Positions 1 through 48,980 of a stretch of DNA of 48,980 nt are shown in pieces. Position 1 is the first letter of the stretch. Every line of letters starts with the position of its first letter. Under the pieces are notes generated by a model. That model saw nothing but the letters and a program-made list of their open reading frames with translations. It ran no database searches and was not told where the DNA came from. The stretch is from Trueperaceae bacterium (GTDB lineage: Bacteria; Deinococcota; Deinococci; Deinococcales; Trueperaceae): the NCBI GenBank assembly GCA_002707365.1, contig PAMQ01000009.1, positions 11,189 to 60,168 on the forward strand, given 5' to 3'. The position numbers and the translations under genes are program-made.

Positions 1-360
1 GAACTCGAACGCTACTGCCTTGAAGACGTACGTCTCACCCGGGACCTTTACGAGTACGCCCTAAAACACGGGCAGCTACTGTATCAGAAGAAGGGCAAAC
101 AGGAAGTAATAAAGATAGATTTTTCTAGTAGTAAGTTTGAAAACGTTTTCCACAGGGCAGCTCAGGGATCGATCAGCGTATGGATGGTATATAACGGTCG
201 GGAAAGAACAGTCGATGTTCGTAGATTCAATGGGACGCACATTCGTGCCTACTGTCATGTTAGGCAAAAAGTCTTGACTTTCAGGATTGATCGTGTGGAG
301 GACGCTAAGCCAGTTGGCTCTTCGTCGCACTTGTTCGCAGGTAGCGACATCAGCGCATGA
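1..360 (+). CDS. C-terminal fragment of an RNase H-like/DEDD-type nuclease with a WYL-like tail
   Basis: The frame is open from the window edge to TGA at 358-360, leaving 119 residues of a protein whose start lies outside. The first 15 residues contain YCLEDVRLTRDLY, which resembles the last acidic motif (YC-x2-DV-x2-T) of YprB-like RNase H-fold exonucleases; in bacteria these are often fused to DEAD/DEAH helicases. The following segment (GQLLYQKKGK) matches the usual end of such domains. Residues from about 58 to 105 instead look like the C-terminal half of a WYL domain (YNGRERTVDVRRF, then RAYCHVRQKVLTFRIDRVED). The fold assignments are by eye from a fragment. It converges with cysteine synthase, with 96 nt between the two stops. 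The rest of the protein must be read outside the window. Confidence 0.55.
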   Translation, partial: ELERYCLEDVRLTRDLYEYALKHGQLLYQKKGKQEVIKIDFSSSKFENVFHRAAQGSISVWMVYNGRERTVDVRRFNGTHIRAYCHVRQKVLTFRIDRVEDAKPVGSSSHLFAGSDISA

Positions 361-456
361 GTACTTTCAACATCAAGTGATTGGTGAAACAACTGTTGCT
401 TACATCGCTTTCTATCAATCAACCAGAGATCTTGGACCCTTCAGTGGGTTCACTAC

Positions 457-1404
457 CTATGAGTTATCGTCGAATAGTTCTGTACTGACATACCGTGTTG
501 CACTATCTGCAGCCAAAGTTAGAACTACTTTCCCTGGCCCAAGTTCACGAGCTACCTCAAGAGCTGCCCAAATGCTTCCTCCAGATGACATTCCAACAAA
601 TAATCCCTCTTGAGAGGCAAGAAGGCGAGCTAGCGGGAAAGCATCCTCTTCCCTAACGGAACGAACGCCATCAAGCAAATCGAGGTCTAGGTTTTTTGGT
701 AGGAAACCTGGTCCCATACCTTGGAAGAGGTGTGGCCCCCGTTGCCCACCACTAATAACTGCACTCGTGATAGGTTCGACAGCGATTACTTGGATCAGTT
801 GATTTTGCTCTTTGAAATAACGACCAATACCACTTATAGACCCTCCCGTACCACTAGCCCAAACGAAAGCGTCTATCCTACCTTGCATCTGTTCCCATAT
901 TTCCGGTCCGGTAACCCGGTAGTGATGTTCTGGATTGGCAGGGTTTTCGAATTGATTAGGCATCCAAACCCCATCTTGATCGGCAATCTCTTGGGCCCGT
1001 GGAATGGCACCTTGCATTCGCAAATGGCCTGGAGTGAACTCTAATTTAGCACCGTAGGCGACTAATGTCTTTTTGCGCTCCTCACTCATACTATCTGGCA
1101 AAACGATGGTACAGCGGTAACCGCGAACAGCAGCCAGAAAGGCTAATCCAATGCCTGTATTTCCACTCGTGGGCTCTACTATCCGCTGCCCAGAGCCAGG
1201 CTGTAGGATGCCTTTGTCCTCTGCATCCTCGATCATGCCTAAAGCAGTTCTATCCTTGATAGAGCCCGCAGGGTTTTGTCCCTCAAGCTTGACCCACACC
1301 TCAGCCATATCTTTATGACCAACATTTTGTAGCTTTACAATTGGGGTGTGACCAATCAAATGGTCCATGCGCCGAAAGCGTAGGGGTTCGCCACGATGTT
1401 TCAT
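457..1404 (-). CDS. cysK: Cysteine synthase (O-acetylserine sulfhydrylase), PLP-dependent
   Basis: Makes L-cysteine from O-acetylserine and sulfide in the cytoplasm. The 315 residues match the usual family length. The PLP lysine is expected at Lys50 in NPAGSIKDR, the substrate loop is PTSGNTG at 78-84, and the phosphate-binding loop is SGTGGSISG near 185. The canonical N-terminus (LIGHTPIVKL) begins near residue 16, so about 12 residues precede it; Met13 is an alternative start. I kept Met1 because a TAGACT box lies 6 nt upstream, the spacing of a leaderless transcript, and an in-frame TAG lies just beyond. CysM cannot be fully excluded by eye, but the sequence reads more like CysK. No other sulfur gene is adjacent. 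Confidence 0.93.
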   Translation of the reverse strand: MKHRGEPLRFRRMDHLIGHTPIVKLQNVGHKDMAEVWVKLEGQNPAGSIKDRTALGMIEDAEDKGILQPGSGQRIVEPTSGNTGIGLAFLAAVRGYRCTIVLPDSMSEERKKTLVAYGAKLEFTPGHLRMQGAIPRAQEIADQDGVWMPNQFENPANPEHHYRVTGPEIWEQMQGRIDAFVWASGTGGSISGIGRYFKEQNQLIQVIAVEPITSAVISGGQRGPHLFQGMGPGFLPKNLDLDLLDGVRSVREEDAFPLARLLASQEGLFVGMSSGGSIWAALEVARELGPGKVVLTLAADSATRYVSTELFDDNS

Positions 1405-1410
1405 ATTGTT

Positions 1411-1416
1411 AGTCTA
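1411..1416 (-). promoter_or_regulatory. Leaderless-type -10 box of cysK
   Basis: On the minus strand TAGACT is followed by 6 nt and then the cysK ATG. This TANNNT position puts transcription initiation at or next to the start codon, and there is no Shine-Dalgarno sequence. No good -35 element is visible. Confidence 0.5.
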
Positions 1417-1604
1417 GCTGTGATGAAGCGAAAACACAGTCGGGAAGACTTCTCATAACCCCAACTAAAGCACTTGTTCATCTTTGGCAAGGCTTGCGTG
1501 GTTACAAACAAGACCTCCTGGCGGTTAATTATTACTAATCGATTGAGAAGTAGTGAAACTTTTCTGACATACAAAAACAGCATGTTCCACTAGTTCGCAG
1601 TAGT

Positions 1605-1997
1605 TCAGGATGAAATGGATTCCCCAAAAAGGTCATCTGCTAGGCCGTAAAGCATTTCACGCGTAAACTGCCGCTTGCCTTCCACCAGCGCAGTGCCTTC
1701 AGAATTGAGTTTTAGCTTCCGATAACTGTGAGACTCGAACGGGTGTAACACCACCTCTTTGAAAATAGCGTGTCTCGGACTTGCATTTAGCATCAAAACA
1801 GGCTTTCCATCTCGATCTGATAGGCTCGCACTCATAATGGTGGTGGGAAGTTCGTAGGGGCGCTCCATTCGATATATATAGTCTGGAAAGTCAGCCTCTT
1901 TTTCAAAAAGCGCAACTCCATTCTCATTCGCATAGGCTCTCATCCATTCAAGAACGTTACTCCACACACAGTAAAATGCTTTATCTGGTTCGCTCAC
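1605..1997 (-). CDS. Small conserved-looking protein of unknown function
   Basis: 130 residues starting with GTG at 1997; no signal peptide or membrane segment. I do not recognise the family. It has a mixed alpha/beta look, with aromatic-rich N-terminal residues (FYCVWSNVLEWMRAY), a central stretch MSASLSDRDGKPVLMLNASP and a basic region near FESHSYRKLKLN, and it ends acidic (ADDLFGESISS). A TAAACT box lies 7 nt before the GTG, matching the leaderless genes of this window, which supports both the gene and the start. It stands alone between cysK and the divergent pcrA. No function is assigned. Confidence 0.65.
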   Translation of the reverse strand: MSEPDKAFYCVWSNVLEWMRAYANENGVALFEKEADFPDYIYRMERPYELPTTIMSASLSDRDGKPVLMLNASPRHAIFKEVVLHPFESHSYRKLKLNSEGTALVEGKRQFTREMLYGLADDLFGESISS

Positions 1998-2004
1998 GAA
2001 ATCC

Positions 2005-2010
2005 AGTTTA
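2005..2010 (-). promoter_or_regulatory. Leaderless-type -10 box of the small unknown gene
   Basis: TAAACT on the minus strand, then 7 nt, then the GTG at 1997. No Shine-Dalgarno sequence is present, and the arrangement matches the other leaderless genes here. Confidence 0.45.
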
Positions 2011-2279
2011 CTATTTTCGAAACGCTTAGCATGTCCATTCGCTCACCATTCCTGATTCTATTACTCTGATGCACTGAGGCAGCTTTTTGTCCTAACACTT
2101 CCTAGCCCATTCAAGAAGATGTTTAACTTATCGATTCTAAATCAACCATAACAGTGACCCCCCAATAACCAAACAATCTTTTCGAACCCGTCTTTAATAA
2201 ATACAAATTTGTAGCTTGGTTCCTGTAAAATTTCTTTGCGGACGTAAGTCCTGAAGCAAAGCGTTAGAATAACCTGGCT

Positions 2280-4508
2280 GTGTCTGATCACTCGCTGCTA
2301 TCTCACATGAATGACGCGCAAAAAAGAGCTGTTATGCATCACACTGGTCCAGCTCTCGTTATCGCGGGAGCTGGATCTGGCAAGACTAGGACAGTAGTGC
2401 AACGCATTGCTTATCTAATGAACGAACACGAAGTTGATCCTAACCAGATTCTAGCGGTTACTTTCACCAATAAGGCTGCTGGTGAACTACGCGAGCGGGT
2501 CAAGGACCTTATTGGTACAACTGCACGAGACATCTGGGTGAATACCTTTCATTCTGCCTGCCTCCAAGTATTGCGAACTTATGGGGAGAGGGTAGGACTT
2601 CAGTCAGGATTCGCAATTTATGATGATACTGATCAACTTGATGTTCTTAAGGAGATCCTTGCCTTGCAAGGAACTAAAGAAATAAATCCTCGGGTGCTCA
2701 GAGCCCTAATCGATCGGGCTAAATCTAACCTGTGGACACCTGAGAATCTTGAGGCAACGGGGGAAACAACTCTAGGGCGGATTGTGTCTGGCGTGCCCAT
2801 AGACTTTCTAGTTGAGGTTTTCAAACGGTATGAAATTCGACTCCGGCAGGTTAATGCAGTTGATTTCAATGACATCTTAGGGCGAACAGTCGAGTTATTT
2901 GACGACCATCCAGACGTCCTTGACCAAGTTCAGAAGCGAGCGGTTTTCATTCATGTGGACGAATATCAGGATACGAATCGCGCTCAGTATAGGCTTACCC
3001 GTCAATTAGCTGAAGGTTACGGTAATCTCATGGTCGTGGGTGATCCTGATCAGAGTATTTATGCCTTCAGGGGAGCCGACATTACCAACATTCTTGAATT
3101 TAGGCGTGATTATGAGGATGCTGCTGTCTTTCACTTGGAACTCAACTACCGGAGTGTAGCTCACGTTCTAGAAGTAGCCAACGCCATCATCGTACCCAAT
3201 GAAAGCCGCCTAGAAAAGAAACTTCTACCTGTCAAAGAGAGTGGTGATCGCGTTCGGCTTTATCGCGCTACCGATCACCGCACTGAGGCGGATTTCGTGG
3301 CAAGACAAGTCGAGCTGTTGATGGCCGAAAAGGATTACAGTTTCAACGACTTCGCAGTCCTTTACCGTACCAATGCCCAATCAAGAGTGCTAGAAGAATC
3401 GCTACGGCGGGGATCAATACCGACCCGCATCGTAGGTGGGGTAGGATTCTACGAACGCCGGGAAGTGAAGGATGTCCTTTCTTACGCCAGGGCATCTATC
3501 AATCCATTGGATGACATGGCCTGGAAGCGCATTCTGAACCGTCCGAAACGAGGAATTGGCAAAACCAGTGAGGATAAGCTAGTTAAAGCGGCTTCTCATC
3601 AGCAAATCCATTTGATTGATGCGCTCCGACAAGCAGAGAGCGTCTTACGTGGTACTCCTGCAGTTAGGCAAATAGCAAACTTTGTGGAGCTCATGGATGA
3701 CCTCTCTGAGGAAGCTAGTTCCTTGCCAGCTGGTCTGTTTATGAAAGCCGTTATAGATCAATCTGGATATATGCAAGCCCTTAAAGAAGAAGGTTCTTTT
3801 GAAGCTGAAGGTCGGTTGGAAAATCTCGAGGAACTCTTAAACGCTGTAGCTGAATGGGAAGCGGAAGAGGGAGGCTCAATTAGTGATTTTCTTGACGAGG
3901 CGGCTCTTATGGCTAGCGTTGACGACCGTGCAGTTAAGGCAGCTAACAATGAACTACCAGAAGAAGCGGTTACCCTCATGACTCTTCATAACGCCAAAGG
4001 ACTAGAATTCCCCGTTGTACTACTGGTCGGAATTGAGGAGAATCTTCTCCCGCATCGTAGCTCAACCAGCAGCCTGCAAGAGATTGAGGAAGAACGACGC
4101 CTTCTTTATGTGGGAATCACTAGAGCGCAAGAGGACCTTTTCCTAGTCAATTGCGAATCTAGAATGAGTTTTGGGCGCACAGAGTACGCTAGGCCAAGTC
4201 GCTTTCTTGAGGATATACCGAAGGGAGCATTGGTCGAGATTGATGTTTTAGGGAGAGAGATACACGCCTCATCAAATCAAAATTCCATCAATAGTTCCAA
4301 AGAGGACACCTCTTTGGTTAAGACTGTCACTTCTGGAATAGCAGGATCGCCCTATAAAGGTGGTGAACGTGTCAAACATCCTAGATTTGGATCCGGAACG
4401 GTGGTTGGAGTGAAGGGCCAAGGCACTCAGATTGAAGTAGCTGTTCAATTTGAATCAGTGGGGCTTAAACATTTGTTAGTCCGCTACGCTCGTCTTCAAA
4501 TCACTTAA
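2280..4508 (+). CDS. pcrA: ATP-dependent DNA helicase, UvrD/PcrA type
   Basis: A 3'-5' SF1A helicase for nucleotide-excision repair, mismatch repair and clearing of stalled forks or RNA polymerase. Its 742 residues fit the family. Visible motifs: Walker A GAGSGKT at 30-36, motif Ia (TFTNKAAGEL), the DExx box VDEYQDTN near 226, GDPDQSIYAFRGAD near 255, motif IV (NYRS), TLHNAKGLEFP near 570 and the arginine-finger motif YVGITRAQ near 615. The C-terminal 45 residues (VKHPRFGSGTVV onward) form the Tudor-like fold that in PcrA/UvrD contacts RNA polymerase. It starts with GTG at 2280; TAGAAT lies 9 nt upstream, so the transcript may be leaderless. Met10 is an alternative but would drop conserved residues before the Q-motif. 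Confidence 0.95.
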   Translation: MSDHSLLSHMNDAQKRAVMHHTGPALVIAGAGSGKTRTVVQRIAYLMNEHEVDPNQILAVTFTNKAAGELRERVKDLIGTTARDIWVNTFHSACLQVLRTYGERVGLQSGFAIYDDTDQLDVLKEILALQGTKEINPRVLRALIDRAKSNLWTPENLEATGETTLGRIVSGVPIDFLVEVFKRYEIRLRQVNAVDFNDILGRTVELFDDHPDVLDQVQKRAVFIHVDEYQDTNRAQYRLTRQLAEGYGNLMVVGDPDQSIYAFRGADITNILEFRRDYEDAAVFHLELNYRSVAHVLEVANAIIVPNESRLEKKLLPVKESGDRVRLYRATDHRTEADFVARQVELLMAEKDYSFNDFAVLYRTNAQSRVLEESLRRGSIPTRIVGGVGFYERREVKDVLSYARASINPLDDMAWKRILNRPKRGIGKTSEDKLVKAASHQQIHLIDALRQAESVLRGTPAVRQIANFVELMDDLSEEASSLPAGLFMKAVIDQSGYMQALKEEGSFEAEGRLENLEELLNAVAEWEAEEGGSISDFLDEAALMASVDDRAVKAANNELPEEAVTLMTLHNAKGLEFPVVLLVGIEENLLPHRSSTSSLQEIEEERRLLYVGITRAQEDLFLVNCESRMSFGRTEYARPSRFLEDIPKGALVEIDVLGREIHASSNQNSINSSKEDTSLVKTVTSGIAGSPYKGGERVKHPRFGSGTVVGVKGQGTQIEVAVQFESVGLKHLLVRYARLQIT

Positions 4509-4682
4509 AAACCTTCGGACCGCCCAACTAGAACCCTATTTTCACCTCAATGGCACAGGGGTAACCGCATTAGCACCATGATTTCCTAATAATCAAAAGA
4601 TCGAAGTGCTAACTCAACCCGCGAGACACAGGCTGAGCTGATTCTTGACTTATTGATACAACCAAAATATTAAAGCTTTCTT

Positions 4683-5423
4683 TTAATCCCGCTCTATGGT
4701 TTTCCGTATTGGGGGTCTCGTATTCCTAAAAACCGAAAAAATAACCACGGTAATAAGACCTATGCCAAAACCACCAACGTGGGCCCACCAGGCGATACCG
4801 CCCGCGGATCCAGTAGAACCTTGCATAAGCATGTTAGTAGCTTTTATCGTTTGAATTAAAGCCCAGTAACCGATAAATATCCAAGCTGGGAGCCACGGAA
4901 GAAAGAATCTAGGGACTCTCGCGATTAAACGTAACACTAGCCACGGCACAAATAGCGGGGTAATCAGTGTTAGAACCTTACGGCGGGGGAAAAGGAAAAT
5001 ATAGGCTCCCAAGACCGCGCTAACTGCGCCAGATGCTCCTACCATAGGCACAAAAGAGCTACTGGCGAAATTAGCGTGTACCAAGCCAGCAATTATGCTG
5101 CCGAACAGGTAGAAACCTAAAAAGCCAAAATGGCCTAACCGATTCTCAACGTTATCACCGAATACGTACAAGAAGAACATGTTGCTGACTAAATGTAGTG
5201 GACTTCCATGCAGAAAAGAACTTGATATTAGGTTGGGAATTTCTCTAAAAGGGGACCCGAAGAGATCACTTGGAATGAGGCCGTAACGCAAAATAAAGAG
5301 GAATTGATCACGATCGTTAAGCTGATTTTGGAAAAGAAATATTGCGACGTTAACCACAACGAGGGCCCACATAACCACAGCGGGTCCATGGCGTGGATTG
5401 TCATCATAGAGAGGGAAAACCAC
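4683..5423 (-). CDS. Rhomboid-family intramembrane serine protease
   Basis: A 246-residue polytopic membrane protein with the rhomboid layout. The catalytic serine is Ser131 in GASGA and the catalytic histidine is His215 in AHVGGFGIG. The oxyanion/HxxxN pair is His77 and Asn81 (HLVSN). Six or so hydrophobic segments are visible, and the C-terminus is basic and cytosolic-like. The start is GTG at 5423, 16 nt after the stop of the upstream beta-helix acyltransferase, so the two are probably co-transcribed. A long loop between the Ser and His helices (PRRKVLTLITPLFVPWLVLR) is typical of bacterial rhomboids. Substrate unknown. Confidence 0.9.
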   Translation of the reverse strand: MVFPLYDDNPRHGPAVVMWALVVVNVAIFLFQNQLNDRDQFLFILRYGLIPSDLFGSPFREIPNLISSSFLHGSPLHLVSNMFFLYVFGDNVENRLGHFGFLGFYLFGSIIAGLVHANFASSSFVPMVGASGAVSAVLGAYIFLFPRRKVLTLITPLFVPWLVLRLIARVPRFFLPWLPAWIFIGYWALIQTIKATNMLMQGSTGSAGGIAWWAHVGGFGIGLITVVIFSVFRNTRPPIRKTIERD

Positions 5424-5439
5424 TATTCAGTCCATCACG

Positions 5440-6111
5440 CTACGACTTATTAGGTGTTTTACGCTTTACAGTCTCGGATTTAGGTTTGAATTTCATGATC
5501 GAGTCAGAATTGACGTAACCCCTAACCATGACGCTCGGATATATGACTGTCCTTTTGCCGACTATAGAACCGGGAGCTAGAACCGCATTGCACCCAACAG
5601 ATACGTCATCGCCCAAGGCTGCCCCAAACTTCTTTAAAGTAACGTCACCTAAAGGTATTTGACCACCTATTGCGCTCAAGTTGGCTATCTTTACGCCCGC
5701 CCCAAGATTTACGTTACGACCAAGAACACTATCGCCAACATAATTAAAGTGAGGCGCCTTGGCGTTAGGAAGAAACAGTGAACGTTTAACCTCCGAAGCA
5801 TGCCCAACGAATGCCCCTGGACACAAAACGACTTGAGGCCGTATGTAAGCACCATGACCAACCTTACACCCAGACCCGATCCAACTTGGACCACGGATAT
5901 AAGCATGTGGGCCAACTACAGCATCTTCAGATAGAAACACTGATCCTTCAAGTACCGCTGTCGGGTGAACCTTTCCCCGACGGTCATCAGACAGTTGTCT
6001 TGTGAATGCGTCTATACCTTCGAGTACTTCCCAGGGATGCTCAGTCTCTAGAATAGAACGTAGTTCCTTGGGAAGGCCTTCGAGGCAAAATAATTCAACC
6101 GTAGAGAACAT
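5440..6111 (-). CDS. Left-handed beta-helix sugar-nucleotide acyltransferase-like protein (GlmU C-terminal type)
   Basis: 223 residues. About 40 N-terminal residues are followed by many hexapeptide repeats (VHPTAVLEGSVFL and similar) and a lysine-rich tail. The segment NAKAPHFNYVGD near 116-127, followed by NVNLGAGVKIANL, matches the acetyltransferase active-site region of GlmU, where a histidine sits in KAxHLxYLGD; here it is His121. There is no uridylyltransferase domain, so this is not a complete GlmU. It could acylate a nucleotide sugar or be a partner of a separate nucleotidyltransferase. ATG start with TAGAAT 6 nt upstream, a leaderless arrangement. First gene of a two-gene unit with the rhomboid protease; divergent from the lipid kinase. 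Confidence 0.75.
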   Translation of the reverse strand: MFSTVELFCLEGLPKELRSILETEHPWEVLEGIDAFTRQLSDDRRGKVHPTAVLEGSVFLSEDAVVGPHAYIRGPSWIGSGCKVGHGAYIRPQVVLCPGAFVGHASEVKRSLFLPNAKAPHFNYVGDSVLGRNVNLGAGVKIANLSAIGGQIPLGDVTLKKFGAALGDDVSVGCNAVLAPGSIVGKRTVIYPSVMVRGYVNSDSIMKFKPKSETVKRKTPNKS

Positions 6112-6117
6112 AATCTG

Positions 6118-6123
6118 ATTCTA
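6118..6123 (-). promoter_or_regulatory. Leaderless-type -10 box of the beta-helix acyltransferase gene
   Basis: TAGAAT on the minus strand, then 6 nt, then ATG. No Shine-Dalgarno sequence intervenes. Confidence 0.5.
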
Positions 6124-6167
6124 GCCTGTCGCTTGATGTTTCGGCAGGTTAAAATACATGGGAGCTC

Positions 6168-7037
6168 TTGATTTACGTTGTTTTTAACCCTGTAGCCGGC
6201 CGAGGCCGGGGGTCCAAGGCATTGCCGCTTGCACGGGATCTTTTACTAAAAGCTGGTTTTGATCACGAAGTGCTTGTCACACAAAGACCAGGCCACGCAA
6301 CCTGCTTGGTAAAGTCCCTGCCGAAAGATGCGGACGTTATTGTGCTGGGTGGCGATGGTACCGTCCATGAGGCTGCTTCAGCATGCTTTGGTACTGGACG
6401 GACGTTAGGCGTGTTACCAGTTGGTTCAGGTGACGACTTTGCTTTCGCACTTAATGTCAATAGATTTGATTTGTCGGAAGCAGTCAACATTATCCACCGT
6501 GCGCAAATAAGAAAGATAGACGTTGGCCTAGTTAACGATGTTCCGTTTTTCAATGCAGTTGGCGTGGGGTTTGACGCTGATGTAGCGAACCGAATGCGTA
6601 GTGCCCCTAGGTTTTTGAAGGGCCAGGTAGCCTACCTTTACGCAGCAGTCACTACGTTGGTAGCGCACCAGTTAGTCCGCGTTGAGATTGAGGTAGACGG
6701 AAATTTGGTTTACGGGGGTCGTTCGTTACTTGTATCTACCCATAATGGACCACGAGTAGGTGGTAGTTTCTTGTTCGCACCCGATGCATCCCCTGACGAC
6801 GGAATGCTTGACGTAGTTGCCGCTGGTTACTTTGGGCGTTTAGGCACACTGGGCATCATCCCTAGAACTATGCGGGGTAAACACCTAAGTCATCCAGAAG
6901 TTTTCTCCTTCCGTGGGAGTAAAGTCCTACTCAGCTGGGAAACTCCACGTTTTGCGCATGTGGATGGTGAAATGATGGAACCTTGCAAAGAATTCAGAAT
7001 TGAGATACTACCAAAAGCTTTACGGGTTTACAGTTAA
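6168..7037 (+). CDS. Diacylglycerol kinase-family lipid kinase (YegS/DgkB-like)
   Basis: 289 residues with the DAGK catalytic fold: NPVAGRGRG at 7-15 near the N-terminus, GGDGT at 61-65 (nucleotide-binding), and PVGSGDDFA at 84-92, where most relatives have GTGNDFA. The family phosphorylates diacylglycerol or related lipids or sphingoid bases, usually to recycle lipids into phosphatidate. The C-terminal beta-sandwich contains FAPDASPDDGMLDV and HVDGE, both typical. The start is TTG: upstream in-frame codons run into TAA at 6150, and GGAG lies just 3 nt before TTG, a short spacing. Exact substrate unknown. Confidence 0.88.
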   Translation: MIYVVFNPVAGRGRGSKALPLARDLLLKAGFDHEVLVTQRPGHATCLVKSLPKDADVIVLGGDGTVHEAASACFGTGRTLGVLPVGSGDDFAFALNVNRFDLSEAVNIIHRAQIRKIDVGLVNDVPFFNAVGVGFDADVANRMRSAPRFLKGQVAYLYAAVTTLVAHQLVRVEIEVDGNLVYGGRSLLVSTHNGPRVGGSFLFAPDASPDDGMLDVVAAGYFGRLGTLGIIPRTMRGKHLSHPEVFSFRGSKVLLSWETPRFAHVDGEMMEPCKEFRIEILPKALRVYS

Positions 7038-7074
7038 AGAAACTCTATCCAAATTTCGGAACAACAAAAAAAGG

Positions 7075-7100
7075 GAGAGCCCCGCAAAAGCGGGGCTCTC
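7075..7100 (-). terminator. Rho-independent terminator of the SLH porin gene
   Basis: Perfect 11-bp stem (7075-7085 with 7090-7100) with a 4-nt loop. On the minus strand it is followed by CCC and a run of seven T (A-run 7066-7072 on plus). It lies 22 nt after the porin stop. On the plus strand the lipid kinase ends 38 nt before it and the following bases are only mildly T-rich, so it may stop both transcripts. Confidence 0.85.
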
Positions 7101-7121
7101 TTCCTCTCTAAATCGAGATGT

Positions 7122-9848
7122 TTAGAAGTCGATAGTGTAAGAGAGGCTGAAGTACTGAGCCGACGAGGCGTCGGATGCAGTGGCCGTATCAGGATCAAAT
7201 GTGAACTGGCCGTATAGGAAGTTAAGATCCCAGTAGGTCCAGGACAATTCGAATCCCGAGGTAGTGCTGTTGACACCACTGGTATCTGCATCAGTGCTAA
7301 CTGCAGTGATAGTGGCGTCTGCGCCCGCATCAACAGTGGTGTTGGTACCACTGTAAGACGCGTAGGTGGCACTGAGGACACTGTTGTCAAACAGGAACTC
7401 GTTCAACGTGACACCAGCAGAGAACTGAATTTCTGTAGCTGTGTACTCATCGCCATCCGCATCAGCCATGGAGTGAGCGTTGGTGCGGTAGTTGACGTTA
7501 CCCGAGAGACTAGGCGCCATTAAGACGTCCAGAGTCTCAGAGCTTACAGAAGCACCAACCAAGAGTTCGGTAGTGTCGTCTGCATCAGCGTCAGAGTCAG
7601 CAGTTCTGGTGTAGTTAGCGTACGGATCAATAGCGAGGACACCGAAGCTCAAGCCGTATTCAGCTGAAACTGCGACTTCCGTACCGCTATTGTCGGCCTC
7701 GCTCTGAGTGTAAGCCAAGCCGAGCGTCAGGCCATCAATTATGGCGTCATCTGCGCTACCGTCATGATCTACGGTAACTCCGAAGTTAGACTCGTATTCA
7801 GCGTCACGCTCAGTAGCGGCATCAACGAGGGTACCGTCCTGGTAAGCCTGGTTGAAGCTACCGCTGACAGTAAGACCGAAGTCTAGGTCAAGTGCAACCG
7901 AGGCGCCGAAGGCCCTGTTTTGCTCCGTAGCAGTGTTGTATTGCGTGAAATGCCCGTCGATATCGAGTGTGAGGAGGTCTACACCAGTGTTAATGATGAA
8001 ACCAGCATTATCCTCAACAATATCAGCATCGGCACCCGCGTGAGCAATCCAACCTGCTGGAACGTCGAAGTAACCGAGCGACAGTTCGTTAAGAACTCCC
8101 AAATCAGTCGTATCAACAGTAGCATTCAAGGTAACCGCGGAGAGACTATCGCCACCTTCTACGGCACCATTCTGGTACTCAAAAGTGACATCGACTAGAG
8201 AAAGAGTAGCTGCGCCGTCAAAGCCCCAAACGAGGGTACGGACGTTATCGTCAGCACTATCACCAGCTTCGCTAGCATTAGTGTTGTTGATGGAGACCAT
8301 AGCCCCACCACTGAAGCCATCAAGCGGAGCCAAGCGGCCTTCGAGGCCAGTAGCGTACGCATTGGCAGCAGTAGTGACGTAATAACCGTTCAGGACAGCA
8401 TCACCAGCGATCGAATCAGACCGAAGGCCGAAGTTAAAGCCGTCGTTCTCGACGTGATCAGCACCATATCCACCGAGCTGAAGACCTGATTCCTCACCAA
8501 AGTTGAAGAAGAGGCTGCTCTCATCACCGATGAGGCCAGCAACTGTGCCGCTCTCAACCGTGATTCCGTAACCTGGGTTGCCATCTTCATCAACGACAGC
8601 TTCACCAGCATCGTCTACAAGCGCTTCAATGGCGACATCAAGAACACCCTCGAAGGAATTAAGACCATTCGGGCTGCCGACACCGTCAAAGGCTGAAGCC
8701 CAGCCCATAGAAACGCTAAGATCGGTAGCGAAATCGCCAGCTACGTTGCCTTGAACTTCGGCGTCTTCGTTAGCTTCACGATCGATTTCACCGTCGTCGT
8801 CATCATCGAACGTACCAGTACTGAACGCAGAGACGCCGCCAGCGGTAAAGCCGTCACCGAAGGCACGATCAATATCAAACATCTCGCCGGCACCACCCGT
8901 ACGAACTACATCGAAGTCGAAACCAAGTGTTCCTGAAACATCAAACACGTTGCTTTCGAGGGTCGTTACGCGACCTTCGAGCGAAGTGATCGCAGCGGAA
9001 TTAGCAGCGTCAGACGCTTCGAGGGCGGAAACTCGCTCACCGATAGCTACTTGGTCGCGACGCAGCGTAATTACGAACTCGCGAATGTTGCCGATATCGC
9101 TCGCATTACTAGCGATACCACTAACATCAACTGCGGCAGGCGCGGGGGCCTGTACTAGCGCTACAACATTATCGCTAAGTAGGTTGACAACGGTGCCAAG
9201 GGCAGATACTGCAGCAGCGTTCTCACGTGCGCGAGCAGCAGCCTTACCAGCGTGAGCAAGTGCATCGCTAGCAAGATCACCAGCGGAAGCAGCTGCACTT
9301 AGAGCAAGGTCACGTTGTTGACCAAGAGAGGCCACGTGATCCTGCAGCTCCTGAACATCAGCAGAGCTAGCGCCATCATCATGATGAGCGTCGTGAATGG
9401 CAGCTTCAAGATCGTCAAGACGGGCAGCGTTCCCCAATGAAAGGGCCGCTATATCGTCCGAACGAACTTCACCAGCATCAGCTATCGAAGCGATGGCGGC
9501 CTCATGGGCAGCTAAGCGAACGCTGTTAGCGGACACATCTGAAGCTAGAGATTGAAGAGCATTGCGTAGTGAGGCGATATCGTCAGCCGTCATGGCGTTC
9601 GCAGCCTCAGCGTTGGCGCTTAGGACAGCCACAGTACGGCTGATCACTAGCGCGGCTTGATAACGTGTGAAACTTTCGTTACCACGGAAGGTTCCATCGG
9701 GGAAACCGATGATTATGCCGTGGTCGGCAATGCGGTGGACAGCGTCGCCAGCCCAGTGATTCGCCGGAACATCCGGGAAGTCGTGGCCGTCAGCCATCGC
9801 GCCGCTTACCAAAAATGCGGCTAGAAAAGCAACAATCAGTTTATTCAC
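7122..9848 (-). CDS. SLH-domain outer-membrane porin / S-layer protein (SlpA-like)
   Basis: 908 residues from a GTG at 9848 preceded by AAGGGG at 9 nt spacing. A signal peptide (MNKLIVAFLAAFLVSGAMA) is followed by one SLH domain at about 22-75 (FPDVPANHWAGDAVHRI, FPDGTFRG). Then come about 210 residues of alanine-rich, heptad-like sequence predicted as a coiled coil, and about 600 residues of acidic, alternating beta-strand sequence ending in SLSYTIDF. The final aromatic residue is a usual signal for outer-membrane barrel insertion. In Deinococcus and Thermus such proteins form an outer-membrane porin layer bound by the SLH domain to a pyruvylated cell-wall polymer. The open frame continues 64 codons upstream, but that part is leader, not protein: it would precede the signal peptide. 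Likely one of the most expressed genes in the window. Confidence 0.92.
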   Translation of the reverse strand: MNKLIVAFLAAFLVSGAMADGHDFPDVPANHWAGDAVHRIADHGIIIGFPDGTFRGNESFTRYQAALVISRTVAVLSANAEAANAMTADDIASLRNALQSLASDVSANSVRLAAHEAAIASIADAGEVRSDDIAALSLGNAARLDDLEAAIHDAHHDDGASSADVQELQDHVASLGQQRDLALSAAASAGDLASDALAHAGKAAARARENAAAVSALGTVVNLLSDNVVALVQAPAPAAVDVSGIASNASDIGNIREFVITLRRDQVAIGERVSALEASDAANSAAITSLEGRVTTLESNVFDVSGTLGFDFDVVRTGGAGEMFDIDRAFGDGFTAGGVSAFSTGTFDDDDDGEIDREANEDAEVQGNVAGDFATDLSVSMGWASAFDGVGSPNGLNSFEGVLDVAIEALVDDAGEAVVDEDGNPGYGITVESGTVAGLIGDESSLFFNFGEESGLQLGGYGADHVENDGFNFGLRSDSIAGDAVLNGYYVTTAANAYATGLEGRLAPLDGFSGGAMVSINNTNASEAGDSADDNVRTLVWGFDGAATLSLVDVTFEYQNGAVEGGDSLSAVTLNATVDTTDLGVLNELSLGYFDVPAGWIAHAGADADIVEDNAGFIINTGVDLLTLDIDGHFTQYNTATEQNRAFGASVALDLDFGLTVSGSFNQAYQDGTLVDAATERDAEYESNFGVTVDHDGSADDAIIDGLTLGLAYTQSEADNSGTEVAVSAEYGLSFGVLAIDPYANYTRTADSDADADDTTELLVGASVSSETLDVLMAPSLSGNVNYRTNAHSMADADGDEYTATEIQFSAGVTLNEFLFDNSVLSATYASYSGTNTTVDAGADATITAVSTDADTSGVNSTTSGFELSWTYWDLNFLYGQFTFDPDTATASDASSAQYFSLSYTIDF

Positions 9849-10047
9849 TGTAATTAACCCCTTGTATTTATTAATTAAGTTACGCGGTGTTCCGCCCTGA
9901 ATCTTTCGAAAGTCATTGGGGAGTGTCCGTGTTTCCTCCTCAAAATTTCGACGGATACTGGGTTTCCCACCGGGACCTGTTTCCGCTAAGACCGCTTTTG
10001 GGGTTTCCACCTCCTTCCGATACGTCCCCAGCAGTGACACAAATCCA
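9849..10047 (-). promoter_or_regulatory. Long 5' leader of the SLH porin mRNA with four GGAAAC repeats
   Basis: About 200 nt separate the predicted transcription start from the GTG. On the minus strand the leader holds four copies of GGAAAC (plus-strand positions 9931-9936, 9962-9967, 9979-9984 and 10003-10008) within 78 nt. One overlaps a perfect Shine-Dalgarno-like GGAAGGAGGT (10009-10018) that has no start codon at a suitable distance. Repeated purine motifs in a leader suggest a binding site for an RNA-binding regulator or mRNA-stabilising protein; this is inference. Long regulatory leaders are known for Thermus slpA. Confidence 0.5.
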
Positions 10048-10052
10048 TGATC

Positions 10053-10082
10053 AGCATGTCACATCTAACCCCTTAATGTCAA
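10053..10082 (-). promoter_or_regulatory. Promoter of the SLH porin gene
   Basis: Minus strand: a perfect TTGACA (10077-10082), an 18-nt spacer, then CATGCT (10053-10058) preceded by TG one base before, an extended -10. The -10 itself is weak (3 of 6), so the exact start site is uncertain. Confidence 0.5.
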
Positions 10083-10222
10083 TAACAATGAAGAGTCCAT
10101 GAGAACTAAGAAGTGCCCTTGCTGACGCAAGAACTCGCCATTGTTAGATTAGTCACTCAGAATACTCTCATGGGTGACTTTTCAAGGACACCAGCAAACC
10201 CATGGAAGGAGCTTCAGCTGAG

Positions 10223-10228
10223 TATAAT
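10223..10228 (+). promoter_or_regulatory. TATAAT box before thyX
   Basis: A consensus TATAAT ends 9 nt before the ATG at 10238, leaving a leader of only a few nucleotides. It favours that ATG over the in-frame ATG at 10202. No clear -35 is seen. Confidence 0.45.
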
Positions 10229-10237
10229 GAACTCTAT

Positions 10238-11167
10238 ATGGCTAGAATTAACGTCCCAGCGGCTGAACAGCTCATTGATCAGGAGTTCCCTGTATTGGAT
10301 CACGGCTTTGTCCGACTGATAGATTACCTGGGTGGCGACGCTCGCATTGTTCAATCAGCTCGGGTTTCATACGGCGAGGGAACTAAAACTGTTCGTGAGG
10401 ATCGAGCACTAATCGATTACCTTTTGCGCAATCGCCATACCTCCCCTTTCGAACAAGTAATCCTTACCTTTCACGTAAAAATGCCGATCTTCGTTGCCCG
10501 CCAATGGATCCGGCACCGGACAGCTCGCCTAAACGAAATAAGTGGTCGATATAGTGTCATGCGCGATGAATTCTACCTCCCCAGAGAGCACGAGGTCCGA
10601 TTACAATCACAACGAAACCGCCAGGGTGGCAGCGAGGCGGAAGTCCCAACTGACCTGCAACAAAAAGTAATTCAGATGCTCGCATCTGATCAGCAAAATG
10701 TCTACGAAAATTACCAGGAAATCCTTGAAGACGGTCTTGCGCGGGAACTAGCCCGCATCAACCTACCCCTCTCGCTTTATACAGAGATGTATTGGCAAAT
10801 CGACTTAAACAACCTTTTTCATTTTTTGCGCCTTCGTATGGACTGGCATGCACAATACGAGATCCGTGTTTATGGAGATGCGATGGCAGAAATCGTCAAA
10901 GCAGTGTCGCCATTAGCCTTTGAGGCATTCGAGGAACACATACTTCATGGCCAAACCTTCTCCCGAAGCGAATTAGAGTTACTTCGGGCCGCGATTGATT
11001 TTGAACAACTTACCAAAAGTTTAGAAAAAAGTAATCTGCGAAAAACCCGCCGCAACGAGTTCCTAAATAAACTTGACGCACAACTAGCCACCCCTAAAAT
11101 AGGGAAAACCGAGACGGTTTCCCAAGAAGCCTCAACTACAGCTACAGCTCCTAGTAAGAAAAAGTAA
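10238..11167 (+). CDS. thyX: Flavin-dependent thymidylate synthase
   Basis: Makes dTMP from dUMP with methylenetetrahydrofolate, FAD and NADPH. The signature RHRx7S is present (RHRTARLNEIS, starting near residue 92), together with the conserved N-terminal FVRLIDYLGGDARIVQSARV and a C-terminal EIRVYGDAMAEI region. Its 309 residues exceed the usual 220-250: the extra length is a basic and Thr/Ala-rich tail after about residue 250 that ends in SKKK. An in-frame ATG at 10202 would add 12 residues; I prefer 10238 because of the TATAAT at 10223 and because the upstream AAGGA is 13 nt from 10202. No thyA occurs in the window. Confidence 0.93.
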   Translation: MARINVPAAEQLIDQEFPVLDHGFVRLIDYLGGDARIVQSARVSYGEGTKTVREDRALIDYLLRNRHTSPFEQVILTFHVKMPIFVARQWIRHRTARLNEISGRYSVMRDEFYLPREHEVRLQSQRNRQGGSEAEVPTDLQQKVIQMLASDQQNVYENYQEILEDGLARELARINLPLSLYTEMYWQIDLNNLFHFLRLRMDWHAQYEIRVYGDAMAEIVKAVSPLAFEAFEEHILHGQTFSRSELELLRAAIDFEQLTKSLEKSNLRKTRRNEFLNKLDAQLATPKIGKTETVSQEASTTATAPSKKK

Positions 11168-11199
11168 TATCTCGGGCCCTGCTATATAACCCTAAATAA

Positions 11200-11667
11200 A
11201 TGCGTTACCAGATCATTACCATTGGCAACTTAAAACATACATCTTTTGCGAAAGTGGGCGATCACTACCTTAAACGCTTGTCAGGGCTGAGCAAAGCCAA
11301 GCTGATTGAAGTGCGACCCTCCCGGAACAAAATAGTCCGGGAACGCCAATACGAGGAGTCCAACCTGCTACTAAATCACGCAAAGGGTTATGTTGTAGTG
11401 CTTGACGAGCAAGGCCGAGACTGGCGTTCGAGAGATTTAGCGAAACACATTGGTGATCTAGAAACCCGAGGAGTCAGTCTAATGAGTTTTCTTATCGGGG
11501 GCGCAGAAGGGCACCCTAAAGATCTCGTAACCTCTAATGACACCCACGATAGTTGGAGTTTATCACCTATGACACTTCCTCATGAACTAGCTCGCATTGT
11601 ATTGCTCGAGCAACTCTATCGCGCTGAAACAATACGAACAGGACACCCATACCACCGGGATAGTTAA
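11200..11667 (+). CDS. rlmH: 23S rRNA pseudouridine-1915 N3-methyltransferase
   Basis: 155 residues, the normal size of this SPOUT-family enzyme, which methylates pseudouridine 1915 in helix 69 of the 70S ribosome. The knotted C-terminal half shows FLIGGAEGH and then LSPMTLPHELARIVLLEQLYRA, ending with the typical TGHPYHR. It follows thyX by 32 nt on the same strand and may share its transcript; no Shine-Dalgarno sequence is visible before the ATG, while an A/T-rich TATATA stretch lies at 11183-11188. Confidence 0.95.
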   Translation: MRYQIITIGNLKHTSFAKVGDHYLKRLSGLSKAKLIEVRPSRNKIVRERQYEESNLLLNHAKGYVVVLDEQGRDWRSRDLAKHIGDLETRGVSLMSFLIGGAEGHPKDLVTSNDTHDSWSLSPMTLPHELARIVLLEQLYRAETIRTGHPYHRDS

Positions 11668-11907
11668 CACAAGTTTCCAGCATCCAAAATCATTCGTTTA
11701 TCAGAATTTCTATAAGCAAAATCCCAACGCACAATTAGAGAGCACAGAAACCCATGAAGCAAAACCCTGAGCTCTTCCATTACCCAACCCAACATCAGTG
11801 AATTATCTGTTTAACCGGGGATAACTAAATTTCGCAACATACTACAAGGAACCCCTTTTGTTACCTAACATCCATACTTAACCACCAAAAGCGTTTACCA
11901 GATAACC

Positions 11908-12243
11908 TTAAACACTAAACCCAAACATCCTCATTTGCTTTTTTCCGTCCTCGGTCATCTTTTCAGTTGTCCAAACTGGATCCCAAACAAACGTCACGCT
12001 AGCCTTAGTAACCCCATCGACCTGCATCGCAGCCAACTCAGCGTCAGCCTGGATCATATCCATTACCGGGCAACCAGGGCTAGTGAGGGTCATTTCAATA
12101 TCAACCGCACCCTCGTCACTAACCTCCAGGTGGTATACAAGACCAAGGTCCACCACATTCACAGGAATCTCAGGGTCCCGTACCACCTTAAGCGCCTCCA
12201 ATATCTCATCCTTAAACTGGTCACTGTTCTCGGGTGCACTCAT
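11908..12243 (-). CDS. sufT: SufT-like iron-sulfur assembly factor (MIP18/DUF59)
   Basis: 111 residues forming a single MIP18-family domain: VVRDPEIPVNVVDLGLVY near 20-37, and LTSPGCPVMDMI near 63-74 with the conserved cysteine of TxPGCP. These proteins help mature Fe-S proteins. The ending (WDPVWTTEKMTEDGK plus a hydrophobic tail) fits the SufT branch. In many genomes sufT sits in the suf operon; here it is alone, about 21 kb from sufCBD. On the minus strand TACGCT lies 7 nt before the ATG, again leaderless-like. Confidence 0.82.
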   Translation of the reverse strand: MSAPENSDQFKDEILEALKVVRDPEIPVNVVDLGLVYHLEVSDEGAVDIEMTLTSPGCPVMDMIQADAELAAMQVDGVTKASVTFVWDPVWTTEKMTEDGKKQMRMFGFSV

Positions 12244-12250
12244 GACCCAC

Positions 12251-12256
12251 AGCGTA
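12251..12256 (-). promoter_or_regulatory. Leaderless-type -10 box of sufT
   Basis: TACGCT on the minus strand, 7 nt before the ATG. A TTGACA lies only 10 nt further upstream, too close to act as its -35, so the assignment is tentative. Confidence 0.3.
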
Positions 12257-12529
12257 TCAGAGCTTGTGTCAAGAGGTTAGGATCTACAAGACGGAGAAGC
12301 TTTACGGCCAGATCATCAGATTATGGAAAATAACAAAGGTACTTAAAATATCTTCGCCAAATAAGATTCCTTCAGACGCTACTGGACAGTAAAAAGTCTA
12401 GTAGTTAGACATCATTTATGGTTAACTCCAAACCCATGTTTTTGCTAAACCCCCAGCCTTGCGATCATACCAACTAGTAGGCATATATCCAGGGTAAAAA
12501 CAATTCGCTACAAACATATATAGATGTAA

Positions 12530-13591
12530 TTACCGATCTGCGTAACGATCACGATGAACTACGTAAGCGAGAGTCAACCCAAGAAGAGTAGCGATTAAAC
12601 TCGTGCCACCATAAGATACAAGAGGCAAGGTGATCCCCGTCACCGGCGCAAGCCCAAGTGTCACACCTACGTTTACCAGAACTTGAAAACCAATCAATAC
12701 GAGAACGCCGGCCACGATAAATTGATCGCGCTGAAAGATGCACTCCATCGCCATTGACGCTAACCGCCAGAACAGCAAACCATACAGGAGCAACAGAACT
12801 GAGGCTGCTGCGAACCCCCCCTCTTCAGCTAAAACCGGAAAAATGAAGTCGGTATGTCGATAGGGGATAAACCCGAATTGCGACTGCGTTCCTCTGCCAT
12901 ACCCCTTACCGAATAATCCTCCGGAACCAACCGCAATGGTAGATTGAATGACCTGATAGCCGCTTCCTTGGGGATCCGCTGCAGGGTTCAAAAACGAGAC
13001 CATTCGTTCTTTTTGGTGGGGCTCTAAATTTGGCCAAACGATAGTGGGGACGGCTACCAGAAACAAAGTCCCAAACACGACTAGATGTCGCCAAGGTATA
13101 CCCCTAATCATAAAAATACCAACGCCTACAGCTGCGAGCACCAAAGCACTCCCCAAATCCGGCTCAAGAAAAACCAACCCTACCGGCAGGGCAATCAACA
13201 CTACTGGCCTCAAATAACTCATTGGTCCCTGGACAGGACGCTCATGGAATACAGAAGCGAGAGCTAAAATAAGCGCTATTTTCGATAACTCGGATGGTTG
13301 GAAACCTGGCAATGGACCAAGAATTAACCATGATTTTGCACCGTTAATGGTTGCACCAATTAGCTTGGTTAAGACGAGTAGTCCCATAGTAGCGATGTAT
13401 AAGTGCATTGAGAATCTTAAAAGGCGCCTGCGGCCTAACCAAAGTGTCGCTGCACTTGCCACAATACCTGCACCGAGGAAAACCAATTGACGTATTAATT
13501 CATTAGAGGGCGCTGCGGTGCTCAGAGTCAAAAGCCCGAAAGCTAGAATCACAAAGGTAGTTAGTGGAAGAGCAAGATCTATTCTGATCAC
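12530..13591 (-). CDS. rodA: Rod-shape peptidoglycan glycosyltransferase RodA (SEDS family)
   Basis: 353 residues, about ten membrane segments. It polymerises lipid II during side-wall growth together with a class B PBP. SEDS hallmarks are present: INGAKSWL with FQPSELSKIALIL, the EPDLGSALV motif with its catalytic-site aspartate, IPYRHTDFIFPVLAEEGG, and PVTGITLPLVSYGGTSL near the end. It is closer to RodA than FtsW in its short termini and in the GYGRGTQSQFGFIPYRHTDFIF stretch. GTG start at 13591 with GGAG 8 nt upstream. No mreB/pbp2 neighbours are in the window. Confidence 0.93.
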   Translation of the reverse strand: MIRIDLALPLTTFVILAFGLLTLSTAAPSNELIRQLVFLGAGIVASAATLWLGRRRLLRFSMHLYIATMGLLVLTKLIGATINGAKSWLILGPLPGFQPSELSKIALILALASVFHERPVQGPMSYLRPVVLIALPVGLVFLEPDLGSALVLAAVGVGIFMIRGIPWRHLVVFGTLFLVAVPTIVWPNLEPHQKERMVSFLNPAADPQGSGYQVIQSTIAVGSGGLFGKGYGRGTQSQFGFIPYRHTDFIFPVLAEEGGFAAASVLLLLYGLLFWRLASMAMECIFQRDQFIVAGVLVLIGFQVLVNVGVTLGLAPVTGITLPLVSYGGTSLIATLLGLTLAYVVHRDRYADR

Positions 13592-13702
13592 TCTTTAGTC
13601 TCCATCCAACCATAGGCTAACAAATGGAACTCAACCTAGGTGCTTACCAAATTGAAGATATGCCTTGGACGGATAAGAAATAACACAGACAGCTAGTATT
13701 TT

Positions 13703-15376
13703 TTAAGTCTTAGAGTTAGTCATAACCCAATTCCTGCCACCTGTCCTGGCCCACAATATCCATTCTCCAACAAGAACTACCAGAGCAATGAGAACAAACC
13801 AAATGTAAACGGGGTGAGTCGTATCTTTAAATGAAACTTCGAGGTTTTGATAATTCGTTGGTAAATTCTCACTCTGGAACGATGATTCCAGTCTGGACTC
13901 AACAACACTGTTCAAGTTAGCTGTGTATAAATTTTCTTCGACCACATAACTTCCGGGAACTTCTACCATTTGGACAAGAACCCCATTTAAAGTAGAACCG
14001 TCGGGAAGCGGGGTTCCAAGCTCCAATGACTTATCCCCACTAAACTCCCTAAGAATGTTGGTTATAAGAGCAGGGAACGCCGGTCTAAGAACTATGTTTG
14101 TTTGGCTAGGATGAAAAGCAAAGTTTACGATTCGAAGATCAGCATAATCAGCCTTAATAAGAACCGGTTTTAGGTCTCTGGTCCAGGCCAACACCTTCCA
14201 ATTACCTTCCCCGGCACTCCAAACGGGATCTATGCCGACTACCGCCTCCCGTAAATCTACGAATCGAAGTAGAGAGTCGACCTGATCCCAGTCCTTAACT
14301 ACATACGCTTGGGCATTAGAGCTTGGTGTTGGAAAGAGCACATAACGACCACCCGATAGAGTTGCTGGATCAACCCCAGTTAAGATTCGAACATCAGCAT
14401 CAGCAAAAGTTTCTGGAGATCTACTTACACTCCAAGTAACACCAGGTATCGCATCGAGAGCCTTAATTATTTGAGGGGACCGCGAATCGATAACAACCAC
14501 TTGGTCTTCAATACCGGCATAGGCTGTATCGTCCAAACTCAAGGCATCCCAACTAGGCACTTTAATTCTAGCCTCGAAAATCCCTCTGTGACTCGCCAAG
14601 GGCAATATAGCAGTGGACTGCCCCTTAGCTGGAATTAAAAGACTAGTTTTAGAAACGGCCTCACCATCTTTGGTGATCTCAACTACAACTTCTTGTGGTC
14701 GCGGACTGGTCGAAATCACAGCAACATAAGCCTGCTGCATTCCAACCTCAAAGGTCCTTATGCCAATGTTAACGCCATCTCCACTCACATCGTGATAATG
14801 CGCGGTCGCTCCAGAAGGCGGAGATTGATCACTGAACAAGTGCACTTCTCCGTCAGAAGCAATGCTATTGGCTAACTTTATAGCCCTGCCCAAATCAGCA
14901 TCTCGATCAAATGCTCTGAGTTTAGAAAGAGCCTCTTGCAAAGTACGGGTATTACTGGTCATGGGTTGTACAACAGTGGCATCTAAGCCTGCTCGGATCA
15001 CAAGAGCACGACCATTGCCTCGAATAAGCTTCTCTGCTTCTCGAACAGCTTTATCTATCCGCACCCCATCACTATCGCGAGCTGCCATACTTGCAGATGA
15101 ATCAATAATAAAAATTTGTGGTGGAGACCCATCAGCACTAAGGTTTGGTCGGACAAGAGCAAGAACGATAAAAATAATGAAAAGAACCTGAGCAAATAAC
15201 ACCCAACTGGCCGCAAACCGCCTACGGTTCCGGGTAATCTCTAAGGCATTACGCCAAAGGAACAGTGCAGATACTTCTTTTCGCCGCTTGTTCCTCCTTA
15301 GGAAATGCAAAAGTATTACTACTGGTATAGCTGTTAATACCCAAAAAAAAGCAGGAAATAAAAAACTCAGAGCCAC
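13703..15376 (-). CDS. BatA-like membrane protein with a von Willebrand A domain
   Basis: 557 residues. The N-terminus is the aerotolerance BatA-type membrane domain: a first helix (FFWVLTAIPVVILLHFLRR), a basic cytoplasmic stretch and a second helix near 56-76. A VWA domain follows with the MIDAS start DSSAS at 92-96. The middle is beta-rich extracytoplasmic sequence, and a final helix near 525-545 (FVLIALVVLVGEWILW) anchors the C-terminus. Such proteins usually sit next to a MoxR ATPase and a DUF58 protein; neither is present here, which is unusual. GTG start with GAGG at 4 nt. Its exact role is unknown. Confidence 0.8.
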   Translation of the reverse strand: MALSFLFPAFFWVLTAIPVVILLHFLRRNKRRKEVSALFLWRNALEITRNRRRFAASWVLFAQVLFIIFIVLALVRPNLSADGSPPQIFIIDSSASMAARDSDGVRIDKAVREAEKLIRGNGRALVIRAGLDATVVQPMTSNTRTLQEALSKLRAFDRDADLGRAIKLANSIASDGEVHLFSDQSPPSGATAHYHDVSGDGVNIGIRTFEVGMQQAYVAVISTSPRPQEVVVEITKDGEAVSKTSLLIPAKGQSTAILPLASHRGIFEARIKVPSWDALSLDDTAYAGIEDQVVVIDSRSPQIIKALDAIPGVTWSVSRSPETFADADVRILTGVDPATLSGGRYVLFPTPSSNAQAYVVKDWDQVDSLLRFVDLREAVVGIDPVWSAGEGNWKVLAWTRDLKPVLIKADYADLRIVNFAFHPSQTNIVLRPAFPALITNILREFSGDKSLELGTPLPDGSTLNGVLVQMVEVPGSYVVEENLYTANLNSVVESRLESSFQSENLPTNYQNLEVSFKDTTHPVYIWFVLIALVVLVGEWILWARTGGRNWVMTNSKT

Positions 15377-15520
15377 TTAACCTCGCTTATTTTGTGTTCC
15401 GCACTTGACTTCATCTAGAAGCAGTGTAACCTTAGTTAAGGATTCCATTAGGACCTCCTAGGAGTATGGAATATTTTCCGTGCCAGTTTCCACACGTTTC
15501 TTGTTTTAAAGGAGTTTTTT

Positions 15521-16087
15521 GTGAACACTCATCCTGAAGTCCTTGCTATTGGAGCGCAAGCACCGTCTTTCTTTTTGCCAGCCACCGATGGAAAAGAGTA
15601 TAGCCTAAGTGATTTCGATGCCTCTGTATTAGTTTACGTCCAAGGTTGCAACCATTGCCCTTACGTCATCGGATATCTCGATCGCCTCAAAAGCCTTGCT
15701 AATGATTTCCAGGCAAGAGACGTGCAATTCGTAATGATCAACTCAAATGATGCAGCAACTTACCCTGATGATGATTTCGAATCAATGAAGAAGTTTTCGC
15801 TAGATCAGGACCTTCCTTTCCCCTATCTTTACGATGAGGACCAATCCATTGCTCAGGCCTATAAGGCTGTCAGGACCCCCGAAATATTGGTTTTCGATGC
15901 GGACAGAACTCTCCGCTACCATGGTCGTATCGACGATAATGCTAAGGAGCCGCACAATGTTACGTCGACCGAATTGCGTAATGCTCTTGAGGCTCTAACC
16001 TCTGGTAACACAGTGCAGGAGGCAGAAACTTACGCTGTAGGGTGTACTGTCAAATGGAAGCCCGGTAACGAACCAATTGTCAGTTAA
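15521..16087 (+). CDS. Thioredoxin-fold redoxin (AhpC/TSA family)
   Basis: 188 residues, cytoplasmic (no signal peptide). The N-terminal PxFxLPxxDGKxYSLSDF pattern (APSFFLPATDGKEYSLSDF) is that of redoxins. The active-site CxxC is Cys43/Cys46 in GCNHCPYV, and a cis-proline region follows in VRTPEILVFD. A further Cys near 174 (AVGCTVKW) sits in the family's conserved C-terminal segment. It probably reduces disulfides or peroxides; substrate unknown. GTG start at 15521 with a clear AAAGGAG before it. Confidence 0.88.
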   Translation: MNTHPEVLAIGAQAPSFFLPATDGKEYSLSDFDASVLVYVQGCNHCPYVIGYLDRLKSLANDFQARDVQFVMINSNDAATYPDDDFESMKKFSLDQDLPFPYLYDEDQSIAQAYKAVRTPEILVFDADRTLRYHGRIDDNAKEPHNVTSTELRNALEALTSGNTVQEAETYAVGCTVKWKPGNEPIVS

Positions 16088-16297
16088 TTCTGATTGCCCA
16101 AATCTTTAGAGCGTCCCTTCGCCTCATCTAGTACTGTGCTTGTTGTGTAAAGCCTAATTAAGAACACTAGGGATTCGGGTTTTTACCGTCCCTGTCAGTA
16201 AACACGGTACTATCAAGAATATGACCCCAGCTGTGGATAACTTGCCTCAGCACAAGTTCAAATACAATAGTGTCAGATTCGCCCTATAGCATGTAAC

Positions 16298-16332
16298 CTT
16301 GAGAAAACCTGTCTCTGACAGGTTTTCTCAAG
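16298..16332. repeat. 16-bp perfect inverted repeat with 3-nt loop
   Basis: CTTGAGAAAACCTGTC pairs with its exact complement after the loop TCT. Neither strand has a T-run after it, so it is not a textbook Rho-independent terminator, although it lies between two convergent genes. Confidence 0.8.
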
Positions 16333-16363
16333 ATCCCGTAAGGATAGGCAAAAAACTAGAAGG

Positions 16364-16407
16364 GCTTTAGCTTTTTTTCCACAAGCTTGTGGAAAAAAAG
16401 CTAAAGC
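16364..16407. repeat. 44-bp perfect palindrome
   Basis: Each 22-bp half is the exact reverse complement of the other, with no loop; the centre is AAGCTT at 16383-16388. The arms contain seven-base T and A runs next to CCACAAG/CTTGTGG. On either strand the run after the inner stem is A, not T, which argues against simple termination. The two TTTTCCACA-type boxes sit symmetrically around the centre. Confidence 0.9.
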
Positions 16408-16499
16408 TTGTGGATAACCCACACATACCTCGTCCTAGACAGGACTTATTAAACTTAGAGAAGTCCAAAGGATTGAGAAACCTTTCTAAACGGGAAATT

Positions 16500-17114
16500 C
16501 TACCGATTCGCGAACGCAGATCTAGCTTCTCGAACAAATTCAAGTACCTTATGGGGAGCCTTAACCCCAATACTCTTCTCAACACCTGTGGCCACATCAA
16601 CAGCGTAAGGTCCCAGTTGCCTTATGCCCAATGCGACATTGCTTGGGTTCAGCCCACCAGCAAGAATCATTCGTGAAACTTCTTTAAGTTGACTTGCCTG
16701 GGACCAATCGAATGCCTTACCGGAACCCGGCTTTGGGCCATCAATAAGAAACGCGTCGGCACGATAGCCTTCTAAGTCATTTGTTGTAAGATTTTGCTTA
16801 AACGAGAAAGCTCTAATGACAGGAACGTGCTTCTGTATCTCAGCAACATAAGTTGACTCCTCTGAACCATGTAATTGAATTACACCTAACCGAAGAATCT
16901 TTATAGCCTTAAGCACTTGTTCCAAGGGAGCATTAGAAAAAACACCGACACGAACAAGGAGCGGTCCTACCGAACTAACGATTTCCTGAGCACGACTAAC
17001 TGTGATTGCACGTTTAGATTCCGAGACAAAGATTAGTCCAATCGCATCCGCCCCAGCAGACTCAGCTAAGGTGGCGTCCTCGGGACTTGTGATGCCACAA
17101 ATCTTGATTCGCAT
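16500..17114 (-). CDS. trpF: Phosphoribosylanthranilate isomerase
   Basis: A TIM-barrel enzyme of tryptophan synthesis that isomerises N-(5-phosphoribosyl)anthranilate. 204 residues from the ATG at 17114, beginning MRIKICGIT with the conserved catalytic Cys. Further hallmarks: GADAIGLIFV, VIQLHGSE, AFLIDGPKPGSGKAFDW with the catalytic Asp, LAGGLNPSNV, and AVDVATGVEKSIGVK. A TTG at 17138 would add eight residues and has GAGG close upstream; the family start favours 17114. It follows rsfS by 38 nt; no other trp gene is in the window. Confidence 0.93.
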   Translation of the reverse strand: MRIKICGITSPEDATLAESAGADAIGLIFVSESKRAITVSRAQEIVSSVGPLLVRVGVFSNAPLEQVLKAIKILRLGVIQLHGSEESTYVAEIQKHVPVIRAFSFKQNLTTNDLEGYRADAFLIDGPKPGSGKAFDWSQASQLKEVSRMILAGGLNPSNVALGIRQLGPYAVDVATGVEKSIGVKAPHKVLEFVREARSAFANR

Positions 17115-17152
17115 GAAACCATTATATGACAAACACAAGGAGCCTCAATTAT

Positions 17153-17509
17153 TCAATTTGGGATGACATTAACACGCTTGGCATCGGCCCAAAGTCCCTC
17201 CAAGTCATAAAACTCCCTCGCCTCATAACTCATCAAATGAGCTACGACCTCGCCATAATCGAGAAGAAGCCAGCGATCTGAGGGGCCTTCGACACCCCGA
17301 GGGCGAGATCCATTTTCTTTGAGCTTTTCCTTGATACTTTCTTCAAACGCCTTAAGCTGGAGAGAAGATTCGGCAACAGCGAGAATAAAGTAGTCAAGGC
17401 TCTCCGAAACTCCAGTAAGGTCCATCACCACAACATTCTTAGCACGCTTGTTATCAAGTGCGTCGACAATTAATTGAACCTCTATCGGAACGGCCGCTAG
17501 TTTAGTCAA
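17153..17509 (-). CDS. rsfS: Ribosomal silencing factor RsfS
   Basis: 118 residues, the normal size. RsfS binds ribosomal protein L14 on the 50S subunit and blocks subunit joining when nutrients are scarce. Conserved features: DLTGVSESLDYFILAVAES, RPRGVEGPSDRWLLLDYGEVVAHLM and FYDLEGLWADAKRV. It starts with TTG at 17509, with GGAG 5 nt upstream. It is directly downstream of the LCP gene (13 nt), in the common order obg-yqeK-lcp-rsfS. Confidence 0.95.
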   Translation of the reverse strand: MTKLAAVPIEVQLIVDALDNKRAKNVVVMDLTGVSESLDYFILAVAESSLQLKAFEESIKEKLKENGSRPRGVEGPSDRWLLLDYGEVVAHLMSYEAREFYDLEGLWADAKRVNVIPN

Positions 17510-17522
17510 GTTTACTCCTTAT

Positions 17523-18845
17523 TTAGTACCCTAAAGGAAGATCTTCGTTGATCAAAACAGAATCAGCATACCGCCGAGCAGCGTCCCGACCTAGGATGAG
17601 TTCTATGTCTATTTCCTTACTATTAACTCTAGGTAATCTATCAACTTGATGCTTAGTAGTATGCAATAGCTCGGTGTAGAAGTCGGCATACTGCCAGTTG
17701 CGATCAGTGACCAGAAGGCGGGTAGGAGATGAATCGAAAGGGCCTACTCGCGTAACAACGCGACTCATGGGTATACCTAAGCCTCGAAGTTGGTCTCGAT
17801 ACCAACCAGCAAGCCCTTCAAGACCACTACTGTTAGTGATAAGAAGCGTAGCCTTAGGGGTGGCAGTAAAACTCCGCCCAATACCTTGGAACGTCTGAGC
17901 TAAAAACTGTTCAATCGCCAATCGGTCGTAACTAAGATAGGTCTCATCATTTATCTCTAAAGTCGGTAATGTAGCAGTCCTAATCTCCAAATTACCAATT
18001 CTAGGTACAAGCTGGCGTAAAAGTCCTGGACCAGCATTTGTCTCAACATCTTCAATAAGCATTTGGAATAACTCAGGAACAAGAGAAACCGTACGAATGT
18101 TGAGCTCTTTTATTTTGCCAAGAAGCGCTACCGCAAGGCTCTTGACATTATCCAACCGGTCAAGATCACCCCTAAACGTATTTCGATAACGAACAAATTT
18201 TGCAGCTGCCTCTCCGTCAAGTTGGGTTGGGCCCGGTTCAAAATCTATTTCTAACCCAGCGGCATTATCTACGTACTGCATCCGGTAAGGAATGTTTACC
18301 TCAACGCCTCCCAGGGCATTAACTAGGTTAGAAAAAATATCGATATTGACAACAAAATAATATTCAATTGGCCAGCCTAAAAGCTCGGAAATACTCCTCT
18401 TAAGACCCTCAGCGCCCTCAGAGTAATACATAGCATTAATACGATTTCCCCAATCATCAAGGTAAATATCTCTTGGGATTGGAATCAGCGTAATCTCGTT
18501 ATTAATGATCTGAACAAACAAAATAGTATCAGTATTCATCCCGTTAACATCGGTAGAACCATGATAATCCCAAGCCACTATCTCTCCATCAGCGTTATAA
18601 ACAGGATCTGCACCGCCATCTGCTGAGTAAAAGACATCTTTCCCTGCAACGACAAAGCTTGCCTGGAACTCCCCCTTTTCCAAACCAAATGCTGCCCGTT
18701 GCTCATCGGTAGGCCTTACCCTTGACTCAGCATCAGAAAACCAGAATCCGCCTAACCCAGTTAGGATTACAGCTAAACCTACAATCTGAAGAAGGCGGGC
18801 GTTACCGACCGTTGCCCAATTACGCAGTATCAAGAATATCTTCAT
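17523..18845 (-). CDS. LytR-CpsA-Psr (LCP) family wall-polymer ligase
   Basis: 440 residues from ATG at 18845. There is a short cytoplasmic N-terminus, one membrane helix (LLQIVGLAVILTGLGGFWF) and an extracytoplasmic LCP domain. NTDTILFV, PIPRDIYL with the pyrophosphate-binding arginine, RINAMYY, and the RYRNTFRGDLDR region match it. A C-terminal LytR_C domain follows (LLITNSSGLEGLAGWYRDQL). LCP enzymes attach polymers from lipid carriers to peptidoglycan, which fits a wall polymer needed to hold the SLH porin; that link is inference. The frame is open to 18911, but those codons overlap yqeK further. With 18845 the overlap is 26 nt. Confidence 0.88.
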   Translation of the reverse strand: MKIFLILRNWATVGNARLLQIVGLAVILTGLGGFWFSDAESRVRPTDEQRAAFGLEKGEFQASFVVAGKDVFYSADGGADPVYNADGEIVAWDYHGSTDVNGMNTDTILFVQIINNEITLIPIPRDIYLDDWGNRINAMYYSEGAEGLKRSISELLGWPIEYYFVVNIDIFSNLVNALGGVEVNIPYRMQYVDNAAGLEIDFEPGPTQLDGEAAAKFVRYRNTFRGDLDRLDNVKSLAVALLGKIKELNIRTVSLVPELFQMLIEDVETNAGPGLLRQLVPRIGNLEIRTATLPTLEINDETYLSYDRLAIEQFLAQTFQGIGRSFTATPKATLLITNSSGLEGLAGWYRDQLRGLGIPMSRVVTRVGPFDSSPTRLLVTDRNWQYADFYTELLHTTKHQVDRLPRVNSKEIDIELILGRDAARRYADSVLINEDLPLGY

Positions 18846-19398
18846 AAGCCTTAATGGTTTCGGGATGCACCGCCTTGCCTTCCGAACGCAAGTAATTAAC
18901 TTTTGTCTCAACTGCTAGTTGGTAAGCACGAAATAGATCAACCATAGCTAATTCTCTTATCCCTCCATTTACACCTCGTCCAGGTTCAGAAACATCAGCA
19001 ACATAGACCACCATACCAATCCGATTGCTTTTGGATACACCAAACACGTGACCACTAATGGCTTCAAGAATCCTCTGATCAGCTACGCCCCACAATTCCG
19101 CAATAACACGACTAGCTCGGCCATGTAAACTGAGAGGATACTGCCGTTCTAGGTCAAACTCGGGTGGTGATAACTGAAAAATCTCTTCAAAATTAAGATC
19201 CCGAGCGACATCGTGAAGGACAGCGGCTACCCTGATTCTAGCTATATCGGCAAGATCAAACGCATTAGCTCGAGCAATTTCTTCTGCTAATGCGGAGACA
19301 CGAAGAATGTGTTCAAAACGGTTAGGCGTAACCATTGCCATGACACATTCGTGGTAATCATCGGCACTAACGCAATAGCTTGGGCCACCCCGATGCAA
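18820..19398 (-). CDS. yqeK: HD-domain hydrolase YqeK (diadenosine tetraphosphatase type)
   Basis: An HD-superfamily phosphohydrolase that splits Ap4A symmetrically. The metal-binding pattern is visible: His in NRFEHILRV, the central HDVARD, LHGRASRVIAELWGV, and the later ISGHVFG and YVADVSEPGRG. The frame is open to a TTG at 19485, but family length (about 190) and AAAGGA before TTG at 19398 favour the shorter form (192 residues). Met at 19341 is a further possibility. The start is the least certain of this operon. Its end overlaps the LCP start. Confidence 0.82.
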   Translation of the reverse strand: MHRGGPSYCVSADDYHECVMAMVTPNRFEHILRVSALAEEIARANAFDLADIARIRVAAVLHDVARDLNFEEIFQLSPPEFDLERQYPLSLHGRASRVIAELWGVADQRILEAISGHVFGVSKSNRIGMVVYVADVSEPGRGVNGGIRELAMVDLFRAYQLAVETKVNYLRSEGKAVHPETIKAYEDILDTA

Positions 19399-19523
19399 GG
19401 GTCCTTTGTCATAAATTTCCTTTTTTAGATTAGAAAAATTCAAGGTATGCGCCCTAACGAGCCAAGCTCGGTGCCGATGTACCAAACGGAGCTTTCGCAG
19501 TGTAAAACTTGGTACTCTCGTTT

Positions 19524-19806
19524 CTATAAAACCCCGTCATCCCTAAGTGCTAAAAACACCTCGCCCATGAGGTTAGCACGTGGGACTGCAATCCGGAATG
19601 AAGTATCTATATGGACCTCAGGAATGTTTGTGTATACGAAGCTGCCCTATTTTAAAATAGTCCCTCTGGAGAAATTGGTCTGATAGCACCAAAGTTTTGC
19701 CTATCGATACAATATTTTGTTTTTCGAGTAAGTGAATCGTAATCAATGATTTTGGCTAAATACATGTGATTTAGGGGAACATCACAGGCTCGAATGTAAT
19801 CTGACA
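19524..19806 (-). pseudogene. Possible decayed nadD (nicotinate-nucleotide adenylyltransferase)
   Basis: In many bacteria nadD lies between obg and yqeK. Here about 470 nt contain no intact gene. On the minus strand, fragments in different frames follow NadD order. TFEPVM resembles GTFDPVH; NHMYLAKI resembles GHLYLAKI. ISPE comes 24 residues later, as in NadD. Then a fragment around IPEVHIDTS and AVPRANLMGEV, ending ALRDDGVL plus stop at 19524-19526, recalls the NadD C-terminus. Frameshifts and a central loss are required. The match is by eye and weak; the stretch could be plain intergenic DNA. A functional copy would have to be elsewhere, since NAD synthesis needs one. Confidence 0.25.
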
Positions 19807-19866
19807 AAACCACAAAATAAAATGAGCCTAAATGGAACTTATCGTGCCTGCAGCACAACGTTATAG

Positions 19867-21135
19867 TTATTCATCATCCTTGAACTCGTCAAGATACTCG
19901 AAAACAGATTCCCCAACAAAAATATCGTCCCCGTCTTTTGCGCCTGCACGTTTCAGCAGCTTGAAAAGTCCGAGGCTTACAAAGTATCGCTGAAGGTAAG
20001 AAACCGCGTCCCTGTTAGCGCAATCAAAGCGGGACACCACTTTTTCGAGGTCGTTACCAACTACGCGCCAACCCAGTCTGTTAGGGTGCTGAACTACTCG
20101 GATGGGATCAGAAATTATTTTCTCGGGTTGGCTCTCAACGGGCTCAAGAGTTTTTTTCTCAGGCAGCATGGTGATAATGGTCTCACAAAGATCATCAAGC
20201 CCCTTTTTGTGGAGCGCCGATACTCTTAAAATAGGCATCCCGAAACGACTCAAGTCTCTCTCTTTCTCCTCGAGCGTTTCATCAGTAACTAAATCAATTT
20301 TGTTTAAGGCAATGAGAGCACCTCGGTTTATAAGAGTAGGGTCGTACTCTCGTAGCTCGCTAAGTAAGGAATCAAGTCTAATGCCGGGTTCATCATTAAT
20401 ATCTATGACAAACACTAATAATCGATTGCGAGAAATATGTCGTAGGAAATCGATCCCAAGACCCTTACCGAGATGAGCACCTGTAATAATTCCAGGAATA
20501 TCAGCGACTGTAAACCGATCTCGTTGTCCTTTAACTACCCCGAGATTAGGGCTAAGTGTGGTGAAAGGGTATGAAGCAATAGTTGGACGAGCGTTACTAA
20601 TACAAGCCAAGAGACTAGACTTTCCAGCGTTCGGATACCCTACCAGACCTACATCAGAAATCAGGCGAAGCTCTAAGCCTAACTTGTGATTTGATCCTAA
20701 AGTTCCATGCTCGGCAAAGCGTGGCGCCCGTTGAATAGAACTGCCAAAAGACGCATTGCCCCGTCCACCACTTCCGCCCTTGGCAACCAGCTCTCGCTGG
20801 CCTATCTCATTTAGGTCAGAAACGATTCTGCCATCATTAAGGTTGGTGGTTAAAGTTCCCACAGGAACTTTAACCACGAGATCTTGACCTCGTCGCCCCA
20901 TTCGATCGCGGCCAGCACCATTCTGACCATTACCAGCCCGGAAAAATCTCTTCCCGACAAGCCTACTTAATGAGGTCACATCGTCAACAGCTTCAAAATA
21001 AACGCTGCCACCATGCCCACCACCACCACCATCAGGACCTCCTTTCGGAAGGTACTTCAGGCGCAAAAAAGAAACGGCCCCATCTCCTCCCTTACCGCCT
21101 TGAACAGTGATGGTTAAAGTATCTTGGAAGGACAT
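19867..21135 (-). CDS. obg: Obg GTPase (ribosome assembly)
   Basis: 422 residues with all three Obg parts. The glycine-rich Obg fold fills residues 1-158 (GGKGGDGAVSFLR, PDGGGGGHGG). The G domain starts at 159 with P-loop GYPNAGKSS at 166-174, DIPGI as G3 and NKID as G4. The C-terminal OCT domain covers roughly 340-415 (RVVQHPNRLGWRV). The family binds the 50S subunit and helps late assembly and stringent signalling. It is downstream of rpmA in the usual rplU-rpmA-obg order; 124 nt separate them. ATG start with TTTAGG just upstream. Confidence 0.97.
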   Translation of the reverse strand: MSFQDTLTITVQGGKGGDGAVSFLRLKYLPKGGPDGGGGGHGGSVYFEAVDDVTSLSRLVGKRFFRAGNGQNGAGRDRMGRRGQDLVVKVPVGTLTTNLNDGRIVSDLNEIGQRELVAKGGSGGRGNASFGSSIQRAPRFAEHGTLGSNHKLGLELRLISDVGLVGYPNAGKSSLLACISNARPTIASYPFTTLSPNLGVVKGQRDRFTVADIPGIITGAHLGKGLGIDFLRHISRNRLLVFVIDINDEPGIRLDSLLSELREYDPTLINRGALIALNKIDLVTDETLEEKERDLSRFGMPILRVSALHKKGLDDLCETIITMLPEKKTLEPVESQPEKIISDPIRVVQHPNRLGWRVVGNDLEKVVSRFDCANRDAVSYLQRYFVSLGLFKLLKRAGAKDGDDIFVGESVFEYLDEFKDDE

Positions 21136-21259
21136 GTCTACCTAAACTTACCTAAGCTTCTGAAAAAAGTACGTCATACTGTAACAGTTACCGAGTTGGC
21201 CACGCGTAATTAGGTTTTAATCAGTGTAGGACTTTACCCTGATTAAATAAGACGCTTCA

Positions 21260-21517
21260 TCAAGCACCTAACTCCACGCTTATGAAACGACCCTTCCTGC
21301 CCTTATCGTTAAAACGAACTATGCCATCCCGCATGGCAAAAAGAGTGAAATCTCGCCCCTGCCCTACATTTCTACCAGGATGAAAGCGAGTTCCTCGTTG
21401 TCTTACCAGAATGTTTCCAGCAAGTACTTCTTCTCCGTCAAAACGTTTTACGCCTAATCGTTTCGATTCGCTGTCACGACCATTTTTCGAACTACTGACG
21501 CCCTTTTTATGAGCCAT
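21260..21517 (-). CDS. rpmA: 50S ribosomal protein L27
   Basis: 85 residues, normal size, beginning [16 protein letters not shown]. Most bacteria have this short N-terminal tail reaching the peptidyl-transferase centre; here no cleavable extension is present. [16 protein letters not shown]-type sequence ([20 protein letters not shown]) and [11 protein letters not shown] are canonical. GAGGAGG lies 8-10 nt before the ATG. It is 27 nt downstream of rplU. Confidence 0.98.
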
Positions 21518-21544
21518 GCTTGTGGTCCTCCTCGGGTCCCAGCG

Positions 21545-21937
21545 TTACTCTACTGTAATACTTGGTGATTCATCCTGAACTATTGAATCTGACTCCAGAG
21601 GATCAGATGACCCATCAGCACTCTGGTCTGCATCAATGCGGATCTCACTAATTCTTACCTTCGTGTAACGCTGACGATGACCATACTTACGACGATAGTT
21701 TATCTTTGCCTTGTACTTCACAACGTGTATCTTGTCACCATAACCGTGTTCAAGAACCTCAGCATCGACACTTGCCCCATCAACAATAGGGGTCCCAATA
21801 ACAACTTGCTCCCCACCTAGCATGAGAACCGGTAATTCCAGCTCTTCGCCAGGATCAAGGTCAATAGCCTCCAGCGAAAGGACGTCACCCTTGCTCACAC
21901 GGTATTGTTTACCACCAGACTGGATAATCGCGAACAT
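21545..21937 (-). CDS. rplU: 50S ribosomal protein L21
   Basis: 130 residues. The first 103 are canonical L21 (MFAIIQSGGKQYRVSKGD, YKAKINYRRKYGHRQRYT, VRISEI). The last 27 residues are an acidic, serine-rich tail that typical L21 (about 103 residues) lacks. Strong AAGGAG before the ATG. First gene of the rplU-rpmA-obg operon. Confidence 0.97.
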   Translation of the reverse strand: MFAIIQSGGKQYRVSKGDVLSLEAIDLDPGEELELPVLMLGGEQVVIGTPIVDGASVDAEVLEHGYGDKIHVVKYKAKINYRRKYGHRQRYTKVRISEIRIDADQSADGSSDPLESDSIVQDESPSITVE

Positions 21938-22278
21938 TTAATCTTCAACTCCTTGTACCAACCAGGCCGAAAATAACTTACTCTCAACCCGACTCATCCC
22001 GCATCAAAACACAACGCCGTTTAGTTTCGGAACTAATAACCAGCCGACGGATCCTAACAATCAACCTTGTTAGGACAAGAGACTCGCGATTATAGCGAAG
22101 AACGCGAGTCGGAGCAAGCTCCTAGGAAACACAAATTATTCTCTACTTCTTCCAGAACTAGGGCAGGACCAACCTTTTTGGCTCGTAAGAGCCAATGGAT
22201 AGAGCTTTTTTTAAAATCTGTAATCAAGGGTATATACCTACTTTAGCCGAATTATGACGGTATACTTCTTATCTAGAT
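21938..22278. other. Intergenic region between divergent rplU and the TPR-like gene
   Basis: 341 bp. It holds the rplU leader and promoter, and a separate 7-bp hairpin (TTGGCTC at 22178-22184, GAGCCAA at 22189-22195). It also holds a TATACT at 22261-22266 that may serve the plus-strand gene at 22279. No leader-protein gene could be supported. Confidence 0.5.
22081..22117 (-). promoter_or_regulatory. rplU operon promoter with the -10 box inside a palindrome
   Basis: Minus strand: TTGCTC (22112-22117), a 17-nt spacer, then a perfect TATAAT (22089-22094). An 8-bp perfect inverted repeat (GACTCGCG at 22081-22088 with CGCGAGTC at 22103-22110) brackets the -10 and spacer. It could be an operator. 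The predicted leader is about 145 nt. Confidence 0.5.
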
Positions 22279-22596
22279 ATGCGTGAGTTACTTTACAATG
22301 CAGCTGAGCATTTCAAACGTGGTCAGAGTTTTATGGAACGTGGAGAATTAGACAAAGCCAAAACTGCCTACGACAATGCCCTCAAGGACTTACATGCGGT
22401 CCGGCCTCAGCGGATGCGTGACGTTTTACTTGCGCAGGTATACCTGTCTCGTTATCAAACCAATCTAAACGCCGACAAGCTAGGTGCAGAACAAGACCTT
22501 AGGATCGGATACAGTTATGCCAAAACAACTCGAGACCCAACTATTAGAAACCTTGCCGAAGGCCTATGGGCAACGAGACAAATTACTATAAAATAG
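22279..22596 (+). CDS. Small TPR-like helical protein, function unknown
   Basis: 105 residues, almost all helical. Residues 8-30 fit a tetratricopeptide helix pair (AEHFKRGQSFMERGELDKA, then AYDNALKDL), so a protein-binding role is possible. No signal peptide or membrane segment. It lies alone between the rplU promoter and the M20 peptidase gene. No Shine-Dalgarno sequence; TATACT is 12 nt before the ATG. Function not assigned. Confidence 0.65.
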   Translation: MRELLYNAAEHFKRGQSFMERGELDKAKTAYDNALKDLHAVRPQRMRDVLLAQVYLSRYQTNLNADKLGAEQDLRIGYSYAKTTRDPTIRNLAEGLWATRQITIK

Positions 22597-22673
22597 AAAC
22601 CAGACTGAATCCGTAGAGCTTCGTAACTTCTCTTAGCTTCCAGTTGCAGCGACTGATCGTTCTTCAGGCGGGT

Positions 22674-22679
22674 TAGCAT
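22674..22679 (+). promoter_or_regulatory. Leaderless-type -10 box of the M20 peptidase gene
   Basis: TAGCAT, then 6 nt, then ATG at 22686, with no Shine-Dalgarno sequence. Confidence 0.45.
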
Positions 22680-22685
22680 AACCTT

Positions 22686-23819
22686 ATGCACATCCTCTTA
22701 GAACGAGCCCTAGCTTCTGAAACCAGTTACCTAAAAATTCTAAAAGGACTTGTTGATCTTGAATCACCTACAAACAATAAGAAAGCAGCCGACAGTTTAG
22801 CTGACCACTTAGAAGACTTACTAAAATCACATGGATGGATAGTGCAACGGCACCCTAAAAAGCTCGTAGGTGACCAGTTGATAGCAAAGCAGAGTTCAAT
22901 AGGTGACGTCTCCACCTTACTCCTAGCCCATTACGATACCGTTTGGCCATTAGGGACGCTTAAAGAAATGCCATTCCGAAAGCAAGGTAATCGTATTTTC
23001 GGCCCAGGAACATCCGACATGAAAGCTGGCATTGCAAGTTGCATACAAGCAATGCAACTAACCAGGGACCTTGATCTTTCGTTAAAGGGACCCGTGACAA
23101 TGCTAGTGACCAGCGACGAAGAGAGTGGAAGTCACCACTCCCGCAATCTGATTGAGGAAACTGCGAGGCGCCATGATCGGGTGCTAGTGGTAGAACCAAG
23201 CCCAGAAAGCGGAGAATTGAAAGTAGGTCGTAAAGGAACGACGGTAGCTCAATTTGAGGCAAAAGGTAAGGGGGCCCATGCCGGTAACAATCCGGAAGCC
23301 GGCGCAAGTGCTTTGCGTGAGCTGGCACATTTTCTTTTCTTCGTAGAAAATCTCAACAATCAGCTAGAGAAAACTTCTGTGAACCTCACTGTTGCATCGG
23401 GTGGTAGCGTTCCAAATGTGATTGCTGAATCAGCCGAAGCGCATGTCGATATGCGCTTCACAACATTAGCTGAGTCTAACCGCCTCGAACAGGCACTTAA
23501 TAACTACAAAAACAAAGACCCCCGAGTTGAGGTGACGATAACGATGGATCTTAACCGCCCCCCGATGGAACAAACCAAAGCGAACACGTCCCTTCTCCGA
23601 GAGGCCGAAGTACTTCAAAGCAAACTGGGACTTGACTTAGGTGCAGCAGTAGTTGGCGGTGGATCAGATGGCAACTTCACTTCCGCACTAGGTATTGCTA
23701 CATTAGATGGCCTTGGGAGCCTAGGTGTAGGCATGCACGCTCGCCACGAACACATTGAGCTCAAAGAAACACTAGAGAGGGTTGCTCTATTGACTGCGCT
23801 TCTTACTGAAATGGCGTGA
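22686..23819 (+). CDS. M20-family metallopeptidase (glutamate carboxypeptidase type)
   Basis: 377 residues. A zinc-dependent aminoacyl hydrolase related to carboxypeptidase G2 and ArgE/DapE. Metal-site motifs: AHYDTVWP (first His and catalytic Asp), GPGTSDMKAG (bridging Asp), TSDEESGS (general-base Glu pair), VVEPSP (Asp/Glu ligand position) and the C-terminal GMHARHEH with the last His. The lid/dimer domain lies between about 175 and 290 (KGKGAHAGNNPEAGAS). No signal peptide, so it probably acts in the cytoplasm. Exact substrate unknown. It is followed 37 nt later by lnt. Confidence 0.88.
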   Translation: MHILLERALASETSYLKILKGLVDLESPTNNKKAADSLADHLEDLLKSHGWIVQRHPKKLVGDQLIAKQSSIGDVSTLLLAHYDTVWPLGTLKEMPFRKQGNRIFGPGTSDMKAGIASCIQAMQLTRDLDLSLKGPVTMLVTSDEESGSHHSRNLIEETARRHDRVLVVEPSPESGELKVGRKGTTVAQFEAKGKGAHAGNNPEAGASALRELAHFLFFVENLNNQLEKTSVNLTVASGGSVPNVIAESAEAHVDMRFTTLAESNRLEQALNNYKNKDPRVEVTITMDLNRPPMEQTKANTSLLREAEVLQSKLGLDLGAAVVGGGSDGNFTSALGIATLDGLGSLGVGMHARHEHIELKETLERVALLTALLTEMA

Positions 23820-23844
23820 TAGACCTGATGTCGAATTATTGCAT

Positions 23845-23850
23845 TAGTTT
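23845..23850 (+). promoter_or_regulatory. Leaderless-type -10 box of lnt
   Basis: TAGTTT, then 6 nt, then ATG at 23857; no Shine-Dalgarno sequence. Confidence 0.45.
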
Positions 23851-23856
23851 TTAACC

Positions 23857-25371
23857 ATGCTGAAAAAGCTTATTGTTACTGCAGCTTGTGGGGCCGTAGC
23901 GTCAGCCGCACTACCACCGCACACCATGTGGCCATTCGCTCTAGCGCTTGTACCACTTTTTGTGCTGGTGGCTCTTAGCAAGAGAACGCGCGAATCCTTC
24001 TGGCTCGGTTATGTCTTTGCCTTAGCATTTTTCACCCTTTATTTACTTTGGATCCCTTTAAGTTTTTCAAAAACCCTGGGTTCTAGTTTTTGGATAGCCT
24101 TCCCAATCATAGTTAACTGGTTAGCAATAATTTGGGGGAGCACTACAGCGCTCTGTCGTTGGGTAGCCGGTCCAGGTACGCGTACGCTTTGGGTTCTTCC
24201 CGCAGCTTGGGTCATTGTCGAATGGATTCGCGGTCAGGGGTATCTTGCCTTCCCCTGGGGTACCTTTGGATACATATGGCTTGACACACCTATCGCCCAA
24301 TTTGCAGACATTATAGGAGTGTATGGGCTTAGTCTCATTACAACTGTCCTAGCTGCCTTGTTAGCTATACCGTTTGTAAATACAACCTTGTCCTTTCGAT
24401 CAAAGCAGGGTTTATTCAGAATTCTAGTGCTACTTGTAATACCATTACTCTTTTGGGGAATTTTGTGGAATCTGGGCCTGACTCGTTCTAAGATAGCCTT
24501 CCCGAGTTCACCTGCAACAGCACTACTTGTCCAGGCGAATACTAATCCACTGGATCGAACAATTGGCTTTGAGAATGAAATGCTAATTCATAGAAACCTA
24601 ACCACTAAAAAGCTTTTGGCCAAGGACGCCCCCCAACTAGTAGTTTGGCCAGAAGGCGCAATTGGTGGATTAAATGTTGTTGGAAGTCTAGGAAAGGAAA
24701 ACCGGGAAGAAATTCAGGCAAGCGCGTTATCAAGTACATTTATTATAGGTGGCCGCACGCAGCATGAACGAGGTTCCTTTAATAGTGCCTACTCCCTTTC
24801 AAACGCAAGTATCGATGATCGATATGACAAGGTATTTCTTGTACCTTTTGGGGAAAGATGGCCACTAATAGATTCGGTCGCGTCAGTTTACCGAACAATA
24901 TTCAAAATACTAAATCTGCCATTTCTTCAAAACACATCACCGGGAATAATGGTACGTCCAATCAGCACCCAATTAGGACTCATTGGCGCCTACATATGTT
25001 ACGAGTCAGTATTTCCACAAGTTCAGCGCACCATGGTGCGCCAAGGAGCAAGGGTGCTCATCAACATCACTAACGACGCCTGGTTCAGTAGGGGTAACGG
25101 GGCTCAACAACATTTCGAGATGGGGAGGCTCCGAGCTATCGAAACTCGTCGTTATTTGCTTCGTGCTGGCAACGACGGCATAACAGCAGCAATTGACCCT
25201 TTTGGCACAATCGTGTCTCAACTACAACAGGGCATAACAGCCGCACTACCTGTTCGATTTGAACTTATCGAGCTAAAAACAGTGTGGGTCCGATACGGCC
25301 ACCTCTTTATCCCAGTAGTTCTGGCATATTTTATGTTAGCAAGCCTCCTCTTATGGATCCGAAGACATTAA
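23857..25371 (+). CDS. lnt: Apolipoprotein N-acyltransferase
   Basis: 504 residues. Moves an acyl chain from phospholipid to the N-terminal cysteine of diacylglyceryl lipoproteins, the last step of lipoprotein maturation. About six N-terminal membrane helices are followed by a periplasmic nitrilase-fold domain and a final helix (VVLAYFMLASLLLWI). The catalytic triad is Glu266 (WPEGAIGG), Lys325 (YDKVFLVPFGER) and Cys381 (YICYESVFP), matching E. coli E267-K335-C387. Presence of Lnt fits a diderm cell with triacylated lipoproteins. Leaderless-type promoter just upstream. Confidence 0.95.
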   Translation: MLKKLIVTAACGAVASAALPPHTMWPFALALVPLFVLVALSKRTRESFWLGYVFALAFFTLYLLWIPLSFSKTLGSSFWIAFPIIVNWLAIIWGSTTALCRWVAGPGTRTLWVLPAAWVIVEWIRGQGYLAFPWGTFGYIWLDTPIAQFADIIGVYGLSLITTVLAALLAIPFVNTTLSFRSKQGLFRILVLLVIPLLFWGILWNLGLTRSKIAFPSSPATALLVQANTNPLDRTIGFENEMLIHRNLTTKKLLAKDAPQLVVWPEGAIGGLNVVGSLGKENREEIQASALSSTFIIGGRTQHERGSFNSAYSLSNASIDDRYDKVFLVPFGERWPLIDSVASVYRTIFKILNLPFLQNTSPGIMVRPISTQLGLIGAYICYESVFPQVQRTMVRQGARVLINITNDAWFSRGNGAQQHFEMGRLRAIETRRYLLRAGNDGITAAIDPFGTIVSQLQQGITAALPVRFELIELKTVWVRYGHLFIPVVLAYFMLASLLLWIRRH

Positions 25372-25430
25372 ATTACCGATAGGTCACTCCCGGGCGTCGT
25401 TTACAGCACCTTATCTAACTGATGGAAGGC

Positions 25431-25436
25431 TATAAT
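25431..25436 (+). promoter_or_regulatory. TATAAT box of a leaderless trkA transcript
   Basis: A consensus TATAAT followed by 7 nt and the trkA ATG at 25444; the clearest example of the leaderless pattern in this window. Confidence 0.6.
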
Positions 25437-25443
25437 CTCGCTG

Positions 25444-26790
25444 ATGAATGTCTTAATCGTCGGTGGCGGAGAAATAGGCCTACAAATAGCCAGTGCCCTA
25501 CACGGTGCTCACAATATAACTGTGCTTGACGTTAAAGAGGCGCGAGAAAGCTTGTTGAGCCTAGACGTTCAATTCGTACAAGGAACAGGTAGCGACCCAG
25601 ATGACCTTAAGACGGCAGGAGCTGAACAAGCCGATGCGGTTATTGCAGCCACATCCAACGATGATGTGAATATACTTTCGTGTCTTGCTGCCAAAGGACT
25701 AGGCGCAAAGGAAACAATGGCGTTTGTTACAAGACAACGGTACGTCGACGCCTTTGCCTCGAAAGGGGCTATGGAATCGGTTGGGCTGGTTATTGATAGA
25801 ATCTTGTGGCCACAGCGGACACTTGCTAACCAGATCGTAGATATTGTTCGAGTTCCACGAGCGCTCGACAGCGCACACTTTGCTGGTGGCAGAATAAAAA
25901 TGCTTGAATACCGTTTGGAAAAAGGTGATCCATTTATCGGCCTACCCTTATCCAAAACCACTCCTCCCCAAAGCGTCCTAGTAGTTGGTTCGATTAGAGA
26001 AGACAGTTTTATCGTGCCCTCCGGCGATACGATCCTCCGCCCAGATGACAAAGTAATCTTTATGGGCACTTCAGAAAGTATGCGTCATATTGAGAAAAGA
26101 TTTGCGCCCCGTAAGCGGTCAACCAACTTAGCTATTGTTGGTGGGGGCAACGTAGGTTTCATGGTGGCCCAACAACTGCAAAACACCTCAACCAACATCA
26201 CTATTATTGAAGAAGAAGAGCGCCGTTGCGCACGCCTGGCTAACTGGCTCCCCAAGGCCCTTATCCTTCGAGGTGACGGCACCGATTTGGAACTTCTAGA
26301 GCAAGAACAAATTGAAGAAGCTGATGTTGTTGTTGCTGTAACGAATGATGACAGTAAGAATCTTTTGGTTTCAATGCTAGCGAAACAACTTGGCATTCCT
26401 AAAGTCGTTACTCGAGTTGGTCGCTCCCGCAATAGAAGATTATTTGAATGGGTTGGTATTGAAGCCCCACTTACCCCGCGCACCGCAGCTGTACAAGAGG
26501 TCCTCAATTGGCTCAAGGTAGACGAAGTAGACCATCTAGCCACAATAGAAAACCGGGCTGAAGTAATGGAAATATCCTACCCATACGAATGTAACGTAGG
26601 CAAAGTTCGTGATCTCGGCGCACCCGCCACAAGTTTAATAGGGGCTATCCTGCGTAGGGATAGAGTTATCATTCCAAACGGGGACACCACAATTCAGCAT
26701 GGTGACCACTTGTACATTGTTACCACCCCAGACAACGTGCCTTCTGTAAATGGTTGGCTGGCACAAAAACGCCAAGAGGTAGAGGCCTAA
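25444..26790 (+). CDS. trkA: Trk potassium uptake regulatory subunit TrkA
   Basis: 448 residues with two RCK repeats. Each has an NAD(H)-binding Rossmann unit (GGGEIGLQIA at 7-16; GGGNVGFMVA near 233) and a TrkA_C domain. It is a cytoplasmic ring that gates the TrkH channel in response to nucleotides. The aspartate/glutamate at the end of the second strand (VLDVKEA, IIEEEER) bind the ribose. trkH follows 35 nt later, so the pair forms one uptake unit. Confidence 0.95.
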   Translation: MNVLIVGGGEIGLQIASALHGAHNITVLDVKEARESLLSLDVQFVQGTGSDPDDLKTAGAEQADAVIAATSNDDVNILSCLAAKGLGAKETMAFVTRQRYVDAFASKGAMESVGLVIDRILWPQRTLANQIVDIVRVPRALDSAHFAGGRIKMLEYRLEKGDPFIGLPLSKTTPPQSVLVVGSIREDSFIVPSGDTILRPDDKVIFMGTSESMRHIEKRFAPRKRSTNLAIVGGGNVGFMVAQQLQNTSTNITIIEEEERRCARLANWLPKALILRGDGTDLELLEQEQIEEADVVVAVTNDDSKNLLVSMLAKQLGIPKVVTRVGRSRNRRLFEWVGIEAPLTPRTAAVQEVLNWLKVDEVDHLATIENRAEVMEISYPYECNVGKVRDLGAPATSLIGAILRRDRVIIPNGDTTIQHGDHLYIVTTPDNVPSVNGWLAQKRQEVEA

Positions 26791-26825
26791 CGTAGGGCCT
26801 GCCACAATAATGCTCTCGCAATCAC

Positions 26826-28292
26826 ATGAGTTCGAGGTACATTATTAGCGTGCGCGATCACTTCGCGCCCTACATAGTTGGGGCGAGCTTGATAAGCCTC
26901 GGTCTTTTCTCGATGCTCTTCACGCTAATTGCTTTTCTGCTTCAAGAACCCATCATTGGCTTCATAATCACCGGGGTATTTGGGGCGCTAATAGGTGGTT
27001 TACTCATTCGGCTGGGGAAGGCTAGCCCAGACCCTTCAAGGAGTGACGGTCTAACAGGGATTTTAGTGTTATGGCTTGCCCTTCCTATCTTTGGAGCTAT
27101 TCCTTACGCCGTGTCAGGAGGAATGTCTCCCCTTAACGCCCTGTTTGAATCAATGAGTGGGTTCACTGCGACTGGCGCTACTGTAATTACCGACTTCACT
27201 TCGATACCGTCTAGCCTGTTTTTGTGGCGATCGCTATCCCAATGGTTAGGTGGTATAGGGATAATCGTAATTTTCATTGCTGTATTTCCCCAACTCGCCA
27301 TAGCAGGGCGTCAACTTTTTTTTGCAGAATCTCCTGGCCCAACCGAAGAGCGCCTCACTCCCCGATTACGAACCACTGCTTACGCCGTATTGATAATTTA
27401 TGTAAGCCTTACTGTTCTCTGCGCTATAGCCTATTTGTTAGGAGGAATGTCGCTATTTGAGGCAATCAATCATGCTCTCACAACCGTAGCGGCGGGCGGA
27501 TTTAGTCCTAGTAGTGCAAGCTTTCAGCAAGCTAGTCCAGCCCTCACTTGGATCGCTATCACTTTCATGATTTTAGCGGGTACAAACTTTGCCCTACAAT
27601 ATAGGGCGCTCATTGGTCGCCCAAGAGATATTTGGCGTGATACGGAGTTCCGTGCTTACCTAATCATTATATTGGCTGCCGGAACCGCATTAACCGTCAT
27701 CCTTATTGGCAAATACGCCCCATTAGAAGCACTCCGCCATGGAATATTTCAAGCCGTCTCTATCCTCACCACCACCGGTTACGCCTCAACCGACTTTGCA
27801 GCGTGGCCGCTGCCCGCTCGAATGGTTCTAATGGTATTAATGTTTATTGGAGGCACCGCAGGAAGTGCCGCCGGAGGCATAAAAATCGTTCGCTGGCTAA
27901 TCATTGCTAGGCACACTGTACGGGAGGTCAAACTTTCTCTACACCCACGAGCCATACTACCGGTACGCTTAGGAGGCCGTATCATTCCTGAAGAGGTAAT
28001 GCGTTCGGTAATGGCTTTTACTACATTGTTTGTAGGCCTTTTCGCTGCCTCAACCATAGTCTTGGTATTTTTTGGTGCAGACCTTGTCACGTCTGTATCT
28101 GCTGCCATTGCAACTGTCGGGAACATAGGCCCAGGATTAGGCCTAGTAGGACCGCTCGCCCACTACGCAGATCTACATCCTGTAAGTCGTATCCTGCTTA
28201 TTTTTAATATGTACGCTGGGCGGTTAGAAGTTGTAACAGTATTCGTTGTCTTCACTAGCCGATGGTGGTTATCACCACTGTTCCGTAAATAA
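26826..28292 (+). CDS. trkH: Trk potassium uptake channel subunit TrkH
   Basis: 488 residues with four M1-P-M2 repeats of the SKT superfamily. Selectivity-filter turns are visible as TATGATVI, TVAAGGFS, LTTTGYAS and ATVGNIGPG, each with the conserved glycine. The N-terminal extra helices (VGASLISLGLFSML, PIIGFIITGVFGALIGGLLI) separate TrkH from the shorter KtrB. It moves K+ across the inner membrane together with TrkA. No Shine-Dalgarno sequence is evident before the ATG. Confidence 0.93.
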   Translation: MSSRYIISVRDHFAPYIVGASLISLGLFSMLFTLIAFLLQEPIIGFIITGVFGALIGGLLIRLGKASPDPSRSDGLTGILVLWLALPIFGAIPYAVSGGMSPLNALFESMSGFTATGATVITDFTSIPSSLFLWRSLSQWLGGIGIIVIFIAVFPQLAIAGRQLFFAESPGPTEERLTPRLRTTAYAVLIIYVSLTVLCAIAYLLGGMSLFEAINHALTTVAAGGFSPSSASFQQASPALTWIAITFMILAGTNFALQYRALIGRPRDIWRDTEFRAYLIIILAAGTALTVILIGKYAPLEALRHGIFQAVSILTTTGYASTDFAAWPLPARMVLMVLMFIGGTAGSAAGGIKIVRWLIIARHTVREVKLSLHPRAILPVRLGGRIIPEEVMRSVMAFTTLFVGLFAASTIVLVFFGADLVTSVSAAIATVGNIGPGLGLVGPLAHYADLHPVSRILLIFNMYAGRLEVVTVFVVFTSRWWLSPLFRK

Positions 28293-28301
28293 CACCGCTA
28301 A

Positions 28302-28339
28302 GTTAGTCAGGAGTGGATCGAAAAACCTCCTGAAACCTA
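28302..28339 (+). terminator. Hairpin downstream of trkH
   Basis: CAGGAG (28308-28313) pairs with CTCCTG (28327-28332), and the flanking GTTAG/CTAAC can extend the stem across a bulge. No T-run follows, so terminator function is uncertain. It is 9 nt past the trkH stop. Confidence 0.35.
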
Positions 28340-28463
28340 ACCAGCGTATAATAAAATATATAACCTAATACGAACTAAATCGATTAACAAACCCACCCCA
28401 AGCCCGCAGGCTATAGTAGCTTTACTTCGGTACAATCAACCTGGCAAAGCGATAAGAGGAGAA

Positions 28464-30410
28464 ATGATGCCTGAGCGAATCGAATCAGTCTTACAGGAAG
28501 ATCGTCGTTTTAGCCCGACTGAGGAGTTTCGTGCAAGCGCGCGTCTAAAAAACCATGAGGACTACGACCGACTCTATAGATTATCTTTAAACAAACCAGA
28601 GGAATTTTGGGGATCTATAGCTAAGGAACTTCATTGGTTTGAGGCTTGGCACCACGTAGCTGAATGGAAAGAACCATTTGCCAAGTGGTTTGTAGGTGGA
28701 AAAACGAACCTGTCGTATAACTGCCTGGACCACCAGATTGCAAAAGGCCTAGGGAACAAGGTAGCCTTCTTTTTCGAAGGAGAGCCTGGAGACAAGCGCA
28801 CAATTACATTTAATCAAATGCATGAGGAAGTCAGTAGATTTGCTAATGCACTAAAGAGTAAAGGAATAATTAAGGGAGATCGGGTCGCTATCTATATGCC
28901 AATGATCCCAGAAGCTGCTATCGCTATGCTTGCATGTGTGCGGATAGGTGCTACCCATTCTGTAATCTTCGGTGGTTTCAGTGCCCAGGCTCTAGCTGAC
29001 CGTATCTTAGACGGCGAAGTGAAAGCCGTAGTAACTGCAGACGGAGGTTATCGTCGCGGTAAGGTCCTCCCATTAAAACCAGCAGTTGACGAAGCCCTAG
29101 CTTCGTGTCCGATGGTAGAAACAGTGTTTGTGGTCCGCAGAGCTGGCAACAGCGTCACCCTGAGATCAGGTCGGGATCATTGGTACCACGAAGTTATAGC
29201 TAAAGCCGACAACAAATGTCCCGCCGAACCAGTTGATTCTGAACATCCTTTGTTTATTCTTTATACATCAGGCTCAACAGGCAAACCAAAAGGAGTGCAA
29301 CACACTACAGGTGGTTACCAAACCTATACTTACTTGACCAGCCGCTATGTTTTTGACCTAAGGGACAACGACGTCTTCTGGTGCACGGCGGATGTGGGGT
29401 GGATCACTGGACACAGCTACATTGTCTATGGCCCAATGATGAATGGCGCAACACAAGTAATGTACGAGGGTGTACCCACTCACCCTGGCCCAGATCGGTT
29501 TTGGGAGTTAGTGGCCCGTTACCGGGTAACAGTATTCTATACAGCCCCAACCGCTATCCGGTCCCTTATGAAACTCGGGAAAGAACACCCGGCTAAACAT
29601 GACCTCAGTAGCCTTCGCCTGTTGGGTACGGTGGGGGAACCAATTAACCCCGAAGCTTGGATATGGTACCGGGAAGTCATTGGGGGTGCCCGTTGCCCTA
29701 TCGTGGATACTTGGTGGCAAACCGAAACAGGCGGAATAATGATCACGACGCTCCCAGGGATCCACGACATGAAACCTGGTTCTGCAGGACTACCGTTCTT
29801 TGGGATTGAACCTATTATTGTCGACGCAACTGGAAACAAGCAAGATTCAGGTTCAGGCGGTTTCCTAGTAATACGTCGTCCTTGGCCTTCAATGTTACGA
29901 ACCATTTATGGCGACGATGAACGCTACAGCAAAACGTATTGGGGTGAGGTGCCCCACGTCTATTTTGCTGGTGATGGAGCCCGCCTCGATGAAGATGGTT
30001 ACTTCTGGATCATGGGTCGTGTTGACGATGTCGTAAATGTTAGTGGACACAGACTCGGAACAATGGAAATTGAGTCTGCCCTTGTATCGCATGCGACAGT
30101 AGCTGAAGCTGCAGTAGTTGGACGCCCTGACGAAACCAAAGGCCAGGCTTTAGTAGCGTTTGTAACGGTCGATGATAGTCATCATGATTCTATTACCCTT
30201 GCAGAGGACCTCAGGAACCACGTGGCAAATGAAATCGGTGCAATAGCTAAACCTGACGATATACGAATAGCGAAAGGTCTCCCGAAGACTCGCAGTGGCA
30301 AAATCATGCGGCGATTGCTTCGCAACATTGCTGCTGGGGAAGATCTTAGCGGGGACATCTCTACTCTCGAAGATCACAATGTCGTTGAAGATCTTATGCG
30401 AAAGGACTAA
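28464..30410 (+). CDS. acs: Acetyl-CoA synthetase (AMP-forming)
   Basis: 648 residues, the full-length family size. Activates acetate to acetyl-CoA through acetyl-AMP. Motifs: A3 loop [12 protein letters not shown] near 270, [12 protein letters not shown], the acyl-pocket [10 protein letters not shown], hinge [13 protein letters not shown] near 520, and A10 motif [10 protein letters not shown] near 615, whose lysine is usually acetylated to switch the enzyme off. AGAGGAGA precedes the first ATG. Lone gene, with trkH upstream and a convergent dehydratase downstream. Confidence 0.97.
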
Positions 30411-30551
30411 GAAAGCTTTCGGCTGTGGTTCCCCTAATTAATCTGGCTGCGGATCAATAACTCAGAATGAAATTGGGCTATAAAAACTCGTTAGCAAAAT
30501 GCTTATCCTTGGGGAGCAACGCCAATTATTAAAGTAAGTACCTCGTATAAC

Positions 30552-31526
30552 TTAAGAGACGGCTCTTTTTAGATTGTCCGGATCAATATTGCCACCACAT
30601 AAAACCACCACCACGCAGCTTCCTTTGATAGACTCACGCCGCTTTAGGAGTGAAGCAACGGCTACAGCAGCAGCACCCTCGATGGGCATTCCGTGGCAGT
30701 CAATAAACAAACGTAGGGCTTCAATTATTTCCTTCTCACGTACTGTCTCTAGGTCAGGAACTAATTCTCGACAGAGGTCAAAGGTGATTGATCCTGATTC
30801 GATTCCACCCGCAGTACCGTCAGAAATAGTTTCCTTTGAAGTGATTTGAAGGAGGCGCCCCTTGCGTAAAGAGGAAACCATTACAGCTGAATTTTCTGGC
30901 GAGCAGCCGATCATGTTGATGCCAGGGTTCGACCTGGTGAGATAGGCCCCCATACCAGATATAAGACCGCCACCACCTACGGCCACAAATATGGTGTCAG
31001 CCTCTGGTAGACGACGGTAAATCTCGCAACCCACAGTACCCTGACCTACAAGGACGTCCGGGTCGTTATAAGGGGACACATAGTGCGATCCGATAGCCGC
31101 AGCATACTTTCTAGCATGCACCTCTGCCTGAACTCCATCAACCCCCTGCTCGCGAACATTTCCACCTAATCTGCGCATATGGTCCACCTTAATTGGCGAG
31201 CTGTCTACAGGAACAAAAATGGTGGCTCTGACCCCTAACCGGTTACTAACGCAGGCTATAGCAATCCCATGATTTCCAGTAGAGGCAGTTACAACACCTC
31301 GGCACCTTTCTTCTTCGCTGAGGCTAAGTAGAGCATTCGTCGCACCCCGCACCTTAAACGAACTAGTGCGCTGAAGATTTTCATACTTGAAAAACACACG
31401 AGCTTCGCATAGCTCTCCGAATTTTGGCGAGATCTTTAGAGGCGTATCTAGCACGTATGGTCTGATTCTAGATTCGGTGCGTGATACAGCCTCGCCAACT
31501 TCTACCAGAGATAAGCTATTATTCAT
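30552..31526 (-). CDS. Threonine/serine dehydratase-like PLP enzyme (no ACT domain)
   Basis: 324 residues of fold-type II PLP enzyme. The PLP lysine is in SSFKVRGA near 57, the substrate loop is TASTGNHGIA, and the phosphate loop is GGGGLISG. The C-terminus lacks the ACT regulatory domain of biosynthetic IlvA, so it is closer to catabolic TdcB or serine racemase. Likely products are 2-oxobutyrate or pyruvate plus ammonia; racemase activity is possible. Its ATG overlaps the end of the upstream aminotransferase by 4 nt (ATGA), so the two are translated together. Confidence 0.85.
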   Translation of the reverse strand: MNNSLSLVEVGEAVSRTESRIRPYVLDTPLKISPKFGELCEARVFFKYENLQRTSSFKVRGATNALLSLSEEERCRGVVTASTGNHGIAIACVSNRLGVRATIFVPVDSSPIKVDHMRRLGGNVREQGVDGVQAEVHARKYAAAIGSHYVSPYNDPDVLVGQGTVGCEIYRRLPEADTIFVAVGGGGLISGMGAYLTRSNPGINMIGCSPENSAVMVSSLRKGRLLQITSKETISDGTAGGIESGSITFDLCRELVPDLETVREKEIIEALRLFIDCHGMPIEGAAAVAVASLLKRRESIKGSCVVVVLCGGNIDPDNLKRAVS

Positions 31527-32668
31527 TCAGACTTGCCTTCGGTTTCAACTAATTCCTTCATCAGAGTACTTACCCGATTTAAGCCGGCTATCAAATTGTC
31601 GCGAGGGAGACCAAAGCTAACGCGAAGGAATTCATCCATACCGAAATGATCACCCGGGACGATTAGTACACTCTGCTCATTTCTCAGTTTATCGGCTAAC
31701 TTTGAAGAGTTGATTTTTAATCCATAATGCAAAAAAGCGATGGCTGCTGCCTGGGGAGCTGTAACCTGAATAATGTTCCCCTGATCTTCTAGCCAGTTTT
31801 CAAGAAGGGACCAACCTCGACGAATGTAACCTCTTGTACGTTCGAGGATTACCGGCCAAACATCAGGAGAGAGTGCGAAGGACGCTATTTTATTCGCCAT
31901 CATGGTAGCTGCCAAGGTTATGTATTCGTGTTGTTCCCAAGCGCGTTCCAGCATTTTCGGTGGTCCTAGTAACCAACCGATACGAAGACCAGGCATCCCG
32001 TATGCCTTGCTCATACTACCTGTCGCCAAAACACGGTCATATTGCCCATAAAAGCTAGGGGACATCTCAGCCTCCAGGCGTTCCGCACCTCGATAAACTT
32101 CATCGGCCAATATCCAGGCCCCGACCCTATCGGCGATCGCCACCACTGCCGCCATCTCTTTTTCGCTCAATATCTTGCCAGTTGGGTTATTAGGATTGCA
32201 AACTACAATAACTTTTGTATCAGTTGTAACCTGCTCTTCGAGTTCAGTTAAATCAGGAGCCCAACTGTTTTCTTCTAGGAGTCGAAACGTCTTCAAATTA
32301 AAATTGTAGTCCTTAGCCAAACCCCAAATCTGCATGTAATTTGGAAGCATAAGCACCATCTCTTGCCCGGGCTCTAGCAACGAACGGGTTGCAATGAAAT
32401 TAGCCTCAATGCCGCCAACAGTTACTAAGACGTTTTCTTCCCTTGCCCCTTCATAGAGGTTAGCTATACGAGATCGTAATTCGGGAAGCCCATTAACATG
32501 TGGGTAATTTAGGCTCGAGTCGAGGAGGGCTGCAAGCTCGTCAGGGTGTTCCTTATACAGTTCTCGTAAGTAAATTGGGTGTACTCCACTTTCGGAAAGA
32601 TTGTAGTCGACTTTTTGTTCGTACTTCGACATCATCCTCTCCATCAAGAACGGTTTAAATCTACTCAC
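31523..32668 (-). CDS. Class I/II PLP-dependent aminotransferase
   Basis: 381 residues, fold-type I. The Schiff-base lysine is in GSMSKAYGMPGLRIGW, and the cofactor contacts are CNPNNPTGK and ADEVYRG. The N-terminus (ERMMSKYEQKVDYNLSESGV) marks a subgroup I recognise only as general aminotransferases; amino-acid substrate unknown. I moved the start from GTG 32689 to GTG 32668: GGAG lies 6 nt before the second and within the longer frame, and residues before it are not family-like. Translationally coupled to the dehydratase behind it. Confidence 0.85.
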   Translation of the reverse strand: MSRFKPFLMERMMSKYEQKVDYNLSESGVHPIYLRELYKEHPDELAALLDSSLNYPHVNGLPELRSRIANLYEGAREENVLVTVGGIEANFIATRSLLEPGQEMVLMLPNYMQIWGLAKDYNFNLKTFRLLEENSWAPDLTELEEQVTTDTKVIVVCNPNNPTGKILSEKEMAAVVAIADRVGAWILADEVYRGAERLEAEMSPSFYGQYDRVLATGSMSKAYGMPGLRIGWLLGPPKMLERAWEQHEYITLAATMMANKIASFALSPDVWPVILERTRGYIRRGWSLLENWLEDQGNIIQVTAPQAAAIAFLHYGLKINSSKLADKLRNEQSVLIVPGDHFGMDEFLRVSFGLPRDNLIAGLNRVSTLMKELVETEGKSE

Positions 32669-32746
32669 TAGTTGCTCCTTTTTTCTCACAATACCCCCTA
32701 GCGTATGTCAATAAAGTGTTAGATGTTTAGCTGAGAGGACTCAAGA

Positions 32747-33253
32747 TTGATAGGATACCCTGTGATTTCAAGTTTACGGATCGGCTTCGGCGAAGATTCT
32801 CACCGGCTGGTTTCTACCCGGCGATTAGTAATCGGTGGGGTAGATATTCCTAACAGTCCACATGGGGCAGAAGCGGTCAGCGACGGCGATGTTTTGCTAC
32901 ACGCTTTAGCCGACTCTCTTCTTTCGAGTTTTTCCGAGGGGGATATTGGCGACCTCTTCCCACCTTGTGACTCAAATTCGATTGGCTTAAGTAGCAAAAC
33001 AATCCTTGCGGCCGTACTAAAATACCTAAGGTCCAATCACGGTTACTTTACGATTAATAATCTTGCCGGTACAGTAACTATTGATAAACCTAAACTTGGG
33101 CCCCATCGTTTAGCTATTCGGGAACAGATTGCATCGCTAACAAACATAAATCCCTCGCAAGTAGGTGTGACTTTCAAAACTAGTGAAGGGTTAAGCCCCG
33201 ATCACGTCCAAGCCCGAGTTTCTGTGCTAATAGCGACCAGCACGGAACCATAA
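32747..33253 (+). CDS. ispF: 2-C-methyl-D-erythritol 2,4-cyclodiphosphate synthase
   Basis: 168 residues. Fifth step of the MEP isoprenoid pathway, forming the cyclic diphosphate with release of CMP. Zinc ligands are Asp17 and His19 (GEDSHRL) and His52 (SDGDVLLHA). GDIGDLFPP and KTSEGL are the other signature segments. It starts with TTG; GAGAGGA ends 7 nt before it. Divergent from the aminotransferase. Supplies precursors that the polyprenyl synthase at 43662 uses. Confidence 0.96.
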   Translation: MIGYPVISSLRIGFGEDSHRLVSTRRLVIGGVDIPNSPHGAEAVSDGDVLLHALADSLLSSFSEGDIGDLFPPCDSNSIGLSSKTILAAVLKYLRSNHGYFTINNLAGTVTIDKPKLGPHRLAIREQIASLTNINPSQVGVTFKTSEGLSPDHVQARVSVLIATSTEP

Positions 33254-33349
33254 CGCTACACCATAAACTAACAATTAATCATCACGTTTCAGAGTAGCTA
33301 TAAGAGTTTTCGCCGCTTAATATCCTCAGAATATAATTTTAGAGGGGCC

Positions 33350-33667
33350 TTACGCCTCCTGATAAATCACAATCAACCGGTCACCTTGAACCTCTGTATG
33401 GTAGATTCGGACTTTTTTCACAGCAGGCAAGGTCGGACGACCAGTGTGAAGATCAAACCGGGCTCCATGACGATCACACTTGACGGCTCCTTCGAGAAGA
33501 TCACCGTCATGAAGTATCCCATTGTCATGGGTACAACGATCCTCAAGGGCAAAGTACTCGCCTCGCTGTTTTACAATCAACACTTCTGAACCGTTCACCT
33601 TGGTGCCAGTCATGGTTCCTTCAGCAAAATCTGAAGTAGCTCCTACATCTATTCGCCCTTCAGTCAT
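33350..33667 (-). CDS. Rieske-type [2Fe-2S] ferredoxin in the suf operon
   Basis: 105 residues. Cluster ligands are Cys45/His47 (CTHDNG) and Cys64/His67 (CDRHGARFD), so the Rieske CxH...CxxH set is complete. Its small size and lack of membrane helix make it a soluble ferredoxin like those that feed ring-hydroxylating oxygenases; in several genomes such a gene sits at the end of a suf operon. ATGA overlap with sufD (4 nt) shows coupled translation. It may donate electrons for cluster assembly; this is inference. Confidence 0.9.
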   Translation of the reverse strand: MTEGRIDVGATSDFAEGTMTGTKVNGSEVLIVKQRGEYFALEDRCTHDNGILHDGDLLEGAVKCDRHGARFDLHTGRPTLPAVKKVRIYHTEVQGDRLIVIYQEA

Positions 33668-34986
33668 AATAGTCTTTCATGGACACCTGGAACACCAAGT
33701 TTTTCTTGAACCATACGTTCTACATAATTGGCCGCACGAGGTAGAGTAACCCGACTCATAATCTCATGAAGGAACCCGGTAACTAGCACGTGCTCAGCTA
33801 CCTCAGGCGCCAGTCCTCTGCTCATAAGATAGAACCGTTGATCCTCCGGAACCGGACCAGTGGTTGAACCGTGAGAACACTTCACATCGTTCGCAGCTAT
33901 CTCCAACTGAGGAATTGAAACCGCTTCACTTTCAGAATCTAGGAGAAGATTACGGTTAGTTTGGTATGCATTGGTTTGTTGTGCATCTTCATCAACAACA
34001 ATCACACCAGAGTACACTGTGGTGCTACCGTCCCGGAGGGCCCCTTTGAATAGCAAATCAGAGTGAGCGTGTTCAGACAGGTGATGCTGAAGAGTGTACT
34101 GATTAAAATGCTGCCCCCGGTCTGCAAAGTAAAGCCCTAACATCTCACTCTCAGCTCCTGGTCCAAACAAACATGTTTCTACCTCATCCCGAGCAGCATC
34201 GGCTCCAAGGCTAACAGTCAAACTCTCAAGCCGACTATTCCGTTCAAGATGAGCCCTTATATGGTTCATATGTACAACATTGCGACCCCAGTCCTGTAAA
34301 GAAACGTATCGAAGTTGGGCTCCTTCCATTAGGACAATTTCCGTGACCGAGCTTTGAAAAAAGCGATCATCAAACGTTCCAGAGGTGTATTCGTCTAAAA
34401 AGGTTAATTTAGCGTTAGAGTCGACCACAATTAAAGTGCGTCCTACTCCGAGCCCTCCTTGGTCCGCTGTAGTGAAAGCGCCGAGCGGTACTTCCAATTC
34501 GACATTCTTCGGCACATATACGAAAGTTCCCCCACTCCAAAAAGCTGTATTAAGAGAAACATATTTGTCATTTGACGGGTCCAAAACCTTACCCAGGTAT
34601 TTCTCGACTAGCTCGGCATGGTCAAGAGCTGCATTGCGTAAATCCTTGAATATGATACCTTCTGCTAACGCTGAAACTTCTTGGAAAATAACCTCGCCTC
34701 CCTTATGTACCAGAACACCATCTGCATCCGAATCAGAAATCCTCTGGCGAATGTGGGGGCTCAAACTCCTATTCATTGGCTTATCAACGGGCCGACATCC
34801 CTTAAAATCAAACCGTTCAAGCTCTGTATAGCGCCACCGCTCATCACGATTTGTTGGTTTAGGGAGAGATTTAAAAACCTGGAAAGCATCTCGCCGAACC
34901 TCATTAAGCCAATCAGGTTCACCACGGGCTAAAAAGTTTTCGATTATTCCTTGACCCTTAAAAGGAAGGTCCGGCGAAAGTACCAT
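33664..34986 (-). CDS. sufD: Fe-S cluster assembly protein SufD
   Basis: 440 residues, right-handed beta-helix core of the SUF_FeS family. Partner of SufB in the SufBC2D scaffold. Features: the N-terminal helical lead (EPDWLNEVRRDAFQ), GGTFVYVPKNVELEVPLGAF, and the C-terminal MSRGLAPEVAEHVLVTGFLHE, with conserved CSHGSTTGP. ATG at 34986 with AAGG nearby; 7 nt after sufB. Confidence 0.93.
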   Translation of the reverse strand: MVLSPDLPFKGQGIIENFLARGEPDWLNEVRRDAFQVFKSLPKPTNRDERWRYTELERFDFKGCRPVDKPMNRSLSPHIRQRISDSDADGVLVHKGGEVIFQEVSALAEGIIFKDLRNAALDHAELVEKYLGKVLDPSNDKYVSLNTAFWSGGTFVYVPKNVELEVPLGAFTTADQGGLGVGRTLIVVDSNAKLTFLDEYTSGTFDDRFFQSSVTEIVLMEGAQLRYVSLQDWGRNVVHMNHIRAHLERNSRLESLTVSLGADAARDEVETCLFGPGAESEMLGLYFADRGQHFNQYTLQHHLSEHAHSDLLFKGALRDGSTTVYSGVIVVDEDAQQTNAYQTNRNLLLDSESEAVSIPQLEIAANDVKCSHGSTTGPVPEDQRFYLMSRGLAPEVAEHVLVTGFLHEIMSRVTLPRAANYVERMVQEKLGVPGVHERLL

Positions 34987-34993
34987 AGGAACC

Positions 34994-36424
34994 TTAACCT
35001 ACACTTCCTTCCATTTCGAGTTCGATCAGTCGATTCAACTCGACCGCATATTCGAGAGGCAACTCTTTCGCAACAGGTTCTAAAAAGCCACGGATGATCA
35101 ACGCTTTCGCCTCATCCTCTGCTAGTCCCCGGCTCATTAGGTAAAAAATTTGCTCGTCGCTAAGCTTGCTCACTGTGGCCTCGTGCCCTACATGCGCAGA
35201 TTTTTCCTCAATTTCAATATACGGATAGGTATCAGTCTTTGCAGTTTCATCTAGGAGAAGGGCATCACACTCTACATTTGACTTAGCTCCCGTTGCACCA
35301 TCATTAATCTGCACCAAGCCTCGATATGAAGAACGCCCGTGCCCTTTCGAGATAGATTTGGAAATGATTGATGAGGAGGTATTAGGCGCAGCATGAATCA
35401 TTTTGGCACCAGCGTCCTGGTGCTGGCCATCCCCTGCAAACGCAATCGACATGACCTCTCCCCTTGCCCCTTGGCCAACCAAATAGCAACTTGGGTACTT
35501 CATGGTTACCTTCGAACCTAAATTACCGTCTAACCACCCCATTGAAGCCCCTGCATTGACGAGTGCCCTCTGAGTCACAAGGTTGTAAACATTATGTGAC
35601 CAATTTTGTATGGTTGAATATCGCACTTCAGAACCCTCACCACAAATGATCTCGATAACACCTGAGTGGAATGAGTCAGAATTATAGCTTGGAGCAGTAC
35701 ATCCTTCTATATAGTGAAACTTGGAACCCGGGGCTCCTATTATAAGTGTCCTCTCGAACTGGCCAATATTCTGAGCATTCAGAAGGAAATAGGCCTGAAG
35801 CGGCACATCGATTTCTACTCCTTCTGGAACATAAACGAATGATCCTCCCGACCAAACGGCAGAATTGACTGCTGCAAAATAATTATCCTCAGGTGGTACA
35901 ACCGTAGCAAAATATTCGCGAAAAACCTCAGGATGCTCTTTAAGTCCAGTGTCGCTATCAAGGAATATTACGCCCTTCTTCTCCCACTCATCTTTGAGAT
36001 TGTGATACACCATTTCTGACTCATATTGGGCACCCACCCCAGCAAGTGACCGCTGTTCAGCTTCTGGAATGCCGAGTCGGCGATAGGTCTCCAGGACTTC
36101 TTCAGGAATATCATCCCAATTATTTGTAGTGCCCTGACGTTCTTCAGGCCGAATATAGAAGTAAATATCATCGAAATTTAACTTCGAGATGTCGGGTCCC
36201 CAACTCGGCCAACCTTTCTTTTCTGCAATCTCAAAGGCTTGTAAGCGGAACTTGAGCATCCATTCTGGTTCGTCCTTGTAATAGCTGATACGTTCAACTA
36301 TTCTCTTAGTTAAACCTTTTTCACTCTTAAAAAAATAGTTCTCAGGCAGTTGATAGTCATACTGCTTTTCGTGCTCCATTCCCTGGAGCTTGTCAGCATC
36401 AGAGTTATTTGGCAAATCAGACAT
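34994..36424 (-). CDS. sufB: Fe-S cluster assembly scaffold SufB
   Basis: 476 residues. Scaffold of the SufBCD complex on which [Fe-S] clusters are built. WSGGSFVYVPEGVEIDVPL, HYIEGCTAPSYNSDSFH (the cysteine region), RSSYRGLVQINDGA and CDALLLDE are canonical. AAAGGAAT precedes the ATG. Follows sufC by 42 nt. The order C-B-D-Rieske lacks sufS and sufU; these must be elsewhere. Confidence 0.96.
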   Translation of the reverse strand: MSDLPNNSDADKLQGMEHEKQYDYQLPENYFFKSEKGLTKRIVERISYYKDEPEWMLKFRLQAFEIAEKKGWPSWGPDISKLNFDDIYFYIRPEERQGTTNNWDDIPEEVLETYRRLGIPEAEQRSLAGVGAQYESEMVYHNLKDEWEKKGVIFLDSDTGLKEHPEVFREYFATVVPPEDNYFAAVNSAVWSGGSFVYVPEGVEIDVPLQAYFLLNAQNIGQFERTLIIGAPGSKFHYIEGCTAPSYNSDSFHSGVIEIICGEGSEVRYSTIQNWSHNVYNLVTQRALVNAGASMGWLDGNLGSKVTMKYPSCYLVGQGARGEVMSIAFAGDGQHQDAGAKMIHAAPNTSSSIISKSISKGHGRSSYRGLVQINDGATGAKSNVECDALLLDETAKTDTYPYIEIEEKSAHVGHEATVSKLSDEQIFYLMSRGLAEDEAKALIIRGFLEPVAKELPLEYAVELNRLIELEMEGSVG

Positions 36425-36466
36425 AACAGATTCCTTTCCAGATCGTTCCGATGAAACTTAAACAGC

Positions 36467-37228
36467 TCAGGCGTCAATGGGCTCCCGGACCCAGTCGTAA
36501 CCTCTATTGTCTAGTTCGATGGCCAGCTCTTTTGGGCCAGAGCGAATGATCTTACCATCTGCCATTACATGGACTCGATCCGGTTCAATATAGTTTAGTA
36601 ACCTCTGGTAATGAGTAATCAGCAGCGCACCAAATTGCTCACCCCTAGCAGCGTTTACCCCTTTAGACACGACCTTTAAGGCATCGACATCCAGACCAGA
36701 GTCTGTTTCGTCAAGGATAGCGTATTGAGGTTCAAGGACTAGAAGTTGAAGTATTTCACTGCGCTTCTTTTCGCCTCCTGAAAACCCTTCATGGAGGTTC
36801 CGTTCAATTATTGACTCGTCCCACTCCAAGGTTTTAATCGCAGCCTGTAACTTACTATAGAACTCCATTACACTAGCTTCGTCTCCCTCTGGCATCTGAG
36901 CATTAAGGGCTAGGCGGAGGAAATTGGCGATCGAAACTCCTGGCACCTCTACAGGGTATTGGAAGGCCAAGTATAGACCAGCTCGTGCCCTCTCATGAGG
37001 CTTTAGTTCAAGTATGCTTTCACCATCGATCCGAATATCTCCCTGGCTAATTACATAACTTGGGTCACCAGCCAATATTTTGGCAAGAGTCGACTTTCCT
37101 GAACCATTTGGGCCCATGAGAGCGTGTATTTCTCCTTTGGGGATAGTTAAATTGAGGCCTTTTAGAATAGCTTCGCCGGCAATAGTTCCAGCGTGAAGAT
37201 TTTTAATTTCGAGCTGCTGTCTGATCAT
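36467..37228 (-). CDS. sufC: Fe-S cluster assembly ATPase SufC
   Basis: 253 residues. ABC-type ATPase: Walker [11 protein letters not shown]-loop in [11 protein letters not shown], the SufC-type signature FSGGEKKR, and Walker B with [11 protein letters not shown]. Drives conformational changes in the SufBC2D complex. I start at ATG 37228, which has AGGAGA 5 nt upstream and gives the standard [12 protein letters not shown] beginning; the frame is open 25 codons further but that sequence includes the leader of the promoter. Confidence 0.95.
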
Positions 37229-37289
37229 TACTTCTCCTGAAGTCCTGCATAAGGGCAAAACCCTAAAGTTCGGATTCGTTCCGAGTTTA

Positions 37290-37319
37290 AATATAACCTG
37301 CAAACCAGGTTAATGTCGA
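37290..37319 (-). promoter_or_regulatory. Promoter of the suf operon
   Basis: Minus strand: TCGACA (37314-37319, one mismatch from TTGACA), an 18-nt spacer and TATATT (37290-37295). It lies 62 nt upstream of the sufC ATG. The spacer is almost filled by the palindrome described in the next entry. Confidence 0.55.
37294..37312. promoter_or_regulatory. Candidate operator in the suf promoter (TAACCTG-N5-CAGGTTA)
   Basis: A 7-bp perfect inverted repeat with a 5-bp centre lies between the -35 and -10 boxes. A protein bound there would block RNA polymerase, as expected for an iron- or redox-responsive repressor. The regulator is not known; no regulator gene is adjacent. Confidence 0.5.
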
Positions 37320-37634
37320 GCAGCGAGCTTAGTATTCAGATATACATTAATGCAGTAAATCCACTGTTTTAGGAAAAAGCCCGTTACGAAAAGGTCTAAA
37401 CGTCCTATTTACCCGAGTCCTTGTTGGGATCAAATCGTTTCACGTTTACTAGATAATCAAAGGTAACCTTAAGTAAAATCTTAAGGTCGAACGTCTGCTG
37501 CTAGAGAACGCTAAGTTAAACATATCAAGCTATTAACCCCTAATATTACTGCAATTAACGCCAAGGCCCATAGGGTTATCAACTAGCCTTCCTAATCATT
37601 GTTCAATACTAAATCAAGCCTAAAGAAACCAATC
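37320..37634. other. Gene-free stretch upstream of the suf promoter
   Basis: 315 bp, AT-rich. I see no credible gene, hairpin or repeat here beyond the edge of the suf promoter. Confidence 0.5.
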
Positions 37635-38096
37635 TTAACGAAACAACACTAACGCTAAATAGAAAACCACTGTTCCAACCACTGGAAATCCGCAAAAGAG
37701 GACCGCAGGTCGATGCCATCGGTGCCAGAAAAGGAACCAGCCAATAGCACTAGCCCCAAAAGCTACAAATGGATATGAAAAGTAAAGAATGCGTCCTAGC
37801 CCAAAGTGCAAAAAACCGGGCCCAATTGTATCTAATTGAAGACTGTTGATATGTCCACCATTTTGAGTTAATTGAAGGAGGGCGCCCATAGCCCAAAAGA
37901 ACAGGATCCCTAAAGTTGCGACCTGAGCAATGAGCATCACATACAGGATCAGGGTCCTATCCTCTGCCAGAGTCTCGTTATGAACCTGTTGCTTCCCTCC
38001 ACCGTCCAAATTATCCATCACAACGGTCTCGAGCCTGTCAATTAAGACCCTAATGCGTTTCAGAACGCTTTGGTAAGTCTCATAAGCTTGTTGCAC
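37635..38096 (-). CDS. Small membrane protein of unknown function
   Basis: 153 residues from GTG at 38096, which has GGGAGG 4 nt upstream; the open frame reaches 38138 but without a ribosome-binding site. About 40 soluble, coiled-coil-like residues (AYETYQSVLKRIRVLIDRLE) are followed by at least three membrane helices (LILYVMLIAQVATLGILFFWAM, ILYFSYPFVAFGASAIGWFLF, AVLFCGFPVVGTVVFYLALVLF). The family is unknown to me. Alone between the suf operon and uvrA. Confidence 0.6.
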   Translation of the reverse strand: MQQAYETYQSVLKRIRVLIDRLETVVMDNLDGGGKQQVHNETLAEDRTLILYVMLIAQVATLGILFFWAMGALLQLTQNGGHINSLQLDTIGPGFLHFGLGRILYFSYPFVAFGASAIGWFLFWHRWHRPAVLFCGFPVVGTVVFYLALVLFR

Positions 38097-38550
38097 GGTT
38101 CCTCCCAGTGTTGACAGAACATAACTCCCACAAAACACTTGACCTTCACAAGATTATCCCACGAACAGCCTCATATCCAACTTCACGGCGAAACTGCAGG
38201 TGAAAATACAAACAAACAATCTATAACTTAATCACCATTCGCACTGACGGTAAATCCTCACAAGAACATAATAAGTACTCCGGTTCACGAAAAGATTTGA
38301 GTCGCGAAAGCCGCCTAATACATCCAAACAGACATAACAACATAAAGGTGTTGATCTGCAATACAAAATTCACGGTACTTTTTTGCACCTAAGTCAAGTA
38401 AACATCCTTCAAACAATTTGCGAGTGACTTTAAGTATCGGTCAAACCTCTGGTATAATCCCGTGCTCGGCTTCAAGCTCGTAGTCATCCGAGTCCGCGGC
38501 AGACTTTTTTCGGGGCCCTATTGGGCGTGAAAACAAGGAGGCGTTAGCCT
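38097..38550. other. Intergenic region upstream of uvrA
   Basis: 454 bp, AT-rich until about 38450. The last 100 bp hold the uvrA promoter and leader. The leader has a CTCGG/CCGAG stem (38465-38469, 38488-38492) and a weak hairpin around 38491-38505 followed by TTTTTT (38505-38510), 40 nt before the start codon. The remaining 350 bp hold nothing I can support. Confidence 0.45.
38450..38458 (+). promoter_or_regulatory. Extended -10 promoter of uvrA
   Basis: TGGTATAAT: a perfect TATAAT (38453-38458) with the TGn extension. The -35 is poor (TTAAGT at a 17-nt spacing), normal for extended -10 promoters. Predicted leader about 85-90 nt. Confidence 0.6.
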
Positions 38551-41418
38551 TTGCAGGATCTAGTTATTCACGGTGCGCGTGAACACAACCTTAAGAACAT
38601 CAACATCGCGCTTCCGAGGAACAAATTTATCGTCTTTACCGGGGTTTCCGGCTCAGGTAAGTCAACTTTAGCGTTCGACACCATATATGCTGAAGGACAA
38701 CGGCGCTATGTCGAGAGTCTTTCAGCCTATGCTAGACAGTTCCTGGGAATCATGGAAAAACCTGATCTAGACAGTATTGAAGGGTTAAGCCCAGCAATCA
38801 GTATCGATCAAAAGACTACCAGCCATAATCCCCGATCAACGGTAGGTACAGTTACTGAAATCCATGATTACTTGAGACTACTTTTTGCACGGGCGGGAAC
38901 CCCACACTGCCCTATTTGTGATCGCATAATCCAGAAACAGTCAGTTACTGAAATTGTCGATAGATTCGTAGAGTATTTTGCTAACGAACGGGCCTTTATC
39001 CTCGCCCCAGTTGTACGAGGACGTAAAGGTGAGTACCGTAAGTTGTTTGACGACCTTCGTAAGGAAGGCTTCGCTCGAGTGCGCCTTGACGGCGAAATTC
39101 AGACCGTTGACCAGGCCCTAAAAAACAACTTGGAGCGTTACGAGAAACATGATGTTGATATTGTTATCGATCGCGTCAAAATACAACTAGAAGATCGACC
39201 ACGACTAGCAGAATCGGTCGAACTTGCCCTAACCAAGGGCGAGGGGTTGTTAAGGCTTTTCCTGCCAGATTCTGGTGTTGAAGAACTGTTCAGCGAGAAG
39301 CTAGCTTGCCCTGAACACGGCACCTTCCTAGAAGAATTAGAACCTAGAATATTTTCTTTCAACAGCCCCTACGGCGCGTGTAACCCCTGTTCTGGACTCG
39401 GTCACTTAAAACAGTTTGACGCTGAATTAATTATCCCTGATTCTTCCTTATCTATAAGCCAGGGGGCCATTGCTCCTTGGGCCGGAGGTCGGAATGATGA
39501 TAATCGCGTATATTATTGGGACCGCCTACGGGCCTTATCTGAGCAATACGAATTCGACCTATCTACCCCTTGGCGTGACCTTGACCAAGCTTTTTGCCAA
39601 ATGATTCTCACGGGCACCGACAATCCTGTAGAAATCGTCTATCATCGCAACAGCAAAGAAACAATGCGATTTGAGGTGGAGTTCGAAGGAGTCATCCCAA
39701 ACCTTGAACGGAGACTAAAGGATGCCTCGAGCGAATTTGCCCGGGAACGATTAGAAGAATATATGTCATTAGTACCTTGCCCACACTGCCTTGGAAGCCG
39801 TTACAAGCCAGAAGTTTTAGCGGTTAAAGTAGCTGATCGGAACATAGCTGATTTATCCTCACTTACTGTCCTTGAGGCCATCAAAGTTTTTTCAGGACCA
39901 TTACTACAGAAGTCGGCCACGCCTATTACTAAACCCATTCTCCGAGAAGTAAACGCCCGATTAGGATTCCTTGAAGACGTTGGGCTTAACTATTTAAACC
40001 TGGATCGGAGCGCAAATACCCTTTCAGGTGGTGAGGCTCAACGCATAAGGCTTGCTACCCAAGTAGGTTCTGGCCTCACGGGTGTTCTATATGTCCTTGA
40101 CGAACCGTCCATTGGCCTACACCCTCGCGACAATGGACGGCTTTTAGCCACACTCGTTAATCTCAGAAATCTCGGCAACACACTAATTGTTGTTGAACAT
40201 GACGAAGAGACTATTCGAGCTGCCGACTACATCGTGGACATAGGTCCAGGAGCAGGTATCCATGGTGGCGAAATAGTAGCAGTTGGGACCCCGAAAGACG
40301 TTGAGAAGCACAATGGTTCGTTGACTGCAGCTTATCTCCGTGGTGACAAACGGATCGCAGTACCAAAAACGCGCAGGGAAGGTAATGGTAAGCGCTTGAC
40401 GGTAATTGGCGCCCGTGAACATAACTTAAAAGATATAGATGTCGCAATTCCCTTGGGAACTATGACTTGCATCACGGGCGTCTCAGGTTCAGGAAAATCT
40501 ACGCTTGTCCACAGAATTTTACATGCGTCGCTCGCCAAAAAACTATATCGGGCCAAAGCAATAGCGGGAGCACACACCCATATCATTGGCACAGAAGAAA
40601 TCGACAAGGTCATTGAGATTGACCAGAGCCCAATAGGACGCACTCCTCGCTCCAACCCTGCAACTTATACCGGAATATTTACTGAAATTCGTGACCTTTT
40701 TACACGGGCACCAGAATCACGAAAACGCGGTTACAAACCTGGACGCTTTAGTTTTAACGTCAAAGGAGGTCGATGCGAATCCTGCAGAGGGGACGGAACC
40801 GTCAAGGTAGAGATGTACTTCTTGCCTGATGTTTACGTCCCCTGTGAGTTATGTAAAGGGCAGCGTTATAACCGAGAAACATTGGAAGTGCGAATCCGCG
40901 GGCGCTCAATCTCAGACGTACTTGAAATGACTGTCGATGAAGGGTTGGAGTTTTTTGAGAACATTCCGCCTGTAGCCCGAAAGCTCAAATTAATGTACGA
41001 CGTTGGCCTTGGTTACATACGAATCGGTCAGTCCAGCCCAACTCTTTCTGGGGGCGAAGCTCAACGCATAAAACTGGCAGCCGAACTTGGCAAAAGAGCA
41101 ACTGGAAAAACACTATACATCTTGGACGAACCGACCACAGGATTACACTTTGATGATACAAAAAAACTACTCGGCGTCTTACACCGTCTAGTGGATGGGG
41201 GAAATACCTTAGTAGTGATAGAACACAACCTCGATGTTATAAAAACCTCTGATTGGATCATTGACTTGGGTCCAGGAGGTGGAGAACAAGGTGGCAAAAT
41301 AATTGCAGAAGGAACTCCGGAAGATATAGCTTCTAACCCGGATTCAGTAACTGGACTTTACATGCAAAGGATCACTGAGATCAGCAACCACGGACTGTCT
41401 GTCCACGACGTAGCTTGA
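38551..41418 (+). CDS. uvrA: Excinuclease ABC subunit A
   Basis: 955 residues, full length. Recognises DNA damage as a dimer and loads UvrB. Two ABC modules: Walker [10 protein letters not shown] in both halves (near 30 and 640), signatures [12 protein letters not shown] and [12 protein letters not shown], and Walker [12 protein letters not shown] and [11 protein letters not shown]. Zinc modules: CPICDR in the first insertion, CPxC around CPHCLGSRY, and [14 protein letters not shown] with [12 protein letters not shown] start with AAGGAGG 9 nt upstream. No LexA-type box was noticed. Confidence 0.97.
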
Positions 41419-41451
41419 TCCCTTACGCAACAGGTAACATAAGATGAACTC

Positions 41452-41940
41452 ATGAACCGTCCTAAGACGGCGCCACAAGGCTTAATTATTGGTGTATTTC
41501 TGGTCCTAACAGCCTTTGTAGCAGCTGTTGCCCCACTACCCATAATGTACCGCAGCTTAGGGATTGTGGCCGCTAGTTACCTGGCATTTGGGGTATCTGG
41601 CTTACCTTACGCCTTTTTTGCAGCTATCGTTGCCCCACCAATTGGGTTAATTAGTGCGGATATAGACTGGGTAATTATGCTCCCAATAGTTCTAAGTTCT
41701 AATTTATTAGCTCTTCTTGGACTAGAGCTAACGTGGCGCTATCCAGCGATTTTGATATCACCGATACTACTTATCATCCCTCAGTTATTTGTAATGCAAG
41801 CTTCTAAACAACAGCTATTTAAGGTCAACTTACCCTGGGAGGCCGACAGCAGCACGTGGATTGCACTTCATGCAACGGTGGCAATCACTGGCGTACTTCT
41901 AGCAATCATTCTTCAAAGCCGACGAAATAAAAATCCGTAA
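41452..41940 (+). CDS. Multi-pass membrane protein of unknown function
   Basis: 162 residues with about five hydrophobic segments (GLIIGVFLVLTAFVAAVAPL, FFAAIVAPPIGLI, PAILISPILLIIPQLFV, LHATVAITGVLLAIILQ). It resembles small integral membrane proteins seen near uvrA in related genomes, but I cannot name a family. 33 nt after uvrA, probably in the same transcript. A 22-bp perfect hairpin begins at the base after its stop codon. Confidence 0.65.
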   Translation: MNRPKTAPQGLIIGVFLVLTAFVAAVAPLPIMYRSLGIVAASYLAFGVSGLPYAFFAAIVAPPIGLISADIDWVIMLPIVLSSNLLALLGLELTWRYPAILISPILLIIPQLFVMQASKQQLFKVNLPWEADSSTWIALHATVAITGVLLAIILQSRRNKNP

Positions 41941-41987
41941 GTCCCAGACCAGGTCATAACCTAAAAGGTTATGACCTGGTCTGGGAC
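41941..41987. repeat. 22-bp perfect inverted repeat directly after a stop codon
   Basis: Arms at 41941-41962 and 41966-41987 are exact complements with a 3-nt AAA loop. It would form a very stable mRNA 3'-end hairpin. No T-run follows (next bases TATAGATATTTC), so it may be an RNA 3'-end stabiliser, a terminator of unusual type, or a DNA-level element. Confidence 0.85.
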
Positions 41988-42257
41988 TATAGATATTTCA
42001 CCACGTTGATGCAACCTCTACGCCTAGAAACAAATGATCTTACCTGGTAATTATTGAAGTTTTAATTTAAGCCCTAATCAGTTCTGTAAATCTATAGCCT
42101 GTTAATTAGGATTTTCCCTCCTAATAGCTACAGCAGGTAATCAATGTCCTTCTTACAGGTCTATCCTGGAATATTAATTGGATTTTATCCGACAATTTTT
42201 TGTAATTCTCTCCTAAACCTTTTGATGGGTTGTGCAACTACTCGCAGTAAGCCTCTC

Positions 42258-42294
42258 CAGCCAAATATAGGCGCTACCCACCTGTATTTGGCTG
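42258..42294 (+). repeat. Hairpin just upstream of the plsC promoter
   Basis: CAGCCAAATA pairs with TATTTGGCTG; a T-G wobble and AGG/CCT extend it to about 14 bp around a 9-nt loop. It ends 21 nt before the TACAAT box, covering the expected -35 area. Confidence 0.6.
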
Positions 42295-42315
42295 TAAAAA
42301 TACACAAAACGGCGT

Positions 42316-42321
42316 TACAAT
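42316..42321 (+). promoter_or_regulatory. Leaderless-type -10 box of plsC
   Basis: TACAAT, then 7 nt, then ATG at 42329. The in-frame ATG at 42323 is only 1 nt away, so 42329 is the better start. Confidence 0.45.
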
Positions 42322-42328
42322 AATGCCC

Positions 42329-42922
42329 ATGTATATGTTGGAAAGCCTCGTAAAGTCTGACTGGTTTTATTGGACCTCTAAACAGTTAGCCTACCAATTT
42401 GGTCGTCAATTCTACGGCCTAAAAGCTTTTGGATCCGAAAAAATTCCAAAAGAAGGAGGGTTAGTTATCGCAAGCAACCACATTTCTACCTGGGATCCAC
42501 CCTTTTTAGCTGGCCCTGTACCCCGTGAAATCCACTTTATGGCTAAAATGGAACTTTTTGAAAATCCTTGGTCCAGATTATTGATGCTCGGCCTGAGAGC
42601 CTTTCCGGTTAATCGACATGAAATAGATGTCGGCGCAATCAAAAACTCCCTCCGGCGCTTAAATGCTGGACTCGCCATTGGCATTTTTGCACAGGGAACT
42701 CGTAATAGTGGCGATGCTCAACCCTTCGACGGAGCTGCATTCTTGGCCACCCGAGCAAGTGTTCCTCTTCAACCGGCAGCTATATGGCGTTTCGGCCGGG
42801 AGTATAGGGTTAGTTTCGGTGAGCCCATTCAACCCACAGCCGATCATCGAAAGGATTTAACCAAAGTCACAAGAGAACTAATGAAACGGGTCGATCTCCT
42901 TTTGCCAAATGAGGCCAATTGA
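42329..42922 (+). CDS. 1-acyl-sn-glycerol-3-phosphate acyltransferase-like protein (PlsC family)
   Basis: 197 residues. Motif I NHISTWDPPF (His-x4-Asp catalytic pair) is intact, followed by the FPVNRHEID region. Motif III reads FAQGTRN; relatives usually have FPEGTRS, so the glutamate that binds glycerol phosphate is Gln here. Motif IV (VPLQPAAIW) is present. It probably acylates lysophosphatidate or a related lysolipid at the membrane. The changed motif makes the substrate uncertain. HU follows 164 nt later. Confidence 0.85.
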   Translation: MYMLESLVKSDWFYWTSKQLAYQFGRQFYGLKAFGSEKIPKEGGLVIASNHISTWDPPFLAGPVPREIHFMAKMELFENPWSRLLMLGLRAFPVNRHEIDVGAIKNSLRRLNAGLAIGIFAQGTRNSGDAQPFDGAAFLATRASVPLQPAAIWRFGREYRVSFGEPIQPTADHRKDLTKVTRELMKRVDLLLPNEAN

Positions 42923-42980
42923 AATTAGATATCTTTGCAACGGCCCCTAACAACAAAGTCGGTTCATTCGAAGCAATTAA

Positions 42981-43043
42981 GGTGAAGTATAGAAATTAAG
43001 TTAGGAAATGCACGTAATCATACTTTCTCCCTCCTACTTCACC
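42981..43043. repeat. 9-bp inverted repeat upstream of the HU gene
   Basis: GGTGAAGTA (42981-42989) and TACTTCACC (43035-43043), 45 bp apart. The pair flanks the probable HU promoter area. Long-distance repeats of nine bases can occur by chance. Confidence 0.35.
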
Positions 43044-43086
43044 GTGTTACAGTGCCATTACGTAATTCCTTAGGGGAGGGGACAAT

Positions 43087-43380
43087 ATGGCGAAATCAAA
43101 GACCGTCTCGAAGGCTGATTTGGTAGATCTTGTAGCCGACGAGACCGGAATGAAGAAGAAAGATGTCAAGGATGTTATGGACACAATCATTGACAAAATT
43201 AGCTCTCACTTGGATAACGACTTCAAGGTACAGCTAACCGGTTTTGGCACCTTTGAAGTGCGTACCCGGAGGGCACGCACGGGAGTCAAACCGGGAACAA
43301 CAGAAAAAATAGATATTCCCGCAAGTAAGTACCCTGCATTCAAACCCGGGAAAAGCTTAAAAGAGCGAGTGTCCATCTAA
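43087..43380 (+). CDS. hup: Nucleoid protein HU
   Basis: 97 residues, the normal HU size plus a short lead. Bends and compacts DNA as a dimer. The SKADLVDLVADETGMKKKDV helix pair, the GFGTFEVRTRRARTG arm start and KYPAFKPGKSLKERV ending are diagnostic. Strong GGGGAGGGG before the ATG suggests high expression. Confidence 0.96.
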   Translation: MAKSKTVSKADLVDLVADETGMKKKDVKDVMDTIIDKISSHLDNDFKVQLTGFGTFEVRTRRARTGVKPGTTEKIDIPASKYPAFKPGKSLKERVSI

Positions 43381-43446
43381 GTTTCCTTATGCAGGGTTTG
43401 GAAAAAGCCCGAAGCTAGACTCAAAAGCCTGAGGATAATAATGTTA

Positions 43447-43475
43447 GCGTGGCCCGGAACACCAGCGGGCCGCGC
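43447..43475. repeat. GC-rich hairpin between HU and the polyprenyl synthase gene
   Basis: Arms of 10 bp (one T-G wobble) around a 9-nt loop. It lies between two convergent genes and could end either transcript, but there is no T-run. Confidence 0.5.
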
Positions 43476-43661
43476 AAACATTCGGAGTATCTATCAACAT
43501 TAAAGTGTCAACATGTTTAGGGTACGACAGTTTTTATTTCTTTCTTAGTTACAGACCCATCAGTAGATATAGTTAAGTAACTCTAGATATTTAATGAGTC
43601 CTTATGCTGAGAGTACACTCTGCTTCATCATATAGTGGGCGCAAGATAGCCTAGGCCCATG

Positions 43662-44627
43662 TTATTCGACCCGAGATATTTCAAGTTCAGCTAACTCTAT
43701 AAGGCAAGTCCGAGCCTCAGAAGTTGGGAAAATTTCTAAGGCCTTTTTGGCTTCCCGAATGTCTTTTGCAATCTGTTCTTTCGTGAGCTTATCAGCACCA
43801 TAATGCCTAACTAGATCAACCATCCGACTAATATCTCCGTCTTCTGACGCTCTCCTTCTTAGGATAGTTTGTGCTTCGTCAATGCCCGCTTCCAAAAGCC
43901 ATAAAACTGGATAAGTCCCGTTACCTTCTCGCAAGTCTCCACCAACCGGTTTACCCATTAACTTCTCGTCACCCATTAAATCCAGATAATCATCACGCAT
44001 CTGAAAAGCACGTCCGTAACTTATACCAAAAGATCTTAGAGCAACCAGCTCTTGAACAGGCCTCCCGGAAAATAGCCCTACCCCCTCTATAGCAGCTGCA
44101 AACAATACAGCTGTCTTACCTTCAATCACCTGGCGATAGCGGTCAAAATCCCAAGCCTCATCACTAGCCATTTGAAGCTGGAGCACCTCTCCTTCGCAAA
44201 TTTGTGTGGCTGTTTCTGACATTAAACGAGTAAACTCAGAGTTATTGAGACTTGCAAGCAATCCAAGGGCCCGGGCCAGCATAAAATCACCTGACATTAC
44301 ACTAACCACACTCCCATAACGCCGAAAAGCAGACTCTGAGCCCCGACGAGTTTCGGCATTATCAATCAAATCGTCATGTAGAAGGGTAGCTGAGTGAGTC
44401 AATTCAACAGTAAGAGCAACTTGAATGCTTGTTTCGGAAGAAACCCCTAATAGCTTTCCAGCCAAGAGGGAGAGGCTTGGGCGAAGCCTCTTCCCTCCAG
44501 CAGATACAAGGCCTTCACTGATTTCTTTAATAAAGCCAACATTAGAATGGAGTTCTTTTGCCAAACGTTTCCCAAAACCTGCTAACTCCGATTTTATTAG
44601 CTCAGACACCGGGCAAGTATACGGCAC
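43662..44627 (-). CDS. Polyprenyl diphosphate synthase
   Basis: 321 residues, trans-prenyltransferase fold. First aspartate-rich motif in LLHDDLIDNAETRRG, second in QMRDDYLDLMGDE; GKRLRP binds the diphosphate. It makes the long side chain of menaquinone or a similar lipid; chain length cannot be told. GTG start at 44627; a second in-frame GTG lies six codons later. 53 nt downstream of rex. Confidence 0.93.
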   Translation of the reverse strand: MPYTCPVSELIKSELAGFGKRLAKELHSNVGFIKEISEGLVSAGGKRLRPSLSLLAGKLLGVSSETSIQVALTVELTHSATLLHDDLIDNAETRRGSESAFRRYGSVVSVMSGDFMLARALGLLASLNNSEFTRLMSETATQICEGEVLQLQMASDEAWDFDRYRQVIEGKTAVLFAAAIEGVGLFSGRPVQELVALRSFGISYGRAFQMRDDYLDLMGDEKLMGKPVGGDLREGNGTYPVLWLLEAGIDEAQTILRRRASEDGDISRMVDLVRHYGADKLTKEQIAKDIREAKKALEIFPTSEARTCLIELAELEISRVE

Positions 44628-44680
44628 AATCCGCCACGAACCCAGTGCCGAAATTAAATCTTATGGAAATTCTGCTTCGA

Positions 44681-45301
44681 CTAGCGATTCTGGCGGTAAA
44701 ATGAAAGCCTCATAAGGCCTGCCATAAAATCTACAGATTCCACATGAACTTCTTCGGGAACATTAATTACCGAAGGAGCAAAGTTCAATATTCCCCCAAT
44801 ACCTGCAGCTACTATCTGGTCTGCTGCCTGTTGGGCTGCACCTTGCGGAACCGTAAGAAAACCAATATCTATGTCCCTCTCCTTGACTATTCTCGGCATA
44901 TCTCGCGGATGCATTATCTCTTCATCCCTCACCTGGTCTCCAGCTTTTTCGGGATCAATATCGAAAAAGCCACACAAGGAAAAATCATATTGGTAAAAGT
45001 TCGGGTAATCGGCAATTGCTTGACCTAGGCGACCCATTCCTACAATCACAACATTCCAAGGACGAGTGAGGCCCAAAATTCGCCGTACTTCACGTCTCAA
45101 CATCGGAACTAAATACCCTGTCCCCCGTGTCCCAAAACGGCCAAAGTACGCCAAATCTTTCCGAACCTGGAAAGCAGATACCTGAGCTTCCTCAGCAAGA
45201 TGGTCACTAGAAGTTTTCTTTACTCCACTAAAATCTAAATCGGTTAGGATCCTCAGATAGGTAACAAGACGACTAATAGTAGCTGTCGGAATGGTTGACA
45301 T
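44681..45301 (-). CDS. rex: Redox-sensing transcriptional repressor Rex
   Basis: 206 residues. N-terminal winged helix (TISRLVTYLRIL, VSAFQVRKDLAYFG) and a Rossmann domain with VGMGRLGQAIA near 94-104 that senses the NADH/NAD+ ratio. The C-terminal domain-swapped helix is present (VDFMAGLMRLSFYRQ). Its start overlaps the stop of the SPOR gene (TAATG). No convincing Rex operator was seen in the window. It may control respiratory genes such as those that use the downstream prenyl synthase product. Confidence 0.95.
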   Translation of the reverse strand: MSTIPTATISRLVTYLRILTDLDFSGVKKTSSDHLAEEAQVSAFQVRKDLAYFGRFGTRGTGYLVPMLRREVRRILGLTRPWNVVIVGMGRLGQAIADYPNFYQYDFSLCGFFDIDPEKAGDQVRDEEIMHPRDMPRIVKERDIDIGFLTVPQGAAQQAADQIVAAGIGGILNFAPSVINVPEEVHVESVDFMAGLMRLSFYRQNR

Positions 45302-46290
45302 TACCGTATGAAGCTATCGATCCCGTCTGTCAACAATTTGGTACGAACTAGAGAAATTTCTTCGGTGCTAAAAGGGCCTACCAGTAGCTTGACAAGCCCA
45401 CCTTCTTCCCGGCTACTCACTGAGTAACCAAGCTCAGTAAGGCGATCCAACTGCGGCCTGGCACTCTCTAAAGAGGCATAGGCCCCCACCTGCAAATAGG
45501 ATTCCGGCTCTAATTCCTGGGATCTCAACGTGTCAAAACCTTCTCCTTGCTGCTCGATGACCTCTTCTGCTACCGGCTGCTGCTGCCCAGTATTTGGTTC
45601 TACCAAGCCTGGATCACTTGTCTCCATAATTTGAGTAACTACCGACGTATCCTCGTTAGGATCGTAGGTATAAATCAGGGTGCTATCGACACCATTGTTC
45701 GCTTCCTCAATTCGGCCTGATATTAATTCAGCATCTTTTAACAGTTCATAAGGACCAACCAAAACAATAAATAATGTCCCCTGTCTACCCAAGAAAACCG
45801 GGTAACCCTGATCACGGAAACCCCGCAACAAACCTTCAGCGTTTTCTTTATTACCAAATGCCCCTATTGAAATGCGGTACCGCCCAGTTTCCTGGGAGTC
45901 TGTTGGGGAACTGGTGTCTCCAATTGAGGGCACCAACCCCGAAGCCTCTTCCTCTGCTATTCCAAGATCTTGGGAGGGCACTGGCGTCGGAGAAGCTTCC
46001 TCTAGGTCTCTTCTCTCCATGGCGGTTGGGACTTCCAACTCAATTTCATTTTCATCATAACTATCACCAAGAGGTACCGGTGAAATTTGAGGCAGAGATT
46101 CTTTAATTATCGGAACCATATCTGGGGATTTATTCTCATCTATGTTGGATATCGGATTGGATAACGGAGAGCGACCAACGAGATTAAAGATCGATCCACC
46201 AGTCATTAGGGTAGCTACTATTGCACCTATAACGGAAACTAGGGCCACGCCTATCACAAGATCAGGCCAGTTTCTTCGAATCCAGTCCAT
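45301..46290 (-). CDS. Membrane-anchored protein with two SPOR domains
   Basis: 329 residues. A short cytoplasmic N-terminus and one membrane helix (LVIGVALVSVIGAIVATLM) are followed by a long acidic, proline-rich linker. Two SPOR domains (about 135-205 and 262-329) come next: RYRISIGAFGNKENAEGLL...GTLFIVLVGPY and SYLQVGAYASLESARPQL...GLVKLLVGPF. SPOR domains bind glycan strands lacking stem peptides at division sites. Leaderless-type TAGGTT 6 nt before ATG. Confidence 0.85.
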   Translation of the reverse strand: MDWIRRNWPDLVIGVALVSVIGAIVATLMTGGSIFNLVGRSPLSNPISNIDENKSPDMVPIIKESLPQISPVPLGDSYDENEIELEVPTAMERRDLEEASPTPVPSQDLGIAEEEASGLVPSIGDTSSPTDSQETGRYRISIGAFGNKENAEGLLRGFRDQGYPVFLGRQGTLFIVLVGPYELLKDAELISGRIEEANNGVDSTLIYTYDPNEDTSVVTQIMETSDPGLVEPNTGQQQPVAEEVIEQQGEGFDTLRSQELEPESYLQVGAYASLESARPQLDRLTELGYSVSSREEGGLVKLLVGPFSTEEISLVRTKLLTDGIDSFIR

Positions 46291-46296
46291 TAGGAA

Positions 46297-46302
46297 AACC
46301 TA
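46297..46302 (-). promoter_or_regulatory. Leaderless-type -10 box of the SPOR-rex-prenyl synthase unit
   Basis: TAGGTT on the minus strand, 6 nt before the ATG at 46290, with no Shine-Dalgarno sequence. Confidence 0.45.
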
Positions 46303-46623
46303 CTCAACCGCCGCGGAAGAAAAGTTAATCAAGACTAATTGTGGTGCTGACAAAACCCCGGCAGCCTTAATTTTCTCACCTTGATACCGGAGCCGGCGGC
46401 ATTCCAAACATCCGAACTCGTCGCCTGGAAAAGACGGCCTACGCTTCTGATCCATCCCGTACCACCCACAATTCCTATCTCCAGCCACGCAAAAATGGCT
46501 TCCCCTTTACGGCATCTACCGTAAAAATGAAAATACATGACTAGTCTAGAAGGGGAATTGTTAGTACCGTGTGAAATCCCCCACGAGCCATATCAGGCAA
46601 GATGTTTCGGAATAACAAAGGCT
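46303..46623. other. Gene-poor stretch between rlmN and the SPOR gene
   Basis: About 320 bp. A minus-strand GTG frame at 46300-46488 (62 codons, with a Cys-x2-Cys pair near residue 33) ends 9 nt before the SPOR ATG but has no convincing ribosome-binding site. A 7-bp hairpin (TTTACGG at 46506-46512, CCGTAAA at 46519-46525) lies upstream of it. Neither is supported enough to be called a gene. Confidence 0.4.
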
Positions 46624-47673
46624 TTAGTCGACATAGTTACCTTCATTGCGCCGGGAAAGTGCAAGTTGACCACAAGCACCAGCTGAGTCCTGGCCTCTGC
46701 TAAAACGAATTGAAACGTTAAGGCCAGATGACTCGAGCGTTTCTTTAAAAGCTAGTAGCTTCTTGGCGGCGGTAACTTCAAAACCTGACCCTGACCAAGG
46801 ATTAAACGGGATCAGATTGATATGAACCCGAAGTCCCCGTAAACGCCTTTCGAGCAACTTAGCCTGCCAAGCAGAATCGTTAACATCCTTGAGCATCGTA
46901 TATTCGATAGTGATTCGCCGACCAACCGTATCCTGCCACGTGTGAAGCGATTGCACTATTTCCGCGATTGGGTATGCGTGGGCTGTCGGAATAATCTGCA
47001 TCCGCGTTGCATCGTCAGGCGCATGAAGGCTCACAGCCAATACCAAAGGAAGTCCTTCTTCAGCAAGCCTCACTATCTTAGCCGGGAATCCAACCGTTGA
47101 AAGAGTAATCCTGCGAGGCGAAAGAGCACACGTATTTGGGTGAATCAGGGCCCGGATTGCACCAAGCGCATTGTCGAAGTTTAGTAATGCCTCTCCCATA
47201 CCCATGAGGACAACGTTACGAATTTCAAGAGGAGCTATGCCTTCCCCCTTGGCAACAACTAAAAACTGTCCTACTATCTCAGCCTGAGAGAGATTACGTT
47301 GAAACCCCAGGGCCCCCGTTGCACAAAAAGAGCAACCTGCCGGACAACCTACCATCGAAGAAATACACACTGTCTTCCTGTTGGCATACGGCATATAAAC
47401 GGCCTCAGTCTGCTTACCGTCAGAGAGTGTAAATAAATAACGAACTGAATTATCACGGGAAGGGAACCGCTCAACATCCTTAAACGGGACCAATCGAAAT
47501 TGCGACGCAAGAGTCTCCCGCCACACCCGGGGCAGATTGGTCATCTCATCGTATTGATCTACACCTTGACGGTATATCCAATCCAGCAGTTGATCCCTCC
47601 TGTATGGTTCATCTGCCACTGGAATCGGTAAAGATCCCGGACTTAAATCGAGAAGATCAATCATTGATTGCAT
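46624..47673 (-). CDS. rlmN: 23S rRNA (adenine-2503-C2)-methyltransferase (radical SAM)
   Basis: 349 residues. The [4Fe-4S] ligands are Cys110, Cys114 and Cys117 (CPAGCSFC). The methyl-carrying cysteine is about Cys334 in SAGACGQL. GMGEALLNFDN (usually GEPL) is the SAM-binding turn. It also modifies some tRNAs in other bacteria. ATG start with CAGG at 7 nt. Confidence 0.95.
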   Translation of the reverse strand: MQSMIDLLDLSPGSLPIPVADEPYRRDQLLDWIYRQGVDQYDEMTNLPRVWRETLASQFRLVPFKDVERFPSRDNSVRYLFTLSDGKQTEAVYMPYANRKTVCISSMVGCPAGCSFCATGALGFQRNLSQAEIVGQFLVVAKGEGIAPLEIRNVVLMGMGEALLNFDNALGAIRALIHPNTCALSPRRITLSTVGFPAKIVRLAEEGLPLVLAVSLHAPDDATRMQIIPTAHAYPIAEIVQSLHTWQDTVGRRITIEYTMLKDVNDSAWQAKLLERRLRGLRVHINLIPFNPWSGSGFEVTAAKKLLAFKETLESSGLNVSIRFSRGQDSAGACGQLALSRRNEGNYVD

Positions 47674-48012
47674 ACCGAGACCTGAATCAACGAAGATTTG
47701 CTTAAGCTACCTTCCAGAACAATTATTCGGGAATCAAGACGGGTACAAAGACTATAGGTCACACTCAACATTCTAGTCTCATTTCGCTTGATTTGTGCTT
47801 AAATCGTTAGCAGATCGCCTACCATCCACAAAAGACTCCGTTTAGGTTTTGCAGATTCACAAATTTAAATCTAAAAACTTCGAAACATATTTGGGTCATG
47901 GTCCCTTACATTACAGGTCATCGTTAGTAGGAGGTGCTACCCTATTCCTACTCGGCGGGGGTGTAAAAGTTCTTGCGAACGACACCTCCTGTCTTCACTA
48001 AGGGGGCTTGTT
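47674..48012. other. ftsH upstream region with SD/anti-SD inverted repeat
   Basis: 339 bp. AGGAGGTG (47929-47936) and CACCTCCT (47983-47990) are exact complements; a rival pair GTAGG/CCTAC lies inside. A frame at 47849-48001 could encode a 50-residue peptide with a hydrophobic core ([15 protein letters not shown]), starting TTG with only a weak ribosome site. The left half of the region shows nothing. Confidence 0.4.
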
Positions 48013-48980
48013 TTGAGACGACCGTTCAACCCATGGCTGCTAGTAATGTTAATTATACTGACAATCTTCGTTGTCAATCAGTTCACTTCTAGTGGATCAA
48101 ACCGGCGGGATATTAATTTTTCCACCTTTACTCGCTTGCTTAATGAAGGTCGAGTTTCTAAAGTTACCGTAGAACGTAACAACGGGAACATTGAAGGAAA
48201 CCTTAGAGAAGCAACCCAGGTAGATGTAGATGGACAACCGCGTTCAATCAATTCATTTAGAACTACCGCGGTAATCACTGATTCTTTATTACAACGTCTT
48301 GAGGCAAACGTCCCTTCGGTATCGATTAGAAATCCCCCACAGTGGATCGGTTTTGCTATATCTATCCTCCCCATCGTCATCTTAATTGCGTTCTTCTGGT
48401 TCATCTTTATGCGTGCACAAGGTGGACCTAACCAAGTGATGCAATTTGGCCAATCTCGTGCCAAAACCTATGGCCGCGAAAACCAGGTACAAACCAGTTT
48501 CGATAATGTAGCTGGCCACAAAGAAGCCAAACAAGAGTTGGAAGAGGTAGTTGACTTCCTCAAAAGTCCCCAGAAATATCTCAGTATCGGAGCAGAAATC
48601 CCTAAAGGCGTACTACTTGTTGGCCCTCCAGGTACCGGCAAGACTCTACTCGCCCGAGCAGTTTCCGGAGAAGCCGGCGTGCCTTTCTTTTCAGTGAGCG
48701 CTTCTGAGTTTATGGAGATGTTTGTCGGTGTCGGCGCTAGTCGTGTCAGAAGCTTATTTGACGATGCAAGAAAATCGAGCCCCGCCATAATCTTTATTGA
48801 TGAGCTTGACTCGATCGGTCGTCGTCGTGGTGCAGGCATAGGTGGCGGCCACGATGAACGGGAGCAGACGCTGAACCAGATTCTGTCCGAAATGGACGGT
48901 TTTGAAAAAGATACTTCGGTCATAATAATTGCAGCAACTAATCGCCCAGATATCCTTGACCCAGCTCTACTTCGACCTGG
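48013..48980 (+). CDS. ftsH: ATP-dependent zinc metalloprotease FtsH (N-terminal part, cut by the window edge)
   Basis: 322 residues are visible and the frame runs off the edge. Membrane helices lie at about 8-21 and 113-132, with a small periplasmic domain between. The AAA domain starts with [14 protein letters not shown]. Walker A is GPPGTGKT at 204-211, Walker [10 protein letters not shown], and [18 protein letters not shown] follows. The sensor region [17 protein letters not shown] is last; the zinc protease domain is beyond the window. TTG start at 48013 with AGGGGG 6 nt upstream. Degrades misfolded membrane proteins. Confidence 0.95.

Follow-up and report, generated by a model that had tools for sequence, protein, structure and literature searches.

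The window is a stretch of 48,980 nucleotides (G000:C9:11189-60168) from a 2.08-Mb draft genome of a Trueperaceae bacterium that is assembled in 19 contigs. It features a gene-free gap between two convergent genes, a peroxiredoxin-like (Prx-like) gene and trpF, in which four DnaA boxes, B to E, and a long perfect palindrome are located (Table 1). The ORFs that overlap the gap are short and spurious, and a search of the block against Rfam families and for tRNAs gave no match. The two perfect TTATCCACA boxes and the two TTTTCCACA boxes lie within 186 bp, and the TTTTCCACA boxes are placed symmetrically within the palindrome. The preliminary description of this DNA had reported these boxes, the palindrome, the 21-bp phasing of two of the boxes and the lack of a gene in the block, and all of these features were recovered at their exact coordinates.

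Table 1. Features of the trpF gap and its flanking genes (positions in the window)
Feature	Position	Strand	Remarks
AhpC/TSA-type peroxiredoxin-like gene	15521..16087	+	Stands where most relatives have a carboxyltransferase gene
DnaA box B, TTATCCACA	16232..16240	-	Perfect; the distal box, with a B-C distance of 143 bp
Position of the promoter-like element of relatives	16241..16280	+	Degenerate here
Second hairpin, B-C spacer	16298..16332		16-bp perfect arms, 3-nt loop (CTTGAGAAAACCTGTC TCT GACAGGTTTTCTCAAG)
44-bp perfect palindrome	16364..16407		Spans boxes C and D; strong fold as single strand
DnaA box C, TTTTCCACA	16375..16383	+	Analogous to DARS box I
DnaA box D, TTTTCCACA	16388..16396	-	Head-to-head with C, 13 bp start-to-start
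DnaA box E, TTATCCACA	16409..16417	-	Perfect; 21 bp from D, 34 bp from C (33 bp in relatives)
CGTCCTAGAC	16431..16440	+	Copy of a motif that relatives have between B and C
trpF (phosphoribosylanthranilate isomerase)	16500..17114	-	Conserved neighbour, convergent with the Prx-like gene

The density of the boxes and the length of the palindrome are far above chance. Four matches to TTWTCCACA were observed in the 186 bp, compared with at most one in each of 300 shuffles. The second-longest perfect palindrome in the window is only 16 bp long, and 40 dinucleotide shuffles of the window produced none longer than 20 bp. The TTATCCACA sequence occurs 17 times in the whole genome, and two copies are found within 200 bp of each other only in the dnaA-dnaN region and at the cluster in the trpF gap. 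On the minus strand, in the direction of trpF, the palindrome has the form of a terminator-like hairpin. The extension of the palindrome outside the boxes is absent in the relatives and thus a peculiarity of this genome.

The box cluster was found at the equivalent site in all 39 Trueperaceae genomes of the comparative set, from which Deinococcus itself was absent, at GC contents up to ~77%. The usual layout in the family is (A<) B< ... C> D< E<. Boxes B and C are separated by 142-144 bp in most relatives (range 130-156 bp), and box A, where it is present, lies 20-22 bp beyond B. The C-D distance is either 13 bp or 23 bp, the latter in about a third of the genera, and one genome (G002) features D at both positions; this 10-bp step suggests that the boxes stay on the same side of the helix. 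Two genomes depart from the layout, G001 with two tandem pairs and G032 with a reduced cluster of two clear boxes. The complete 2.9-Mb genome G021 holds eight TTWTCCACA sequences in all, of which four are at the cluster, two are in the dnaA-dnaN region and two are single. The 4.3-Mb genome G012 has clusters only at the trpF-type site (five boxes) and at dnaA-dnaN; in G037, however, the genome holds several additional close box pairs. The distance of the cluster from dnaA is 30 kb in G037, 0.62 Mb in G021 and about 1.9 Mb in G012. In G037, G061 and G065, several inverted pairs of DnaA boxes with a start-to-start distance of 16-17 bp recur around the genome, and they are possibly a repeated element or further DnaA sites.

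The usual gene order at the site is rplU-rpmA-obg-yqeK-LCP-rsfS-trpF-[cluster]-carboxyltransferase-vWA-rodA-sufT-rlmH-thyX. The plasmid-like remnant that the preliminary description had considered finds no support, as the cluster is located in a syntenic housekeeping block of the family. The cluster is also independent of its neighbours. The genome of the window has kept the cluster without that carboxyltransferase gene (a Prx-like gene is near the cluster in G004 and G008 as well), while in G002, G025 and G026 trpF is gone from the site and the cluster stays beside the carboxyltransferase gene. In G043 and G044 neither gene is at the site and the boxes remain beside the vWA gene. A tie of the cluster to trpF or to the carboxyltransferase gene was thus rejected, because either can be absent. 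In G043 (L127, 1439-3041), a single gene separates the box cluster from a dnaN-like gene.

Related arrays extend beyond the family. Two further families (f2 and f3) feature arrays of mixed orientation at trpF or at the vWA gene. In f4, all five genomes checked (G047, G048, G051, G054 and G057) carry two to four boxes in the same direction directly after trpF, and so do the basal f5 genomes G061 and G063; no boxes follow trpF in the remaining f5 genomes that were inspected (genera g29, g30 and g31). Since f4 and f5 have same-direction boxes only, the head-to-head geometry is not universal. In two f5 genomes (G109 and G110), all exact TTATCCACA copies are concentrated in a single cluster that is probably oriC; in G109 it is located at the start of a contig, the place of dnaA-dnaN in other relatives. 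This distribution suggests avoidance of the box elsewhere in these genomes. No second cluster was found anywhere in two Thermus-like genomes. As a control, 80 trpF loci were fetched from all bacteria, and three of these have clusters, two from organisms named Trueperaceae and one from an organism named Thermaceae; one other Deinococcales locus among the 80 stops at a contig edge. The ~77 loci from other phyla have no cluster, and one of them has a single box.

A fixed box pattern is therefore kept at the same off-origin place across the family and in related families, which indicates that the cluster probably controls DnaA and is not an origin. The deep conservation lends support to the DnaA-titration or reactivation site that the preliminary description had named among its readings. 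On balance, the best explanation, and one that is rather more probable than its competitors taken together, is that this non-coding, off-origin cluster serves as a DnaA-control locus in Deinococcota, an analogue of DARS, datA and the B. subtilis clusters. Among the titles and abstracts listed by searches of the open-licence literature, none reports datA- or DARS-like loci in Deinococcota.

The main rival is a transcriptional role, because the spacer of the relatives features a conserved promoter-like element and a palindromic motif. In 26 of 29 aligned family sequences, CTTGACAA-N15-TGnTAGg is located just after box B and reads towards C, with TTGACA at a fixed place, and a palindromic CCGTCCtGGACGg motif follows ~38 bp downstream in the alignment. 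The conserved agaaatnCCGTCCtGGACGg motif of the relatives is likewise ~38 bp on, and in many cases a further copy precedes box C (corresponding window span 16241-16332). The second hairpin of the window, whose arms contain A4 and T4, aligns with this motif. A rare operator with the sequence CGTCCnGGACG was considered and rejected; variants also occur elsewhere (60 in 0.8 Mb of genomes sampled), so only its fixed place is notable. In the transcriptional reading the locus would be a DnaA-regulated promoter, with boxes A and B upstream and C-D-E downstream, from which DnaA would regulate a short RNA or an antisense transcript running towards trpF. This is rather unlikely. Most genomes have no gene in that direction before the convergent trpF, and a structured RNA in the spacer was rejected, as there was no Rfam match and no consensus fold in a test that was run without a positive control. 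Additionally, the promoter-like element is degenerate in G000, G012 and G029 while the boxes stay, and in the window's own genome both the element and the palindromic motif are degenerate or displaced. The conserved element beside box B may leave room for a transcriptional role.

A passive sink, in which the boxes would only titrate DnaA and form no specific complex, is a less probable rival still. It draws on one high-GC relative in which the locus has half of all perfect boxes; however, the locus offers only four or five boxes, their spacing and orientation are conserved across genera to a degree that a sink does not need, and their location with respect to the origin, a factor of importance for titration, varies.

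The reading of the cluster as a replication origin, main or reserve, is also one that the preliminary description had put forward, with a box cluster in an intergenic gap in its favour, and it is now highly improbable. An oriC is expected to combine boxes with an AT-rich unwinding element and a DnaA-trio, usually between dnaA and dnaN, and the cluster does not have this combination. The single dnaA of the window's genome is on contig C10 and not at the cluster on C9. It is followed by an intergenic region and dnaN, and parA, parB, rsmG and mnmG are located on its other side; these gene names were assigned from translations and not by a family search. The dnaA-dnaN gap (G000:C10:45082-45260, L003) features no more than three boxes, two perfect ones and one TTTTCCACA, together with an AT-rich stretch and a run of ACTATT repeats that is possibly an unusual DnaA-trio. 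In every genome checked, dnaA is located away from the cluster. In the relatives, the region after dnaA bears boxes in nearly all genomes and a DnaA-trio-like CTACTA/TAGTAG motif in most, whereas the motif was found in none of 29 clusters and no AT-rich element was found in the clusters of GC-rich members. The GC skew of G021, which is weak, changes from negative to positive near 2.6-2.7 Mb, ~0.15 Mb from dnaA at 2.79 Mb, and changes the opposite way at the cluster (0.496 Mb), which is the wrong sign for an origin. The skew of G012 (61 samples of 20 kb) is irregular and disturbed. Short proteins with partial DnaA AAA+ matches are found besides the full DnaA (G022:C11:218159, G010:C18:4812 and G010:C70:4470) and are possibly Hda-like or replication-loader proteins. 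Finally, it is scarcely credible that the palindrome is a mere trpF terminator with incidental box matches, despite its terminator-like form in the window's genome, since the 9-bp boxes stay exact even in GC-rich relatives, also where they are unpaired and at a distance of 142 bp, the hairpin extension is absent in relatives, and clusters persist where trpF is gone.

For the favoured DnaA-control locus, a mechanism can be proposed in which DnaA would assemble compactly on C, D and E, with two of these boxes forming an inverted (head-to-head) pair. Together with box B, and with A in many relatives, ~142 bp away, a larger and possibly looped nucleoprotein complex would form. This complex would alter the amount or the nucleotide state of free DnaA, and the altered DnaA would in turn tune the timing of firing at the dnaA-dnaN origin. 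Within this class, the inverted three-box core in Trueperaceae allows a DARS-like reactivation site as a tentative assignment. Structured titration and ATP hydrolysis are, taken jointly, about equally likely, and the tandem arrays of the sister families look more datA-like. It is also conceivable, but decidedly doubtful, that the helically phased inverted core, the distal box pair and the embedded promoter work together as a DnaA switch specific to Deinococcota. If this were true, transcription through the locus would load or strip DnaA and reset its nucleotide state without IHF or Fis.

Deinococcota is a phylum known for radiation resistance, and to our knowledge initiation control is poorly known in bacteria other than E. 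coli and B. subtilis. If this phylum has one conserved DnaA locus with DARS-like topology and no apparent IHF-type site, this would show that cis-acting control of DnaA is ancient or has evolved more than once, and the locus offers a precise site for testing initiation control in Deinococcota.

DARS and datA in E. coli and the box clusters in B. subtilis tune initiation by the amount or state of DnaA. DARS promotes the release of ADP from ADP-DnaA, and IHF and Fis sites in the regulatory region are a feature of DARS2 only. The cores of E. coli DARS1 and DARS2, measured on NC_000913.3, have box I> at 0, II< at +14 and III< at +26. Their common structure has box I opposite to II and III with a head-to-head I-II interaction, and DARS1 is active without additional factors (PMC5742627). 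The Trueperaceae locus is similarly non-coding and off-origin, and features a three-box core in which box I (C) is opposite to II and III (D and E), with a head-to-head I-II distance of 13 bp compared with 14 bp in E. coli. However, the II-III distance is 20 bp and not 12 bp (core at 0, +13 or +23, and +33/34), about a third of the genera have D displaced by one more turn, and there is an extra box or box pair ~142 bp away. A long, potentially bendable spacer lies between the boxes of datA (PMC5742627), and the Trueperaceae locus is likewise an off-origin cluster with a long spacer between boxes. The essential boxes of datA have the same orientation and a needed IHF site. In Trueperaceae the core is inverted instead, and IHF-type sites are not apparent, with only 1 of 29 clusters matching a simple pattern; with respect to orientation, the tandem arrays of f4 and f5 resemble datA more closely. 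In B. subtilis, box clusters outside oriC bind DnaA and limit early initiation (PMC5295017). The Trueperaceae cluster is also away from the origin, but B. subtilis has six clusters per genome with a redundant effect, while Trueperaceae have mainly one dominant locus of fixed geometry. The distance of such loci from the origin is conserved in E. coli (PMC4585315), and the cluster-dnaA distance in Deinococcota is not. The DnaA residues that are needed for DARS or datA function in E. coli (D269, R281, R285, L290 and R334) and the box-binding helix are conserved, which is probably general to DnaA. The cluster shares the property that defines the broad class, which is dense DnaA boxes outside oriC that are conserved between relatives. 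Since the topology is the same but the II-III distance is longer and no IHF site is evident, the resemblance is to the class and not to DARS or datA in particular, and on present evidence the locus probably works like members of this class.
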